Origin: Idiomarina baltica OS145
GTDB taxonomy: Bacteria; Pseudomonadota; Gammaproteobacteria; Enterobacterales; Alteromonadaceae
Assembly (NCBI RefSeq): GCF_000152885.1
Contig: NZ_CH672405.1
Span: forward strand, 76,472 to 140,471
Reading direction: 5' to 3'
Length of the DNA stretch: 64,000 nt
The position numbers and the translations under genes are program-made. Positions 1-64,000 of this stretch are shown piece after piece (position 1 is the first letter of the stretch; every line of letters begins with the position of its first letter). The notes below the pieces were generated by a model. That model searched no databases. It was not told where the DNA came from and saw nothing but the letters and a program-made list of their open reading frames with translations.

Positions 1-2
1 CT

Positions 3-797
3 GCGCTGATTTTGCATGAGCCCGAGCAAGCCATCCACCGAAGCATTGCCAGTTTGGCGGCTCTGGCGGGTGTCAGCGAACCGACCGTCAATCGATTTTG
101 TCGTCGCTTGGGATGCAAAGGCTATCCTGACTTTAAGTTACAGCTAGCACAAAGTCTGGCGCAAGGTACGCCGTACGTGAACCGCGATATCGAAGAGAAC
201 GACAATGTTGATCAAATCACACAGAAAATTTTTGACTCAACATTAAATGCGTTGAGTATTGCGCGGCAGTCGCTGGATAGCCGCCCTATTGCTGCCACCG
301 TTGAAGCCATGGTGAGTGCTCGAAAAATCGCATTTTTTGGTTTCGGTGCGTCCGCCTCTGTCGCCCACGACGCACAGAACAAATTTGCCCGATTTGATAC
401 GCCATCGGTGTTTTCAGATGATCCACTGGTCCAACGTATGTGGGCTATTAATAGCGAACCTAATGACGTCCTTGTTTGCATAAGCCACACGGGCCGCACC
501 AAGGCACTCTGTGAAATAGCTGCCATAGCACACAACAACAAGGCAACGGTCATCGGTATAACGGCACCGAATAGCCCACTATCCGAAAACTGTCAATTTA
601 CTGTGTCGACAAACGTGCCCGAAGATACCGACCAATATATGCCAATGGCCTCTCGTATCGCTCAGTTGGTACTAATTGACGCGATCATTGCCGGTTACAC
701 ATTGCAACGAGGCCCTAAATTTAGAGAAAAACTCGCGCGTGTAAAAGAGGGTCTCAAGGGCTCCCGTTACAGCAAACAAACCACAACAAAAGAATAG
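3..797 (+). CDS. hexR: HexR, RpiR-family transcriptional regulator of central sugar catabolism (5' partial)
   Basis: The reading frame is open at the left window edge, so the N-terminus (about 20 residues by comparison with the family) is missing. An RpiR-type helix-turn-helix comes first, with the hallmark SEPTVNRFCRRLG. A SIS sugar-phosphate-binding domain follows, with SHTGRTK in its phosphate-binding region and VPEDTDQYMPMASR in the second half. The close match to HexR along the whole length is recognition from family knowledge. HexR senses the Entner-Doudoroff intermediate 2-keto-3-deoxy-6-phosphogluconate and represses or activates glycolytic and ED genes in gammaproteobacteria. It lies 12 bp before a GAPDH gene on the same strand, so the two are probably cotranscribed. 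The TTG at position 12 is an internal codon, not the real start. Confidence 0.93.
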   Translation, partial: ALILHEPEQAIHRSIASLAALAGVSEPTVNRFCRRLGCKGYPDFKLQLAQSLAQGTPYVNRDIEENDNVDQITQKIFDSTLNALSIARQSLDSRPIAATVEAMVSARKIAFFGFGASASVAHDAQNKFARFDTPSVFSDDPLVQRMWAINSEPNDVLVCISHTGRTKALCEIAAIAHNNKATVIGITAPNSPLSENCQFTVSTNVPEDTDQYMPMASRIAQLVLIDAIIAGYTLQRGPKFREKLARVKEGLKGSRYSKQTTTKE

Positions 798-809
798 TTA
801 GGAGTAGTT

Positions 810-1868
810 ATGCCCATTCGTATAGCAATTAATGGTTTTGGACGAATCGGAAAAAATATTGTACGCGCTCTTTATGAACGAGGTCTGACTGACCATATCG
901 AGCTCGTCGCGATTAACGACCTTGGCTCACCCGATGTACTTGCACATCTGCTTCAATTTGACACGGTTCACGGTCGATTTGCTGCACAAGTGGAAGCTGG
1001 CATCGATAGCTTGTCGATAGATAACCATACTGTAAGTGTTTACGCTGAGCGTGATCCGAGCCAGCTACCCTGGCAGGCACTAAACATTGATGTTGTACTA
1101 GAATGTACAGGCTTATTCACGGAACGCGATAAAGCCAAAGCACACATTGATGCTGGCGCAAAAAAAGTAATTATCTCTGCACCAGGCAAAAACGTTGATG
1201 CGACCGTCGTGTTCGGTGTTAATGATGAAATACTAACAGCAGACATGGATATTATTTCGAACGCCTCCTGCACAACTAACTGTTTAGCACCGGTGGCGAA
1301 AATACTGCACGAATCCCTGGGTATTGAGTCCGGTTTGATGACCACCGTGCATGCATACACTAACGATCAGCGCTTAACTGACTCCTATCACAGCGACTTA
1401 CAACGTGCCCGAGCAGCTGCACAAAACATGATTCCATCAAAAACAGGCGCAGCTGCCGCGGTTGGACTCGTTATTCCCGAGTTACAGGGTCGTTTTGATG
1501 GTTTGGCTGTGCGTGTCCCGACCCCGAATGTGTCTTTAGTGGACCTCAACTTTATCGCAGCACGTGATACAACCGTAGAAGAGGTGAACGCTATCGTTAA
1601 AGCCGCTACAAACCAAGCGCCTATGAGCCAGGTCTTGGCGATCAACGAGTTACCTTTGGTTTCCTCTGACTACAATCATAATGATCATTCGAGTATTTTT
1701 GATGCGCGCCAAACTCGGGTCAATGGACGATTAGTTAAAGTGATGGCGTGGTACGACAATGAATGGGGCTTTAGTAATCGTATGCTTGATAATACAATAG
1801 CTCTGATGAATGCGGCGTCCAAAAAGGTTGTCACAAATTCTAAACAAGAAGTTAATACCACACATTGA
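810..1868 (+). CDS. gap: Type I glyceraldehyde-3-phosphate dehydrogenase
   Basis: Oxidises and phosphorylates glyceraldehyde-3-phosphate to 1,3-bisphosphoglycerate with NAD in cytosolic glycolysis. The 352-residue protein starts with the Rossmann motif INGFGRIG. Asp37 in AIND is the residue that favours NAD. The catalytic cysteine is Cys154 in SNASCTTNC, with partner His181 in [10 protein letters not shown]. The C-terminal [12 protein letters not shown] is typical. The sequence around His181 argues for true GAPDH rather than erythrose-4-phosphate dehydrogenase. A good ribosome site (taggag) sits 7 bp before the ATG. The position directly after hexR suggests HexR-linked control, but no HexR site is visible in the 12-bp gap, so the operon promoter lies outside the window. 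The C-terminal tail of about 15 residues beyond the usual end is slightly long. Confidence 0.95.
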
Positions 1869-1894
1869 CGTTGTTAATTTTTTGTTCTAATTTG

Positions 1895-1908
1895 TGAAAG
1901 CGCTTACA
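1895..1908. promoter_or_regulatory. LacI-family operator upstream of the GH16 gene
   Basis: TGAAAGCGCTTACA is a near-palindrome centred on GCGC, the usual form of LacI/GalR-family operators. It is the exact reverse complement of the site at 11551-11564. It lies 48 bp before the GH16 start. The LacI-type gene at 14333 is the obvious candidate binder; this is inference. Confidence 0.75.
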
Positions 1909-1955
1909 TTTTATACGCAGCCGTACAACAAGAACGATGAATCAGGAATTCAATT

Positions 1956-4592
1956 ATGAACCCGATAACAACAAAAATACGCCCTATTGCTGCAGCGCTC
2001 GTAGCGCTCGGCTTAGTGGGGTGTGGTGGCGACAGTGTCGAAACCAACACTGACTACACCCAAATTGATACTACTGCTCCCGTTGAGGACTGGGAACTTG
2101 TTTGGAGTGACGAGTTCGACGGTAACAGTATTGACGAACGTAAATGGAACTTTGAAGTCAACTGCCAAGGTGGCGGCAATAATGAGCAACAATGCTACAC
2201 CGACAGTCCTGACAATGCGTATGTTTCCGACGATACTTTGAAAATAGTTGCCCTGCCCGCTGGAGAAGGTGCTGAGAAACCATATACATCAGCACGTTTA
2301 AACAGCAAAATGAAAGGTGACTTCAAGTACGGCCGTATCGAAGTACGTGCAAAAATGCCGTCCGGGCAAGGTAGTTGGCCCGCAGTCTGGATGATGCCAA
2401 CCGATTCAGTCTATGGTACTTGGCCGAAATCTGGCGAAATCGATATTGTCGAAGCCGTTAACCTCAAAACGACCGACGAAGAAGGTAACGTTGAGAACAA
2501 TGTCCACGGTACCCTTCACTATGGTAGCGAATGGCCTGATAACGATTCTTCGGGTAAGTCATACGCTGTAGAAGGTAATCCAGCAGATGCTTTCCACACC
2601 TATGCTATCGAATGGCAAGAAGGCGAAATTCGTTGGTACGTAGACGATTATCTGTATGCAACTCAAATGGAGTCCACGGTTCGCTATAACAGCAAAGGTG
2701 AAGCCATTGGTTTGAATCATCAAGGTTGGTATACCGAGTTTTATAATCAGAGTACAGGTGAGCTAGAAGTTGCCTATGGTCCTGAGCCATTTGACCAACG
2801 TTTTTACCTCATCATGAATCTCGCTGTCGGCGGAGACTGGCCAGAAAATACGAATAACACGGGCATAGATGAAAGCGCTTTCGCAGAAGGTCAAACATTA
2901 GAAATCGACTATATTCGCGTATTCCAATGCTCACAAAATCCGGATACGGGTAAAGGTTGTGAAACCGTTCGTGCAGGTTATAAAGACGAAGAAACCCTTG
3001 TCACAGGTAAAGCCCCTATTCCAGTACCTCCAAGTACAACTATCCCCGACACGTTAACCATTTTTGACGGCACGCCTAATCCAGCATGGCCTGCATGGGA
3101 TTGCTGTGGTGGTTCAACACCCGAATTGGTCAGTGATGCCGACAAAGGTGATGTTTACAAGTTTGTGGTCAACGAAACACCGACTGTAAATGGCTTTGTA
3201 AGTCGCGAAGCGTTTATTGAAGACGAAACCATTTCGCCACAACCTTACGATGCTTCACAAATCATCGATTCAGGCTATTTCACCTTTGACTTAAAAGTGG
3301 TAACGCCACCCAGTAACGGCAGCGCAGAATGGCTGTTCAAGGTTGAAAACAACGACGGTCAATACGCAGGACAGCTGCCGCTAACTGCGAGCGAAGAAGG
3401 TGTCGCTCCAACAGTCGGCGAATGGCAAACTTATACCTTCCCAATTAAAGCATTGGTCGACGCCGGCTTAAAAGAAGCCTCAGCAATCGATGTGTTAATG
3501 ATCTTCCCGACATGGGATATGGGTAATGGTGCTGAATATCTCGTTACTAACGCCGAGATCGTATCACCAGAAGCGGCATCGCCTGAACTGGTTTTATTCG
3601 GTGACAGCGAAAACCCTGACTGGCCCATGTGGGATTGTTGTGGCGGTACGACACCCGTTGTTGTTACTGATGAAGAACGTGGCAATGTCGCGGAGTTTTC
3701 TGTTGGCGCTGAACCCGCAGTATTGGGCTTTAAGCCACCCGAAGATTCAGGTATCAAGTTTGATGCGAGCGCCCTAATGGTCGAAGGTGTGGTTCAGTTC
3801 GATTTAAAAGTCGTCGAGTCACCCTCTAATCCTGACTCTGTTTGGAAATTCAAAATTGAATCCAACAACGCGAAATCAGCACTTGAACTTGACCTTACTG
3901 AGGGTAGTGGTGGCGCAGAGCCGGTCGTGGGTGAATGGCAAACTTATACCTTTAGTTTGCAAGAACTCGCCAATCAAGGTTTTGACCTCTCAGCCATTGA
4001 CGTTGTCATGATGTACCCAGCTTGGGACACCGGTGAAGGCGCTGTCTATCGTGTTGATGAGGCACGCATTTATAATCCTAGTGCTGGGCAAGAAGGTTTG
4101 GCGATATTTGAAGAGTCCTTGAATGAGGACTGGAACCTGTTTGATTGCTGTGCCGGTTCCAAACCTGGTGTCGTCGATAGTGGCGATGACCATGGACAAG
4201 TCACTGAGTTCGTCATTCAAAGTACCCCTGAGACGGTACTTGGCTTCCAAGCGAAGGACGAGGTTTCTTTTGACGCTTCAGCGATGTTAGCTAACGGTGC
4301 AATCAGTTTTGATATGCGAGTTATGAGTCAGCCGGAAGGTGCTGACGCACAGTGGTTATTTAAAGTTGAATCGAGCGATAGCAAAATATTCGTGGAAGTG
4401 CCTCTGGCCAGCGGTAACTACGGCGAAGAGCCAGTAGCAGGTGAATGGGCGACATATAACTTTACCCTGCAATCACTGTTTGACGCAGGTTTAGATATTA
4501 GCGATATCAAAACCATTATGATTTTCCCGACCTGGGGTCAGTCGCTCGGTGCTGAGTATCAAGTCGATAACTTAGTCATCGATAACTTCTAA
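1956..4592 (+). CDS. GH16 laminarinase-type endo-beta-glucanase lipoprotein with three C-terminal repeat modules
   Basis: Predicted to cleave beta-1,3-glucan (laminarin) chains at the cell surface or in the periplasm. The signal peptide ends in the lipobox LVGC (Cys23). The GH16 domain spans about residues 45-327, and its catalytic motif EIDIVE gives nucleophile Glu161 and acid/base Glu166. Three tandem modules of about 170 residues follow, beginning near 368, 545 and 715. Each opens with an acidic stretch and W/F-DCC(G/A)G, and closes with an (I/M)(F/Y)P-(T/A)W...GAxY(Q/L/R)V segment. They resemble beta-sandwich carbohydrate-binding modules, but I cannot assign a known CBM family. The ATG has AGGAA 8 bp upstream. 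It lies 18 bp before the TonB receptor gene and behind a LacI-type operator, so the pair forms a glucan-inducible operon. Substrate specificity (laminarin versus mixed-linkage glucan) is inferred from GH16 motifs and neighbours. Confidence 0.92.
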   Translation: MNPITTKIRPIAAALVALGLVGCGGDSVETNTDYTQIDTTAPVEDWELVWSDEFDGNSIDERKWNFEVNCQGGGNNEQQCYTDSPDNAYVSDDTLKIVALPAGEGAEKPYTSARLNSKMKGDFKYGRIEVRAKMPSGQGSWPAVWMMPTDSVYGTWPKSGEIDIVEAVNLKTTDEEGNVENNVHGTLHYGSEWPDNDSSGKSYAVEGNPADAFHTYAIEWQEGEIRWYVDDYLYATQMESTVRYNSKGEAIGLNHQGWYTEFYNQSTGELEVAYGPEPFDQRFYLIMNLAVGGDWPENTNNTGIDESAFAEGQTLEIDYIRVFQCSQNPDTGKGCETVRAGYKDEETLVTGKAPIPVPPSTTIPDTLTIFDGTPNPAWPAWDCCGGSTPELVSDADKGDVYKFVVNETPTVNGFVSREAFIEDETISPQPYDASQIIDSGYFTFDLKVVTPPSNGSAEWLFKVENNDGQYAGQLPLTASEEGVAPTVGEWQTYTFPIKALVDAGLKEASAIDVLMIFPTWDMGNGAEYLVTNAEIVSPEAASPELVLFGDSENPDWPMWDCCGGTTPVVVTDEERGNVAEFSVGAEPAVLGFKPPEDSGIKFDASALMVEGVVQFDLKVVESPSNPDSVWKFKIESNNAKSALELDLTEGSGGAEPVVGEWQTYTFSLQELANQGFDLSAIDVVMMYPAWDTGEGAVYRVDEARIYNPSAGQEGLAIFEESLNEDWNLFDCCAGSKPGVVDSGDDHGQVTEFVIQSTPETVLGFQAKDEVSFDASAMLANGAISFDMRVMSQPEGADAQWLFKVESSDSKIFVEVPLASGNYGEEPVAGEWATYNFTLQSLFDAGLDISDIKTIMIFPTWGQSLGAEYQVDNLVIDNF

Positions 4593-4610
4593 GCAGTACG
4601 ACAAACAGAA

Positions 4611-7586
4611 ATGGATAGAACAATGAAAAAACCAATGACGTTTAGCATAAGTCCTGTTGCGACGGCAGTGTCACTCGTACTGACCGCGGGTCTGGCGTTT
4701 CCTGTATATGCGCAAGATCAAGGACAAGATAACGAAGAAAAAGCCAAAGAAGAATCCATTGAAGTCATTAATGTCAGTGGTATTCGCGGTAGCTTAGCAC
4801 GCTCAACTGACTTTAAACGCCAGTCAAGCGGTGTTGTCGACGCAATTTCTGCTGAGGAAATGGGTAAATTCCCAGATACCAACTTGGCAGAATCACTGCA
4901 GCGTATTACCGGTGTCTCGGTGAGTCGAAATGATGGCGAAGGTAGCCAAATAACCGTACGTGGTTTTGGCCCAGAGTTTAACTTGATCACCCTCAATGGC
5001 CGGCAAATGCCAGGTACTGGCTTTAGTCGTTCTTACAATATGGAAGCCCTTTCGTCTGAGGGAGTTACAGCACTTGAAGTGTATAAAACTGCACGGGCTG
5101 ATACACCCAGTGGTGGTTTAGGAGCAACGGTAAATATTGTTACTACTCGCCCATTCCAGCACTCAGGACAAAAGTTCGTAATCATGGGCAAAGCCCTGCA
5201 CGATAGCTCAGTCGAAAAAGGCGATAGCGTGACGCCAGAACTGGCTGCGGTGTACAGTAATACGTTTGCCGATGATACGTTCGGTATCGCTTTCTCGGTT
5301 TCCCAGCAACGCCGTGACTTCCGCCAACAGTACGCCAATATACAAGGTTGGCAGGCGAATGTCGGTTTACCTGACCTTGACGAAGGGGACTATGTTGATC
5401 CTCGCCCCATCGGCGAGGATGGTGAGCGTATCGGCAACCACTTCTTTCCTAAAGATATGAACTATGGCTTTACCGACGTTCAAAACGAACGTACTAACGG
5501 TCAAGTGACGCTACAGTTTGCACCGACCGATACCATGGTACTGACTGCCGACTACACCGGTTCACGCCGAACGTCGGGTCGCGTCGGCTTTGGCTGGGGT
5601 ATTTGGAACGAATTTGGTGGTAACATCAATTCCTATATCTTAGATGAGAACGGTACAGCGGTTTATGCCGATATCGCAGGTAATGATGCCTCATTTACCG
5701 CAAACTGGGATACCACTGAAATCGAGGCGGACTCCGTCGGTTTAAACCTGACATGGGACATCACGCCCGACTTTAGACTTTGGGTCGATGCCCATGACTC
5801 AAGCAACAGCATCGACAACGGTGCCGATCCCGGTCTCGGTTCAAATGGTCAAATCATTATGGGTTCTGACCAGTTGCAAACCAAATTCTACGACTATCGC
5901 AACGGCGAAATTCCGCAAGCGAGCGTACTTTGGAACAATGGGACTTCGGTGCTAGCACCCAACGAAATTGGCTCTAACTTTGGTCAATTCATCCACTCTC
6001 CAGGCGAATCCAACGTAAAACAGTATCAGATTGAAGGTACTTGGTATAATTCGGTGTTGGATATTCCTCTGGTCTCTGTGAAAGCGGGTATTTCACGCAC
6101 CGATCAAGATATGAGCGGTTACGAAGCTTGGAGTGGTTTACGCGGTGGGCCCGGATTCAGTCCTAGTTTCGCCGAAATATTCCCAGACGGTATGTTCGAA
6201 TACCATGACACCAGTGGTTTCCTAGACGAATTTGAAGGTGGCGGTTCTGACCTCGCACAAAACTATTATTACACCTACGATTACAACGAAGCGCTTGCGC
6301 GTCATGTGGCTTATCTAACCGAAGATCTCATGGGTGCTGATGAGTTTGTAGCCGATGCCTACTATGACGGTATTGATAGCCAAAGCTACGTGCGTGAGAA
6401 AACAGATGCCATCTTCTTGCAAACATCATGGGAATTCTCGCTCGGTGCGTTTCCAACCGAGCTCAATGTCGGCGTTCGTTATGAAACAACGGATGTTACC
6501 AGTACAGTGCGTCAACGAGTTGAACAGCAAGTCAACTGGGTCAGTGCTTCAGAGTGGATCATGCAGTATGAAGAAGGTGATGCGACTTTCTTGACGCAAA
6601 CCGGTGAACACGACGTGTTCTTGCCGATGCTCGATTTGAAGGTCAACTTTACTGATCAATTGATTGGTCGCTTCTCAACAGGCAAAACCATCTCTCGTGC
6701 ACCATTAGGCGCATTAGCCGGTGGTCGCAGTTTATCAGCAAGTCCAAAACCGGGTGCTCGCACAGGTAGCTCAGGTAACCCTAACCTGTTGCCATTTGAG
6801 TCAACCAACCTCGACTTAGCCATTGAATATTATTATGGCGAAGGTAGCTATGCATCGGTTGGTTACTTTAAGAAGGATGTTGATAACTTTGTTCAAACCA
6901 CCATCACCGAAACGACGGTAGAAGGTTTGCGTGACATCTTTGAAGGGCCTCGCTATCAGCAAGCTGTCGCTGATGTTGAAGCGCGCGGTGAGCAAGCCAC
7001 CAGCACGGCGATTTTTGAGCAAATGATAGCCAATGGTTACGGTAATGCGGATGGTGCTATTGAGCCAAATGCAGATGACCCTTTAATTGTTTGGAGCATC
7101 AGTCGCCCAAGCAACACCGATAGTAAGAGCGTCGACGGTTTCGAAATTGCGGCGCAACACCTCTTTGGACGTTCCGGATTTGGTTTAGCTGCTAACGCAA
7201 CGTTCGTCGATGGCGATGTTCGTTTTGACGTAACCAGCCTTGAGCAGCAAGCACCGCTTACAGGCTTAAGTGACTCAGCTAACTTCCAAGCATTCTACGA
7301 GAAAGATGGTTGGTCTATCCGCGCTACATACGCGTGGCGTGATAGCTACCTGATTGGTGTTGGTCAGGCACAGGGCTCTTCTGATGCGCCACCACAGTTC
7401 GCTAAGTCTTATGGACAGTGGGACTTAAGTGTTAACTATGACGTGACTGAAAAGCTAACGGTATTCTTTGAAGGTATTAACCTCAACAACGAAACCGAAG
7501 AAGGTTACGGACGCTACGAAGAGCAGTTCCTGTTCGCACGTCAATACGGTCCACGTTACGCAGTCGGTGCACGTTACACCTTCTAA
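4611..7586 (+). CDS. TonB-dependent outer-membrane receptor (oligosaccharide uptake)
   Basis: Energy-coupled outer-membrane porin, expected here to import beta-glucan oligosaccharides released by the GH16 enzyme. The 991-residue protein has a signal peptide ending at VYAQ, then a TonB-box-like IEVINVSGIRGS. The plug domain follows, with TNLAESLQRITGVS and TVRGFG. A long beta-barrel ends in the aromatic-terminated strand GARYTF, the signal for BAM insertion. The layout fits the Caulobacter-type TonB receptor subfamily common in marine polysaccharide loci. Two starts are possible: the ATG at 4611 or the ATG at 4623 (MKKPMTF); neither has a strong ribosome site, and the second gives the more normal signal peptide. 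It follows GH16 by 18 bp and ends before a strong bidirectional terminator. Ligand identity is inferred from context only. Confidence 0.93.
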   Translation: MDRTMKKPMTFSISPVATAVSLVLTAGLAFPVYAQDQGQDNEEKAKEESIEVINVSGIRGSLARSTDFKRQSSGVVDAISAEEMGKFPDTNLAESLQRITGVSVSRNDGEGSQITVRGFGPEFNLITLNGRQMPGTGFSRSYNMEALSSEGVTALEVYKTARADTPSGGLGATVNIVTTRPFQHSGQKFVIMGKALHDSSVEKGDSVTPELAAVYSNTFADDTFGIAFSVSQQRRDFRQQYANIQGWQANVGLPDLDEGDYVDPRPIGEDGERIGNHFFPKDMNYGFTDVQNERTNGQVTLQFAPTDTMVLTADYTGSRRTSGRVGFGWGIWNEFGGNINSYILDENGTAVYADIAGNDASFTANWDTTEIEADSVGLNLTWDITPDFRLWVDAHDSSNSIDNGADPGLGSNGQIIMGSDQLQTKFYDYRNGEIPQASVLWNNGTSVLAPNEIGSNFGQFIHSPGESNVKQYQIEGTWYNSVLDIPLVSVKAGISRTDQDMSGYEAWSGLRGGPGFSPSFAEIFPDGMFEYHDTSGFLDEFEGGGSDLAQNYYYTYDYNEALARHVAYLTEDLMGADEFVADAYYDGIDSQSYVREKTDAIFLQTSWEFSLGAFPTELNVGVRYETTDVTSTVRQRVEQQVNWVSASEWIMQYEEGDATFLTQTGEHDVFLPMLDLKVNFTDQLIGRFSTGKTISRAPLGALAGGRSLSASPKPGARTGSSGNPNLLPFESTNLDLAIEYYYGEGSYASVGYFKKDVDNFVQTTITETTVEGLRDIFEGPRYQQAVADVEARGEQATSTAIFEQMIANGYGNADGAIEPNADDPLIVWSISRPSNTDSKSVDGFEIAAQHLFGRSGFGLAANATFVDGDVRFDVTSLEQQAPLTGLSDSANFQAFYEKDGWSIRATYAWRDSYLIGVGQAQGSSDAPPQFAKSYGQWDLSVNYDVTEKLTVFFEGINLNNETEEGYGRYEEQFLFARQYGPRYAVGARYTF

Positions 7587-7645
7587 GTTTGCGTAACTCA
7601 GTTGCTTGTTGTCTTCCCTGGACCAACAAGCAACACCCATTAAAA

Positions 7646-7671
7646 AGGCCAGCTAAGTTATTAGCTGGCCT
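7646..7671. terminator. Bidirectional intrinsic terminator between the TonB receptor and GH3 genes
   Basis: An 11-bp perfect stem (AGGCCAGCTAA / TTAGCTGGCCT) with a 4-base loop is flanked by A- and T-rich tracts. It sits between two convergent genes and can serve both. Confidence 0.85.
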
Positions 7672-7704
7672 TTGCTTTTGCCTTATCAGCGATTGGTGAG
7701 CGAA

Positions 7705-10224
7705 CTAATTATCGTCTTCCGACAAACATAGCACTTCATCGTTTATGGCTTTGGTGACTTGCAAGCGCGCATCGCGAATACTGACATGGCTATCCGCAGA
7801 GCTTCCCAGACGCAGTACTTCACCCGTACTCGCCGTGTCTACGCCGGCTTGTTCCAAGCATTGAACCGAGAAGTTTAACGTGGTCCATTGTTGCGCTGAG
7901 TCTTCATTTAGATACGCTTCAATATTCTGACTAAACTCACAGGCATCAGGTCCGCAGTTCAGTGACAATGTCAGCGGCTTATCTGGACTCGCTTTAACCG
8001 TCACACTCAACACGCCATCCTCGACACTATACGCCCGCAAATCTCGTGGAAAAGGACTTACAAAACTAAAGTAGTTTGCACCCTCGCCTTCAAACATAAA
8101 GCGTCGGGCATCCTCTTGAACTTGATCATCAAAAGTTTCAGCTTTTACGCCATTCAGTGACTGGATGCTGCTTGTCACTTCAATACGCTTTGCGCTATTG
8201 CCTATCATCAAGCGCCAAGGCGCTTGTGGCGAGCGCTCAAAGATCGCCATTTCTAACGGTTGGTCGCCAGTCGCAAAGTCGGTGTTTAACGTATCAAGGG
8301 TTACATTATCGTCAAAACTCAAACCATAGCCGAGTTTAAATAGTGGATCGTAATTGGCCTCATCTGCGTTTAAGCGTCCCTGAGTTGGCGTCTTCGGCCA
8401 AGAAAAAGGCAATTGACCAGAGATTGGGAAACGTGTCTGTCCTTCTGCATCTGTCACAAGTACATCCGCAACGCCTGCGCCCTCGCTACCTGGTAACCAA
8501 GCCGCTACAAAGGCATCAGAAGCATTGAGCTCCGGGTTCACATACATAGGTCGACCACTGATAAACACCGAAACAACAGGAATACCCTTCTCTTTAAGTC
8601 GTTTTAACAGTTCAAGATCGACCGCATTGCCGCGTTGATAATCTACATTATCAATATCGCCATTACCTTCGGCGTAAGGTGTTTCACCATAAACGACCAC
8701 TGCAACATCAGGTTTTTCTTGATACTCACCATTAACAGCAAGCTCAGTTTCGCCGCCGGCTTGTTTTACAGCATCAGCGATGCCATCGTAGATCGACGTG
8801 CCACCTGGGAAGTCTTCATTGCTATTCCCGGTACCCTGCCAGCTTATCGTCCAGCCACCGGACTGTTGACCAATGTTATCGGCTGCCGGTCCAGCAACCA
8901 ACACACGTTGGTTCGGCTTTATCGGTAACACGTTGTTGTTGTTCTTCAGTAGCACCAAAGACTCTCGCACGGCTTGACGAGCAATTGCGCGGTGTTCTTC
9001 AGCACCAATGAGTTCGGTTTTACCCGACAATGGACGATTCGCGGGTGACGGCTTATCAAATAGCCCAGCACGCATTTTTACACGCAAAATTCGGCGCACT
9101 GCGTCATCAATACGAGATTCTGCAATAGTGCCATCTTTTACCTGTGCAATGAGGTTTTCGTATAGCGGTTTCCAAGCTTGGGTTGGCACCATATAGACAT
9201 CAAGCCCTGCGTTCGCTGCTTGTGGGCAATTATCATTGGTGCAGCCTTCAATTTGTCCATGACCGTTCCAGTCACCCACGACAAAACCATCAAAGCCCAT
9301 TTTTTCTTTTAAGACATCAGTCAGCAGGTATTTACTACCGTGAATCTTATCACCATTCCACCGGTTGAAGCTTGCCATCACCGTTTGTGCGCCAGCCTCG
9401 AGGCCTCCCACATAGCCTTGAGCATGGATATCAAATAAGGTTTGCTCATCGACTTCTGTATTACCTTGGTCGATACCGTCGGTCGTACCACCATCACCAA
9501 TAAAGTGCTTTACCGTGCTAATGACATTCTTTTCTGAAAGAAAGTCGCCATCCACATGGCCTTGCAATCCGCGCACAATTGAGGCTGCATAATCGCGCAC
9601 TACCGCGGGATCCTCAGAGTAGCTCTCGTAGGTGCGTCCCCAGCGCACATCGCGTGCCACCGCAACAGTCGGCGCAAACACCCAGTCTATCCCGGTAACC
9701 ATCACTTCGGTCGCCGTTACTTCAGCGATAGCTTCGATAAGCGCCGGGTTGCGTGCGGCTCCTAGACCAATATTATGCGGGAAGATGGTCGCACCCAATA
9801 CATTGTTATGACCGTGCACCGCATCGGTACCCCACATCGTAGGAATATCAATACCATCGACACTATCATCAACAGAAGCTTGGTACATTGACTCTGCAAG
9901 AGCAATCCAATCCTGCGGTGTGGCATATTTATCGTTATTTGGGAAAGCACCACCACCGTTTAGGTAGCTACCAAAACCGTAACGACGCATATCTTCAACC
10001 GTAATGTCACGAATTTCAGGCTGGATCATCTGTGCGACTTTTTGCTCGAGCGTCATCTCGGCGAGTAATGTATCAATACGTTGTTCCATTGCTGGCTTTT
10101 GAGCAACAGGAATATCCAACTGTGGCCAAACTGAGTCCTCACTCATAGGTGCGGTTGTGTCTGCCGTACAGGCCGAAAGAATGGCTGCGGGTAACGCAGC
10201 CAATAGCCATTTTTTTTGTCTCAT
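7705..10224 (-). CDS. GH3 exo-beta-glucosidase/glucanase lipoprotein with ExoP-type C-terminal domain
   Basis: Expected to remove glucose from the ends of beta-1,3/1,4-gluco-oligosaccharides in the periplasm. The 839-residue protein has a lipoprotein signal peptide (LSAC, Cys19) and the two-domain GH3 core, with KHFIGDGGT in the first domain. The nucleophile is Asp318 in GFVVGDWNGHG. The last 180 or so residues form a separate beta-rich domain resembling the galactose-binding-like domain of the marine exo-glucanase ExoP of Pseudoalteromonas. The size and layout match that exo-1,3/1,4-glucanase group. The start codon overlaps the stop of the upstream sugar transporter by one base (TAATG), so the two are translationally coupled. 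The shared operator near 11551 probably controls both. Confidence 0.92.
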   Translation of the reverse strand: MRQKKWLLAALPAAILSACTADTTAPMSEDSVWPQLDIPVAQKPAMEQRIDTLLAEMTLEQKVAQMIQPEIRDITVEDMRRYGFGSYLNGGGAFPNNDKYATPQDWIALAESMYQASVDDSVDGIDIPTMWGTDAVHGHNNVLGATIFPHNIGLGAARNPALIEAIAEVTATEVMVTGIDWVFAPTVAVARDVRWGRTYESYSEDPAVVRDYAASIVRGLQGHVDGDFLSEKNVISTVKHFIGDGGTTDGIDQGNTEVDEQTLFDIHAQGYVGGLEAGAQTVMASFNRWNGDKIHGSKYLLTDVLKEKMGFDGFVVGDWNGHGQIEGCTNDNCPQAANAGLDVYMVPTQAWKPLYENLIAQVKDGTIAESRIDDAVRRILRVKMRAGLFDKPSPANRPLSGKTELIGAEEHRAIARQAVRESLVLLKNNNNVLPIKPNQRVLVAGPAADNIGQQSGGWTISWQGTGNSNEDFPGGTSIYDGIADAVKQAGGETELAVNGEYQEKPDVAVVVYGETPYAEGNGDIDNVDYQRGNAVDLELLKRLKEKGIPVVSVFISGRPMYVNPELNASDAFVAAWLPGSEGAGVADVLVTDAEGQTRFPISGQLPFSWPKTPTQGRLNADEANYDPLFKLGYGLSFDDNVTLDTLNTDFATGDQPLEMAIFERSPQAPWRLMIGNSAKRIEVTSSIQSLNGVKAETFDDQVQEDARRFMFEGEGANYFSFVSPFPRDLRAYSVEDGVLSVTVKASPDKPLTLSLNCGPDACEFSQNIEAYLNEDSAQQWTTLNFSVQCLEQAGVDTASTGEVLRLGSSADSHVSIRDARLQVTKAINDEVLCLSEDDN

Positions 10225-11498
10225 TATTCTGCCACCTCAGCTGTTTGCTTTGCTTTTTTAAAGGCACGGGGTACATAGCCAGCGAGACCGTAGTATGCGA
10301 TGTAGGCATAACACATAAGGGGCACAATAAAGGCTGTTTGCACGCCTACCACATCAGCCAACGCTCCTTGACATAGTGGCAACACCGCGCCACCGACAAT
10401 AGCTAAACACAAGATGCCAGAGCCTTGACCCGTGCTTTCTTTCAAGCCTTGTAATGCAAGACTGAAAATCGTTGGGAACATAATTGAGTTGCACAATCCA
10501 ACAAATAGAATCGACCACATTGCGATGGCACCTGAACTCAAGATGGTAGTAAGAACAAGCAATATCGCACATGTTGCGTTAAACAATAGCACTCGATTGC
10601 CAGCAAAACGTTGCATGACGGCGGCTCCGATGAAACGTCCAACCATAGCACCGCCAAAATACCAAGATATATAATGAGAGGCTTGCGATGTCGTCATTCC
10701 GCCAATGTGGTCTTGTGACAAGTAAATCGCTAGAAAACTGCCAATACCAACTTCTGCGCCGACATAGACAAAAATCCCCAGCGCTCCTAATACCAGGTGC
10801 TTTTGACCCCATGCACCGCCTCCCGTTGGAAGTGGTGCCGCTTGGTCGACTTTGCCCATCGCGGGGAGCTTCAACCGAACGAAAATCAACGCCATGATGA
10901 CGAGTGTTGCCGCTAAGATAAAGTAAGGTAACGAAACGGTATCCTTTGACACACCGGATACCTCGGGATCGGCTACACCACCAAAAATAAGCCAAGTGCC
11001 AAAGAACGGCGCTACCGTTGTGCCCAAAGAGTTAAAAGCTTGTGTCATCGTTAGGCGGCTGGATGAGGTCTTTTCTGGACCTAACCGTGTGACATAGGGA
11101 TTCGCTGCGACTTGTAGAATCGTAACCCCGGATGCCAAAATAAATAAGGCACCTAAAAATAAACCGTAAACTTCTAGCTGTGCAGCGGGATAAAACAGCA
11201 CACAACCTGCCCCCGCGGTTAGTAGGCCAACGATAATCCCAGACTTATATCCGATTCGACCCACCATCAACCCTGCCGGTACTGAAATGATGAAGTAAGC
11301 ACCAAAAAAACAGAATTGGATCAACATAGACTGCGCGTAATTTAAATCGAATAACAAACGCAAATATGGAATAAGAATGTCATTGAGGCAGGTAATAAAG
11401 CCCCAGATAAAAAATAGTGATGTGAGCGCGGTCAGAGCAAACCGATAATTGGTCGGTTGTTCACTCCCGTGTAACGCTGAGGTTTGTGGAGTTGTCAT
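10224..11498 (-). CDS. GluP/FucP-type MFS sugar permease (glucose/galactose family)
   Basis: Inner-membrane proton- or sodium-coupled importer, probably of glucose released by the GH3 enzyme. The 424-residue protein has 12 predicted membrane segments. Family signatures are [18 protein letters not shown] in the first segment and [18 protein letters not shown] followed by [11 protein letters not shown] in the middle; these are strongly conserved in the glucose/galactose transporter group. The stop overlaps the GH3 start by one base. It is divergent from the GH1 gene, and the 122-bp gap between the two contains the LacI-type operator. Substrate is inferred from family and locus; fucose or galactose cannot be excluded by motif alone. 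Confidence 0.9.
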
Positions 11499-11550
11499 AA
11501 TTCCCTCTTGCTTTATTTTTTGACGATAGCCATCAGACCATCTAATATTA

Positions 11551-11564
11551 TGTAAGCGCTTTCA
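11551..11564. promoter_or_regulatory. LacI-family operator between the divergent GluP-type and GH1 genes
   Basis: TGTAAGCGCTTTCA, the exact reverse complement of the site at 1895-1908. It lies 53 bp before the permease start and 57 bp before the GH1 start, so one bound repressor could cover both promoters. Confidence 0.75.
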
Positions 11565-11620
11565 TGTATAGCATAATTTAATTCAAAGGCAATTAAAACC
11601 TGCCTGGCGAGCGAACTCTT

Positions 11621-13012
11621 ATGAAAAAAATAACGCTACCTTATCAGTCACGACTAAACCATCCGAGTTTCACGTTTGGTGTTGCTACATCATCATTTCA
11701 AATTGAGGGCGATATTGCTGGCCGCGAACCCTGTATCTGGGACAGCTTTTGTCAGCAACCGAACGCGATAAAAGATGGCAGTAACGGCAACGTGGCTTGC
11801 GATCACATTCACCGTTGGCAAGAAGATGTTGAACTAATTAGCGAGCTGGGTGTTGATGCATATCGCTTTTCCATCGCATGGGGGCGTGTAATCAAAGCCA
11901 ATGGTGAAATTAATCGAAGCGGTTTAAACTTTTATATCAAGCTCGTTGAGGCACTCGCGGAGCGCGGAATCCAATCTCACATAACGCTATACCACTGGGA
12001 TCTACCTCAGTATTTGGAGGATCAAGGAGGATGGTTAAATCGCGCAACTGCCTATCGTTTCGCTGATTACGCGCGTGTGATAGCCGATGCACTCGGTCAC
12101 CAAGTATCAAGTATTGCAACACTGAACGAGCCTTTCTGTAGTGCATATTTAGGTTATGAGGCAGGTATTCATGCTCCAGGACCTCAAGCAGGTGATGCTT
12201 CACGTCGCAAACAAGGACGTCAAGCTGCTCACCATTTGCTTTTAGCACATGGTTTAGCATTACAAGCCCTGCGCGACAGCTTCGCTGATGGTAAAGCGCC
12301 GGCGTTAGGCGTGGTACTTAATTTTAGCCCGTGTCATCCGCTGACTTCGCAGCAAGCCGATCGCGACGCCGCTGAATTTGCTCATCAGTACCACAATTTA
12401 TGGTATCTACAACCAATGCTTAGCGGTACTTATCCCGATGTTATTGAGCAATTGGCTGTTACGGATCGTCCGCAAATAAATGCCGGCGATATGGCGATCA
12501 TCAATCAGCCACTCGACTTTCTCGGTGTAAACTACTATACCCGAACCGTATTTAAGGCCAACCAACAACATGGTTTCAGTGATGTGCCGGCATCGGGCGA
12601 CGGGTTAACCACCATGGGTTGGGAAGTTTATGCGAAGGGGCTGACTGAAATTTTGCTCACACTGGATCGCCAATATGACAACCTACCACCGATTTACATT
12701 ACCGAGAACGGTATTGCGACCGCCGACAGCTGTAATAAAGGTGAAGTTGACGATGTGATGCGTATCGATTATTTTCAGAGCCATTTATTGGCGGTTCACG
12801 ACGCAATTAATCACGGTGTGGATATAAGGGGCTATTTTGCCTGGAGCCTGATGGACAACTTTGAGTGGGCAGAGGGCTATACACAACGCTTTGGGATTAT
12901 CTATGTCGACTACAATACACAACAGCGCACATTTAAAAACAGTGCAAAAGCTTTACAGAAACTCTTCTTAGCTAGACAATCACAGCATCACGCTGTGGAG
13001 GATATATGCTAA
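11621..13012 (+). CDS. GH1 beta-glucosidase (cytoplasmic)
   Basis: Hydrolyses short beta-glucosides to glucose inside the cell. The 463-residue protein has no signal peptide and shows the full GH1 signature. The N-terminal motif is FTFGVATSSFQIEG, the acid/base is Glu170 in ATLNEPF, and the nucleophile is Glu362 in YITENG. The aglycone-side WSLMDNFEWAEGY is also present. Its length is normal for the family. The start has a modest GGCGAG upstream. The last codons overlap the next gene, a GPH-family transporter, by 7 bp, which implies that uptake and intracellular hydrolysis of an oligosaccharide are produced together. Laminaribiose, cellobiose or gentiobiose are all plausible substrates. Confidence 0.94.
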   Translation: MKKITLPYQSRLNHPSFTFGVATSSFQIEGDIAGREPCIWDSFCQQPNAIKDGSNGNVACDHIHRWQEDVELISELGVDAYRFSIAWGRVIKANGEINRSGLNFYIKLVEALAERGIQSHITLYHWDLPQYLEDQGGWLNRATAYRFADYARVIADALGHQVSSIATLNEPFCSAYLGYEAGIHAPGPQAGDASRRKQGRQAAHHLLLAHGLALQALRDSFADGKAPALGVVLNFSPCHPLTSQQADRDAAEFAHQYHNLWYLQPMLSGTYPDVIEQLAVTDRPQINAGDMAIINQPLDFLGVNYYTRTVFKANQQHGFSDVPASGDGLTTMGWEVYAKGLTEILLTLDRQYDNLPPIYITENGIATADSCNKGEVDDVMRIDYFQSHLLAVHDAINHGVDIRGYFAWSLMDNFEWAEGYTQRFGIIYVDYNTQQRTFKNSAKALQKLFLARQSQHHAVEDIC

Positions 13013-14331
13013 GTCGCACCGAAAAAATAGCCTACGGCTTAGGTGACACAGCCAGTAACATCATTTTCCAAACGGTTATGTTGTTTCTGGCTTTTTTTTA
13101 TACAGACATTTTTGGTATCTCAGCCGCCGCTGTGGGCAGTATGTTCCTCGTTGTGCGACTTATCGATGCCGTCACCGACCCACTCATGGGTTTACTTACC
13201 GACAAGACACGCTCGCATCACGGTCAGTTCCGCCCTTACCTAGTATGGATGGCAGTACCCTTTGCAGTTTTCAGCGTATTGGCGTTTACTACTCCCGAAG
13301 TAGACGGTTTCGGTAAACTTATTTATGCATACATTACGTACACGTTACTCATGTTGGCCTACACGGCGATCAATATTCCTTATTCCGCACTTGGTGGCGT
13401 ATTAACGGAAGATCCATCGGAACGTGTATCAATTCAATCGTATCGCTTTGTACTTGGCATGTTAGGTGGCTTATTAGTCACCACTTGTACGTTGCCTCTG
13501 GTCGATTGGTTCGGCGATGGTAGTCCAGTCATTGGCTATCAACTCACTATCGTCACGTTGAGCATATTCGGAATGATACTTTTTGTTGTATGCTTTTTGG
13601 GTACAAAAGAACGTCTCAGACCACCAAAGCAACAACATCTTTCGTTTCGACAGGCGCTTCGGACCTTATGGCAGAATGAACAATGGCGCCGACTATCCGT
13701 TGCAGCAGCGCTTGTACTGACAGGTATCGCTTTAAAAAATACACTCGCTGTTTACTATGTTAAGTATTACCTTGTGCGCGATGATCTAGTGACCGCCTTT
13801 GTAAGCACTGGTATGGTCGGTAATATCATGGGTTGCGCATTAGCCCAGTATGTGTGTCGATATATGGATAAAGTCAATGCCTACATTAGTATTCAGATAC
13901 TCGCTGCTATTGTTTGTATTGCTGCCTTCTGGGTGAGTCCCGAACAGTTGGTTGCCGCTTTTGTCATGTATTTTTTATGGGGCTTATTCCTGCAAATGGG
14001 TACGCCTATGTTATGGGCAAAAATAGCAGATGTTGCAGATTACGGGTATTGGAAGACCGGCGTAAGAGCCACAGGTTTGGTGTATTCATCGGTCGTCTTT
14101 TTTATTAAGTTTGGTCTTGCACTAGGTGGCGCCATTAGTGGTTGGTGGTTAGCTTTTTACGGCTATACCCCCAATCAAATTCAAAGTGAAGAGGCACAAC
14201 ATGGCATTCAACTCGCCTTTACCATTTTGCCTGCCTTGGCTTCGTTACTGGTGGCAGCGGTCATGCTACGCTACACCTTGAAGCAAAAACGCGTACAACA
14301 AATTTCAGAAGCCTTGGAGCAATACTCATAA
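13006..14331 (+). CDS. GPH-family (glycoside-pentoside-hexuronide) cation symporter
   Basis: Inner-membrane MFS transporter of the LacS/MelB group, about 441 residues with 12 membrane segments. Family marks are the N-terminal KIAYGLGDTASNIIFQ, the DAVTDPLMG motif after the second helix, and the later WAKIADVADYGYWKTG stretch. A strong GGAGG lies inside the end of the GH1 gene just before the ATG, and the genes overlap by 7 bp. It is probably the importer for the disaccharide or oligosaccharide cut by the GH1 enzyme, complementing the GluP-type monosaccharide permease on the opposite strand. The LacI-family gene begins 1 bp after its stop. Confidence 0.9.
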   Translation: MLSRTEKIAYGLGDTASNIIFQTVMLFLAFFYTDIFGISAAAVGSMFLVVRLIDAVTDPLMGLLTDKTRSHHGQFRPYLVWMAVPFAVFSVLAFTTPEVDGFGKLIYAYITYTLLMLAYTAINIPYSALGGVLTEDPSERVSIQSYRFVLGMLGGLLVTTCTLPLVDWFGDGSPVIGYQLTIVTLSIFGMILFVVCFLGTKERLRPPKQQHLSFRQALRTLWQNEQWRRLSVAAALVLTGIALKNTLAVYYVKYYLVRDDLVTAFVSTGMVGNIMGCALAQYVCRYMDKVNAYISIQILAAIVCIAAFWVSPEQLVAAFVMYFLWGLFLQMGTPMLWAKIADVADYGYWKTGVRATGLVYSSVVFFIKFGLALGGAISGWWLAFYGYTPNQIQSEEAQHGIQLAFTILPALASLLVAAVMLRYTLKQKRVQQISEALEQYS

Positions 14332-14332
14332 T

Positions 14333-15331
14333 ATGGCGACCATTTACGAAGTATCTAAACTGGCGGGTGTTTCTTTAGCAACCGTATCACGCGTGATTAA
14401 TAATAATACGCCGGTGCGTGAAGCAACTCGAGTCAAAGTACTTGAAGCCATGGATAAACTAGGCTATCACCCCAACTCCATTGCTCAGTCCTTGGCTTCG
14501 AGCCGCTCCAATTCCATTGGTATTGTGGTTTCAGAACTCAACGGTCCATTTTTTGGAACTTTGTTGAGTGATATTGAGGCCGCTTTCAGACGTGCAGGAA
14601 AGCATGTCATTATCGCTGCGGGTCACAGCGATGAACGTTTGGAAAAAGAAAGTATTGCCTTTCTAAAAAGTCGCAACTGCGACGCACTTATTTTACACGT
14701 TGAAGCGGTCTCAGATGATTACTTACGCCAGCTTAAAGAGGGCGGCACGCCATTTGTAATTCTCAACCGATTTGTCGAAAGCATGTCCGATCGCTGTGTC
14801 ACTTTGAACAATCAGCACGGCGGTTACCTCGCCACTCAGCATTTGCTTCGCAACGGGCACCGTAAAATTGGTTACATATCGGGTCCTATGTGGAAAAACG
14901 ATGCGGAGCAGCGCTATCTTGGTCACCTGCGCGCCCTCGCCGAGTACGGTATCGAATCCAAAAGTAGCTTATTTTACGAAGGCGACTTTCATGAACTCGG
15001 TGGCGTTAAAGGCGTTGCTGCACTACTACATGCTGATGCTGACATCACCGCTATCGTTTGTGCGAACGACGAAATGGCGGCAGGCGCTGTCACAACGGCA
15101 CGCGAACAGGGCCTGCGACTGCCCGAGGATTTATCAATTATCGGGTTTGATAATGTGAATTTTTCACATTATATGTACCCTAAATTGACCACCATTGATT
15201 ATCCCATTGGCGGCATGGGCGTCATGGCGGCGCGCTGGGTACTCAAACACATTTATCAACAAAAACTCGATAATATCCAGACCGTGTTTGAGCCTCGGGT
15301 GATCGAACGCGATTCAGTTCACAGTATTTAA
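14333..15331 (+). CDS. LacI/GalR-family transcriptional repressor of the glucan locus
   Basis: The 332-residue protein begins with a canonical LacI helix-turn-helix and hinge (ATIYEVSKLAGVSLATVSRV, hinge LASSRSNSIG). A periplasmic-binding-protein-like effector domain follows, with CANDEMAAGA and LSIIGFDNV typical of GalR members. The gene is the last of the GH1-transporter operon, starting one base after the previous stop. Two copies of a GCGC-centred operator in this window, before GH16 and in the GluP/GH1 divergent gap, are natural targets, suggesting autoregulation through its own operon. The effector is unknown; glucose or a beta-glucoside disaccharide is likely. Confidence 0.92.
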   Translation: MATIYEVSKLAGVSLATVSRVINNNTPVREATRVKVLEAMDKLGYHPNSIAQSLASSRSNSIGIVVSELNGPFFGTLLSDIEAAFRRAGKHVIIAAGHSDERLEKESIAFLKSRNCDALILHVEAVSDDYLRQLKEGGTPFVILNRFVESMSDRCVTLNNQHGGYLATQHLLRNGHRKIGYISGPMWKNDAEQRYLGHLRALAEYGIESKSSLFYEGDFHELGGVKGVAALLHADADITAIVCANDEMAAGAVTTAREQGLRLPEDLSIIGFDNVNFSHYMYPKLTTIDYPIGGMGVMAARWVLKHIYQQKLDNIQTVFEPRVIERDSVHSI

Positions 15332-15340
15332 ACGCATAAA

Positions 15341-15369
15341 AAAAGCTCGTGCTTCACGCACGAGCTTTT
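15341..15369. terminator. Bidirectional intrinsic terminator between the LacI-type gene and katG
   Basis: A 12-bp perfect stem (AAAAGCTCGTGC / GCACGAGCTTTT) with a 5-base loop, A-rich on one side and T-rich on the other, between convergent genes. Confidence 0.88.
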
Positions 15370-15393
15370 TTACGCCTGAGCGGTTAAAGCAGA

Positions 15394-17658
<2,265 letters not shown>

Positions 17659-17782
17659 TTATTAAAACGGTCACCTTAAAAGATTTTTTCGATTAGAGTT
17701 TAAGGAATACTTGATCTTTGTTGATTTATTAAACAAACTAAATGATAACATACGGATTACTTTTACAAGCCCACTCTGCCTT

Positions 17783-19411
17783 ATGAAACGATTTCTACTT
17801 TATTTTCTTGTTTTTGTGACCCCACTCGTATCAGCCAGCGATTTTGCTGGTATTTGGCGCGGTGAGCTTGAAGTTGGGCGCGGTGCTTCTATCGTATTAG
17901 CGTTTGATATCAATCAAGATACAGACGGTGAGATTAGCGTCTTTATCGACAGTCCCAATCAAGGCATGTACGATTTCCCAGCGTCCTCAGTCACTGTGAA
18001 TAATAATCAGCTGACCATTAAAGTTGACAAGCTCAAAGCTCAATTTGTCGGTCAAGTTGATGACCAAGTATTGAGCGGTGAATGGCAGCAAGGCCAAGCG
18101 ACGCCAATTAAACTGACGCGTTTAAACAACCAAGACAAACAACGGCTGCGTTTTGAAGGGGCCTACAAAGGCACGTTAGAGATAAATAGTCGCACAACAT
18201 TACCCCTACAACTTAACATTGCGGTTGTCGCCGATGGGTACTTAGCGACCCTCGATAGCCCAGCCCAAGAGTCCTTTGGCATTCCAATTAATCAAATTAA
18301 CATCGGTGACCAACAACTTACTTTTAGCTCTAGCCTGATTGGCGCATCATACACAGGCACCGTGACCAAGGATGAATCATCAGATTGCTATCGAGGACAG
18401 TTTTCCCAGGGCGGGAAACTACCTCTTACCTTGTGTCTTGAGCAAACGAAGACCGCTTCGACTCAACAACAGTTAGACCCTGCCGCGTTCAACGTCGATG
18501 GCGCGGTGATCACTTATAGTAATGACCGCTGGCAAATAAAACGATTTACTCACCAAGTACCTGCGAATGCTCAATTTGAGATTGGTTCAGTGACAAAAAC
18601 CATGGTGGCGTTTTTACTGGCTAAGGATTTGGCAAATGGAGTATTAGCGAGTGATGCGCAGTTGGGTAACATTTGGGACGAGTTATCAAAACCGGTCAGT
18701 GAAATCAGTTTAGTTTCGCTTGCTACCCATTTTTCAGGCTTACCGCGTTTACCTGCCAACCTCGACGTCGACGACGATCTGAATCCGTATGCAGACTATC
18801 ATCTCAATCAGTTATCGGACGCCCTTCGCAACACCGATTTAGCATCACCCGTAGGTTATCAGTATTCTAACTTTGGCTACTCCGTGCTCGCCGAAACATT
18901 GGTTGCTTTTCATCATCAATCGCTCGATACACTGCTCACTGAATCCGTATTTAGACCATTAAACATGAACCATAGTTATCTTGCTCTGGAAAATGAGGAG
19001 CATGTTAAAGCGCATATTCACGCGCTTGCTCAAGGACATCGGTTTGATGGTCGTTCAGCACCACACTGGTATTTCGATGCGATGGCGGGTGCTGGCGCCG
19101 TGGTATCCACGGTTGATGATATGGTTGCTTATTTGAAGCTGATGATGCAACCGCCCGACTCACAAACCGAAACCGTCGCGACCGTGTTAGCACCACGCGA
19201 ATCACTCAGCCAACAAACGCAACAAGCACTGGGTTGGTTAATTCAACGCAACGGCCAACAAGAATGGGCTTGGCACAACGGTCAAACAGCGGGGTTCACC
19301 AGTTATGTTGGATTTACATTAGATGGACGTCGCGGCGTCGTGCTACTGAGTAACCAGGCACGCCCAGTTACTCAGTTAGGTCAGCAGCTGCTGCTAGCAC
19401 CTGCGGACTAA
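17783..19411 (+). CDS. Secreted serine hydrolase of the beta-lactamase/class C family with duplicated N-terminal module
   Basis: A penicillin-binding-protein/esterase-fold enzyme of unknown substrate. A signal peptide (MKRFLLYFLVFVTPLVSA) marks the start at 17783; the frame is open 72 bp further upstream, but that extension would bury the signal peptide. Two similar beta-rich modules of about 95-100 residues follow (each with G-x-(W/Y)-(R/K)-G-x-L-E near the start). The hydrolase domain has Ser269-x-x-Lys272 in GSVTK, Tyr361-Ser-Asn in YQYSNFGYS, and HNGQTAG in place of the KTG box. Such proteins may be esterases, D-aminopeptidases or peptidoglycan-related. It ends exactly one base before the convergent M24 peptidase gene. 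Confidence 0.85.
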   Translation: MKRFLLYFLVFVTPLVSASDFAGIWRGELEVGRGASIVLAFDINQDTDGEISVFIDSPNQGMYDFPASSVTVNNNQLTIKVDKLKAQFVGQVDDQVLSGEWQQGQATPIKLTRLNNQDKQRLRFEGAYKGTLEINSRTTLPLQLNIAVVADGYLATLDSPAQESFGIPINQINIGDQQLTFSSSLIGASYTGTVTKDESSDCYRGQFSQGGKLPLTLCLEQTKTASTQQQLDPAAFNVDGAVITYSNDRWQIKRFTHQVPANAQFEIGSVTKTMVAFLLAKDLANGVLASDAQLGNIWDELSKPVSEISLVSLATHFSGLPRLPANLDVDDDLNPYADYHLNQLSDALRNTDLASPVGYQYSNFGYSVLAETLVAFHHQSLDTLLTESVFRPLNMNHSYLALENEEHVKAHIHALAQGHRFDGRSAPHWYFDAMAGAGAVVSTVDDMVAYLKLMMQPPDSQTETVATVLAPRESLSQQTQQALGWLIQRNGQQEWAWHNGQTAGFTSYVGFTLDGRRGVVLLSNQARPVTQLGQQLLLAPAD

Positions 19412-20623
19412 TTACTCTAGGTTAAGCGGATCATCCAACGACCGAGAGGGCTCAGTAAACCATTTCGGTCCCTCATCGGTCATATAAAAATGATCTTCTA
19501 ACCGGACACCAAATTGTTCTGGCTGTATTAACATGGGTTCATTACTAAAACACATACCGGGCGCTAAGGGTGTTTCGTCTCCGCCCACTAGATAAGGCCA
19601 TTCGTGTAAGTCCATGCCGATACCATGCCCTGTTCTATGAGGCACTCCCGGTAGCTGATAATCCGGTTTAAGGGATAAACGAGCAAGCTCCTGCCGCACT
19701 GCGTCATCCACGCTAGAGCATGGCTCGCCTAGATGCGCCGAGTCAAAAGCGACTTGTTGCAATTGACGCTCATATTGCCAAAACTCACGTTGCTCAGACG
19801 TCGCTTCACCAAAAGCGTACGTACGCGTGATATCAGAGTGATAACCATGCAACTTGCAACCTGTATCAATCAACACCCAGTCGTTAGCGTTCAAGTACTG
19901 TTCGTGCTGTACGCCGTGCGGATAGCTGGTTGCTTGACCAAATAGGACGATACAGAAAAAAGAGCCCGAAGCACCAACTCGACGATGTGCTTCATCAATG
20001 AATGTCCGCACTTCCGTCGCACTCATCCCCTCTTTCAGCATCGATGCTGTCGCGCGATGAACAGCAATCGTCATATCCATGGCAGTTTGAATGAGTGCAA
20101 GTTCGGCCTCTGACTTGTGCATTCGACATTCAGCAATAACCGTTTTGGCATCACATAACTGCTGTGCCGGGACGTATTCCTCCAGTCGAGCGACGAAACT
20201 GTAGGCCGTTGACTCGTCAATGCCCAGCCTTAATTTAGCGCCGAACGTGTCCTTTAACGTGCTTGCCATCAGCTCAATGGGCGATTCATGCTCCTCCCAC
20301 AGTAATGGCTCAAGGGGGACCTGCATCGCTTGCTTTAGTGAACCGAGTTCGAAAGCCGGAGCAATAAGCCGCGGTGTACCTTCAACTGGGATAATTGCCC
20401 CCACTAACCGTTCGCTCGGGTACCAACGCAACCCTGTAAAGTACTCAAGATTCGTACCCGCATTAAGGTAAATAGCATCGATTCCCTGCGCTTTCATGAG
20501 AGTCTGAGCGCGCTCGATACGTTGATTAAACTCGTCAATACCAATTGGTTTAGCTCCCTTTGCCCTATTCACCAATTGGTTTAATGCTTCGTTCTGTGTT
20601 TGATAACCAATACCACGCGTCAT
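19412..20623 (-). CDS. M24-family metallopeptidase (Xaa-Pro aminopeptidase/prolidase-like)
   Basis: Predicted cytoplasmic dinuclear-metal aminopeptidase acting on peptides with proline in second position. The 403-residue protein has a creatinase-type N-terminal domain and a pita-bread catalytic domain. The metal ligands fall in LIDTGCKLHGYHSDITR, GTGHGIGMDLHEWP (as HRTGHGIG), NEPML and RLEDHFY. The start at 20623 is chosen for a GGAG 9 bp upstream and a normal N-terminus; the frame remains open 96 bp further but without similarity. The gene is convergent with, and directly abuts, the serine hydrolase gene, with no room for a separate terminator. It is divergent from the methyltransferase-like gene. 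Confidence 0.9.
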   Translation of the reverse strand: MTRGIGYQTQNEALNQLVNRAKGAKPIGIDEFNQRIERAQTLMKAQGIDAIYLNAGTNLEYFTGLRWYPSERLVGAIIPVEGTPRLIAPAFELGSLKQAMQVPLEPLLWEEHESPIELMASTLKDTFGAKLRLGIDESTAYSFVARLEEYVPAQQLCDAKTVIAECRMHKSEAELALIQTAMDMTIAVHRATASMLKEGMSATEVRTFIDEAHRRVGASGSFFCIVLFGQATSYPHGVQHEQYLNANDWVLIDTGCKLHGYHSDITRTYAFGEATSEQREFWQYERQLQQVAFDSAHLGEPCSSVDDAVRQELARLSLKPDYQLPGVPHRTGHGIGMDLHEWPYLVGGDETPLAPGMCFSNEPMLIQPEQFGVRLEDHFYMTDEGPKWFTEPSRSLDDPLNLE

Positions 20624-20794
20624 ACTGCACTCCAGCCTTAAGTAATGAAAACTCAAATATTGAACAGCAAGGCTCGCATGGCGTACACCAAAAGGCAAAC
20701 CATTGCTTTTTGAATGCACACTCAGAAGGGTTTCAATTACTTAAAATAATAGTACAATAGATGCTATATTTATTCGAAAATATAGGGGTATCGT

Positions 20795-21400
20795 GTGTTC
20801 AACTTTGACATACTGAGTCAGTATTTTCTTGCGATTTATTTTACTATTATAGCCGTTCACTACAGTAGTGTTGCGCTTGGCCGAAAAGCAAGAACACAAC
20901 AAACACAAGTGCACGTAGGCAAGGCTCTGAGCGCATCATGGTGGATAAGACAAACCTTCAATATGTTTCGTTCGGCAATATTAGCCATTTGTATTGCTCG
21001 TTTAGTGTGGGATATTGACACCCAGCTTGGCGTGATTGAGGTGATTTATCAGCCCGTAACCGTTTATTCTGGGGTTATTCTGATGCTTTGTTCGTTTTTC
21101 TTAGTAAGTTTTAGTCACGCTTACATGCAATCCGAGTGGCGTTCGGGCATTGATGACGATTCGCAACACCCCCTGCTAGTGAGTGGTCCATTTAAACGAA
21201 CCCGCAACCCTATCTTTAAGGGCGTGTTGCTCGGTCAACTCGGTTTGTTTTTAACCTTCCCTTCACTATTTACACTCGTCTGCCTTATCACGGGCGTTAC
21301 CATGATTTGTCTCCAAGTTCGTCAGGAAGAAATAGCGCTCGAAAAAAGCCATGGGGACGTCTATATCCAGTACAAGCAAAAGACACCGCGTTGGCTCTAA
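20795..21400 (+). CDS. Isoprenylcysteine/phospholipid methyltransferase-like membrane protein
   Basis: A 201-residue integral membrane protein with four or five hydrophobic segments. The C-terminal half carries the ICMT/PEMT-type SAM-binding signature: the stretch HPLLVSGPFKRTRNPIF, then RQEEIALEKSHGDVYIQYKQ and PRW near the end. Such proteins methylate small lipophilic or thiol groups; the bacterial substrate is unknown. The likely start is GTG (20795 or 20793) with AGGGG about 7 bp upstream. A short A/T-rich region with TACAAT-like sequence separates it from the divergent M24 gene. It converges with the DCC-family gene after 7 bp. Confidence 0.82.
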   Translation: MFNFDILSQYFLAIYFTIIAVHYSSVALGRKARTQQTQVHVGKALSASWWIRQTFNMFRSAILAICIARLVWDIDTQLGVIEVIYQPVTVYSGVILMLCSFFLVSFSHAYMQSEWRSGIDDDSQHPLLVSGPFKRTRNPIFKGVLLGQLGLFLTFPSLFTLVCLITGVTMICLQVRQEEIALEKSHGDVYIQYKQKTPRWL

Positions 21401-21407
21401 TTCAGTG

Positions 21408-21839
21408 TTATAAATTGCACTGTTCACAGCGAGCTTGCCCGGTAACCCAGCGTGATATACGGTTACGATGTTTGGCAAATAATAAATAAGCTCGGTCAGC
21501 AAACCAACGGATCACGGGCCATCGCAGGGGCGCGATATAAGCGCCCTTCCCAACCGCCTGCCAAGCAGCGTGAGTGACATCAAGACCGTATATTGCGTTC
21601 CCATCGGCGTTGATACCATGTAAAAATTGATTGGCGGCATCTGGATCGATGTCGGGGTACCGCGCACTGAAATCCTTCACATTAATATTTTCAAACGCCA
21701 GTTTATTGTTGGTATCTAAACGCTTTAAGTGACGCATTTCCTTCACACATAAAGGGCATCCGCCATCATAAAAAATGAGCACCTTGCCACTGGTCTTCGG
21801 TTTACTTTTTGACACAAGACACCTCAAATTAGGTTTCAA
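21408..21839 (-). CDS. DCC-family (DUF393) thiol-disulfide oxidoreductase-like protein
   Basis: A small thioredoxin-related protein of about 143 residues. The defining motif YDGGCPLC lies near the N-terminus with its two cysteines. A second family region with W(Q/H)A and pairs of basic residues follows, and an extra Cys-x-x-Cys (ARCEQC) ends the protein. Members are of unknown substrate but are assumed to act in thiol redox reactions. Two starts are possible: TTG at 21839 (AAGGGA 6 bp upstream) or GTG at 21815 (GAGGTG upstream); both are non-ATG, and the motif position is normal with either. Confidence 0.85.
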   Translation of the reverse strand: MKPNLRCLVSKSKPKTSGKVLIFYDGGCPLCVKEMRHLKRLDTNNKLAFENINVKDFSARYPDIDPDAANQFLHGINADGNAIYGLDVTHAAWQAVGKGAYIAPLRWPVIRWFADRAYLLFAKHRNRISRWVTGQARCEQCNL

Positions 21840-21996
21840 TTTGTTCCCTTTAAAATACGATTTATTCCGAGTTATCGATTAATGAGTCGAGCCGTTTCTC
21901 AGTTAACGCGTACACCGTTTGTAGCTTTCTACCGATAGCGAACATGATAATTCGAACTAATCTAGTCAACGAAAGTCACTTTAACTGAGAGTCTTT

Positions 21997-22641
21997 ATGA
22001 AAGTTTTTTTTAATATTTCAGCATTCGCCTTAATTGCATCAGTTTCTTTTCCTAGTTTTGCTCAAAGCGCATTTACCATGCCCGCACAATCCCTCAACCA
22101 GTTAACATTTAGCGGTTTAAGTACTGAAACCGACTTAGATGGCGGCTCTACACAAAATGCATTTGATGGTGGTGGCGCTCGTGCTGAACTTCAACTGCAA
22201 TGGCAAAATGATTGGTACGTTGGTGTCTCAGGTCAATTTTCCGAAGTCAGCCATAACGACATTGACATGCTCACTGACCAAATGAGTATACGACTAGGCA
22301 CACAACATTTCTTATCAGCGGACACACGGTTGTTTTCAGAGTTATTCATACAACGTCTTACGGTTGAAGTTGACGACGGCACCACGCGTACAGAAGATCA
22401 AGAAACGGGTCCTGGCATTGAGCTTGGTATTGAACACCAAACTCAAACTCAGCTAACGCTATTTGCTTCTGCGAGCTATAGCCGCCTCACACGCGATGTG
22501 CGCTATTGGCAGACCGAATTGGGCGCGTTTTACATGATGAACCCACGCACTGCACTTGGCGTCAGCTATCAACGCCGCACTGCCTCTGATACCGATTATC
22601 GACAAGACAACTATCTTCTCAACCTACGTTTTTGGTTTTAA
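21997..22641 (+). CDS. Small outer-membrane beta-barrel protein, function unknown
   Basis: A 214-residue exported protein. The signal peptide ends in SFAQSA. The rest alternates hydrophobic and polar residues in strands, with many Thr/Gln/Asp turns, and ends in NLRFWF, an aromatic terminal residue typical of BAM-inserted barrels. It probably forms an 8-stranded barrel. I do not recognise a specific family. It stands alone between the DCC-family gene and ychJ, with its own upstream region of 157 bp. Confidence 0.75.
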   Translation: MKVFFNISAFALIASVSFPSFAQSAFTMPAQSLNQLTFSGLSTETDLDGGSTQNAFDGGGARAELQLQWQNDWYVGVSGQFSEVSHNDIDMLTDQMSIRLGTQHFLSADTRLFSELFIQRLTVEVDDGTTRTEDQETGPGIELGIEHQTQTQLTLFASASYSRLTRDVRYWQTELGAFYMMNPRTALGVSYQRRTASDTDYRQDNYLLNLRFWF

Positions 22642-22698
22642 GTGGGGTTGTCCATCTGAACGTGGCATACTTGGCATTTTGTGAGGCAAGTATGCCCT

Positions 22699-23076
22699 AT
22701 GGATCTTAACCATCAATGTCCCTGCGGTAGCGAAAAGAGTTTTAAACACTGCTGCCATTTGTTATTGAGTGATCGAACACTCGCACAAACACCCGAACAA
22801 CTCATGCGATCGCGTTATACGGCGTACGTAATTGGCGACTTGCCCTATATACGCAAGACATGGCACCGAGATTACTGTCCCCCAGACCTATCACTTGAGG
22901 GATTACCTGAATTCATCCGTTTACAAATCGTATCTCACAGTCACTCAAATAACCGAGGTTACGTTCACTTTCGCGCATTCTATTATACGCAGGATGAACT
23001 CACATGGATGGAAGAACAAAGTCAGTTTGTTAAGCTATCTGAATGCTGGCTCTACACAACAGGAGAAGTAAAATAG
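22699..23076 (+). CDS. ychJ: YchJ-family (UPF0225) SEC-C motif protein
   Basis: A 125-residue protein matching E. coli YchJ. The SEC-C zinc-binding motif CPCGSEKSFKHCCH is at the N-terminus, followed by the conserved PEQLMRSRYTAYV and TWHRDY. The C-terminal NTF2-like part has the expected F-x-E/Q-S-(R/Q)F. The function is unknown. The ATG at 22699 is chosen because it puts the zinc motif directly at the start as in relatives; a GTG at 22681 is the alternative. It follows the outer-membrane protein by 57 bp. Confidence 0.9.
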   Translation: MDLNHQCPCGSEKSFKHCCHLLLSDRTLAQTPEQLMRSRYTAYVIGDLPYIRKTWHRDYCPPDLSLEGLPEFIRLQIVSHSHSNNRGYVHFRAFYYTQDELTWMEEQSQFVKLSECWLYTTGEVK

Positions 23077-23222
23077 CCAGCTCATCACTCAAACCCTCTG
23101 TCATTTGCTATAAAAACAAGGGTTTTTACTCGCGTGGGTGAACTGTTTACTCTAAACTTCGGTAAAATAAGTGTAAATTTGCAGAATGTACTCACTAATC
23201 ACAACAAATAAAGGGGATGTCC

Positions 23223-24887
23223 ATGAGCGAAAACAAGGATATAGATGAAAGTAAGGCGGAGAAGGATCCGATGATCCCGGATGGGGAGGTCAACCCCATC
23301 AATACCGATTACAAAGTTGGACAAGACAACGTCGTGATGAATTTAGGCCCGTTTGGATTAGACTTCCACAATCGGGTTTTTGCTGTTTCAGGCCTTGCAA
23401 TTGTTGCATTCGTTCTCTTTGCTTTAATTTTCCAAGAACAAGCTGAACCATTATTTAGTGGAATTCGTGGTTGGCTTACATCAAATCTTGATTGGTTCTT
23501 CTTAAGCGCGGCTAATATTTTTGTCGTGGTTGCACTGGTCCTAATCTTTACACCACTCGGTCGCGTTCGCATTGGCGGCACAGAGGCCAAACCAGACTTC
23601 TCATACATGGGTTGGTTCTCGATGCTGTTTGCTGCAGGTATGGGTATCGGCCTTATGTTTTATGGTGTGTCTGAGCCGATTTCCCACTTCTCGTCTTCGC
23701 TCGGGGGTATCTCCATGGAAAATGGAGTGCGTACCGACTGGGCGCCATTAGGTGCTGCTGGCGGCAATGAAGCAGCTGCACGCGAATTAGGCATGGCAGC
23801 GACTATCTTCCACTGGGCACTTCACCCATGGGCTATTTATGCAATCCTAGCTTTGGGTCTAGCGCTCTTTTCATTTAACAAAGGCTTGCCTCTGACTGTT
23901 CGTTCAATTTTCTACCCGATTTTGAAAGAGCGCGTTTGGGGATGGCCAGGTCACATTATCGATACCATCGCTATCTTAGCGACGCTATTCGGGCTTGCGA
24001 CCTCGCTCGGGCTTGGTGCCTCACAAGCTGCCGCTGGACTCAACTTTCTGTTTGATGTACCCAAAGGGGATACGACAGAAATTCTTCTCGTTATGGGTAT
24101 CACAGCCATCGCACTCACATCGGTGCTGGCAGGTTTAGAATCAGGTGTACAGCGTTTATCGCAGATCAATATGACGTTAGCGGCGCTACTCCTTCTATTC
24201 GTCATTATTGTCGGCCCCACGCTCGCAATTATCACTGGTTTCGGCGAAAACTTAGTCAACTATATTGCTAACCTACCTGCCTTATCTAATCCTGTAGGAC
24301 GTGAAGACTTAAACTTCACTCAAGGCTGGACATCGTTCTACTGGGCTTGGTGGATTGCATGGTCACCGTTCGTTGGTATGTTCATCGCACGTGTATCTCG
24401 CGGTCGTACTGTGCGTGAATTCTTAGTATCGGTATTGTTGGTACCTTCACTGGCTTGTGTATTCTGGATGTCTGTATTTGGTAATATTGCTATCGAACAG
24501 GTGATTAACGGAGCACAAGACTTGGTTGACGCGGATCTTTCGTTGAAACTATTTGTTATGCTTGAAGGATTACCATGGGCGTCAGTGACTTCATTCATCG
24601 GAATCATACTGGTCATCGTATTTTTCGTCACCTCGTCTGACTCAGGCTCTTTAGTTATCGACACCATCAGTGCGGGTGGTAAAGTTGAAGCGCCTGTACC
24701 CCAGCGTATTTTCTGGTGTACCTTCGAGGGATTGGTCGCAATCGCCTTGATACTTGGTGGTGGACTTGTCGCACTACAAGCAATGGCTGTTTCTGCGGGT
24801 CTACCATTTACTATCGTATTGTTGGCGGCCTGCGTCGCCGTTATTCAGGGCTTGCGTTCTGAACCACGAATCGGTAAAAACGGATAA
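23223..24887 (+). CDS. BCCT-family transporter (betaine/choline/carnitine type)
   Basis: Sodium- or proton-coupled importer for quaternary-ammonium or related compounds, about 554 residues with 12 membrane segments. The BCCT signature is present as FYWAWWIAWSPFVGMFIARVSRGRT, here recognised by its aromatic WAWWIAWSPFVG core. The first segments include FAAGMGIGLMFYGVSEP, a conserved substrate-site helix. The soluble N-terminus is short and acidic. The ATG at 23223 is preferred because AAGGGG lies 6 bp upstream; an ATG at 23217 abuts that site. The C-terminal tail is very short, so osmotic sensing of the BetP type through a long tail is unlikely. A terminator follows. Substrate cannot be set from sequence. 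Confidence 0.92.
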   Translation: MSENKDIDESKAEKDPMIPDGEVNPINTDYKVGQDNVVMNLGPFGLDFHNRVFAVSGLAIVAFVLFALIFQEQAEPLFSGIRGWLTSNLDWFFLSAANIFVVVALVLIFTPLGRVRIGGTEAKPDFSYMGWFSMLFAAGMGIGLMFYGVSEPISHFSSSLGGISMENGVRTDWAPLGAAGGNEAAARELGMAATIFHWALHPWAIYAILALGLALFSFNKGLPLTVRSIFYPILKERVWGWPGHIIDTIAILATLFGLATSLGLGASQAAAGLNFLFDVPKGDTTEILLVMGITAIALTSVLAGLESGVQRLSQINMTLAALLLLFVIIVGPTLAIITGFGENLVNYIANLPALSNPVGREDLNFTQGWTSFYWAWWIAWSPFVGMFIARVSRGRTVREFLVSVLLVPSLACVFWMSVFGNIAIEQVINGAQDLVDADLSLKLFVMLEGLPWASVTSFIGIILVIVFFVTSSDSGSLVIDTISAGGKVEAPVPQRIFWCTFEGLVAIALILGGGLVALQAMAVSAGLPFTIVLLAACVAVIQGLRSEPRIGKNG

Positions 24888-24912
24888 CACGCAGCTGTTG
24901 TCTTCAAACAAA

Positions 24913-24939
24913 AGCGGCGCACTAAGCGCCGCTTTTTTG
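24913..24939 (+). terminator. Intrinsic terminator of the BCCT gene
   Basis: An 8-bp GC-rich stem (AGCGGCGC / GCGCCGCT) with a 5-base loop and a run of six T. It lies just before the ribosome site of the following gene, so the sensor gene may be read by leakage or by a promoter within this block. Confidence 0.85.
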
Positions 24940-24955
24940 TACCTGAGGTGATGTC

Positions 24956-26809
24956 ATGGAAGCCGAACACGTCGAAATACTAAATTTCATTAAACAATAT
25001 GCACCCTTCACTATTCTGCCCGAAGCGGAATTACAAACGATCTCACAACAAATCGAGGTCGGCTATTTTCAGAAGGGTGATCAGGTGCTTGAGTACAACC
25101 AACCTATTTCTGATCTCCATGTGATTCGTAGCGGCGCCATAGAAACGTATAAGCGCAACGGCGAACTTTTTAATCGCTTAAGTGCCGGAGGTTTTTTCGG
25201 TGAAGCCGGCTTATTACGTAAAGGCCGTGTACGTTATCCTGTAAAAGCGTTAGAAGACAGCCTGATTTACTATGTACCCGGTGCCCTATTTAATCGGCTT
25301 TACGACGAATACGACGCCTTTGCGGATGCGGTTGAGGTTGAAGAACACCAACGCGTTAATTTAGCCGTGCGCGAACGCGAGCAGCGTAACGATTTATTTA
25401 TTGAAACCGTCGAAACATTGTTGAGTCGGCAGCCTGTTATTATCGAGTCTGATGCCAGTATTATAGAGGCCGCTCAAAAAATGACTGACGAGCAAGTTTC
25501 GTCATTACTCATTTGTGGTGATAACCCTGATGACGTACTCGGTATTATTACCGACAAAGATTTACGCAAGCGTGTACTTGCCGTTGAACGTGCTCCCAGC
25601 GATCCCGTACGTGACGTGATGTCCTCGAACTTAGTTTATATTGAGCATAATCAACGCATATTTGAAGCGATGTTAACCATGCTCAGGACTAACCTGCATC
25701 ATTTACCTGTATTAAAAAAGCAGCGCTTGATTGGTGTTATTGCCTTATCTGACGTCGTGCGTCACGAATCGAAATCAAGTCTTTACGTAGTCAGTAGTAT
25801 CTTTAAACAAAATACGTTTGAAGAGTTGGCGCAGTTAAAAGAAAGTGTAGAAGCAAGCTTTGTGCGTTTGGTCAACGAAGACGCTAATTCACGAATGATT
25901 GGCTCAGCGATGGCCACCATCGGTCGTAGCTTCAAGCAACGCCTTTTGGAGTTAGCGGAAATCGAATTAGGTCCACCACCCATTCCCTACTGCTTTCTCG
26001 CACTTGGTTCAATGGCGCGTGATGAACAATCTATCGTAACCGACCAAGATAACGCACTGGTATTACACGACGACTTTAATCCTAAAGAACACGATGCCTA
26101 TTTCAAAGCTTTGGCTAAGTTTGTCTCGGACGGTTTGCATGAATGCGGCTATACGTATTGCACAGGTGGTATTATGGCAACCAATAACCAGTGGCGACAA
26201 CCGCTGCGCGTTTGGAAGAAATACTTCACCGACTGGATTGATAACCCCTCTCCCGAACGCTTACTGCACTCCTCTATCTTTTTTGACTTAGACGGCGTAT
26301 GGGGTGAGTTTAGTTTTGCCAAACAACTGAATGAATTAATTCGTGTAAAAGCCAAAAATAATAAGCGTTTCTTAGGCTCTATGGCGCGTAATGCGTTGAG
26401 TCGAACACCACCGCTGGGCTTTTTCAAAGATTTCGTGATGGAAAAGGATGGTAAGCACCGCGACAGTATCAATACGAAACGACGCGGCACAGCACCGGTG
26501 GCTGATCTGATTCGCGTACATGCGCTCGCGGTCGGCTCGACGCAACGCAACTCGTTTGCTCGCCTTGAGGATATCATGGAGGCAAACATACTGCCCAAAG
26601 GTCGGGGACCGGATTTACGTGACGCCCTCGAGTTAATCTCAATGGTGCGTATTCGACACCAGGCTATTGCCCTAACGGAGGGCGACACGCCCGATAATAA
26701 TGTCGCGCCCGAGCAACTATCGGATTTTGAACGCAAAAACCTAAAAGATGCTTTTCAGATCCTCAGTAATGCACAGAAATACTTACGCTATCGCTATGCA
26801 GGAGGCTAA
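24956..26809 (+). CDS. cNMP-binding/CBS/DUF294 putative nucleotidyltransferase signalling protein
   Basis: A 617-residue cytoplasmic protein with four parts. A cyclic-nucleotide-binding domain covers about residues 15-135 (GGFFGEAGLLRKG). A CBS-domain pair covers about 155-275 (IITDKDLRKRV, IGVIALSDVVRHE). A DUF294 nucleotidyltransferase-like domain is around 310-440, with GSMARDEQSIVTDQDNA. A DUF294 C-terminal domain ends the protein. Members are thought to sense nucleotides and modify a partner; a GlnD-like uridylyl or adenylyl transfer has been suggested but is unproven. The ATG has GAGGTG 5 bp upstream. The gene lies 6 bp before an exonuclease gene, a pairing often seen next to transporter genes. 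The BCCT transporter upstream may be the regulated partner. Confidence 0.9.
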   Translation: MEAEHVEILNFIKQYAPFTILPEAELQTISQQIEVGYFQKGDQVLEYNQPISDLHVIRSGAIETYKRNGELFNRLSAGGFFGEAGLLRKGRVRYPVKALEDSLIYYVPGALFNRLYDEYDAFADAVEVEEHQRVNLAVREREQRNDLFIETVETLLSRQPVIIESDASIIEAAQKMTDEQVSSLLICGDNPDDVLGIITDKDLRKRVLAVERAPSDPVRDVMSSNLVYIEHNQRIFEAMLTMLRTNLHHLPVLKKQRLIGVIALSDVVRHESKSSLYVVSSIFKQNTFEELAQLKESVEASFVRLVNEDANSRMIGSAMATIGRSFKQRLLELAEIELGPPPIPYCFLALGSMARDEQSIVTDQDNALVLHDDFNPKEHDAYFKALAKFVSDGLHECGYTYCTGGIMATNNQWRQPLRVWKKYFTDWIDNPSPERLLHSSIFFDLDGVWGEFSFAKQLNELIRVKAKNNKRFLGSMARNALSRTPPLGFFKDFVMEKDGKHRDSINTKRRGTAPVADLIRVHALAVGSTQRNSFARLEDIMEANILPKGRGPDLRDALELISMVRIRHQAIALTEGDTPDNNVAPEQLSDFERKNLKDAFQILSNAQKYLRYRYAGG

Positions 26810-26815
26810 GCCGGC

Positions 26816-27550
26816 ATGTTTTATTTAAAGCCGCGTGAGGTGATTAATTCGGATGCTGAGCGTGATTGGTCAATGGACTTCTCGACATGGGCTGCCCATG
26901 TCAGCACCCCGATGTTTAAACACTATTTTGAACAGGGCATGGTTAACAAAGAGACTTTGATTAAAGACGCTCCGATGGTCGCCGTTGATTTCGAGACCAC
27001 AGGCTTAGATTGTCAACGTAATAGCATCGTCAGTATTGCTGTCGTACCTATGTCCGCTCAACGGATCTTTATGTCGCAAGCGCGGCAATGGGTGGTCAAA
27101 CCGCGACAAGACTTAACGGACGAATCTGTCGTTATTCACGGTATTACTCACTCTGATATTCAATCCGCTCCTGATATCGAGGCTATTTTGCCTGAGCTAT
27201 TGGATTTAGTCGCGGGCAAGATTTGGGTCGTTCATTACAACGGAATCGAGCGCCCTTTCCTACAAAAAGCAATGGATGCGCGTTTCAATGAACATATCCA
27301 TTTTCCTGTCATCGATACCATGGCCATTGAAGCACGCTTTCACCGTCAACGTCGTTCGTTTTGGTCAAGGTTAATGGGTAAGCGTCCCCTATCTATTCGT
27401 CTTGCCGATAGTCGCGAGCGCTATAACTTGCCCTTTTACGCACCCCATGATGCGCTCACCGATGCGCTTGCATGTGCTGAGCTCTTACAAGCGCAAATCC
27501 GTCATCGCTACAGTCTGGATTCGCCGCTGCAAGATATTTGGTTGCCCTAG
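26816..27550 (+). CDS. DnaQ-fold 3'-5' exonuclease (DEDDh type)
   Basis: A 244-residue protein with a helical N-terminal extension of about 50 residues, then an exonuclease core. ExoI is VAVDFETTGLD (Asp58, Glu60). ExoII is VHYNGIERPFL, where the usual catalytic Asp aligns with Glu145. ExoIII is HDALTDA (His211, Asp216). The fold is that of the polymerase III epsilon subunit, but no clamp-binding tail is evident. It starts 6 bp after the cNMP/CBS/DUF294 gene, with the ribosome site GGAGG in that gene's last codons, so the two form an operon. It converges with the SMC operon, ending 12 bp before it. Substrate may be DNA, RNA or a nucleotide second messenger. Confidence 0.87.
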   Translation: MFYLKPREVINSDAERDWSMDFSTWAAHVSTPMFKHYFEQGMVNKETLIKDAPMVAVDFETTGLDCQRNSIVSIAVVPMSAQRIFMSQARQWVVKPRQDLTDESVVIHGITHSDIQSAPDIEAILPELLDLVAGKIWVVHYNGIERPFLQKAMDARFNEHIHFPVIDTMAIEARFHRQRRSFWSRLMGKRPLSIRLADSRERYNLPFYAPHDALTDALACAELLQAQIRHRYSLDSPLQDIWLP

Positions 27551-27562
27551 TGAAAGATATTG

Positions 27563-28822
27563 TTAGGCGACTCGTTTAGGTGGCTGCACAATTAAATCTT
27601 CAATAATATGCACCTCATTAGTTTTGCTTACGGCGCGTTCGCGCCTTTGCAGCGGCAATTCTACTTGCACACTTTTCGTTAGCGTTTGGTATTCACTGAG
27701 TACCTGAAATAACCAAATTTCTGGCTGCCAACGCAGTTCGTTGTTGACTAGATAGTCGAGTGCGGAATGAGGATACTGGCTTTGAGCTGCATCGATAAAA
27801 AACTCATCAACATCTTGCTTTAACTGTCGCTGTTCAGTTTCAAGTACCGCGTCGCTAAACTGCGCCATGGCTTTTGCTGACTCACTCGATGAAGTTTGTT
27901 CAGTACGTAAGTGACGCGTTTTATGTAGCGCCTCATGCAGCACGTCTAACGTTTGTTGTTGAGTACTCTCAATACGCACATCCGCGTGAGCACCCGCACG
28001 AATACCACGCGCTAGGTTAAACAACTCGGGGACTTCACTGCGTTCAGTATAATCACTGACCTTAAGCTCGGGATGTTGACGCAGAAACTGCGCCATATTA
28101 TTAACCAATAGACTACGCGACTGCTGTTCACGAAACCGGCTCATTAATTCAATCATTCGATGTTGAATCTCGAGCATACTTGCACGTTGTAAGCTTGTCC
28201 GGCGCTGTAGTTGCACAACCAGTAGTTGGCGTAGTTTTACATGACCATCGGCAAGCGCAATACACTCCTCGTAATCGACCATTGAAAGTCCGTCGAGTAA
28301 TCGCTCGATTTGGTTTTGTGCCCGCTGGTTTTCAGCCATTTTCTCATCCAAACTGGCGGCAAAGCCAAAATCGGTATTCAATCGATTCCATAAACTGTGA
28401 ATTGCTTCATCAAACTCAGAGACTAAGTCATAAACACGCTCTTCAATAATATGTAACTTTAACTCTGCTAGATACATATCACTGCGCTGGTGCGCCTTTC
28501 TGAACACATCGACCTGGTTGCGAATAGAGTCCAGCTTGTCCGCAACATCGGCTTGGATCGACCGTCGCCGTTCATCCACAACTAAATTAGCAATGAGTTG
28601 TGCAATAGGCGCTCGCAAACGATACCCTTGACCGTGCTCCGGCTGATAAATAATCCGTGCATTTAAGAGGTTACGCAGTATTCCTTCATTAACAGACAAA
28701 GCATCAAGCTCCCCCGTTTGATAGGCCTGCATCAAAATACCTGCATGTCGACCTATCAGGTTGAGTCGCTTTTCACCTTGCTCAAGCCGCTGGTCGGAAA
28801 CATTGAGTTGCTCATCAGTCAT
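27563..28822 (-). CDS. Kleisin-like MksF/JetA/MukF subunit of an SMC complex
   Basis: A 419-residue protein, last of a three-gene operon with an SMC-like ATPase and a MukE-like protein. The N-terminal 90 residues look like a winged helix (ILRNLLNARIIY...GYRLRAPIAQLIANL). Long helices follow through about residue 330, and a compact C-terminal part (NNELRWQPEIWLFQ) could be the second winged helix that caps the ATPase. This is the layout of MukF/MksF kleisins, which bridge the two ATPase heads. It starts directly after the stop of the MksE-like gene. The assignment rests on architecture and gene context; sequence identity to known MukF is not obvious by eye. Confidence 0.72.
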   Translation of the reverse strand: MTDEQLNVSDQRLEQGEKRLNLIGRHAGILMQAYQTGELDALSVNEGILRNLLNARIIYQPEHGQGYRLRAPIAQLIANLVVDERRRSIQADVADKLDSIRNQVDVFRKAHQRSDMYLAELKLHIIEERVYDLVSEFDEAIHSLWNRLNTDFGFAASLDEKMAENQRAQNQIERLLDGLSMVDYEECIALADGHVKLRQLLVVQLQRRTSLQRASMLEIQHRMIELMSRFREQQSRSLLVNNMAQFLRQHPELKVSDYTERSEVPELFNLARGIRAGAHADVRIESTQQQTLDVLHEALHKTRHLRTEQTSSSESAKAMAQFSDAVLETEQRQLKQDVDEFFIDAAQSQYPHSALDYLVNNELRWQPEIWLFQVLSEYQTLTKSVQVELPLQRRERAVSKTNEVHIIEDLIVQPPKRVA

Positions 28823-29443
28823 CTACAATAACGCCTCTTGCTCAGGTGTCTCCTCAACGGGAAGGTTTTCTTCGTCGCGAATAAAGCGGATTACGTCCAT
28901 CAAATAATCCACTTTTCCTGTCACAATAAAATACGGTCTGTCCGTGTGAGGCTGGATAAAATAACCATGCTCTACCAACCGCTTAGCAATTTGCTTTATT
29001 TGGGCATCGACAGTTTCGGCTTGCGAGTTAAAAAAGCGGTCACGTGCTAAATTTGCTAGGCGTTGTTTTAGACTGGGGTTGTCCTCACAGGCAACAACCC
29101 ACTCGGGAAGCTTAATCGTGTCGCCAGGCACCAATGTACTATCGTGGCCGAGCGCTTCTTGTGTCAGAGTGAGCCATTCGAGTAACGGCATCAGTGTAGC
29201 AAGGGTCTGAATAAACTGTTGACGTAAATGCTCACGACCCGATTTATCAAGCGTCTGATAGCTTAAGAAAAAAACGCTCCCGTCAGCCGCCTGGCTCACG
29301 GTGCGATTTAACGGACGCAAATAATCATTTATCTGATTTTGTAATGTCTCATCTTGTAACTGTCGATGATACTCTGGGAAACGTTGACTACAAATAAACT
29401 CGCCAGCCAGTAGCGTCTCGATAATGGGACCAAATGTCATCAT
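28823..29443 (-). CDS. KITE-like MksE/JetB/MukE subunit of an SMC complex
   Basis: A 206-residue, mostly helical protein between the kleisin-like and SMC-like genes. The N-terminal ETLLAGEFICSQRFPEYHRQL and the mid-protein DRPYFIVTGKVDYLMDVIRF resemble the paired winged-helix build of MukE/MksE, which binds the kleisin and DNA. The start overlaps the stop of the SMC-like gene by 4 bp (ATGA), and the stop abuts the next start, so the three are translated as a coupled set. Size matches MksE (about 200 residues). Weakly conserved by nature; identified by position and size as much as by motif. Confidence 0.7.
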   Translation of the reverse strand: MMTFGPIIETLLAGEFICSQRFPEYHRQLQDETLQNQINDYLRPLNRTVSQAADGSVFFLSYQTLDKSGREHLRQQFIQTLATLMPLLEWLTLTQEALGHDSTLVPGDTIKLPEWVVACEDNPSLKQRLANLARDRFFNSQAETVDAQIKQIAKRLVEHGYFIQPHTDRPYFIVTGKVDYLMDVIRFIRDEENLPVEETPEQEALL

Positions 29444-32400
29444 ACGTGGTGCTCCTGTTGAACAAGGTGAGCCAGCTTCTCAGATAATCCAGAAACCTTT
29501 GGTTGAATGCGTTTCAACTGTCCTTTTCCCACCTTGTCTGGATGTGCCTCAATTAAGTAACGATGCTTAAATAGCATCAAAACATCAGACTCAGGATTAG
29601 GAAAGGCGCCTACAATTTGAATGTGATTGCTATCACACGCATCAAAAAGTTTCTCGACGTTGTGATAGGCCAACGTACCGATTTCGTCAATCGGCCAATG
29701 GAGCGTTATCGCCTCGCTATCCGTGCGTAACAAACGTGTGAAGGCTAATAAGAATTTACACAAGATCAGATAAGCCATTCCATGGCTCGACGATTCAGCG
29801 AGTTGGCGATCATTCCGAATCACAAGCTCATTGCCTGCTTCGGTTAAGAACAACTCAATCTTCAATAATGATTCGATACTGTATTTTTGATCGGCTCGCA
29901 AAATATCGGCGACCATTCCCAACTGCATCAAGTAGTCTTCGTTTGGAAGTCTATCGCCGGACTGCTGCCATTGCTCATAACTTGCTACAAACTGTGTGAG
30001 CGGTTCCCAAAATCCCAACGCATCGATAGTTGAGCTGATTTTAACTTCGGCGCGGTCGATGCCTGATAAAGACAGCTCATCGCCTACGGCATCAGTTAAA
30101 CGCCGGCTGTACTGAGCCACACGCTTATGGATATCATTAAAGACAGTAAAGAAGTCTACTAAATCTTTACTAATATTGTGACCGGTCGCCAATATTGCCT
30201 GTTGGTGCTCTTCGAGATAGTCCAACATCACTTGGAAGAGTGCCAATTTCGATGCAATGTCTTCTCCCACATTCATGCGTTGTCGGCTTTCTTCCATGAA
30301 GTTAAGAAAGTCTACTTGCGCATCACGACGTAGTTGATTATCGAACTGACGAAGCTCCTCACTAAGGACTCTATCGCTATGCATGAAACGTTCGTACACA
30401 TCATCGCATCGACCTAAAAGTTCGCTACTGTCTCTTTCCTTTAAGGCGCTTGCCTGTTGTCTTTGCTGCAACTCAGGCGTAAGTCCTGGCAAGTGATCGA
30501 GTTTACTGAGGCTGTCTCGTAATCGCTGTAACAACGCACTTATCTGTTCCAGTTTCAACTGAGTCTGCTGACGCAACTCGAGATCTTGCGATTTACTCTG
30601 TTCAAACACATTTTTAGCTAAACGTTTTTGATCTTCTCGCGTTAAAATCTCTGACTGCAACCGTCTTTCTTGCGCTTGCCATTGCGGACGTGCTGACTGC
30701 CAAACGGACTGTTTAAAATATCGATACTCGCGCACGCGCTCTTTCCATTGAGTCGCTTGATGTATCGCGTCATTTAACTGTTCTTCTCGTTGTTTTAACT
30801 GTTCAATATCCTGTTCATTGACACCTTGCTGAGCAAGTTTGTCGCTAAATGCTCGCTCCAATGCCTTAATATCGTCCTTAACCTGTGCACGTTCCTGTGC
30901 CTGCTGTTGACGTTCTAGCTCTTGCGACTCCTCAAGTTGTGCGATCACATCTTGCTGTTCAGCTTTCAACTCAATTTCTGCACTACGTTGCTGTTCGATT
31001 AACGCTTGCGTACTACTTTCAATGTGTTCATTAAGACTTTCTAGCCGCTCTTCATAAGCCTCTTGTTGTGCTCGAAGTTGTTGAGCTCGCTCCGAGACTT
31101 GTCGCTTTATATCCGCTTTTAATCGAGCTTGAGCATCAAGCGCATATTCGACTTCACGCTGTTGTTTTTGAAGCTGATGCTGCACCTGATGAACCTGAGC
31201 TTCAGCCTCGGATACACACTCGCTTTCGCGGCCTAGCTGCTGTTCAATTTCTTCGACCCGTTTAATCAGCGACTGTTGTTGGCTCTGTAGTTGCTCGAGT
31301 TCACGTCTGCCCTGCTCATTATCGTGTGGTGTCAACTCGATCGCCGTCAAATCAATCTGTAAACCATAAACACTGTCGTTGGCTTCTTCAAAAACAGGAT
31401 TCAGGTCGGTGCGCTCTAATAGTGACGGACAAATGACCTTACCAATCGTGTCATGCCACGTAGGTAAATGGCTATGCAGAAAGCCTCGAAGGCTATCAGG
31501 ATTGGGCTCAAGCTCGATCGCTTTTTGCTTAACGGTGATTTTTACTGAGGCTAACTGCTCACGCGTACGGTTTAATTCCTCACTGACACGTAGACGACTA
31601 CGCTGTGACTGGTTGAGCTGTTCACGCGCTTGTTCGAGTTGATCGCGTTGCAGGGTGAGATGCTCTTGCGCATCAACAACGCGCTCGGACAATGCATCTA
31701 ATTGCTGTTGCTCCTCTGCATTTGCGTGATGACTCTCCGAATTAAACGCGGCCAGTTTCAGCTTGACGGCTTCTCGCTCATCACGCCAACGGTCAGTTTG
31801 CTCGTTACGGTGGCGTTGATGTTGTTCACGGAACTCACTTAATGCCTCGCTGTGGCGTGCATGCAGCTCAGACAGTTCTTGCGCGAGTGCGTCGAGTTTA
31901 GCTTGATGCTTCACATCACGCCGTTGCTGCCGCTCCGTTAGTTTTAATTTCTCGCTATCGAGTTGTTGACGTTCAGCATGATGGGCCTCAAGCAAAACAA
32001 TGCGCTGCTGTTTAACTTCCTCCGCTTGTTCCTGTAGCTCGGGCAAACGATCAATTGTATGTTCCCACTCCTCAATATTAGCGTCACGAAATTCATCGGC
32101 CCTGTTCTGTGCTTCATCCAGTTGTCGCTCAACTTGTTTAAGCTCGGCCTTGTACTCGCTCAGTGTCTCATTGATTTGATCGCGTTGCTGCTCATAATCG
32201 GCGGTGCGTTGACTAATACGTTGTTCAATTGTCTTTAACGTTGCCTTTAAATCACGCTCTTGATCAGCTAACTGCTCTCTATGCTCAAGCAATAAAGGTT
32301 GAATAGCCCAAAGCTCTGCTAACTCATCGCCATAGCGATGAGCACCGCTTGAGAGTTTAGTGAAAGCGGCCTGTAGATCATCCAAGCGCATCGTTTGCCG

Positions 32401-33123
32401 CATTTGTTCAATCCATCTGCGGATCTTTTCACCACGAATCGAACTGTGGGGGACAGCGTGCCCGTCTTCTTCTAGAATCGCCGCTAACATGCTACGTAAA
32501 GTATCCATTTTGCCTTCTTTAGCATGCACAGCACTGACCAGTTTTTCGATATGACGTAATTTATGAGGCGCTTTCACCAATGCAAAGCGTGCCGCCAATT
32601 GACGCAGTTTTACGCTATCTTTTTGGGTATGTTGCAACGCTTGTACATCATTTTGAATCAGCGTACGAAACTCGCTTGTTGCACTGATTTTATGACTAAA
32701 AAGATGCCCTTTCGCGCGCAATCGCTTCAACCACTCCTGGTAGTCAACCGCAACCACTTTATCACCTTGCTCGTCGAGGTAGTCTTGTGGGCAATATTCA
32801 GCATCGATAAAACGGTAATCAACGCCATCGTTGCGTTTGGTCAACACCACTTGGACGTCGCGTTGCGCCGCAGACCGATATGAATAAATAATGTAGCTAT
32901 TACTGTACGGCAGATAGAACTTGTCAAAGTTGTCGCGGGTTTTAGGCACCACTTTATTGGGTTGCTCGCCATAAAACACGGGGATCATACGTTGTAACGT
33001 GGTTTTCCCCGACGCGTTACTACCACAAATATTGGTGTGCCCTTCTAAATCCAGTTCCACGATACCCGGGAGGTGACCGTTAATCATAATTATTTTTTTA
33101 AGACGAGCCGCATTACCTGCCAT
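29440..33123 (-). CDS. SMC-like ATPase, MksB/JetC/DUF3584-type, with long coiled coil
   Basis: A 1227-residue ATPase with an SMC plan. The Walker A motif GSNASGKT (residues 34-41) is at the N-terminus. About 300 to 850 residues are Gln/Glu/Arg-rich coiled coil with a break near the middle (around PTWHDTIGKVICPSL) that could be the hinge. The Walker B motif (WPIDE, Asp1146-Glu1147) is near the C-terminus, preceded by SSHGMAYLIL in the place of an ABC signature. It resembles the DUF3584/JetC/MksB group rather than MukB. The ATG at 33123 is chosen for GAGGA just upstream; the frame is open 99 bp further without support. First gene of the operon, order B-E-F. No MksG/JetD-type nuclease follows or precedes. 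Likely role: chromosome organisation or plasmid exclusion. Confidence 0.83.
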   Translation of the reverse strand: MAGNAARLKKIIMINGHLPGIVELDLEGHTNICGSNASGKTTLQRMIPVFYGEQPNKVVPKTRDNFDKFYLPYSNSYIIYSYRSAAQRDVQVVLTKRNDGVDYRFIDAEYCPQDYLDEQGDKVVAVDYQEWLKRLRAKGHLFSHKISATSEFRTLIQNDVQALQHTQKDSVKLRQLAARFALVKAPHKLRHIEKLVSAVHAKEGKMDTLRSMLAAILEEDGHAVPHSSIRGEKIRRWIEQMRQTMRLDDLQAAFTKLSSGAHRYGDELAELWAIQPLLLEHREQLADQERDLKATLKTIEQRISQRTADYEQQRDQINETLSEYKAELKQVERQLDEAQNRADEFRDANIEEWEHTIDRLPELQEQAEEVKQQRIVLLEAHHAERQQLDSEKLKLTERQQRRDVKHQAKLDALAQELSELHARHSEALSEFREQHQRHRNEQTDRWRDEREAVKLKLAAFNSESHHANAEEQQQLDALSERVVDAQEHLTLQRDQLEQAREQLNQSQRSRLRVSEELNRTREQLASVKITVKQKAIELEPNPDSLRGFLHSHLPTWHDTIGKVICPSLLERTDLNPVFEEANDSVYGLQIDLTAIELTPHDNEQGRRELEQLQSQQQSLIKRVEEIEQQLGRESECVSEAEAQVHQVQHQLQKQQREVEYALDAQARLKADIKRQVSERAQQLRAQQEAYEERLESLNEHIESSTQALIEQQRSAEIELKAEQQDVIAQLEESQELERQQQAQERAQVKDDIKALERAFSDKLAQQGVNEQDIEQLKQREEQLNDAIHQATQWKERVREYRYFKQSVWQSARPQWQAQERRLQSEILTREDQKRLAKNVFEQSKSQDLELRQQTQLKLEQISALLQRLRDSLSKLDHLPGLTPELQQRQQASALKERDSSELLGRCDDVYERFMHSDRVLSEELRQFDNQLRRDAQVDFLNFMEESRQRMNVGEDIASKLALFQVMLDYLEEHQQAILATGHNISKDLVDFFTVFNDIHKRVAQYSRRLTDAVGDELSLSGIDRAEVKISSTIDALGFWEPLTQFVASYEQWQQSGDRLPNEDYLMQLGMVADILRADQKYSIESLLKIELFLTEAGNELVIRNDRQLAESSSHGMAYLILCKFLLAFTRLLRTDSEAITLHWPIDEIGTLAYHNVEKLFDACDSNHIQIVGAFPNPESDVLMLFKHRYLIEAHPDKVGKGQLKRIQPKVSGLSEKLAHLVQQEHHV

Positions 33124-33173
33124 ATTGTTCCTCGTAACACCTTCACCAAAGCCGTTAATGATAGCATGCATTC

Positions 33174-33215
33174 TGCATCGTGAGCGATGCACTAACGGAC
33201 AATTTACATCCGTTA
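33174..33215. promoter_or_regulatory. Two adjacent inverted repeats upstream of the SMC operon
   Basis: One is TGCATCG-TGAG-CGATGCA (33174-33191), a 7-bp hairpin. The other is TAACGGA with a 9-bp spacer and TCCGTTA (33193-33215). Both lie 51-92 bp before the MksB-like start and could be a repressor site, or RNA structure in the leader. Confidence 0.4.
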
Positions 33216-33222
33216 AAACCAT

Positions 33223-33247
33223 AAAAAAAGCGCCCCAAAGGACGCTT
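33223..33247 (-). terminator. Intrinsic terminator of the prp operon
   Basis: Read on the minus strand: a 9-bp stem (AAAGCGTCC / GGGCGCTTT, one G-T pair), loop TTTG, then a T run. It follows prpF by about 30 bp. Confidence 0.75.
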
Positions 33248-33275
33248 TCAGCAATCGTTATGAATTAGCGGGTCA

Positions 33276-34457
33276 TTAATCCAACACCTCTGCAGGTACT
33301 CTCACCCAGCCTTCCATAAGCACACGTGCACTTCGACTCATAATGGCTTTGACAGCACGCCATTCACCATCTTTTAGGAGCGTTTCAGCACCGACTTGCA
33401 ACGTACCCGACGGATGACCAAAGTTGACCATCGTGCGCTCACCGCCACCGGCGGCTTGGTTTACTAATGTACCTGGAATAGAAGCGGCTGTGCCAATCGC
33501 CACCGCAGCCGTTCCCATCATCGCGTGATGTAGTTTACCCATCGACATAGCACGGACAAGCAAGTCAACATCACTGGCCTCAATCACTTTACCGCTCGAG
33601 GCGGTGTAGGTCTTACCGGGTGCTACAAAGGCTAATTTCGGCGTATGTTGACGTTGCACGGCTTCTTCTACCTTATCGATCAATCCCATGCGAACCGCGG
33701 CATGAGCCCGAATCGTTTCGAGTCGCGTCAAGGCTGCTGCGTCACCATTAATCGCTTCTTGCAACTCAGTTCCCTCATAGCCTAACGCCTCGGCACGCAG
33801 AAATACGGTAGGAATACCCGCATTGATAAAGGTAGCCTCTAAGGTTCCGACGCCAGGCACCTCAAATGTATCGACAAGATTTCCGGTGGGAAACATCTGC
33901 TCACCATCGGCGGAGGGATCCATAAACTCGATCGCCACTTCAGCCGCTGGAAACGTCACACCATCAAGCTCAAAGTCACCCATTTCTTGTACTTGTCCGT
34001 CTTGCATCGGTACCTTATTGACAATAGTTTTGCCAATGTTTGCCTGCCAAATACGGACTTCAGCGATACCGTTTTCCGGCACGCGATCGGCGTCAACGAG
34101 GCCTTGAGTTATTGCAAAAGCCCCCACCGCAGACGACAAATTACCGCAGTTACCGCTCCAGTCAACAAAGGGGGTATCAATCGATACCTGACCAAATAGA
34201 TAATCGACATCATGGTTGGGTTGCGTGCTTTTCGACACGATGACCGTTTTACTGGTGCTTGATGTCGCGCCGCCCATACCATCAGTATGCTTAGCGTAAG
34301 GATCGGGGCTGCCAATCACGCGCATCAGAAGTGCATCGCGCACGTTACCTGGCTGCTGCGCGGCCTCAGGTAAGTCCGCTAAGTTAAAGAATACACCTTT
34401 TGAAGTCCCGCCACGCATATAGGTGGCGGGAATTTTCAACTGTGGCCTAAATTTCAT
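33276..34457 (-). CDS. prpF: PrpF, 2-methylaconitate cis-trans isomerase
   Basis: Acts with AcnD in the 2-methylcitrate cycle: AcnD makes a 2-methylaconitate isomer that PrpF converts to the form further hydrated to 2-methylisocitrate. The protein is 393 residues with the N-terminal family mark ATYMRGGTSKGVFF and SGNCGNLSSAVGAFA around the active site. A diaminopimelate-epimerase-like two-lobed fold is typical. The start at 34457 is chosen because relatives begin with MKFxPQxKIPATYMRGG; the open frame upstream overlaps acnD. It begins 1 bp after the acnD stop, so they are coupled. It is the last gene before the operon terminator. Confidence 0.95.
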   Translation of the reverse strand: MKFRPQLKIPATYMRGGTSKGVFFNLADLPEAAQQPGNVRDALLMRVIGSPDPYAKHTDGMGGATSSTSKTVIVSKSTQPNHDVDYLFGQVSIDTPFVDWSGNCGNLSSAVGAFAITQGLVDADRVPENGIAEVRIWQANIGKTIVNKVPMQDGQVQEMGDFELDGVTFPAAEVAIEFMDPSADGEQMFPTGNLVDTFEVPGVGTLEATFINAGIPTVFLRAEALGYEGTELQEAINGDAAALTRLETIRAHAAVRMGLIDKVEEAVQRQHTPKLAFVAPGKTYTASSGKVIEASDVDLLVRAMSMGKLHHAMMGTAAVAIGTAASIPGTLVNQAAGGGERTMVNFGHPSGTLQVGAETLLKDGEWRAVKAIMSRSARVLMEGWVRVPAEVLD

Positions 34458-34458
34458 A

Positions 34459-37056
34459 TCAACTTGCCTCAGCCTCAAGAAAGTCTTGTGCAAACCGTTG
34501 AAGCACACCACCCGCCGAATAAATGGATACTTCTTCTTTGGTATCCAAGCGGCAGATCACGGGCACTTCAATATCTTCACCATTGGCTCGGTGAATCATT
34601 AAACTCAGTCGCGCACCAGGAGCCGGTTCGCCCTTAACATCATAGGTTTCAGAACCATCAAGTGCTAACGTCTTGCGGGTTGTGCCCTCTTCAAACTGCA
34701 GTGGCAAAACGCCCATACCAATTAAGTTGGTACGGTGAATACGCTCGAAACCTTCTGCTACGATAGCTTCAACCCCAGCTAAGCGGACACCTTTAGCGGC
34801 CCAGTCGCGCGATGAACCTTGACCATAGTCAGCACCTGCCACGATGATCAATGGTTGCTTTTGAGTCATATAGTGCTCAATCGCTTCCCACATGCGTACG
34901 GTTTTACCCTCAGGTTCAATCCGTGCCAACGAACCTTGAATCACATTGCCAGCATCATCCCGCACCATTTCGTTAAACAATTTCGGGTTGGCAAACGTTG
35001 CACGTTGAGCCGTTAAATGATCGCCACGGTGGGTCGCATAAGAGTTAAAGTCTTCTTCTGGCAAGCCCATTTTAGCGAGGTATTCACCGGCTGCACTGTC
35101 AGCAAGAATCGCATTCGAAGGTGACAAATGATCCGTAGTAATGTTGTCGCCAAGTACCGCTAAAGGACGCATCCCTGTTAAGCTTGGCTTAGCGGCCAAC
35201 GCACCTTCCCAGTACGGGGGCCGACGGATGTAGGTCGACATTTCACGCCAATCATAGAGTGGGTTAATATCGTCACCGTAATCGACCGAAAGATTAAACA
35301 TCGGATCGTACACTTTCCGGAACTGCTCAGGCTTAACGCTCGATTTAACGATAGCGTCAATTTCCTCGTCACTTGGCCAGATGTCTTTTAACGTGACTGC
35401 GTTGCCGTCAGTGTCATAGCCCAACACGTCTTTCTCGATATCAAAGCGCATAGTGCCCGCAATCGCATAAGCAACAACCAATGGCGGTGATGCTAAGAAC
35501 GCTTGTTTTGCATAAGGGTGAATCCGACCATCAAAGTTACGGTTACCCGATAGCACTGCTGTCGAGAACAAATCACGGTCGATAATTTCTTGTTGGATCT
35601 TAGGATCAAGTGCACCACTCATACCATTACAGGTAGTACATGCAAACGCCACGACACCAAAACCGAGTGTTTCCAGTTCTGGCAACAATTGCGCTTCTTC
35701 TAAGTACATCTTAACCGTCTTAGAGCCCGGTGCGAGTGAGCTTTTTACCCATGGCTTACGCGTTAAACCCAATTTATTGGCGTTACGCGCTATCAAGCCC
35801 GCCGCAATCATATTGCGCGGGTTACTGGTGTTTGTACAGCTCGTAATAGCTGCGATAATTACCGCGCCATCAGGCATTTTTCCATCTTCAGGTGACTCAA
35901 TATGTTTCGCCACTCCCCGCTCAGTCAACTCGCCAGCGGGCAACAATGAATGAGGGTTTGACGGCCCCGCTAGGTTACGTTTTACTTGGCTTAAATCAAA
36001 CGTTAGAACACGCTCATATTCTGCGGTTTCAAGACTATCGCCCCATAACCCAGTCTCTTTGGCGTATTGTTCCACCAACTCGACCTGATCGTCATCACGT
36101 CCAGTTAATTTAAGATAATCAATGGTCTGCTCATCAATGTAGAACATCGCTGCCGTGGCACCGTATTCTGGCGTCATATTAGAGATAGTCGCCCGATCGC
36201 CGACCGTCAGGGCTTTAGCACCTTCACCATAAAACTCGAGGTAAGCACCGACCACACGTTCTTTACGCAGGAACTGAGTCAATGCGAGTACCAAATCGGT
36301 GCTGGTGATGCCTGGCTGTAACTTACCAGTCAATTCAACGCCCACGATATCAGGCAAGCGTAGATAAGATGCACGGCCAAGCATTACACTCTCAGCCTCA
36401 AGACCGCCCACACCTACCGAGATAACACCCAAGGCATCAACCATCGGCGTGTGGCTGTCCGTGCCTACGCAGGTATCTACAAAGGCGACGTTGTCACGCA
36501 CTTGCACAACCGGTGACATCTTCTCCAAATTGATCTGGTGCATGATGCCGTTCCCCGGAGGGATAACATCCACGTTTTTAAACGCAGTTTTAGTCCAGTT
36601 AATAAAGTGAAAGCGATCATCATTGCGACGGTCTTCAATCGCACGGTTCTTCTCGAACGCGTCCTTTTCAAAGCCTGCATGCTCCACCGCGAGCGAGTGG
36701 TCAACAATCAACTGAGTGGGAACCACCGGGTTCACTTTTGCCGGATCACCCCCTTTCTCAGCGATAGCATCACGCAATCCCGCTAAGTCGACCAACGCGG
36801 TCTGACCTAAGATATCATGGCAAACGACACGGGCTGGAAACCACGGAAAATCATGCTCACGTTTGCGGTAAATTAATTGCTCAAGTGACTGTTTAAGAAG
36901 CTCGGGTTCACAGCGGCGCACCAAGTTCTCGGCAAAGACTCGGCTCGAGTAAGGTAGCTTGTCGTAGGCGCCCGCTTCAATATCTTCCACCGCTGCTCGA
37001 GCATCAAAGTACTCGAGCGTGGTGCCTTTTAACGATTTACGGTAATTCGAACTCAT
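34459..37056 (-). CDS. acnD: AcnD, Fe/S-dependent 2-methylcitrate dehydratase
   Basis: Aconitase-superfamily enzyme that dehydrates 2-methylcitrate in propionate oxidation. The 865-residue protein carries the [4Fe-4S] ligand cysteines in SCTNTSNPRN (near residue 405) and CTTCNGMSG (near 470). Other aconitase marks are GTDSHTPMVD and the C-terminal swivel domain with GADYGQGSSRDWA. The neighbourhood with prpF identifies it as AcnD and not AcnA. It sits 12 bp downstream of prpC and 1 bp before prpF. This AcnD/PrpF pair replaces PrpD, which is not present in the window. Confidence 0.95.
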   Translation of the reverse strand: MSSNYRKSLKGTTLEYFDARAAVEDIEAGAYDKLPYSSRVFAENLVRRCEPELLKQSLEQLIYRKREHDFPWFPARVVCHDILGQTALVDLAGLRDAIAEKGGDPAKVNPVVPTQLIVDHSLAVEHAGFEKDAFEKNRAIEDRRNDDRFHFINWTKTAFKNVDVIPPGNGIMHQINLEKMSPVVQVRDNVAFVDTCVGTDSHTPMVDALGVISVGVGGLEAESVMLGRASYLRLPDIVGVELTGKLQPGITSTDLVLALTQFLRKERVVGAYLEFYGEGAKALTVGDRATISNMTPEYGATAAMFYIDEQTIDYLKLTGRDDDQVELVEQYAKETGLWGDSLETAEYERVLTFDLSQVKRNLAGPSNPHSLLPAGELTERGVAKHIESPEDGKMPDGAVIIAAITSCTNTSNPRNMIAAGLIARNANKLGLTRKPWVKSSLAPGSKTVKMYLEEAQLLPELETLGFGVVAFACTTCNGMSGALDPKIQQEIIDRDLFSTAVLSGNRNFDGRIHPYAKQAFLASPPLVVAYAIAGTMRFDIEKDVLGYDTDGNAVTLKDIWPSDEEIDAIVKSSVKPEQFRKVYDPMFNLSVDYGDDINPLYDWREMSTYIRRPPYWEGALAAKPSLTGMRPLAVLGDNITTDHLSPSNAILADSAAGEYLAKMGLPEEDFNSYATHRGDHLTAQRATFANPKLFNEMVRDDAGNVIQGSLARIEPEGKTVRMWEAIEHYMTQKQPLIIVAGADYGQGSSRDWAAKGVRLAGVEAIVAEGFERIHRTNLIGMGVLPLQFEEGTTRKTLALDGSETYDVKGEPAPGARLSLMIHRANGEDIEVPVICRLDTKEEVSIYSAGGVLQRFAQDFLEAEAS

Positions 37057-37068
37057 CCCACCACCTAC

Positions 37069-38193
37069 TTATCGTTCGCTGATAGCGGGTACTGGACGCG
37101 CTTCTGGGCCGGTGTAATCCGCCGAAGGACGAATGATACGGTTGTTTGCGCGTTGCTCTTTCACGTGTGCCGTCCAACCCGTCACACGTGACATCACAAA
37201 GATAGGTGTGAACAGTTTTGTCGGAATGTTCATATAGTTGTATGCAGACGCGTGGAAAAAGTCCGCGTTCGGGAACAGCTTCTTCTCACGCCACATGACT
37301 TCTTCACAGCGCACAGAAACATCATACAAGCGAGAATCGCCATTCTCTTCGGCAAGCTTCTTAGACCATGCTTTGATAATGTCATTGCGTGGGTCAAACT
37401 CGCGATAAATTGCATGGCCAAAGCCCATGATCTTCTCTTTACGCTCGAGCATACCCATGAGTGTTTTCTCAGCATCTTCTGGATCTTTCATGTCCTCGAT
37501 AAGCTCCATTGCGGCTTCGTTGGCTCCGCCATGCAATGGACCACGCAATGAACCGATCGCACCGGTTACACACGAGTGGATGTCAGATAGTGTCGAAGCA
37601 CATACACGCGCTGTGAAGGTTGATGCATTAAACTCGTGCTCTGCATACAAGATTAACGACGTATTCATCACGTCAGCATGTAATTTAGACGGCGATTCAT
37701 CATGCAATAGGCGTAGGAAATGGGCACCTGTGGACTGTTCTTCAGAATCAGTATCGATACGCACGCCATCGTGTGTAAAACGGTACCAATACAGCACCAT
37801 ACCTGGGAAAGTTGCAATCATACGTTCGATTTTATCGTCCGCTTCATCGAAGCTTTCTTCAGTCTCGAGGTTGCCTAACATTGAGCAACCTGTACGTAGC
37901 ACGTCCATCGGATGCGCTTCTTTTGGAATACGCTCCAGTACGTCTTTGACTTCCTGCGGTAGGATGCGCATGGATTTTAGACGCTTACGGTATGCATCTA
38001 ATTCAGCTTGATTGGGTAATTCACCCTTCGCTAGCAAATACGCGACTTCTTCAAAGCTCACCTTCTCCGCTAACTCTTTAATGTCATAGCCACGATAAGT
38101 AAGGCCAGAACCTGATTTACCCACCGTACATAGTGCGGTTTCACCCGCTGATTGGCCGCGTAATCCTGCACCACCTAGTTTTTTCTCTGCCAT
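37069..38193 (-). CDS. prpC: PrpC, 2-methylcitrate synthase
   Basis: Condenses propionyl-CoA with oxaloacetate to 2-methylcitrate. The 374-residue citrate-synthase-family protein is short, without the N-terminal extension of the hexameric TCA enzyme. Active-site segments are GSLRGPLHGGANEAAM and GFGHAIYREFDPRN, together with the N-terminal SGLTYRGYDIKELA. It sits between prpB and acnD. The 159-bp gap upstream holds a four-unit tandem hairpin array, which may affect mRNA from prpB into prpC. Activity on acetyl-CoA cannot be excluded, as PrpC enzymes often retain it. Confidence 0.95.
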   Translation of the reverse strand: MAEKKLGGAGLRGQSAGETALCTVGKSGSGLTYRGYDIKELAEKVSFEEVAYLLAKGELPNQAELDAYRKRLKSMRILPQEVKDVLERIPKEAHPMDVLRTGCSMLGNLETEESFDEADDKIERMIATFPGMVLYWYRFTHDGVRIDTDSEEQSTGAHFLRLLHDESPSKLHADVMNTSLILYAEHEFNASTFTARVCASTLSDIHSCVTGAIGSLRGPLHGGANEAAMELIEDMKDPEDAEKTLMGMLERKEKIMGFGHAIYREFDPRNDIIKAWSKKLAEENGDSRLYDVSVRCEEVMWREKKLFPNADFFHASAYNYMNIPTKLFTPIFVMSRVTGWTAHVKEQRANNRIIRPSADYTGPEARPVPAISER

Positions 38194-38225
38194 GGTTTTA
38201 TTCCTTCTTAATTTGTTGTGATTGA

Positions 38226-38347
38226 CTTGCGCCTAAGGCGCAAGCTACAAAATCAATTCTTGCGCCCAAGGCGCAAGCTACAAAATCAATTCTTGCGCCT
38301 AAGGCGCAAGCTACATAATCAATTCTTGCGCCCAAGGCGCAAGCTAC
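38226..38347. repeat. Four-unit 33-bp tandem hairpin repeat between prpC and prpB
   Basis: Units start at 38226, 38259, 38292 and 38325. Each has CTTGCGCC-(T/C)AA-GGCGCAAG, an 8-bp perfect stem with a 3-base loop, followed by CTACAAAATCAATT as a linker. Loop bases alternate TAA, CAA, TAA, CAA; unit 3 has one linker change and unit 4's linker diverges after CTAC. The array would lie in the prpB-prpC part of the operon mRNA. No other copy was seen in the window. It could be a REP-like element, an RNA stability or processing element, or a transcription-pausing array. Confidence 0.93.
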
Positions 38348-38352
38348 CGAGC

Positions 38353-39234
38353 TTATTTTTTAAATAGGTTGTCTAGTTTTTCTTCGAACTCATGGTAGTT
38401 CAAGAACTCATAGAGTTCTGCACGCGTTTGCATATCATCAACAACCGCTTTCTGATCGCCGTTCTCAAGAATACTATTGTAGACATTTAACGCTGCTTTG
38501 TTCATCGCACGGAATGCGCTCAACGGATACAATACAATATCGACACCGACGTCAGCCAGCTCTTGCTTATTGAACAATGGCGTTGCTCCGAATTCGGTAA
38601 TGTTAGCCAATACTGGCACATCAAGCGCTTCAGTAAAGGCTTGATATTGCTCCAGTGTGTGTACCGCTTCTGCAAAAATCGCATCCGCACCCACATCGAC
38701 ACACGCTTGCGCGCGCTCAATGGCAGCATCTAAGCCTTGTTGCTGCAACGCGTCAGTACGCGCCATAATTAAAAACTGGTCGTCAATACGGGCATCAACG
38801 GCCGCCTTAACGCGGTCAACCATCTCAGCTTGAGTAACGATCTCTTTATTTGGGCGATGACCGCAACGCTTTTGCGCAACTTGGTCTTCAATATGAATAC
38901 CCGCTGCACCTGCACGCGTCATTTCTTTAACAGTGCGTGCGATATTGAATGCACCACCCCAGCCTGTGTCGGCATCAACTAATAATGGCAAGTCTGAAGC
39001 GCCGGTAATACGGCGAATATCTTCGCACACGTCATTCAGTGAAGTCATACCCAAGTCAGGTAAACCAAAAGAGGCATTAGCAACACCTGCGCCCGACAAA
39101 TAAAGCGCTTTGTGGCCCACTTTTTCAGCCATCATGGCTGTGTAAGCGTTAATCGTACCGACGATCTGCAAAGGATTTTCTTGTTCAATTGCACGACGCA
39201 GTTTTGCGCCCGCACTTTGGATTCCGTTACTCAT
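38353..39234 (-). CDS. prpB: PrpB, 2-methylisocitrate lyase
   Basis: Splits 2-methylisocitrate into pyruvate and succinate, the last step of the methylcitrate cycle. A 293-residue protein of the isocitrate lyase/PEP mutase family. The catalytic cysteine lies in [11 protein letters not shown]. Metal-binding acidic residues lie in the DADTGWGG segment. The ATG at 39234 is used because AGGAG lies 8 bp upstream; a GTG at 39240 overlapping the gntR stop is the alternative. It follows gntR with a few bases between, making gntR the first gene of the operon. Confidence 0.95.
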
Positions 39235-39236
39235 TA

Positions 39237-39920
39237 TCACTTCTCCTGTTGTGCTAGTTTAATTTCGATGTTTTTACGCGACGCGCTAATATGACGCCGC
39301 ATCAATAAGTCCGCGAGTTCACCGTCACGATTGCCAATGGCGGTCAAAATCGCTTTATGCTCATCAAAGGCGCGTGAAACACGAGGTCCATTCATCCCCA
39401 TTTGGACGCGATACATCCTGACCAAATAGTAAAGTTCATCACAGAGCATATTTATCAGATAGGGATTCTTGCTCCCTAAGATGACACGATAATGAAAGTC
39501 CAAATCGCCCGCTTCTTGATAGTAACTTTCACCTTCGCGCACGCGCTGATGCGATAAGTGTTGGTCAAGCAAACTCTGAAGTTGCTCGATTTCCTCGGTT
39601 GCCATGTACTCGGCAGCCAACCGACACGCTAACCCTTCTAATTCTTCCCGAATTTGATATAAATGGATGAGTCCTTGATAAGATAGCTGAACGACACGGG
39701 CTCCGGCATTTGGCGTTCGTTCAATGAGATGGCAGCGCTCCAACCGAGCAAGTGCCTCGCGCAGAGGTGCACGGCTGATGTTAAATTTACGAGCAAGCTC
39801 AGGCTCGCTAATTTTGCTCCCAGCGGCAATTTCGCCCTCGACCACGGCTCTTTGAATCTGAACAAGAACCCGGTCAGCGGAGGTTACAGCTGGTTTGGCA
39901 ATAGGTGAAAGCACTTCCAT
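39237..39920 (-). CDS. GntR-family (FCD/FadR-type) regulator of the propionate operon
   Basis: A 227-residue regulator with a winged helix at residues 15-85 ([26 protein letters not shown]) and an all-helical FCD ligand domain after it (the conserved [17 protein letters not shown] and [10 protein letters not shown]). The FCD ligand is typically an organic acid, here probably methylcitrate or a related metabolite. It is the first gene of the prp operon, read leftward and divergent from the TerC gene. Two TTGTCGACAA-type palindromes lie in the 158 bp upstream, the form of operator known for FadR/FCD proteins, so autoregulation is likely. It stands in for the Fis-type PrpR of enteric bacteria. 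Confidence 0.9.
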
Positions 39921-39925
39921 ATCAA

Positions 39926-39939
39926 ATTGTCGACATAAT
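39926..39939. promoter_or_regulatory. Putative GntR-family operator, imperfect copy
   Basis: ATTGTCGACATAAT, 9 of 10 core bases matching the palindrome at 39996-40013. It lies 6 bp before the gntR start, where a bound protein would block its promoter or start site. Confidence 0.6.
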
Positions 39940-39995
39940 TAAGTGTTGTTACTATTCTGCCCGATCATTTAGGTATATTACAAGCATATTTATAA

Positions 39996-40013
39996 AGTAT
40001 TGTCGACAATACT
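39996..40013. promoter_or_regulatory. Putative GntR-family operator, perfect 18-bp palindrome
   Basis: AGTATTGTCGACAATACT is perfectly palindromic over 18 bp. It lies in the divergent gap between gntR and the TerC-family gene. The core TTGTCGACAA fits the T-G-T-N3-A-C-A pattern of FadR/FCD-type operators. Confidence 0.75.
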
Positions 40014-40078
40014 GGAAAGATTGCTTTTCAGTTGAAGACCTTCACTATAATTTACGACGTCAAATTTCGGAGAAGATT

Positions 40079-40849
40079 ATGTTTGAGTGGATCGCCATGC
40101 CCGAGGCGTGGATTGCATTGGCTACACTGACCGCATTAGAAATTGTACTGGGCATTGATAACATTATTTTCATTTCTATTTTAGTTGGTCGTTTGCCTGA
40201 ACACCAGCGGAACCGAGCTAGAACGCTGGGCCTAATATTAGCAATGGGCACGCGACTATCGCTTTTATTCTCCCTCACTTGGGTCATGTCATTAACAACT
40301 CCCTTATTCGACGTCCTTGGTAAATCAATCTCGGGGCGTGATCTCATCTTACTGCTGGGTGGCTTATTCTTACTTGGCAAAAGTACCTTAGAGATACACC
40401 ATGCGCTTGAAGGCGAGTCGAGCGAGGGACACAGTGCTGTACAAGCCAATTTTGTCGCTATACTGGTGCAAATTGCAGTGCTCGATATCGTATTCTCACT
40501 TGATTCAGTCATTACTGCGGTCGGTTTAGCGGATCATCTGTCGGTCATGGTGATTGCGGTTATCCTATCCGTTGGCGTCATGCTGATTGCGGCTAAGTCG
40601 GTTTCAGATTTTGTCGACAAACACCCGACTATTAAGATGTTAGCGTTAAGTTTCCTCATTTTGATTGGCATGACGTTAGTTGGCGAGGGAATGGGCTTTC
40701 ATGTGCCTAAAGGGTATGTCTATTTTGCCATGGCGTTCTCACTTGCGGTGGAATTTTTAAACATCCGCGTGCGTGCCAAAAAACGGGCCTCAGAACCTGT
40801 ACAGCTGAGAAAGTCTATCCCGGGGGACAGCCAACCCAAAAACCAATAA
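40079..40849 (+). CDS. TerC-family integral membrane protein
   Basis: A 256-residue protein with seven or so membrane segments. TerC marks are the acidic pairs LEIVLGIDNIIFISIL in the first helix and VLDIVFSLDSVITAVG later. Members export or sequester metals (manganese in studied cases), or are linked to tellurite resistance. The ATG at 40079 has GGAG 7 bp upstream; the upstream open frame overlaps the divergent promoter region and is rejected. It is divergent from the gntR-prp operon and may share its operator at 39996. It contains an internal 12-bp TTTGTCGACAAA palindrome at 40610. Confidence 0.9.
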   Translation: MFEWIAMPEAWIALATLTALEIVLGIDNIIFISILVGRLPEHQRNRARTLGLILAMGTRLSLLFSLTWVMSLTTPLFDVLGKSISGRDLILLLGGLFLLGKSTLEIHHALEGESSEGHSAVQANFVAILVQIAVLDIVFSLDSVITAVGLADHLSVMVIAVILSVGVMLIAAKSVSDFVDKHPTIKMLALSFLILIGMTLVGEGMGFHVPKGYVYFAMAFSLAVEFLNIRVRAKKRASEPVQLRKSIPGDSQPKNQ

Positions 40850-40905
40850 ATTCATCGCTAAAGGTTTTAATCATGGGCATTGGCTAGTAAAGTATGACCA
40901 CTTTT

Positions 40906-40927
40906 TTCGACTTCGACCAAAGTCGAA
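40906..40927. promoter_or_regulatory. Inverted repeat upstream of the POT gene
   Basis: TTCGACTT-CGACCA-AAGTCGAA: 8-bp arms, 6-base loop, in the 117-bp gap between the TerC and POT genes. It has no downstream T run, so operator or leader structure fits better than terminator; the T run on its left side could let it terminate minus-strand transcripts. Confidence 0.35.
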
Positions 40928-40966
40928 TGGGTCAACATTAATTTTTATAACAAACGGATAATTAAA

Positions 40967-42529
40967 ATGGATCCAAAAAATATTGTCGACAAAGACGCTA
41001 GTTTTTTCGGACAGCCAGGGGGACTTCAAACCCTGTTCTTTACCGAAATGTGGGAGCGCATGAGTTACTACGGCATGCGCGCGTTGCTCGTGCTGTTTAT
41101 GACCGCCTCAATGCAAGAAGGTGGACTTGCCATTACCGTCGCCTCCGCCACAGCAATATACGGTCTTTATACCGGTGCTGTTTATTTCATGGGCCTTCCT
41201 GGTGGTTGGATTGCTGACCGCCTTCTGGGTGGCCAACGCGCAACCTGGTATGGTGGCATCATCATCATGCTGGGCCATATCGTACTGGCAATCCCAAGCG
41301 AAGCCAGCTTCTTTATCGGTATGATCCTCGTTGTTCTTGGAACAGGTCTTCTCAAACCGAATATCACGGCGATGGTGGGTCAACTGTATAGTTCAAATGA
41401 TGACCGTCGTGATGGTGGCTATACCCTTTACTACATGGGTATTAACATTGGTTCTATTATCGGTTACTTCGTTACCGGTTACTTGCAAGAAAATGCCGGT
41501 TATCACTGGGGCTTTGGTGCTGCAGCAGTAGGTATGGCTTTTGGCCTAATTCAATACAAATTGACACAGCCCAAGTTAAAGGGTGTTGGCGAGAAGCCAG
41601 CTAAACCTATGAGCGCAGGTGCTGCCAAGCGTAGCTGGGCAGTAATTTATTTGCTATTGGCGGGTCTGGCAACCGTCACCTATCTAGCGCTAAACAATAT
41701 TATTGTTATTGATCCAGTGGTATTAGCTGGCAACGTGGCCGTTATCTTTACTATCATTTTCTTCGTGTATTACCTGAGTATTTTCCTGTTTGGTAAACTG
41801 ACACGCAATGAAATGAAACGCCTCGGCGCCTTGTTCCTCGTGTGTATCGCATCAACCATGTTCTGGGCAGGCTTCGAGCAAGCCGGTTCTTCATTTAATT
41901 TGTTTGCACGTGACTTAACCGATCGTATGATTGGCGACTTTGAAATTCCAACGACTTGGTTCCAATCGTTAAATTCAATTTTCCTGGTCACGTTGTCACC
42001 ATTCTTCGCGGCGCTTTGGATTAACCTCAGTAAACGCATGATTAACCCTTCTTACGGTTTTAAGAGTGCAATCGGTCTGATGATCATGGCAACCGGCTTT
42101 ATCGTCATGTTCTTCGCCTCTCAAGCCGCTGCAAGTGGCCTTAAGGTCGCGCCTTACTGGCTAGTTGCTGTTTACTTCATTCACACCGTGGGTGAACTAT
42201 GCTTGAGCCCTGTCGCATTAAGTGCCGTAAGTAAATTGTCGCCAAAACGCATGGCGGGTCAGTTAATGGGCGTATTCGTATTGACCTATGCGATGGGTAA
42301 CTTAATTGCTGGCTTGTTAGCAGGTGGTCTTGATCCTGAAAACCCTCAAGCCATGCCAGAGCTCTACTGGACGATATTCCTATTCGGTGTCAGTGTGGGT
42401 GCGGTAGTATTCGTTCTCGCCTTCTTCACTCGTAAGTGGGAAAAGCTGCCACCAGACGACGGTGAAGCTGACAACGATGATCATCCAGGTGCGGTTATTG
42501 ACGCTAATGAGCCAGTCAATAAACCGTAA
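40967..42529 (+). CDS. POT/PTR2-family proton-dependent oligopeptide transporter
   Basis: Inner-membrane proton-coupled importer of di- and tripeptides. The 520-residue protein has 14 predicted membrane segments. The E-x-x-E-R proton-coupling motif is in FFTEMWERMSYYGMRALL. The second POT motif is in LLKPNITAMVGQLY and the FYMGINIGS-like YYMGINIGSIIGYF. The C-terminus is acidic and soluble. The start is followed closely by a copy of TTGTCGACAA (40983-40992, codons 6-9), discussed in the findings. A strong terminator follows the gene. Confidence 0.93.
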   Translation: MDPKNIVDKDASFFGQPGGLQTLFFTEMWERMSYYGMRALLVLFMTASMQEGGLAITVASATAIYGLYTGAVYFMGLPGGWIADRLLGGQRATWYGGIIIMLGHIVLAIPSEASFFIGMILVVLGTGLLKPNITAMVGQLYSSNDDRRDGGYTLYYMGINIGSIIGYFVTGYLQENAGYHWGFGAAAVGMAFGLIQYKLTQPKLKGVGEKPAKPMSAGAAKRSWAVIYLLLAGLATVTYLALNNIIVIDPVVLAGNVAVIFTIIFFVYYLSIFLFGKLTRNEMKRLGALFLVCIASTMFWAGFEQAGSSFNLFARDLTDRMIGDFEIPTTWFQSLNSIFLVTLSPFFAALWINLSKRMINPSYGFKSAIGLMIMATGFIVMFFASQAAASGLKVAPYWLVAVYFIHTVGELCLSPVALSAVSKLSPKRMAGQLMGVFVLTYAMGNLIAGLLAGGLDPENPQAMPELYWTIFLFGVSVGAVVFVLAFFTRKWEKLPPDDGEADNDDHPGAVIDANEPVNKP

Positions 42530-42550
42530 AGTGAGATGTATCGCATCATT

Positions 42551-42576
42551 AAAAAAGGGGCTTAGGCCCCTTTTTT
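42551..42576. terminator. Bidirectional intrinsic terminator between the POT and DUF4442 genes
   Basis: AAAAAAGGGGC-TTAG-GCCCCTTTTTT: an 11-bp perfect stem with a 4-base loop between convergent genes. Confidence 0.92.
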
Positions 42577-42582
42577 AATGGT

Positions 42583-43062
42583 TTATGACTTAGACTTTGC
42601 CGGCTTTTCCGAAACATAAATCGTAATATGCCCTGCGGCCACCACAGTACCATCGTCTCGATAGGCAGTGACTTCGATAGGCTGATCGCCAACTTGCCAT
42701 GTTTGCTCTGTCGCTTTCGCTTCAATGCGCACATCACTGTTTGTCTTAGCCAAGTAATTAACCTGCATGCCCTTAGGCAGCCAACGTAAGTGCTTAGGAA
42801 TGGACGCCTCAGCTAATGCCCCCATCGCCATTTCCATGCCATTACATACAGCAATCGCGTGTACGGTACCAATATGATTTTCAACCGCTTTGCGTTTTTT
42901 AAACGTCAGTTGACAAAAGTTAGGCTCAAGCTCAGTGACTAGCGGCTTTATCGAAGCAAAGTAAGGCGCTTTGCGAGCGAACATCAGGGAGAAGATACGC
43001 GCCCCCAACGGCAGCTTTAAACACTGTGCTCTTAGTTTTAGTAGATAATTTTGTTCACTCAC
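42583..43062 (-). CDS. DUF4442 hotdog-fold protein (thioesterase-like)
   Basis: A 159-residue protein of the hotdog superfamily in which most relatives are acyl-CoA or acyl-carrier thioesterases. The central NHIGTVHAIAVCNGMEMAMG holds the usual hotdog helix region, where an acidic residue after the helix start acts as catalyst in relatives. It is 159 residues, a normal size. It lies between two terminators and so is transcribed on its own. Natural substrate unknown. Confidence 0.85.
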   Translation of the reverse strand: MSEQNYLLKLRAQCLKLPLGARIFSLMFARKAPYFASIKPLVTELEPNFCQLTFKKRKAVENHIGTVHAIAVCNGMEMAMGALAEASIPKHLRWLPKGMQVNYLAKTNSDVRIEAKATEQTWQVGDQPIEVTAYRDDGTVVAAGHITIYVSEKPAKSKS

Positions 43063-43084
43063 GTGTGTTCCTCAACAGTTAGAC

Positions 43085-43112
43085 ATAAAAAAAGCAGGCC
43101 GCAGCCTGCTTT
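43085..43112 (-). terminator. Intrinsic terminator of icd
   Basis: On the minus strand AAAGCAGGC-TGCG-GCCTGCTTT followed by seven T: a 9-bp perfect stem with a 4-base loop, 20 bp after the icd stop. Confidence 0.88.
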
Positions 43113-43132
43113 CTATCACAACCTTATGTTCA

Positions 43133-45373
<2,241 letters not shown>

Positions 45374-45431
45374 TTATCAGACTTCGTAATAGGTTGAACT
45401 GTGGGCGAATTATACGGGATCTACCCTCTAA

Positions 45432-45872
45432 TTACCATTCACCCGTATTTTCCATCGTGTCCCAAGGTGCCTCTGGTTCACGCGCGCCACCTTTTTGCAG
45501 TAGTTCGATCGAAATACCATCCGGAGAACGGACAAATGCCATGCGTCCATCACGTGGCGGACGGTTAATCGTCACACCGTTATCTTGTAACTTTTTGCAC
45601 AGTGCATAAATATCGTCCACTTCATAGGCTAAATGGCCAAAATTACGCCCGCCGTCATACGACTCTGGATCCCAATTATATGTCAGCTCCACCATCGGCG
45701 CTTTGTTTTCGTTGGCCGCATCTTCGTCTTCGGGTGCAGCTAGAAACACCAATGTAAAACGCCCGGCTTCAACTTCTTTCCGGTACATTTCTTTAAGGCC
45801 CAACAAGTCACAATAAAAACGCAATGACGCGTCGAGATCCTCGACCCGAACCATGGTGTGTAAATATCTCAA
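45432..45872 (-). CDS. gloA: Lactoylglutathione lyase (glyoxalase I)
   Basis: Converts the methylglyoxal-glutathione hemithioacetal to S-lactoylglutathione, detoxifying methylglyoxal. The 146-residue protein has the vicinal-oxygen-chelate fold, with metal ligands His5 (YLHTMVRV), Glu62 (MVELTYNW), His80 (FGHLAYEV) and Glu123 (SIELLQ). A short acidic insertion (PEDEDAANENKAP) precedes the second ligand compared with E. coli GloA, which is otherwise very similar. No second gene is closely coupled. Confidence 0.95.
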   Translation of the reverse strand: MRYLHTMVRVEDLDASLRFYCDLLGLKEMYRKEVEAGRFTLVFLAAPEDEDAANENKAPMVELTYNWDPESYDGGRNFGHLAYEVDDIYALCKKLQDNGVTINRPPRDGRMAFVRSPDGISIELLQKGGAREPEAPWDTMENTGEW

Positions 45873-45950
45873 CGTTAACTCCCTACAACAGTATTTACTT
45901 CAGTTTAATCATATCGTTAATACAACACGATTCGACCTTTGGCGAATGTT

Positions 45951-47687
45951 TCAGCCAAACAGTTTTCTCTTCACCGCTCGACCAGCAATGCGCAGCTTCT
46001 GACGGGTCGGAAAGCGCTTAAAAGTTGACTTTACCGTACCTTGAGTAAAGCGCGTGGGTTTACTGTAATCAATATTAACATCAACCAATACACTCTGTCC
46101 TTTAGCTGCGACGTCGAATGCTTGGGCTATATACGCATCGAGCTCAGCTTCGGTTTCAATACGAATATAATGCGCTCCGGTCGCTAATGCCATGCCTTCA
46201 AATTTCGCACCCACCAATGCCGTACAGGGTTTTCGCGCATAAGGCGTTTGCTGCGCTTGCGCGATTTGAGATAGTTCGCCGTCGTTGAATACAAAACAAA
46301 CAACGCCAACCTCCTGCTGTTGCGCTGTCAGCAACTCCATTCCCGTCATAACAAAACAGCCATCTCCCACAATGGCAATGGTTTGTCGCTCGGGCTGTGC
46401 CAGCTTTGCGCCGATTGCGGCAGGAACAGCATAGCCCATCGCGTTATAGTCAGTGGGAGTCAATAATGTCATGCCGGCTTTTAGGGGCAATAATTCCGCC
46501 GCTAAGTACGTATGATTTCCATCATCCAAAACAATGATCGCGTCATCCATCATTTGTGCGGCAATTGACGTAAAAAACACGTATGGATTAATGCGTTCGT
46601 GACTATCATGCGCTCGCCATTCGTCGAAATAATCCTGTTTTAACTGCTTAATTGTAGCCTTGAGCGACGCACTATCGGCTCGTGCTGCCTGACCGCTCAG
46701 CGCGTTGTTTAACAACTTCAGTACCTCTGTGGCATCTCCTTTGATGCTCACTTTGCTCGGATAATTCCGGTTGAATACCGACTCATCGATATCAATATGA
46801 ATGAGATTTTCGGGCACTTTCGCGCTGAAACTGCCTGTTGGGATTTCGGCAAAACGTGTACCAATCGCGATCATTAAATCGCAGTCTTTGAAGCTTGCTT
46901 GCGCTGCGGGTACTGCCGAAGCTGAAAAACCAAAGCCCACATGCAGTGGATGATCATGAGGAAAAACCGACAGTCCCTGCAAGGTGGTCGCCACCGGTGC
47001 TTGCAGATATTCTGCTAAATCAATTAGTTGCTGTTGCGCGTGTCGAGCACCCCAACCGACAAACAGTCCGGGTCTCTTACCCGCTGATATGAGTTCAACA
47101 GCCCGTTGAATGGCTTGCTCATCGATAGCCGGTGTAGTGGGCTGAGGCGGCTGTTGAGGTTGAGCAACGGTTGCATCAAATAGCTGCAAATTAACGGGAA
47201 TTTCGACTAACACGGGACCTGGCTTTCCTTCGGTCGCCAGTTGGTAAGCTTGATACAATACATCCGTCACATCATTTTGATGATTAACACGAAACGCGCC
47301 TTTGGTGATCCCCTTTGCCAGTTCCAACTGGTCAACACCATGCAAGACAAAATCAAACTCGGTATCAGTGCGCACACCACCCGAAATCACAAGCATCGGA
47401 ACACCATCAAGATACGCCTCACCAATACCACTCGCTGCATGGGTGAAACCGGCAGCGGGAACAATGGCGAGTACACCAATGCCCTCGTGCATTTGCCGAA
47501 CGCGACTCATGCCATCGGCCATAAACGCGGCGCCCCCCTCATGAGTGACTAAGATAGGGGTAATCTGCTCACTGGCGTGCAGCGCATCATAAAACTCTGT
47601 GTTGTGCACACCGGGAATACCAAACGTATGCGTAACCCCGAGTTTTTCGAGCGCTGCTACGGCTAACTGTGCTGCATTTTTTCTCAC
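45951..47687 (-). CDS. Thiamine-pyrophosphate enzyme of the acetolactate synthase/benzoylformate decarboxylase family
   Basis: A 578-residue TPP enzyme with the three-domain layout. The PYR domain has the catalytic Glu50 in VTHEGGAAFMADG. A central FAD/NAD-like domain follows, and the PP domain has the GDG...N diphosphate motif (GDGCFVMTGMELL, near residue 438). It acts on 2-oxoacids by decarboxylation or ligation; acetolactate synthase, pyruvate oxidase and benzoylformate-type decarboxylase cannot be told apart by eye. No IlvH-type small subunit follows, which argues against a biosynthetic acetolactate synthase. It sits 15 bp downstream of an FMN hydroxyacid dehydrogenase, suggesting that it uses the oxoacid made by that enzyme. 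Confidence 0.85.
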   Translation of the reverse strand: MRKNAAQLAVAALEKLGVTHTFGIPGVHNTEFYDALHASEQITPILVTHEGGAAFMADGMSRVRQMHEGIGVLAIVPAAGFTHAASGIGEAYLDGVPMLVISGGVRTDTEFDFVLHGVDQLELAKGITKGAFRVNHQNDVTDVLYQAYQLATEGKPGPVLVEIPVNLQLFDATVAQPQQPPQPTTPAIDEQAIQRAVELISAGKRPGLFVGWGARHAQQQLIDLAEYLQAPVATTLQGLSVFPHDHPLHVGFGFSASAVPAAQASFKDCDLMIAIGTRFAEIPTGSFSAKVPENLIHIDIDESVFNRNYPSKVSIKGDATEVLKLLNNALSGQAARADSASLKATIKQLKQDYFDEWRAHDSHERINPYVFFTSIAAQMMDDAIIVLDDGNHTYLAAELLPLKAGMTLLTPTDYNAMGYAVPAAIGAKLAQPERQTIAIVGDGCFVMTGMELLTAQQQEVGVVCFVFNDGELSQIAQAQQTPYARKPCTALVGAKFEGMALATGAHYIRIETEAELDAYIAQAFDVAAKGQSVLVDVNIDYSKPTRFTQGTVKSTFKRFPTRQKLRIAGRAVKRKLFG

Positions 47688-47702
47688 ACCCGCTCCTTAT
47701 TA

Positions 47703-48875
47703 TTAGCTTCTTATTAAGTGCGATTCATTAAGTTGATTAATGTCGTTGCACCCCATTAACGCCAAGCTAACGGAGAGTGCTTTTTGCCACTGCTTAAGTA
47801 GTTGTGTCACGCCAAACTCGCCATAGCCAGCCAGTGCGTATATCCATGCACGCCCTAATAGCCCACCATCGGCGCCCAGCGCCAGTGCAATTAACAAATC
47901 CTGTGGGTTACGCAGCCCGCCATCGAGCCAAAGTTCAATGCGTTCGCGACATCCCTGATTCAATAAGTGTTGGTGAATCTCGGGTAATATATCAATTGGA
48001 CATGGCGCGCCATCCAGTTGACGCCCCCCATGATTAGAAATGATCAAACCGTCGGCACCGACTTTTACAGCCTTCAGTGCATCATCAGAATGCAAGATAC
48101 CTTTGATTACTAACTTGCCGGGCCAACGGGAGCGAATCCACGCAATATCATCCCACGTGACACGGGGATCAAACTGTGCGTCAACCCAGCTTTTGAAGTC
48201 TGTCAATTGTCGTGCGTTGGGCACCGCGTCGGTGAGATTGCCAAAAACGTGGGGGCCGCCTTTTAAGCCTACGTCCCATAACCATTGGGGATGTGATACA
48301 AAGTCATAGAATCGCTTTAACTTTGCGAGCCCCGTGCTTGATTCGAAGCCATTTCTGACATCTCGATAGCGCACACCCAACACCGCCAAATCGACCGTCA
48401 CAACGAGCACTTCAACACCTTGTGCTTGCACGCGATCAAGTAGCTGTACAACAAATTCGCGATCGCGCATCATGTATAATTGAAACCATGCTGGTTGAGT
48501 ATCACGATGCTGATGAATTTCATTAATACCGCATAGTGACACGGTGGATGCGCAGAAAGGAATGTGTTCGTGTTGAGCAGCTCGGTATGCCTGTGTTTCG
48601 CCACGACGCGCCATCATGCCTGCTAAGCCGACAGGTCCTAGCGCAAGCGGCGCTGCATAAGATTGACCCAGTCGATTCACCGCAAGGTTTATATGTTCAA
48701 CATCACGCAGCACACGTTGTTGTAAGCGCCAGCGTGAAAACGAATGGACATTAGCGTGTGCGGTTTGTTCAGCGAATGCACCGCCATCAATATAATCAAA
48801 TAGTGCACGTGGCAAACGCCGCTTAGCAGCTTGCCTAAAATCCTCACTGCCCGCTGGGGTAATCGGGTATCTCAT
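47703..48875 (-). CDS. FMN-dependent alpha-hydroxyacid dehydrogenase/oxidase (LldD family)
   Basis: Oxidises an L-2-hydroxyacid such as lactate, glycolate or mandelate to the 2-oxoacid. The 390-residue TIM-barrel protein carries the active-site signature SNHGGRQLDGAPCPID, with the catalytic His near residue 281 and the substrate-binding Arg three residues on. The N-terminal AKRRLPRALFDYIDGGA is the family start. A tail without a membrane-binding motif follows. The start overlaps the last 32 bp of the YgjP-type gene, and the TPP-enzyme gene follows by 15 bp, so the three may be one transcription unit. Lactate is the simplest substrate, but the neighbour suggests a mandelate-type route is also possible. 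Confidence 0.9.
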   Translation of the reverse strand: MRYPITPAGSEDFRQAAKRRLPRALFDYIDGGAFAEQTAHANVHSFSRWRLQQRVLRDVEHINLAVNRLGQSYAAPLALGPVGLAGMMARRGETQAYRAAQHEHIPFCASTVSLCGINEIHQHRDTQPAWFQLYMMRDREFVVQLLDRVQAQGVEVLVVTVDLAVLGVRYRDVRNGFESSTGLAKLKRFYDFVSHPQWLWDVGLKGGPHVFGNLTDAVPNARQLTDFKSWVDAQFDPRVTWDDIAWIRSRWPGKLVIKGILHSDDALKAVKVGADGLIISNHGGRQLDGAPCPIDILPEIHQHLLNQGCRERIELWLDGGLRNPQDLLIALALGADGGLLGRAWIYALAGYGEFGVTQLLKQWQKALSVSLALMGCNDINQLNESHLIRS

Positions 48876-49545
48876 AATGGTTCAAACGTTGTTTTAATGA
48901 ACGCCAATTCGGCAGAAATGAGTCCATTAACGCATAAAAACGCCTGTTATGGTAGCGCTCAAATAAGTGCGTAAGCTCATGAACAACAACGTACTCAAGC
49001 AACTCCAAGGGAAAGTGCACTAATTGGAAGCTCAGCCAAATCTTCTCGGTTCTTGTGTTACAAGTGCCCCATCGTGTATGCATTTTGCGGATGCCGAAAC
49101 AACTTGCTTTGACACCCATCAAGGGTTCCCAATAAGTAAGGAGCGCCGTGATCCTCTCACTTAAGTAGCGGCGCAGTTGTCGTTCGACGTGTTGTTCAGT
49201 CAGTCCCTTATCGCCCCGTACAGTCACGTTGAACAGTGCCGAATCAGCCTCAGGGCCAGCCGCCTTGGCGTTTCGGCAAGCCTGGCATAGATACCAGCGA
49301 CCCGCGAGTAACACGCGCTCCGTACTGAGTAACGGCACGCTGGGCGAGCGCGCCGTATCACGCAACTGTGCACGACGTTGTGTAATCCAGTCATGCCGCT
49401 CTGCAATGAGTTCATCAATGTACTTTTGAGGACAGCGTTTAGGTGCACTCACCTCTAGCTCATCAGCCGAACGTAAGCGCAAATAAATATGCTTTATCGG
49501 CTTACGCAGAATGTTAACTTTAAGAGGCGTCGTTATTTGTTCCAT
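48844..49545 (-). CDS. YgjP-type (DUF45/M48) zinc metalloprotein
   Basis: A 233-residue protein with the zincin motif HELTH in VVHELTHLFERYHNRRFYALMD. It is preceded by MHTRWGTCNTRTEKIWLSFQL, the family's conserved WGxC box. E. coli YgjP is reported as a UTP-degrading phosphohydrolase and not clearly a protease, so the reaction is uncertain. The ATG at 49545 is chosen over the GTG at 49551, which lies inside the AAGGTGGG ribosome site. The gene overlaps the ion channel by 26 bp and the hydroxyacid dehydrogenase by 32 bp. These overlaps suggest a compact operon reading channel-YgjP-LldD-TPP. Confidence 0.88.
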   Translation of the reverse strand: MEQITTPLKVNILRKPIKHIYLRLRSADELEVSAPKRCPQKYIDELIAERHDWITQRRAQLRDTARSPSVPLLSTERVLLAGRWYLCQACRNAKAAGPEADSALFNVTVRGDKGLTEQHVERQLRRYLSERITALLTYWEPLMGVKASCFGIRKMHTRWGTCNTRTEKIWLSFQLVHFPLELLEYVVVHELTHLFERYHNRRFYALMDSFLPNWRSLKQRLNHYEIPDYPSGQ

Positions 49546-50365
49546 GCCCACCTTGTTTGACGATAAGCTGCTTTAACTCGGTGATCTCTGACCGTAAACC
49601 AGCGATTTGCTCGTTTAACTGCTGCTCGCGACTTTGTTCAAGCTCTTGCTCACACGCTTGCAGTTCAAGTCGGCTTTCTTTATCCATTACATTGACAACA
49701 ATACCGATCACCATGTTCAGAAAAGCAAAAGCGGTCAAGAAAATGAACGTCATATAGAACAGCCAACTCCATGGATAGACTTCCATTGTCTCATATTGGA
49801 TATCCGTCCAGTCTTCAAACGTCATCACGCGGAACAGAGTGAGCATCGAACGTGCGATGTTTTCCCAGAGGAACGGATTAATATCTTTAAATAGATAACT
49901 CCCCAGCGCAGCGTAGATGTAGAAGATAATGAACATCAACAATACGACGTAACCCATCTGCGGCAGTGCTTTTAGCAAGGATGTAATGAGCGTTCGTAAT
50001 TCGGGAATGATCGATATCATTCGAAGCACTCGGAAGACACGCACAAGGCGAGCCAACAAAGCAAGTTCCGAGTCGTTTACTGGAATGAGGCTGACCACAA
50101 CTACCAGCGTATCGAACACGTTCCAGCCATTTTTAAAGAAGTGCTTTTTATCGCTATCGGCGATGAACCGAATGGTAATTTCAACCACAAAAAAAACCGT
50201 GATGAACCAGTCCAAGCCCACCAGCATCGTATTTACCAAGTTCGGTAGTTCGTAAGTTTTGGCACCAATTTCCAACGCCGAGATGATGATTACGGTAATC
50301 ACCGCAAACTCAAATAAACGGTTGTTCTTTAACGCGGCTAAGCGCCCTTTTAGTGCTTCATACAT
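49520..50365 (-). CDS. Voltage-gated cation channel (bacterial Nav/Cav type)
   Basis: A 281-residue tetramer-forming channel subunit with six membrane segments. The S4 voltage sensor has regularly spaced arginines (Arg106, 109, 112, 115) in LARLVRVFRVLRM. The pore has the selectivity filter TFEDWTD (residues 182-188) between pore helices. A C-terminal Glu/Gln-rich coiled coil (residues 230-275) is the expected tetramer zipper. The filter differs from TLESWS of most bacterial sodium channels and has an extra acidic residue after the tryptophan, like the calcium-selective CavAb mutant (TLDDWSD). The gene is 32 bp after uppP. Ion selectivity needs measurement; sequence alone suggests calcium permeability. 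Confidence 0.9.
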   Translation of the reverse strand: MYEALKGRLAALKNNRLFEFAVITVIIISALEIGAKTYELPNLVNTMLVGLDWFITVFFVVEITIRFIADSDKKHFFKNGWNVFDTLVVVVSLIPVNDSELALLARLVRVFRVLRMISIIPELRTLITSLLKALPQMGYVVLLMFIIFYIYAALGSYLFKDINPFLWENIARSMLTLFRVMTFEDWTDIQYETMEVYPWSWLFYMTFIFLTAFAFLNMVIGIVVNVMDKESRLELQACEQELEQSREQQLNEQIAGLRSEITELKQLIVKQGGHGTNNDAS

Positions 50366-50397
50366 ACGATTGTTTTACCTTAAATATCGAAACACGT

Positions 50398-51198
50398 TTA
50401 CAGATAGAAAACCCAAACTAAATAGCCTGCCAGTAGAAAACGGTAAATCACGTAAGGCCACATACCAACTTGATTTAACCATTTCAAAAACAGGTGAATT
50501 GCAGTGATAGCCGTTATAAATGAGGCCAAGGTACCTATCATGAATGCAGTCCAATCGATCAATATATCCTCGCTGACCACATCCATTAATTTTAGGGTTG
50601 CCGCTGCTAAAGTGATAGGAATCGCCATGAAAAACGAGAATTTTGAGGCGGTTTCTCGCGTCATTCCCAAAAATAGCCCTGCCGTAATCGTCGACCCTGA
50701 TCGAGACGTACCAGGAATCAGAGCAACGGCTTGAAATAAGCCGACAATGATGGCGTCTTTTAAACCAATTTGATCGAGTGTTCGCGTTCCGCGACAAAAC
50801 TTATCCGCCACCGCGAGCAATACGGCAAACACGACCGTTGTCGTAATGATGACTGCGACGGCGCGTAATACAGAATCAACGTAATCAATCAGGAAATAGC
50901 CGGCTACACACGCTGGAATGGTCGCGATCACGACCATCCATGCAAGTTTGCTCTCACCAACATGTTTTCCTCTCGGTATGGAACGCAAGCCATCAAAAAG
51001 CAAAGTCCCCACCTCTTTGCGGAAATAGCCAATAACGGCTAACAACGTTCCCACGTGAACCGCTAAATCAAAAGCAACCCCTTGATCTTGCCAGCCTGTA
51101 AGCACGGGCAACAAAATTAGGTGAGCAGAACTAGAGATGGGTAAAAACTCAGTAATCCCTTGTAATATCCCCAACCAAATAGCGTGTAAAAGATCCAT
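50398..51198 (-). CDS. uppP: Undecaprenyl-diphosphatase UppP (BacA)
   Basis: Integral membrane phosphatase that regenerates undecaprenyl phosphate, the carrier for peptidoglycan and O-antigen. The 266-residue protein carries the (E/Q)GITEFLPISSSAH motif (Glu17, Pro20, Ser22-24, His26). The second motif is PGTSRSGST, including Arg166. Size and eight membrane segments are as in E. coli. It lies just downstream of lysC (97 bp) and upstream of the ion channel (32 bp). A TATAAT hexamer on the minus strand at 51240-51245 lies about 42 bp before the start and suggests a separate promoter. Confidence 0.96.
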   Translation of the reverse strand: MDLLHAIWLGILQGITEFLPISSSAHLILLPVLTGWQDQGVAFDLAVHVGTLLAVIGYFRKEVGTLLFDGLRSIPRGKHVGESKLAWMVVIATIPACVAGYFLIDYVDSVLRAVAVIITTTVVFAVLLAVADKFCRGTRTLDQIGLKDAIIVGLFQAVALIPGTSRSGSTITAGLFLGMTRETASKFSFFMAIPITLAAATLKLMDVVSEDILIDWTAFMIGTLASFITAITAIHLFLKWLNQVGMWPYVIYRFLLAGYLVWVFYL

Positions 51199-51294
51199 AT
51201 TAATGCCTACTAACTGATGTTTTTATCATTTTCGCAGGCATTATACGCACAACCGCTTTTAATTTAATAAGCGAAAGAATAAATTTTCGGTCTC

Positions 51295-52677
51295 TTATCG
51301 CTTAATGCGCTCATGTAATCGCGTGACCACGTCAACCGTATCCCTCTCTGGAATAAGAAAACACAGGTTAAATTCACTGGCACCCTGGCAAATAAGCCGC
51401 ACGGGTGTTGGTGCGACGGCATCAAACACCCATTGGCTGAGCTGGGACTGACGACCAATTTGATTACCTATAAGTGCTATGAGCGTTAAGTTGTACTCAA
51501 GTTCAACTTTAGCAAACAGTTCAATCTCTGCGATGGCTGCGGCTGGCACAGATACCGCGTGATTAGCTTGACTACCTCCCTCATCTAACGTGAGCGCAAT
51601 ACTTACTTCTGAAGTCGTGATCAGGTCAACACTAATATCGTACTTAGCGAAAATCGAAAACAACTGCGCGAGAAAACCCGAAGCATGAAACATATCAATG
51701 CTATGTACGGTCATCAAAGTCTGCTGTTTACGGACTGCGACTGCCCTAACATCGGGTTTATGAGTACTGTTCTTTACCAAACGAGTTCCGCCACGAGCAG
51801 GATACGCCGCATGCCCGACAAATACCGGTATCTGATACTCAATAGCAGGCAATAAGCTCGCAGGATGTAAAACTTTAGCGCCAAAAGTCGCCATTTCAGC
51901 CGCTTCATCAAAGCTCATTTCAGCGATTGCAAAAGCATCTGAACATAGTCTTGGATCCGTCGAATACACGCCCGCCACATCGGTCCAAATTTGTAACTCT
52001 TGAGCTTGGACGACAACCGCGAGCAACGCTGCTGAATAGTCACTTCCGCCGCGTCCCAGGGTTGTTGTTTGACCCCTCTCATTTTTTCCGATAAAGCCTT
52101 GGGTTACATAGAGCCGACCAGGCTCTAAGGTTTTAAGCCATTGTGGTGCTTTTTCTATCATGGCTTTAAGCTGCGGTCTCGCTCGACCGTATCGACTGTC
52201 GGTAAAGAGCCAAGTTTTCGCCTCAAGTACTGCGCTCGGTTGTTCTGTTTTCGCTTCCCAAGCCCAGCTAAATAGTAGGCTTGAACAATACTCACCAAAA
52301 CTCAAAAGCTGGTCTCGCCACGCGACAAACGAAGCATCATGGGGAGTAGGTCTGCGCGCCACATGTTGTCTCAGTCGGTCATGCAAGTCATCAAGCGCTA
52401 ATTGCTTCTCCACCGCTCCGGCTCTGTTTAAACGGGATAATTCATCGGCGATCTCTGTATGTCGATGCACTATCTCAGACAATATAGACTCCACATTGTC
52501 AGACTCGTTAGCGAGCATCACTAGCCGGTCGGTAACGCCAGCACATGCACTTACGACCACTAAGATAGGTTGGTTTTGTGATTTTACGTTGGCAACCGCG
52601 GCGCATATTGCCGAATAATTAGCGACACTGGTTCCACCAAATTTTGCAACTCGAAATGTATGTTGGGGATTAGTCAT
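51295..52677 (-). CDS. lysC: Lysine-sensitive aspartate kinase LysC (AKIII type)
   Basis: Phosphorylates aspartate, the first step to lysine, threonine and methionine. The 460-residue protein starts with RVAKFGGTSV (Lys12) and has the kinase core TLGRGGSDYSA and the conserved EMSFDEAAEMATFGAKVLHP. A C-terminal pair of ACT domains begins near MTVHSIDM and is the lysine-feedback site in AKIII enzymes. The ATG at 52677 is chosen: GAGG is 6 bp upstream. The reading frame is open another 174 bp, but that stretch has no similarity to LysC and is the leader holding the lysine riboswitch. Control is therefore expected at two levels, RNA leader and allosteric. Confidence 0.95.
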   Translation of the reverse strand: MTNPQHTFRVAKFGGTSVANYSAICAAVANVKSQNQPILVVVSACAGVTDRLVMLANESDNVESILSEIVHRHTEIADELSRLNRAGAVEKQLALDDLHDRLRQHVARRPTPHDASFVAWRDQLLSFGEYCSSLLFSWAWEAKTEQPSAVLEAKTWLFTDSRYGRARPQLKAMIEKAPQWLKTLEPGRLYVTQGFIGKNERGQTTTLGRGGSDYSAALLAVVVQAQELQIWTDVAGVYSTDPRLCSDAFAIAEMSFDEAAEMATFGAKVLHPASLLPAIEYQIPVFVGHAAYPARGGTRLVKNSTHKPDVRAVAVRKQQTLMTVHSIDMFHASGFLAQLFSIFAKYDISVDLITTSEVSIALTLDEGGSQANHAVSVPAAAIAEIELFAKVELEYNLTLIALIGNQIGRQSQLSQWVFDAVAPTPVRLICQGASEFNLCFLIPERDTVDVVTRLHERIKR

Positions 52678-52683
52678 TTGATC

Positions 52684-52909
52684 CTCTGAACAACTTACAA
52701 CAATGTTCAGAGAGCTTGGTACATGATGAGGATTCTCAATACTGCAGCCAGAAGCTCTCCACCCGTTTGGTGACAACTGCAGGTGTTCAAACCCAACAGC
52801 CGATAACCAAGCATCCAACCGCTCAGTTACCTCGGCGAAAAACTCCCTCACATTTCTTAAGTGTTGGAACTTATCAAGAAATGCTACCTAGCTATCGCGC
52901 CTCTTCCTA
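52684..52909 (-). promoter_or_regulatory. Lysine riboswitch (L box) with legible expression platform upstream of lysC
   Basis: Read on the minus strand, the leader has the conserved L-box pieces: AAGAGGCGCGAT at the 5' end (52909 end), then GAGGGAG...CGCCGAGGTAACTGAGCGGTT, TGGTTATCGGCTGTTGGGTT and GTTGTCACCAAACG, as in the E. coli lysC aptamer. The expression platform reads directly. A sequestor hairpin CTCTGAACA / TGTTCAGAG (52684-52712) covers the GAGG ribosome site. The segment GAGAGCTT (52752-52759) at the end of the aptamer can instead pair with AAGCTCTC (52710-52717), breaking that hairpin. Lysine binding should trap GAGAGCTT in the aptamer and let the sequestor close, so this is a translational off-switch. 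The 5' end overlaps the stop codon of the GGDEF gene. Confidence 0.93.
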
Positions 52910-53998
52910 AGCCTTATTATTAATCGTTCGTTGATGAGATTCAACTGCCGAAATGAAACTACAAACCTGGTTACGACCATTTGACTTTGCTTGATACAAC
53001 GCTCGATCGGCTTGTGAGATTAACTCTTCTGGGCTCTTAACTCTGTCAGCACTCGATACACCGATGCTCACACTGGTCGTTACCGATTCAGTAATTGACA
53101 TATTCAGACTACGGCGAACGCGTTCCGCGAGTCCTAAAGCATCACTTTTTGAGGTGTTCGGAGCGATGATTAGAAATTCTTCACCTCCCCAACGGCCGAC
53201 AACATCGTCATCACGAACGACCTCAGTGAGACGTTGAGCCATTTTGACGAGCACTTCGTCACCAAACAGGTGGCCGTGTTCATCGTTAATTCTTTTAAAT
53301 AGATCAACATCGAGTAATAGGACAGAAATAGGTAATGTCCGACGCTCTTTATATAAACTGAATAGCGTTACGTCGAGATACTGTCGGTTATACAACTGTG
53401 TCAGTTTATCCGTCTTCGCCATTTTTTCTAAGCGAATACTTTGTTCTTGTAATAACTCATTGGCCTCGGTTCGCGTCTTTTCATAAAAACGGTACAAAAG
53501 AAGACTAATAACAAATACCTCGAGCGTATTTAAAAAGCCGCCGAGTGATAAGTAAGGCACCTGTTTAACGAAAATGCTGATGTAGAGCTGAATCAGGAAG
53601 ATAGTAAAAAAGACAACGGTTAACCAAAAACCCCGTGTCTTACCTAAAAGAAAAAACGCAAAAGGAGGAAAAACAGCGGTCCATAAGTAGCCATTATTGC
53701 TTCCAGCCGCCAATGATAAAAACGCAGTGATCAATAATCCGAGAGTGAGAACAAAAAGCCAACTTACCAGCTCTAGTAATCGCTTCCGTTTAACAAGGTA
53801 CAGCAGGCTCGCCGCAATAACCGCACCCAACGCATCAAGCAGAGCGAGTACCGGGTCACCGAATACAGCTAAATTTATTACTGCCAGTAGACACAGTGCG
53901 CCGACCCCCATCATCAAGCACGCTTGTAACAGTTGGCTGCGGCGATAATTAGGATCAAGCTTATCGATGATATATGTAGGACGAAGTAATTTTTTCAC
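52907..53998 (-). CDS. Membrane diguanylate cyclase (MASE-like + GGDEF)
   Basis: Makes cyclic di-GMP. The 363-residue protein has five or six N-terminal membrane segments in the first 180 residues, a short coiled linker (EKTRTEANELLQEQSIRLEKM), then a GGDEF domain. The active-site loop is RWGGEEFLII (near residue 270). The I-site R-x-x-D (RDDD) is 5 residues before the loop, so product inhibition is expected. The DLFKRINDEHGHLFGDEVL stretch is the nucleotide-binding part. The gene is upstream of lysC, and its stop codon overlaps the 5' end of the lysine riboswitch. The signal sensed by the membrane part is unknown. Confidence 0.9.
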   Translation of the reverse strand: MKKLLRPTYIIDKLDPNYRRSQLLQACLMMGVGALCLLAVINLAVFGDPVLALLDALGAVIAASLLYLVKRKRLLELVSWLFVLTLGLLITAFLSLAAGSNNGYLWTAVFPPFAFFLLGKTRGFWLTVVFFTIFLIQLYISIFVKQVPYLSLGGFLNTLEVFVISLLLYRFYEKTRTEANELLQEQSIRLEKMAKTDKLTQLYNRQYLDVTLFSLYKERRTLPISVLLLDVDLFKRINDEHGHLFGDEVLVKMAQRLTEVVRDDDVVGRWGGEEFLIIAPNTSKSDALGLAERVRRSLNMSITESVTTSVSIGVSSADRVKSPEELISQADRALYQAKSNGRNQVCSFISAVESHQRTINNKA

Positions 53999-54023
53999 TC
54001 AGATTGATTAACCGCCCAAATAA

Positions 54024-54064
54024 AAAAAGATTGACGGAAAAATAAACACCCGTCAATCTTTTTT
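54024..54064 (-). terminator. Intrinsic terminator downstream of the alcohol dehydrogenase
   Basis: Inverted repeat AAAAAGATTGACGG / CCGTCAATCTTTTT with about 12 bases between arms, flanked by A and T runs. It lies 18 bp after the alcohol dehydrogenase stop, upstream of the GGDEF gene on the same strand. Confidence 0.85.
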
Positions 54065-54081
54065 GGAATCGATTAACTCAA

Positions 54082-55134
54082 TCAAGCGGATTGTTTTAGC
54101 GTATCCATGTCAATAACAAAACGATATTTGACATCACCTTTTTTCATTCTTTCGAAGGCTTCGTTAATATTCTTGATATCAAGCATTTCTACATCACAGT
54201 GAATGCCATGTTCACCACAGAAGTCCAACATTTCTTGGGTTTCTGGCATTCCACCAATCAGCGATCCTGCAAGTACACGACGCTTCATTACCAGTTGCCC
54301 TGCCTGTAATGCGGGATCTACTGGCTCAAGCAAGCCGACCAAAATATGCGTTCCATCAAATTTCAGACAATTCAAATACGGATTTAAATCATGCTGAACA
54401 GGCACGGTATCAAGCATAAAGTCAAAGGTTTCTGCCACCGCTTCCATTTGTTCAGGATCAGTCGAAATAACAACGTGATCAGCGCCTTGCTTTTTAGCTT
54501 CTTTGACTTTACTTTCCGAGCGCGTGAAGAGGGTCACTTCTGCGCCCATCGCTTTGGCGAACTTTACACCCATGTGACCTAAGCCACCCATTCCAATCAC
54601 GCCGACTTTGTCACCCTGCTTAACACCGTAGTGACGCAGTGGAGAATAGGTGGTTATCCCTGCGCATAACAAAGGAGCACTCTTGGCAGGATCGAGGCTG
54701 TCGGGAACGCGAACAACAAAACGGTCACTGACAACAACATTTTCTGAGTAGCCGCCGTAGGTAATTGAGCCATCATGCTTGTCCTCACCGTTGTAAGTCG
54801 GCACCATGCCACTCAAGCAATATTGCTCTAACCCTTGATCACATGCCTCACAGCTACGACAAGAGTCAACCATACAGCCAACACCAACAATGTCGCCTTC
54901 TTTATAGTCTTTAACATCCTTACCGACAGCCGTTACGCGACCAATTATTTCATGACCGGGAACCACCGGGTAAATCGTTCCACCCCAGTCATTCTGTACG
55001 TAGTGAATATCCGTGTGACAAACACCGCAATACAGAATATCGATGGCTACGTCATCTGCGCGAGGCTCACGCCGTTCAATAGTATGGGGAGCCATACCTG
55101 AGTTTTCAGATTGAGCCGCATAAGATTTAGTCAT
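54082..55134 (-). CDS. Zinc-dependent NAD(P)-linked alcohol dehydrogenase (cinnamyl alcohol dehydrogenase/YahK type)
   Basis: Reduces aldehydes or oxidises alcohols. A 350-residue medium-chain dehydrogenase. The catalytic zinc site is Cys39-His40 in CGVCHTDIH with GHEIIG (His61). The structural zinc is held by Cys92, Cys95, Cys98 and Cys106 in SCRSCEACDQGLEQYC. The Rossmann motif is GVIGMGGLGHMG. The LITRSESK-type loop (FTRSESK) after the second beta strand suits NADPH. It resembles YahK/YjgB-type broad-specificity aldehyde reductases. It is monocistronic: terminator downstream, divergent sensor gene upstream. Confidence 0.93.
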   Translation of the reverse strand: MTKSYAAQSENSGMAPHTIERREPRADDVAIDILYCGVCHTDIHYVQNDWGGTIYPVVPGHEIIGRVTAVGKDVKDYKEGDIVGVGCMVDSCRSCEACDQGLEQYCLSGMVPTYNGEDKHDGSITYGGYSENVVVSDRFVVRVPDSLDPAKSAPLLCAGITTYSPLRHYGVKQGDKVGVIGMGGLGHMGVKFAKAMGAEVTLFTRSESKVKEAKKQGADHVVISTDPEQMEAVAETFDFMLDTVPVQHDLNPYLNCLKFDGTHILVGLLEPVDPALQAGQLVMKRRVLAGSLIGGMPETQEMLDFCGEHGIHCDVEMLDIKNINEAFERMKKGDVKYRFVIDMDTLKQSA

Positions 55135-55254
55135 GCTTTATCTCCAAAGTTGATATAAATTTAGATTCAGCTATTACGAATGTTGTAAGTAATGGTAATC
55201 AATTTACAATTCACGTACCATTTGAAAGTCAGCAACCTTCAAAGTCGTGACAAA

Positions 55255-58191
55255 ATGCTCAAACACGTGATGCTCAGTAAGCTTAAAATCATTTCACTCG
55301 TTACCGCTGTTTCAATTCTTAGCATAGGCAGCTTCGCGCATAGCGCACCGACTGATCCTTCCATCAATACGACGCAGTTCGATCTGCCGGTCGACCAGTC
55401 AATTCACTATATGACTCGTCAGACTTGGACAACCCGCGATGGCTTGCCCCACAACTCGATAAATGCCATTGCACAAGATAAGCAAGGCTTTCTCTGGTTT
55501 GGAACTTGGCAAGGCCCGGTCCGCTTCAACGGCAAAGACTTTGAGATCTACGATGATATACGCATTACTGGATTACCCGACATCGGTATTTTCTCAATTG
55601 CGCTCAATCCGTGCGACGATAGTATCTACGTTGCGGGTGCGCGCGGAGGACTTAGCCGCTTTCATGACAACCGCTGGCTTCCACTTGAGCCTGCACCTCC
55701 ATTTGTCAACGAAGTAGAAATCGACGCGCACTGCACGATTTGGGTTTCAAGTAGCGAACAAGGCTTGCTCACGTACGAAAATAATGAACGTGTATCGCAA
55801 TTTACTACCGAAAATGGCTTACCCTCAAATAACGTCTATCAAGCACGTATTGATGACAAAAGCAATTTATGGGCGGCAACGTCTGCCGGGCTGGCGGTCA
55901 AGCCTGCGGGTTCAACAGGGTTTAAAGTCATCGAAGGAATTCCCGCTGACCGTATTCGGAAACTTTTTCTCGATACGGATGGTCAGCTCTTGATTGGCAC
56001 CGGCAACGGGGTTTACCAACAACAACCTAATACATTTGAATTTAAACAGTTGTTGCCAAATATCAATTACACCATCAGCGCGATCAATCGTACAAGAGAC
56101 GGAGCTCTGTGGTTAGGGACCTACCGTAATGGCGTATTGCGTCTGTACAATGGCGAATTGCAGCAAGTTACTACGGCTAATGGACTCCCCAATAACCACG
56201 TCTTAGATATTCTTGAGGACCAAGAAGGGAGTGTTTGGGTATCGACCCACGGTGGTCTCATGCAGTTTCGGCGTTCATTGTTCACCACGATGCAATCTCA
56301 TAACGGTCTTGCTGGCGACTTTGTAAGGTCGGTTTATGAATATAAAAACCAACTATACGTTGGAACAAGCAACGGCATAAGTACCGTCAACGAGTCACGT
56401 CTCGCAACCTTTAACCCCCCTCACCCTTTGGCAAATCAATCTGTTTTGTCGTTTGCTGATTATCAAGGGCAACTGGCCATTGGTACCTATACCAATGGAT
56501 TATTCATCTGGGATGGTGAACGTGTTACCGACCACTTAACTACCGATAATGTTCTTAAATCAGAAGAAGTGCGTGCCATCGCGACGTCAGAACAATATGG
56601 TGTATTCCTCGGTACGCCGATTGGGGTTACCCAACTAGTGAAGACAGCCAACGGCTGGCAGTCAAAATTAATAACGACCCGAGATGGACTGCAAAATAAT
56701 TACATCACCACGCTCCGGGTCATTGGCGATGAACTTTGGGTTGCCTCAGTCAGTGGTGTTTCTGTCATTGACTTAGCTGCGTCATCAGATCATTCGTTTA
56801 AGATTAATAAGCTTGATTTCAGTGGCTTGAATGACGCCCAGCTAACCTTTCAAATTAGTCTGAAAGGTCCTTACGTTTTTCTCGCTACCGACCGAGGTCT
56901 AATATATCACCATCAAAAGAATGATACCTGGGGCATCATTAACCGAGATCAAGGATTACCATTGGATAACTATATGTCCATGGCCTTTGATGGGGATGCA
57001 AACATTTGGTTAGGTTCTAACCGTGGCGCCCTGTTTATTGCCCATGATGTATTTGATGACTTTCTCAATGGCAAGATCGATAAACTGACCTATCAACGCT
57101 TTACCGAAGTCGATGGTATGGGGAGTTCACAAATTAACAGTGGCAGCCCCGCAATGATACGCAGTAGTACGGGACGAGTATGGATGAGCACTGCGCGTGG
57201 CGTATCGTCGATTGCACCCTCCGATTTGAAATCGATGGTACAGGTCGCCCCACCCGCGGTTATTTCATCCGTGACAGCCGACGGCGAGCGAGTGACTTAT
57301 GGAGGCCATATACCGGCGGATACGCAACGCCTTGTAGTCAATTACGCCGGATTAGGATACCTCATGGCCGACCACATCGAATATCAAGTTCGCCTTGTGG
57401 GTTTCGATGATAATTGGCTTGCTCGCGGTTCAATGACCACATCTGAATATACGTCCTTACCCGCCAATGATTACGTATTTCAGGTCCGCGCTGCGTATCC
57501 AGGAGGTGCTTGGAGTGACCCCGTCAGCTTCGCCTTCACTCGTTCTGAACATCCCTGGCAACAATCATGGTTTTGGCTATCTATCATTTTTGCCTTGGGA
57601 TTGGCGGCAACTATATTAGTGCGAGCACGAATTCGCTTTTTGAACAACCAACGGGCTCAACTCGAGCTGATGGTTGCCGAAAAAACCAAAGAGCTTAAAG
57701 GGCTTGCACGTCAAGACTCACTGACTCAGTTAGGTAATCGGCGAGCATTTGATGAGCAGCTTCAGTATGAATTTAAACGTTGTGAGCGATCGGAACAGCC
57801 TCTATCGCTTGCTATTATCGACGTCGATCACTTCAAATCTATTAATGACCGTTTTTTACATGTGATCGGTGACCAAGTACTGATAGAGCTCTCGGCGCTA
57901 TTAAGCAACATGTTAAGAGATATAGACTACATTGCGCGCTGGGGCGGCGAAGAGTTTGCATTGTTAATGCCCGAGACAACCGCTAAAGAAGCGCTACAAG
58001 CAGCCGAACGAATTCGTCAGCGGATAGAGGACACATCTTATCAACATCTTGCCGATGAGCTAGCTGTGACAGTGAGTATTGGCGTGGCCTCGAGCGAACA
58101 TTACCCTAATCACAGTGCGCTGTTAGTAGCTGCTGATAAAGCGTTATATAAAGCCAAGCAAAGTGGTAGAAATAGAACGGAGTTAGCCTAA
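55255..58191 (+). CDS. Two-component-type periplasmic propeller sensor with Y_Y_Y and GGDEF domains
   Basis: A diguanylate cyclase with an outside sensor. A signal peptide (LSKLKIISLVTAVSILSIGSF, given here in part: ISLVTAVSILSIGSF) leads into about 14 Reg_prop propeller repeats with the L-W-(V/L)-G/S-T pattern (such as GFLWFGTWQGPVRF), forming two seven-bladed propellers. A Y_Y_Y domain (ARGSMTTSEYTSLPANDYVF) precedes a membrane segment (WFWLSIIFALGLAATILV) and a GGDEF domain with RWGGEEFALL; the I-site RDID lies five residues before. This is the hybrid BACON/HTCS-type sensor build used for polysaccharide sensing in Bacteroidetes, here coupled to c-di-GMP. The start is uncertain (55192, 55255 or 55270). 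The DUF885 gene follows by 2 bp. Confidence 0.9.
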   Translation: MLKHVMLSKLKIISLVTAVSILSIGSFAHSAPTDPSINTTQFDLPVDQSIHYMTRQTWTTRDGLPHNSINAIAQDKQGFLWFGTWQGPVRFNGKDFEIYDDIRITGLPDIGIFSIALNPCDDSIYVAGARGGLSRFHDNRWLPLEPAPPFVNEVEIDAHCTIWVSSSEQGLLTYENNERVSQFTTENGLPSNNVYQARIDDKSNLWAATSAGLAVKPAGSTGFKVIEGIPADRIRKLFLDTDGQLLIGTGNGVYQQQPNTFEFKQLLPNINYTISAINRTRDGALWLGTYRNGVLRLYNGELQQVTTANGLPNNHVLDILEDQEGSVWVSTHGGLMQFRRSLFTTMQSHNGLAGDFVRSVYEYKNQLYVGTSNGISTVNESRLATFNPPHPLANQSVLSFADYQGQLAIGTYTNGLFIWDGERVTDHLTTDNVLKSEEVRAIATSEQYGVFLGTPIGVTQLVKTANGWQSKLITTRDGLQNNYITTLRVIGDELWVASVSGVSVIDLAASSDHSFKINKLDFSGLNDAQLTFQISLKGPYVFLATDRGLIYHHQKNDTWGIINRDQGLPLDNYMSMAFDGDANIWLGSNRGALFIAHDVFDDFLNGKIDKLTYQRFTEVDGMGSSQINSGSPAMIRSSTGRVWMSTARGVSSIAPSDLKSMVQVAPPAVISSVTADGERVTYGGHIPADTQRLVVNYAGLGYLMADHIEYQVRLVGFDDNWLARGSMTTSEYTSLPANDYVFQVRAAYPGGAWSDPVSFAFTRSEHPWQQSWFWLSIIFALGLAATILVRARIRFLNNQRAQLELMVAEKTKELKGLARQDSLTQLGNRRAFDEQLQYEFKRCERSEQPLSLAIIDVDHFKSINDRFLHVIGDQVLIELSALLSNMLRDIDYIARWGGEEFALLMPETTAKEALQAAERIRQRIEDTSYQHLADELAVTVSIGVASSEHYPNHSALLVAADKALYKAKQSGRNRTELA

Positions 58192-58193
58192 AT

Positions 58194-60002
58194 ATGAAAA
58201 AGTCACTTATCGCGTTGACGGTGGTCGGGCTGCTCGCTGGTTGCGGCGACGCCACCACTCATGAGCAAAACGCTAACACCAAAGTGTCGGTCAAAAGCGT
58301 CTCAATGTCAGAGAAGCTCAATGAAATTTATCAAGGGTATTTTACCGAAAATCTCGATTTAAATCCTCTCACGGCGACGTATATCGGGCGCGAAGGCTAT
58401 AACGACAAACTGCCTAATTTTTTGTCACCAGCCCACCGTAAAAAACAACGCCAGTTAGAGCAGACATACCTAGATAAAATCGATTCTATTGATATCGACT
58501 CATTAACTGAAAAGCAGAAAATTAGCTATCAAATATTTCGTCAGGACCGCATTAACGCCATCGCAGGGTTTGCGTTTCCTTCGCACCTGATCCCGATTAA
58601 CCAGTTTTATAATCTGGCAAATCAATATGCGATGCTTGGTTCAGGTGACTCGGCTCAACCATTTAATGATGCTGAAGACTATGCCAATTGGGCAAAGCGG
58701 ATGCATCAGATCCCTGTCATATTTGATCAAGCTATCGCAAATATGAAAGAAGGCGTAGAAACAGGTATTGTTCAACCTCAGGTACTCATCAAAAAATCAA
58801 TAACACAAATCCGAGCTCAGCAAGTTAATGATGTTAAAGAAAGTATTTTCTGGCGCCCCATTGACCAGTTTCCAGATACGTTATCGGAGCAACAACAGGA
58901 AGCGTTCCGCACTCAATACGCCAACATATTGAATAACGAAGTTATTCCCGCCTATCAACGCTTAGCAGACTATTTAGAGCAAGAATACTTACCTCACACA
59001 CGCACCAAGAGTTTCGGAATTGGTCAGCTTCCAAACGGAAAAGCATGGTATCAGCACCAAATCAAAGTCAATACATCAATCGATATCAGTGCCGACAAGG
59101 TTCACCAACTCGGTAAGCAAGAAGTCGCGCGTATTCATGATGAAATGCGTCAAATAATGACTGAAATCGACTTTCAGGGTGATTTAAAAGCATTCTTTAA
59201 CTTCATGACCAACGACGAACAATTTATTTACCCAAGTCGTCAAGCCATGCTGGAAGACTACCGTGCTCTCCGCGCAAAAGTGGACGCGCGTGTGCCGAAA
59301 CTATTTAATATTTTCCCGCAAGCGGACTACGAAGTGAGACCCGTTGAACGCTTCCGCGAGCAGTCAGCCAGTTCCGGTAGTTATCAATCTGCACCGAGGG
59401 GGAACACGCGCCCTGCTATATTTTACCTAAATACGTACGATCTTCCCTCTCGCCCCACGTGGGCAAAAACCGCTCTATTTTTGCACGAGGCAGCACCGGG
59501 ACATCATTTCCAAATTAGTATTCAGCAAGAATTGGAGGACTTACCGCTATTCCGTAAGTACGGTCGACAAACAGCATATACCGAAGGCTGGGGTCTCTAT
59601 GCTGAATCGTTAGGCGATGAGCTGGGATTGTACCAAGATCCTTATCAGCGATTTGGTGCGTTAGCGGCTGAGCTCTGGCGGTCTATTCGTTTAGTTACTG
59701 ACACCGGCATTCATGATAAAGGTTGGACCCGCCAGCAAGTGCTCGACTACATGTACGATAATGCTCCAGTAGCAAAAGCACGGGCTGTTTCAGAGGCAGA
59801 GCGCTTCATGGCGTTACCGGGGCAAGCCCTCGCTTATAAAATAGGTCAGTTGAAAATCGCAGAGTTACGACGCATGGCAGAACAAAAGCTCGGTCCTAAA
59901 TTCGATATCAAGCGTTTTCATCGCATCGTGCTAGAAGATGGCGCACTGCCTCTATTTTTACTCGAGAAGAAAGTTCGTCTATGGATAGCACAGCAACTTT
60001 AA
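58194..60002 (+). CDS. DUF885 lipoprotein, predicted zinc metallopeptidase-like
   Basis: A 602-residue exported protein with lipoprotein signal LLAGC (Cys16). The DUF885 family hallmark is HEAAPGHHFQ, residues 431-440, where His431, Glu432 and His437 form a zinc site resembling that of M3-type peptidases. Further marks are the WKTALFLHE-like stretch, TEGWGLYAESLG and the GQALAYKIGQLKI near the C-terminus. Relatives are annotated as peptidases, but substrate is unknown. It starts 2 bp after the propeller diguanylate cyclase, so they are expressed together. Its stop overlaps the convergent DUF2256 gene by 4 bp. Confidence 0.9.
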   Translation: MKKSLIALTVVGLLAGCGDATTHEQNANTKVSVKSVSMSEKLNEIYQGYFTENLDLNPLTATYIGREGYNDKLPNFLSPAHRKKQRQLEQTYLDKIDSIDIDSLTEKQKISYQIFRQDRINAIAGFAFPSHLIPINQFYNLANQYAMLGSGDSAQPFNDAEDYANWAKRMHQIPVIFDQAIANMKEGVETGIVQPQVLIKKSITQIRAQQVNDVKESIFWRPIDQFPDTLSEQQQEAFRTQYANILNNEVIPAYQRLADYLEQEYLPHTRTKSFGIGQLPNGKAWYQHQIKVNTSIDISADKVHQLGKQEVARIHDEMRQIMTEIDFQGDLKAFFNFMTNDEQFIYPSRQAMLEDYRALRAKVDARVPKLFNIFPQADYEVRPVERFREQSASSGSYQSAPRGNTRPAIFYLNTYDLPSRPTWAKTALFLHEAAPGHHFQISIQQELEDLPLFRKYGRQTAYTEGWGLYAESLGDELGLYQDPYQRFGALAAELWRSIRLVTDTGIHDKGWTRQQVLDYMYDNAPVAKARAVSEAERFMALPGQALAYKIGQLKIAELRRMAEQKLGPKFDIKRFHRIVLEDGALPLFLLEKKVRLWIAQQL

Positions 60003-60166
60003 TCCTCATCCGACTGCTGGCGCGCCGCGCGGCGTGCCAGCCCAGCACAGCGTTTCGAGCAGTACTTAACCTGTTCCCAATCGCGCTCCCATTTCTTTCT
60101 CCACGTAAAGGGTCGATGACAATGGGCACAGCATTTGGTGGGTAAATTAGATTTTTTATGTGCCAT
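59999..60166 (-). CDS. DUF2256 small zinc-finger-like protein
   Basis: A 55-residue protein with the family pattern C-x-x-C ... W ... C-x-x-x-C (KCCAHCHRPFTWRKKWERDWEQVKYCSKRC, here only the cysteine pairs quoted: CAHC and CSKRC). The ATG at 60166 gives MAHKKSNLP, the usual beginning; the open frame further upstream is not supported. DUF2256 proteins are about 45-60 residues, often next to cryptochrome/photolyase genes in other genomes, but none is seen here. It starts 2 bp after the PLD-type stop and probably ends that leftward operon. Function unknown. Confidence 0.85.
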   Translation of the reverse strand: MAHKKSNLPTKCCAHCHRPFTWRKKWERDWEQVKYCSKRCAGLARRAARQQSDED

Positions 60167-60167
60167 G

Positions 60168-61538
60168 TTAAAGTAAATGATCAACGGGGAGCCGAGCGGT
60201 AAGCCATACAACAAACCGACGTCGCCAGCCGGCATCAGGTTCGCGATAAATACGTTTGACCGGAACATGACTGCGATCCACCCAATAAAGTTTATAAAAA
60301 CGGTTTAACCTAACTTGATACGCCCGCAGCGGTAATTCATGATCAAAAATCTCGATGATGCGTTTTGCCAGACTTGGCGATTCGATAATGAGGCCCGCTT
60401 CGGTATTAATTTGTGCTGACCGTGGGTCAAAATTGAACGACCCAACGAAGACCGAACGCTCATCAACAGTCACCGTCTTAGCATGCAAACTTGTCGCTGA
60501 GCGACGAAAATAGGGCAACACCCGATTTTGGGGAGATTCTTCAGTGCGCCGTATTTCGTATAGTTTTACACCCGCGGTTAGCAGGCGTCGCCGACGCCGT
60601 TGATAACCCGCGTGTACTGCGGGTACATCTGTTGCTGCTAACGAGTTCGTTAGTACTTGAAACTGAACACCCTGCTCGAGCATCGCTTCAATCTGTTGAA
60701 CACCATTTTGCGTTGGCACAAAGTAAGGCGAAACCATACGAACCTGTTGTTTTGCACGACTCAACACCTTAACCATTTGTTGAACTACTAAACGCGATGG
60801 CTTGCGTGACATTGATGCTTTGTACGGATCATCACTAATCCATTGGGCTTCTGCCGAATGCCAGGTTAATCGACTTAAATCGAGATCCTCGTCAGCGAGA
60901 CCACCGAATACATACTCATTCAGTTGCTCTGCATGGGCTTGTTTACTGAATTGCTGCCAACGCGCAATAAACGCCTCGGTCCGACTGCGACCCGATATAT
61001 TGTCAATCGACACAGCGAGATCACACTGCCAATAGTTCGACCAGTCCTCAGCAATAGCGCTCACGCAATCACCCTTGACGAGTACATCTAAATCTGAAAA
61101 TAGCTGCCCTGCATGGGTTCCAAAATACTCGTCACCAATATTGCGACCACCCACGATGGCATAGCAGTCATCGACAATGAACGCCTTATTATGCATGCGT
61201 CGATTAACGCGTCGAAAGTCAGTAAAGTAATTAAGCCAGCGCAGTTTGCGATGAACTAAGGGGTTAAACAACTTAACTCGAAAGTTCGGATGCTGACTGA
61301 GATCACGTAACAACTGTTCGGTTGGCTTACTCGTAAAATCATCCAACAGCAAATAAACCTTCACGCCACGCTCAGATGCCAGTTTGCACTCATTCAACAG
61401 CGTTAAGCCACTGGCATCATCGCGCCACATGTAATATTGCAGCTTGATTGAGTGCGAAGCCATGCGGATGAGCGCAACGCGTTGGCGTAGACTTTCTCGG
61501 GCATCATCAAGCAAAGCAAACTGGTTGTGCTGTTTCAT
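60168..61538 (-). CDS. Phospholipase D/cardiolipin synthase-family protein
   Basis: A 456-residue protein with two HKD motifs: His116-Lys118-Asp123 in MHNKAFIVDD and His352-Lys354-Asp359 in LHAKTVTVDE. Both GSFNFD-type (GGRNIGDE, GSFNFDPRS) follow-on motifs are present. It lacks the N-terminal membrane helices of ClsA and so resembles the soluble ClsB/ClsC class. It could make cardiolipin from phosphatidylglycerol or phosphatidylethanolamine, or be a phosphodiesterase. The start overlaps the VWA gene stop by 4 bp (ATGA). Basic runs (RRRRR near 315) may bind membrane or nucleic acid. Confidence 0.9.
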   Translation of the reverse strand: MKQHNQFALLDDARESLRQRVALIRMASHSIKLQYYMWRDDASGLTLLNECKLASERGVKVYLLLDDFTSKPTEQLLRDLSQHPNFRVKLFNPLVHRKLRWLNYFTDFRRVNRRMHNKAFIVDDCYAIVGGRNIGDEYFGTHAGQLFSDLDVLVKGDCVSAIAEDWSNYWQCDLAVSIDNISGRSRTEAFIARWQQFSKQAHAEQLNEYVFGGLADEDLDLSRLTWHSAEAQWISDDPYKASMSRKPSRLVVQQMVKVLSRAKQQVRMVSPYFVPTQNGVQQIEAMLEQGVQFQVLTNSLAATDVPAVHAGYQRRRRRLLTAGVKLYEIRRTEESPQNRVLPYFRRSATSLHAKTVTVDERSVFVGSFNFDPRSAQINTEAGLIIESPSLAKRIIEIFDHELPLRAYQVRLNRFYKLYWVDRSHVPVKRIYREPDAGWRRRFVVWLTARLPVDHLL

Positions 61539-62704
61539 CGCAGGTGCTCGATTGCCTGCTGGATTCCCGCCAGTGTCAGTGCTTCCATCCGTCCGGACAT
61601 GATCTCATCGATCATCTGAATAGAGGGGTAGTACTTCCAATGACTTTCAGGCTGAGGGTTGAGCCATACTGCGCGCTCAAATCGAGCCAACAGACGCTCT
61701 AACCAGACCTTTCCGGGCTCCTCGTTCCAGTGCTCAACACTCCCACCGGAGAATGCAATTTCATAGGGCCCCATAGTTGCATCCCCAACAATGATAAGTC
61801 GGTAATCCTCACCGAACCGTTTAATCAGAGATTCGGTGCTAACAAAGCTTGAACGCCGACGCGCGTTGTCATGCCAGACGCCTTCATAAACACAATTATG
61901 AAAATAGAAGCGTTCGAGGTTATGAAACTCGCCCTTCAGTGCTGTAAAAAGTTGCTCGACCTCGTAGATGTGATCATCCATCGAGCCACCAATATCCAAC
62001 AGTAACAACACATTTACGGCATTGTGTCGTTCAGCTTGCCATTGCAGATCCAGCAGCCCACCTTTTTTACTTGTCGCTCGGATTGTTGCTTCAAGATCCA
62101 ACTCGGTCTGAGCTCCCGTTCTTGCGAACTGACGCAAGGACCGCAAAGCCAGTTGATATGAGCGTTGCTCTAATGCAGCATGCTCGTCTAAATCACGGAA
62201 TTCTCGTTTATCCCATACTTTGGCTGCACTTCGATTTCGGTTCCCCTCTTGCCCAATACGAATACCGTTTGGATGATAACCGTAGGCGCCAAACGGCGAA
62301 GTACCTCCAGTACCTATCCATTTGTTGCCACCTTGATGCCGAGACTGCTGCTCCTTTAACCGCTCCTTAAAGGCCTTCATTAGCTCGTCTAAGCCACCTA
62401 ACTGGTTTAGCTTCTGTTTATCCTCTTCGGATAGATTTCGTATCAGCGGGTTATTCAGCCAGTCCTCTGGGATACGTTCGGCCACATCCACATCGACGAC
62501 TTTATCGATATACTCGGAAAAGGCGCGGTCAAATCGATCAAAAAAACGTTCATCTTTGACCAATATAACTCTCGATAATCGATAAAAGTCATCGATACTC
62601 CCCCAAATCACTTTTTGCTCTAACGCTTCGAGCAACGTGAGATACTCAGTGATAGAGGTTTTTAGGCCGTGTTTTCGAAGCGTAAAGTAAAACTCAATAA
62701 GCAC
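61535..62704 (-). CDS. VWA-domain (CoxE-like) protein
   Basis: A 389-residue protein partnered with the MoxR ATPase upstream. The last 170 residues form a von Willebrand factor A domain with a MIDAS motif D-x-G-x-S (LLDIGGSMDD, near residue 237; the middle position is Gly rather than Ser). An N-terminal helical region (DEDKQKLNQLGGLDELMKAFKERLKEQ) is typical of the CoxE/YehP-like group. MoxR-VWA pairs act as chaperones that insert cofactors or remodel proteins. Its start overlaps the MoxR stop by 11 bp and its stop overlaps the PLD gene by 4 bp. Confidence 0.9.
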   Translation of the reverse strand: MLIEFYFTLRKHGLKTSITEYLTLLEALEQKVIWGSIDDFYRLSRVILVKDERFFDRFDRAFSEYIDKVVDVDVAERIPEDWLNNPLIRNLSEEDKQKLNQLGGLDELMKAFKERLKEQQSRHQGGNKWIGTGGTSPFGAYGYHPNGIRIGQEGNRNRSAAKVWDKREFRDLDEHAALEQRSYQLALRSLRQFARTGAQTELDLEATIRATSKKGGLLDLQWQAERHNAVNVLLLLDIGGSMDDHIYEVEQLFTALKGEFHNLERFYFHNCVYEGVWHDNARRRSSFVSTESLIKRFGEDYRLIIVGDATMGPYEIAFSGGSVEHWNEEPGKVWLERLLARFERAVWLNPQPESHWKYYPSIQMIDEIMSGRMEALTLAGIQQAIEHLR

Positions 62705-63524
62705 GAGACGCCCGCTCGATCAATTCGATATCTTGCTCATGTTTCAACAGTGCACCGGCTAACGGCAACACAGATGGACGCTCGCGATACTCAGCAAGTT
62801 GCTCGGGTGAAATATCTTCGGTTAGCAATAAACGCAACCAATCCAGTAACTCCGACGTTGACGGTTTCTTCTTTAAACCTGATATCGAGCGCACACCAAA
62901 AAATACCGCGAGTGCCTCATCAAGTAATCGAGCTTGCAGGTTTGGAAAATGAACTTTCACGATCTCAGCCAACGTAACTTCATCCGGAAATTGGATATAA
63001 TGAAAAAAGCAGCGACGTAAAAAAGCGTCGGGTAATGTTTTTTCATTATTAGACGTGATAATAACGATAGGTCGCTGTTTTGCCTCGACCTGCTCCCCGG
63101 TCTCATAGACGTGAAAAGCCATTTGATCGAGTTCTTGTAGTAGATCGTTAGGAAACTCAATATCGGCCTTATCAATTTCATCTATCAATAATACAGGACG
63201 TTTTTCGGCGCTAAAGGCTTGCCACAACTTGCCCGGCTTAATGTAGTTTGAAATGTCATGTACTTTGTCGCTACCCAGCTGACTATCACGTAAGCGCGAG
63301 ACTGCATCGTACTCGTAAAGGCCTTGTTGTGCTTTTGTCGTCGACTTGATGTTCCACTGCAAAAATGGCGCATCAAGTGACTCCGCAAGTTCGATTGCTA
63401 AACGAGTCTTGCCGGTACCCGGTTCTCCTTTTAGTAGCAACGGCTTTTCGAGTGTCACCGCCGCGTTTACGGCCTGTGACAAGTCATCAGAAACGATGTA
63501 ATGCTCTGTGCTTTTAAAACTCAT
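62694..63524 (-). CDS. MoxR-type AAA+ ATPase
   Basis: A 276-residue AAA+ ATPase with Walker A GEPGTGKT (residues 33-40) and Walker B VLLIDEID (Asp115-Glu116). A sensor-1 segment (IITSNNEKTLPDAFLRRCFF) contains the arginine finger region. MoxR ATPases power VWA partners in protein maturation. The gene overlaps the VWA gene by 11 bp. Its start shares one base with the stop of the hybrid kinase upstream (TAATG), so all are translationally coupled, linking the ATPase to a signalling input. Confidence 0.93.
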   Translation of the reverse strand: MSFKSTEHYIVSDDLSQAVNAAVTLEKPLLLKGEPGTGKTRLAIELAESLDAPFLQWNIKSTTKAQQGLYEYDAVSRLRDSQLGSDKVHDISNYIKPGKLWQAFSAEKRPVLLIDEIDKADIEFPNDLLQELDQMAFHVYETGEQVEAKQRPIVIITSNNEKTLPDAFLRRCFFHYIQFPDEVTLAEIVKVHFPNLQARLLDEALAVFFGVRSISGLKKKPSTSELLDWLRLLLTEDISPEQLAEYRERPSVLPLAGALLKHEQDIELIERASRAY

Positions 63525-64000
63525 TAATTTTTAACCTTATCAAGTCGATTCAAAATTCTGGCTAAATCCGCTTTCACAAAGGGTTTTGTCAAATAATCAT
63601 CCATCCCTGAACGCAGAGCGTGAGTGCGAGTTTCAGGGTATGCATTAGCGGTCAATGCAACAATATGTGGTTGATGTATCGGTAGGTCACGAATTTTTAA
63701 CGTGGTCTCAATACCATCCATGGTCGGCATATGAAGATCCATAAAAACAACATCGACAGTGTTCTGTTTTAGCATCTCAACAGCCTCATGACCACTCGAT
63801 ACTTTTGTCACATGTTGATCGAGCGATGTTAGCATCTCGCTCACGATCAGCTGATTGATAGGATTGTCATCCACAATCAATATACGGCGCGGCACAAGCG
63901 TAGGTAGTTTCGGCTTATCAAGCGCTTCGTGATTAACATCATCACTATAAACCGCATACATGGGTAGACGTAGACTAAAACATGTCCCCCGATTCGGCTC
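63524..64000 (-). CDS. Hybrid sensor histidine kinase, C-terminal part (cut by the window edge)
   Basis: The frame is open to the right edge. The first visible residues (EPNRGTCFSLRLP) are the end of a histidine-kinase ATPase domain with its G2-type box. A linker follows, then a receiver domain of about 115 residues with phospho-Asp in VVFMDLHMPTMDG, the acidic pair in ILIVDDN, and Thr/Lys in LTANA and TKPF. So this is the C-terminus of a hybrid kinase and not a stand-alone regulator. An ATG at 63961 is internal. It is translationally coupled to MoxR by a one-base overlap. Its output partner and signal lie outside the window. Confidence 0.93.
   Translation of the reverse strand, partial: EPNRGTCFSLRLPMYAVYSDDVNHEALDKPKLPTLVPRRILIVDDNPINQLIVSEMLTSLDQHVTKVSSGHEAVEMLKQNTVDVVFMDLHMPTMDGIETTLKIRDLPIHQPHIVALTANAYPETRTHALRSGMDDYLTKPFVKADLARILNRLDKVKN

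Follow-up and report, generated by a model that had tools for sequence, protein, structure and literature searches.

The window analysed here, a stretch of 64,000 nucleotides from Idiomarina baltica, contains an operon of three genes, all of which the ORF listing places on the minus strand in the order B-E-F. The first is an mksB-like gene coding for an SMC ATPase of the DUF3584 type (positions 29440..33123, 1227 aa from the ATG at 33123), assigned from its ORF and a full-length match to PF12128. It is followed by an mksE-like gene for a KITE subunit (28823..29443, 206 aa, matching the MksE profile PF21980) and by an mksF-like gene for a probable kleisin (27563..28822, 419 aa), assigned from its conserved position and family, an AF2 model and a Foldseek comparison. 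The start of mksE overlaps the mksB stop (29443 vs 29440) and its stop abuts the mksF start (28823/28822). ORFs and tight junctions agree with the original prediction, which described three coupled genes encoding an ATPase of 1227 aa, a MukE-like protein of 206 aa and a kleisin-like protein of 419 aa.

The mksB start at 33123 is preceded by AGGA and is also backed by alignment with relatives. An alternative in-frame ATG upstream, at 33222, gives the longest ORF (1260 aa); the operon end formerly set at 33215 matches neither start. The alignment of relatives locates three motifs in MksB, all on the minus strand: GSNASGKT (residues 34-41, 33001..33024), SSHG (residues 1112-1115, 29779..29790) and PIDE (residues 1144-1147, 29683..29694), which we take to be Walker A, an ABC signature-like motif and Walker B with the catalytic E, respectively. 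Between prpF and mksB, a pattern scan gave a terminator-like hairpin on the minus strand (33226..33249; one found against 0.5 expected), which would split mksBEF off from the prp genes as a unit of its own. No promoter-like site was found in the region 32900-33400.

Protein assignments

In the Pfam profile search, the MksB-like protein (B) matched positions 1-1190 of the 1191 in PF12128 (DUF3584), with E=5e-199, and it carries the N- and C-terminal motifs of SMC ATPases (Walker A, signature and Walker B). The second protein (E) matched PF21980 (MksE) with 36.9 bits, the cut-off being 27, and the third (F) gave no convincing Pfam match. The AF2 model of F (pLDDT 77, pTM 0.41) is helical in its N-terminal and middle parts, has a linker of low confidence at residues 257-284 and ends in a C-terminal helix-strand domain; its nine best Foldseek matches are weak (E 0.004-0.044, TM 0.11-0.27) and are all JetABC Wadjet or MukBEF/MukEF/MukF entries. 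Because of its place in the operon and this fold comparison, F is considered a probable kleisin, MukF/JetA-like. The SMC-KITE-kleisin composition proposed at the outset is thus upheld, by profile for B (DUF3584) and E (MksE), and for F only as a probable kleisin.

B had also been attributed to a DUF3584/JetC group. The DUF3584 part of that attribution holds over the full length, but closeness to JetC does not: the best match of the window B to the PADLOC JetC profiles (E=4e-5) covers about 40 residues only. E and F had no match among the PADLOC Jet profiles. Reading the translation of the window MksE, we did not find the IFDR motif, which lies at the JetB N-terminus and contacts JetD, as stated for type I in passages of PMC10586767. 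Against the SMC profile TIGR02168, B reached 16 bits (cut-off 567), so that it is not a member of Smc-ScpAB. Sequence-profile searches of the PDB returned for B a single match, to a chimeric spike-protein mimic and taken as coiled-coil noise, and for F nothing below E=0.02.

Gene order and the fourth gene in relatives

Gene order and the presence of a fourth gene were recorded for 80 of 390 genome loci and for the 16 of 39 plasmid records with higher coverage. Hit H13 carries no annotation and its genes were located by profile only. Left out of the counts were G276, which has a 105-aa piece of B only and is without E, F and G, and L057, whose short contig lacks a whole B. The order B-E-F was found in 22/22 relatives of one set, in all 75 assessable named loci, in the 16 plasmids examined (16/16) and in one phage. 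This order is general in the DUF3584 lineage and not an oddity of this locus: the unusual order first pointed out is indeed seen in the window, but it is not peculiar to this operon. The suggestion that the complex comes from a distinct lineage is supported. In a sample of the class (369 genomes), nine had a whole DUF3584 gene; the six outside the family of the window have B-E-F-G, and the three inside it are without G. Two weak scans of viral contigs, with few patterns each, found no relative.

The fourth gene, G (Pfam DUF7281), lies directly 3' of F in 62 of the 75 named loci, giving the order B-E-F-G, and is present in all 17 mobile-element loci examined (16 plasmids and one phage). An E and a DxD are invariant in 36/36 rows of the G alignment, and the AlphaFold model of G matches topoisomerase VI-A and Corynebacterium glutamicum MksG (8b7f, rank 6). 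A PDB sequence-profile search with G gave nothing below E=0.02, Spo11 (E 0.36) and MksG (E 0.55) being in the list. Taken together, profile, residues and predicted fold identify DUF7281 as a compact TOPRIM protein of the TopoVI-A/MksG/JetD type, and G presumably cuts DNA.

These data bear on whether the operon might be an ordinary member of the mksFEB type with shuffled genes. E does match the MksE profile, but the ATPase comes first in every locus assessed, DUF3584 matches PADLOC JetC only weakly, and the G of the relatives, with weak matches to JetD profiles, fits DUF7281 far better than JetD_C; we regard this reading as very improbable.

Presence of the operon and absence of G in Idiomarina

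The operon occurs at this site in 4 of the 19 genomes of the genus, and DUF3584 anywhere in 6/19. As the site is occupied in so few, the genus can do without mksBEF, and this patchy presence is more like that of an accessory or defence gene than that of a core condensin. In the window genome (G000), ScpA and Smc are both encoded on another contig than the window, with assembly gaps between the two halves of smc, and there is no match to MukB (PF04310). A natural split of smc was rejected and read as a scaffolding error: N runs at 5928-6185 and 9933-10674 of L066 flank an inverted piece with the 3' part of smc and, in addition, two genes that we take to be ligA and zipA.

In one genome of the class sample (G229), the fourth gene was missed by DUF7281 and found by our own G profile, A4 (E=9e-10), and because of this the genus was searched again with alignment A4. 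Two of the 19 genomes (G004 and G006) match. Within the genus, Idiomarina aquatica (L134/L136) carries a B-E-F-G set. The window genome has no match to JetD_C (PF09983), DUF7281 (PF23947) or A4, which bears out, for both operon and genome, the claim that no TOPRIM/JetD nuclease accompanies the three genes. This nuclease-less picture is true of the window clade, but not of the lineage at large, in which a DUF7281 fourth gene is usual. Within 3 kb beyond F, no convincing trace of a G remnant was found in the window. In L163, F is followed by a trace of the G C-terminus, 18 residues long and with 78% identity (E=0.001, or 4e-6 by profile); that of L150 is very weak at most (E=0.28) and was left uncounted. 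Stronger G matches in seven loci, which lie inside the end of F or span it and derive from over-long G ORFs, were also not counted. On the B tree, the presence of G changes 13 times, 12 or 11 of these changes being forced by starred branches. The tree alone cannot separate loss from gain; we infer that the changes are mostly losses.

A nuclease could also act in trans, encoded elsewhere or by a neighbouring gene that replaces G, so that plasmids would still be restricted. In the window clade, a gene for a DnaQ-fold protein (PRK09146 family) lies 12 bases from F, a distance already given by the original prediction, which had considered it a potential source of the nuclease. The gene is convergent, however, and its ortholog is found in 17/19 genus genomes, 13 of which are without adjacent mks and keep the same dnaQ neighbours. 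The DnaQ-fold neighbour was therefore rejected as a likely nuclease, and with all three nuclease profiles negative in the window genome we judge a supply in trans improbable.

Evolutionary rates

Comparison of the window with L054 gave dN/dS values of 0.073 for B, 0.030 for E and 0.044 for F; the range of 0.03-0.07 comes from computable pairs, with synonymous divergence near or past saturation. The three frames are open and the ATPase motifs of B are intact. B, E and F of the window are kept under purifying selection, weaker than that on two neighbouring genes, whose dN/dS is lower (0.020 and 0.014).

In the window clade, F has evolved faster than in nuclease-bearing sisters in 25/25 combinations of sister and outgroup, which are non-independent (chi2 5.9-28.3). 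For B, chi2 exceeded 3.84 in 3/25 combinations, all with sister L129, and for E in 0/25. Among ten other nuclease-less trios, six are without nominal difference in any subunit and four differ in differing directions: a nominal excess in F appears in L130 and L150 only, L150 showing it also in B and L130 the opposite in B. A general speed-up of the kleisin upon nuclease loss is not supported, there being no common pattern in these ten. Within F, residues 155-223 hold 9 of the 12 conserved columns changed in the window clade, against 27 of the 92 conserved columns (hypergeometric P 0.0006 for a region picked post hoc). In the divergent, nuclease-bearing row L205, 15 conserved columns of F differ, more than the 12 of the window clade.

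The faster kleisin, the patchy presence and a selection weaker than on the two neighbours would all suit a decaying remnant, in which the nuclease was lost first and B-E-F are following. Open frames, intact ATPase motifs and a dN/dS of 0.03-0.07, at synonymous sites near or past saturation, speak against decay, which we consider highly doubtful.

Discussion

On balance we slightly favour a Wadjet-like plasmid-restriction complex that has shed its nuclease and been kept, probably as an accessory condensin. Its ancestor would have been a four-gene Wadjet-like system with SMC, KITE, kleisin and TOPRIM nuclease in the order B-E-F-G. In relatives, to judge from the studied Wadjet and MksBEFG systems, the motor would load onto DNA and extrude it into loops, sense small circular DNA and trigger G; in the window clade, G would have been lost and B, E and F retained. 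A non-cutting loop extruder is the most likely outcome because there is no G in operon or genome and B, E and F are intact under purifying selection. We infer loop extrusion by the window complex, which may work alongside Smc-ScpAB, its target being probably the host chromosome, as reported for Pseudomonas aeruginosa MksBEF. Without the cutting gene that most relatives carry, the set looks like a plasmid-defence system repurposed, probably for the cell's own chromosome.

The complex might instead serve as a non-cutting defence, in which small circular or foreign DNA would be recognised and then compacted, silenced or destabilised without cleavage. The plasmid and phage relatives keep the full four-gene set, which hints at a background of defence or competition, the presence in the genus is patchy, and human Smc5/6 provides a precedent by acting against viral DNA (passages of PMC10586767). 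No feature of the locus points that way, however, and in C. glutamicum the deletion of mksG raised the copy number of pBHK18, as mksB/mksF deletion did, and not that of pJC1 (passages of PMC10123090). As the effect on pBHK18 means that the C. glutamicum system needs its nuclease, we hold a defence without cutting to be unlikely.

A broader proposal, which in our estimation falls just short of an even chance, is that DUF3584-MksE-kleisin-DUF7281 constitutes an undescribed and widespread Wadjet-like type, present in genomes of bacteria, on plasmids and in at least one phage, that the tested Wadjet profiles do not recognise. Genomic copies would repeatedly lose DUF7281 and be domesticated as condensins, the kleisin surface so freed (about residues 155-223) would be the docking site, and the window would be a clean example. 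The lineage suggests a function for DUF7281 and extends the known range of SMC-nuclease systems; operons whose present annotation reads 'ATP-binding protein' with three hypothetical proteins would become recognisable. The origin of the chromosome-organising MksBEF and MukBEF from plasmid-cutting Wadjet is a suggested idea. With about a dozen presumed nuclease losses in the DUF3584 lineage, several of them between close relatives, and with intact relatives on plasmids, this Wadjet-to-condensin question becomes testable by pair comparison.

Comparison with known systems

MukBEF shares with the window's operon the kind of three-subunit set and weak fold matches of F to MukF, but MukB frames (1482-1549 aa) are longer than the window B (1227 aa), and PF04310 is missing from the window genome. 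With Wadjet JetABCD types I-III, the relatives have in common the same four kinds of components, weak JetC and JetD matches and weak F fold matches; the order there is JetA-B-C-D (kleisin, KITE, SMC, nuclease) instead of B-E-F-G, and E and F are without Jet matches. C. glutamicum MksG has DUF3322 and DUF2220 (passages of PMC10123090), whereas the G of the relatives has DUF7281. MksG is among the best fold matches of the relatives' G (rank 6); C. glutamicum MksBEFG has the order F-E-B-G, and the window is without G. In P. aeruginosa the order is F-E-B, as the original prediction also has it, and not the B-E-F of the window; for other Pseudomonas systems the published order is mksFEBG. In composition, MksBEF of P. 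aeruginosa PAO1 is the same: an SMC ATPase, an MksE-type KITE and a kleisin, which in the window is a probable one, beside Smc and with the nuclease lost, a complex that, according to passages of PMC10586767 and PMC7485682, likely arose by loss of JetD and contributes to chromosome organisation and segregation.

The mksBEF operon and its products

As foreseen in the original prediction, three coupled genes on the reverse strand encode, in reading direction, a 1227-aa SMC-like ATPase (B), a 206-aa KITE protein (E) and a 419-aa probable kleisin (F). They are flanked by a DnaQ-fold exonuclease gene (26816-27550, forward strand) and by prpF (33276-34511, reverse strand; the prp names in the window are those that we presume from the sequences). 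Reading of B is from the ATG at 33123, with AGGA just upstream, while the in-frame ATG at 33222 would yield 1260 aa. B and E overlap, and the stop codon of E abuts the start of F. Membership of the ATPase in the DUF3584 group was borne out by a Pfam match spanning B end to end (E=5e-199), and the MukE-like nature of E by the MksE profile (36.9 bits, cut-off 27). What we take to be the Walker A, signature-like (SSHG) and Walker B motifs are all retained in B. F has no convincing match in Pfam. When its model, of middling quality (pLDDT 77, pTM 0.41), was compared with the PDB, the best nine matches were JetABC, MukBEF, MukEF or MukF (E values 0.004-0.044, low TM-scores), followed by unrelated helical proteins.

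The short dnaQ-prpF interval (27551-33275) varies in content among Idiomarina genomes. It holds the operon lacking a fourth gene in 4 of 19 genomes of the genus. In the 13 genomes with dnaQ and no adjoining mks genes, prpF still lies beside dnaQ, separated from it by some 0.8-3.2 kb of other DNA; a four-gene form is found at other sites in G004 and G006.

Gene order across the lineage

DUF3584 is present in 24 of the 60 genomes searched, that of I. baltica OS145 (G000) included. The other 23 loci were fetched, and one was left out, being a short contig that holds no complete B. All 22 remaining loci show the order B-E-F, E being recognised by position only in L046. A second set was obtained by keeping 80 named loci of 390; B-E-F is found in all 75 that reach beyond F (five stop too early), this set overlapping the first, as some loci are the same records. 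The order B-E-F noted in the original prediction was confirmed, and it is a trait of the lineage, not a peculiarity of this operon, since the relatives of both sets share it.

The fourth gene and its loss

Directly after F, a gene (G) of 274-308 aa is present in 7 of the 22 loci. All seven products match DUF7281 in Pfam (E values 3e-13 to 4e-58), and two of them score above the cut-off of JetD_C as well. Invariant among 36 aligned members are a Glu-Asn pair and an Asp-x-Asp motif, presumably the TOPRIM pattern. When the I. aquatica protein was modelled with AlphaFold2 (pLDDT 94.7), topoisomerase VI-A entries were the best PDB matches (E from 8e-5) and C. glutamicum MksG was sixth (E=0.002), all at low TM-scores of 0.3-0.4. 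From the profile, the invariant residues and the model matches we read DUF7281 as the MksG/JetD counterpart; G presumably cuts DNA.

G follows F in 62 of the 75 loci of the second set. In a sample of the class, 10 of 369 genomes pass the DUF3584 cut-off, nine with a whole B: the six outside the window's family (G134, G229, G250, G307, G360, G422) all have B-E-F-G, and the three inside it (G000, G019, G405) lack G. The G of G229 was missed by the DUF7281 profile and detected by our own profile of the G family. The tenth, G276, holds a lone 105-aa N-terminal DUF3584 piece (L241, G276:C31:5651-5905), with E, F and G not nearby, apparently a remnant of the system.

The predicted lack of a nuclease gene at the operon holds, and extends genome-wide: JetD_C, DUF7281 and our G profile are all without a match in G000. 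In the tree built from 109 B proteins, 104 of them different, 104 rows were labelled (G present in 75, absent from 29); along it, presence of G changes 13 times, 12 of the changes being forced by starred branches. A reduced IQ-TREE tree (48 rows) also gives 13 changes, 11 of them forced, and the G label is not clearly clustered on it (67-83 of 500 shuffles were as low). Re-gain of G or exchange of whole operons might account for such changes; we read them as probable losses because G is present in the long outer rows, among them all six mobile rows of the tree, and because a G-less Rheinheimera locus retains an 18-residue trace of the G C-terminus. The window's clade comprises six rows (four different proteins), none with G, and its sister eight rows with G. 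Two Halomonas litopenaei records, L150 (without G) and L167 (with G), are a possible pair for comparison; they may not share a species, given a tree distance of about 0.14 changes per column between their B proteins.

Selection and rates

Between the window and its nearest relative's locus (L054), dN/dS was 0.073 for B, 0.030 for E and 0.044 for F, while two neighbouring genes gave 0.020 and 0.014, with synonymous sites near or past saturation and several pairs not computable. Judged from these sequences, the operon is kept and not decaying. F evolved faster than in G-bearing sisters in 25 of 25 sister/outgroup combinations, which share sequences and are not independent; B exceeded a chi2 of 3.84 in three, which involved the same sister each time, and E in no combination. 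According to PMC10123090, MksG is bound by the kleisin MksF in C. glutamicum, so released docking would be a natural explanation for the fast F. The acceleration is absent in 8 of 10 other G-less trios, and the rate of F is therefore treated as a clue only.

Plasmid and phage copies

B matches 39 plasmid records and one phage. Among the 17 records examined (the phage, and the 16 plasmids whose coverage reached 62% or more), all carry B-E-F-G, B and F being interrupted in one Vibrio plasmid. The plasmids (L221-L225, L229-L239) range from 40 kb to 1.17 Mb, in Vibrio, Acinetobacter, Pseudomonas, Marinobacter, Rhodoferax, Azospira and Aromatoleum; independent cases are fewer than 16, since several are near-copies (four Vibrio megaplasmids, two Acinetobacter plasmids). 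Annotations, where given, read 'ATP-binding protein' or hypothetical protein; in one case the fourth product is labelled DUF2399. The cyanobacterial Dolichospermum phage Dfl-JY45 (L220, 86907-93262) has a complete SMC-KITE-kleisin-TOPRIM set, all annotated as hypothetical. Plasmid-borne B-E-F-G is plausibly used to restrict rival plasmids.

Other SMC complexes

G000 is a 2.77-Mb draft of 15 contigs, with the window on contig 8; the nearest named relatives of B are from Idiomarina sp. MD25a (84%) and I. fontislapidosi (82%), which makes Idiomarina almost certain as the genus. ScpA was found in G000, and Smc as two half matches. Because two N runs flank an inverted piece in the smc region (L066, G000:C5:177000-192000), we read the split smc as a scaffolding fault. 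The MukB profile has no match in G000. DUF3584 (24) and MukB (9) never occur together among the 60 genomes, G000 included, a count uncorrected for kinship.

The 3.1-Mb genome G045, rated 100% complete, has DUF3584 B-E-F-G (G045:C33, L046), whereas these profiles detect neither a full-length TIGR02168 Smc nor MukB in it; possibly B-E-F-G is the sole SMC complex there. G037 likewise has no full-length Smc and no MukB, and has two JetD_C matches.

Discussion

No description of the DUF3584/DUF7281 SMC type was found in the open-access papers searched, although the founding papers on MksBEF and the Wadjet types may mention it. If the complex works as MukBEF and JetABC do, its kleisin would connect two MksB heads, and loop extrusion would be powered by ATP cycles; the linker of the kleisin, predicted with low confidence at residues 257-284 of the F model, would be where MksE binds. 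Cutting by the window complex is unlikely, because no JetD- or DUF7281-type gene was found in the genome. The main rival reading is that mksBEF handles foreign circles without cutting them; most probably, by analogy, it is a second condensin beside Smc-ScpAB.

According to PMC10123090, mksFEBG is the conserved order, Pseudomonas included, with F first and B third, whereas in the window's lineage B comes first, followed by E and F. In its use as a second condensin, the window complex would resemble P. aeruginosa MksBEF, described in PMC7485682 as a condensin beside Smc-ScpAB.
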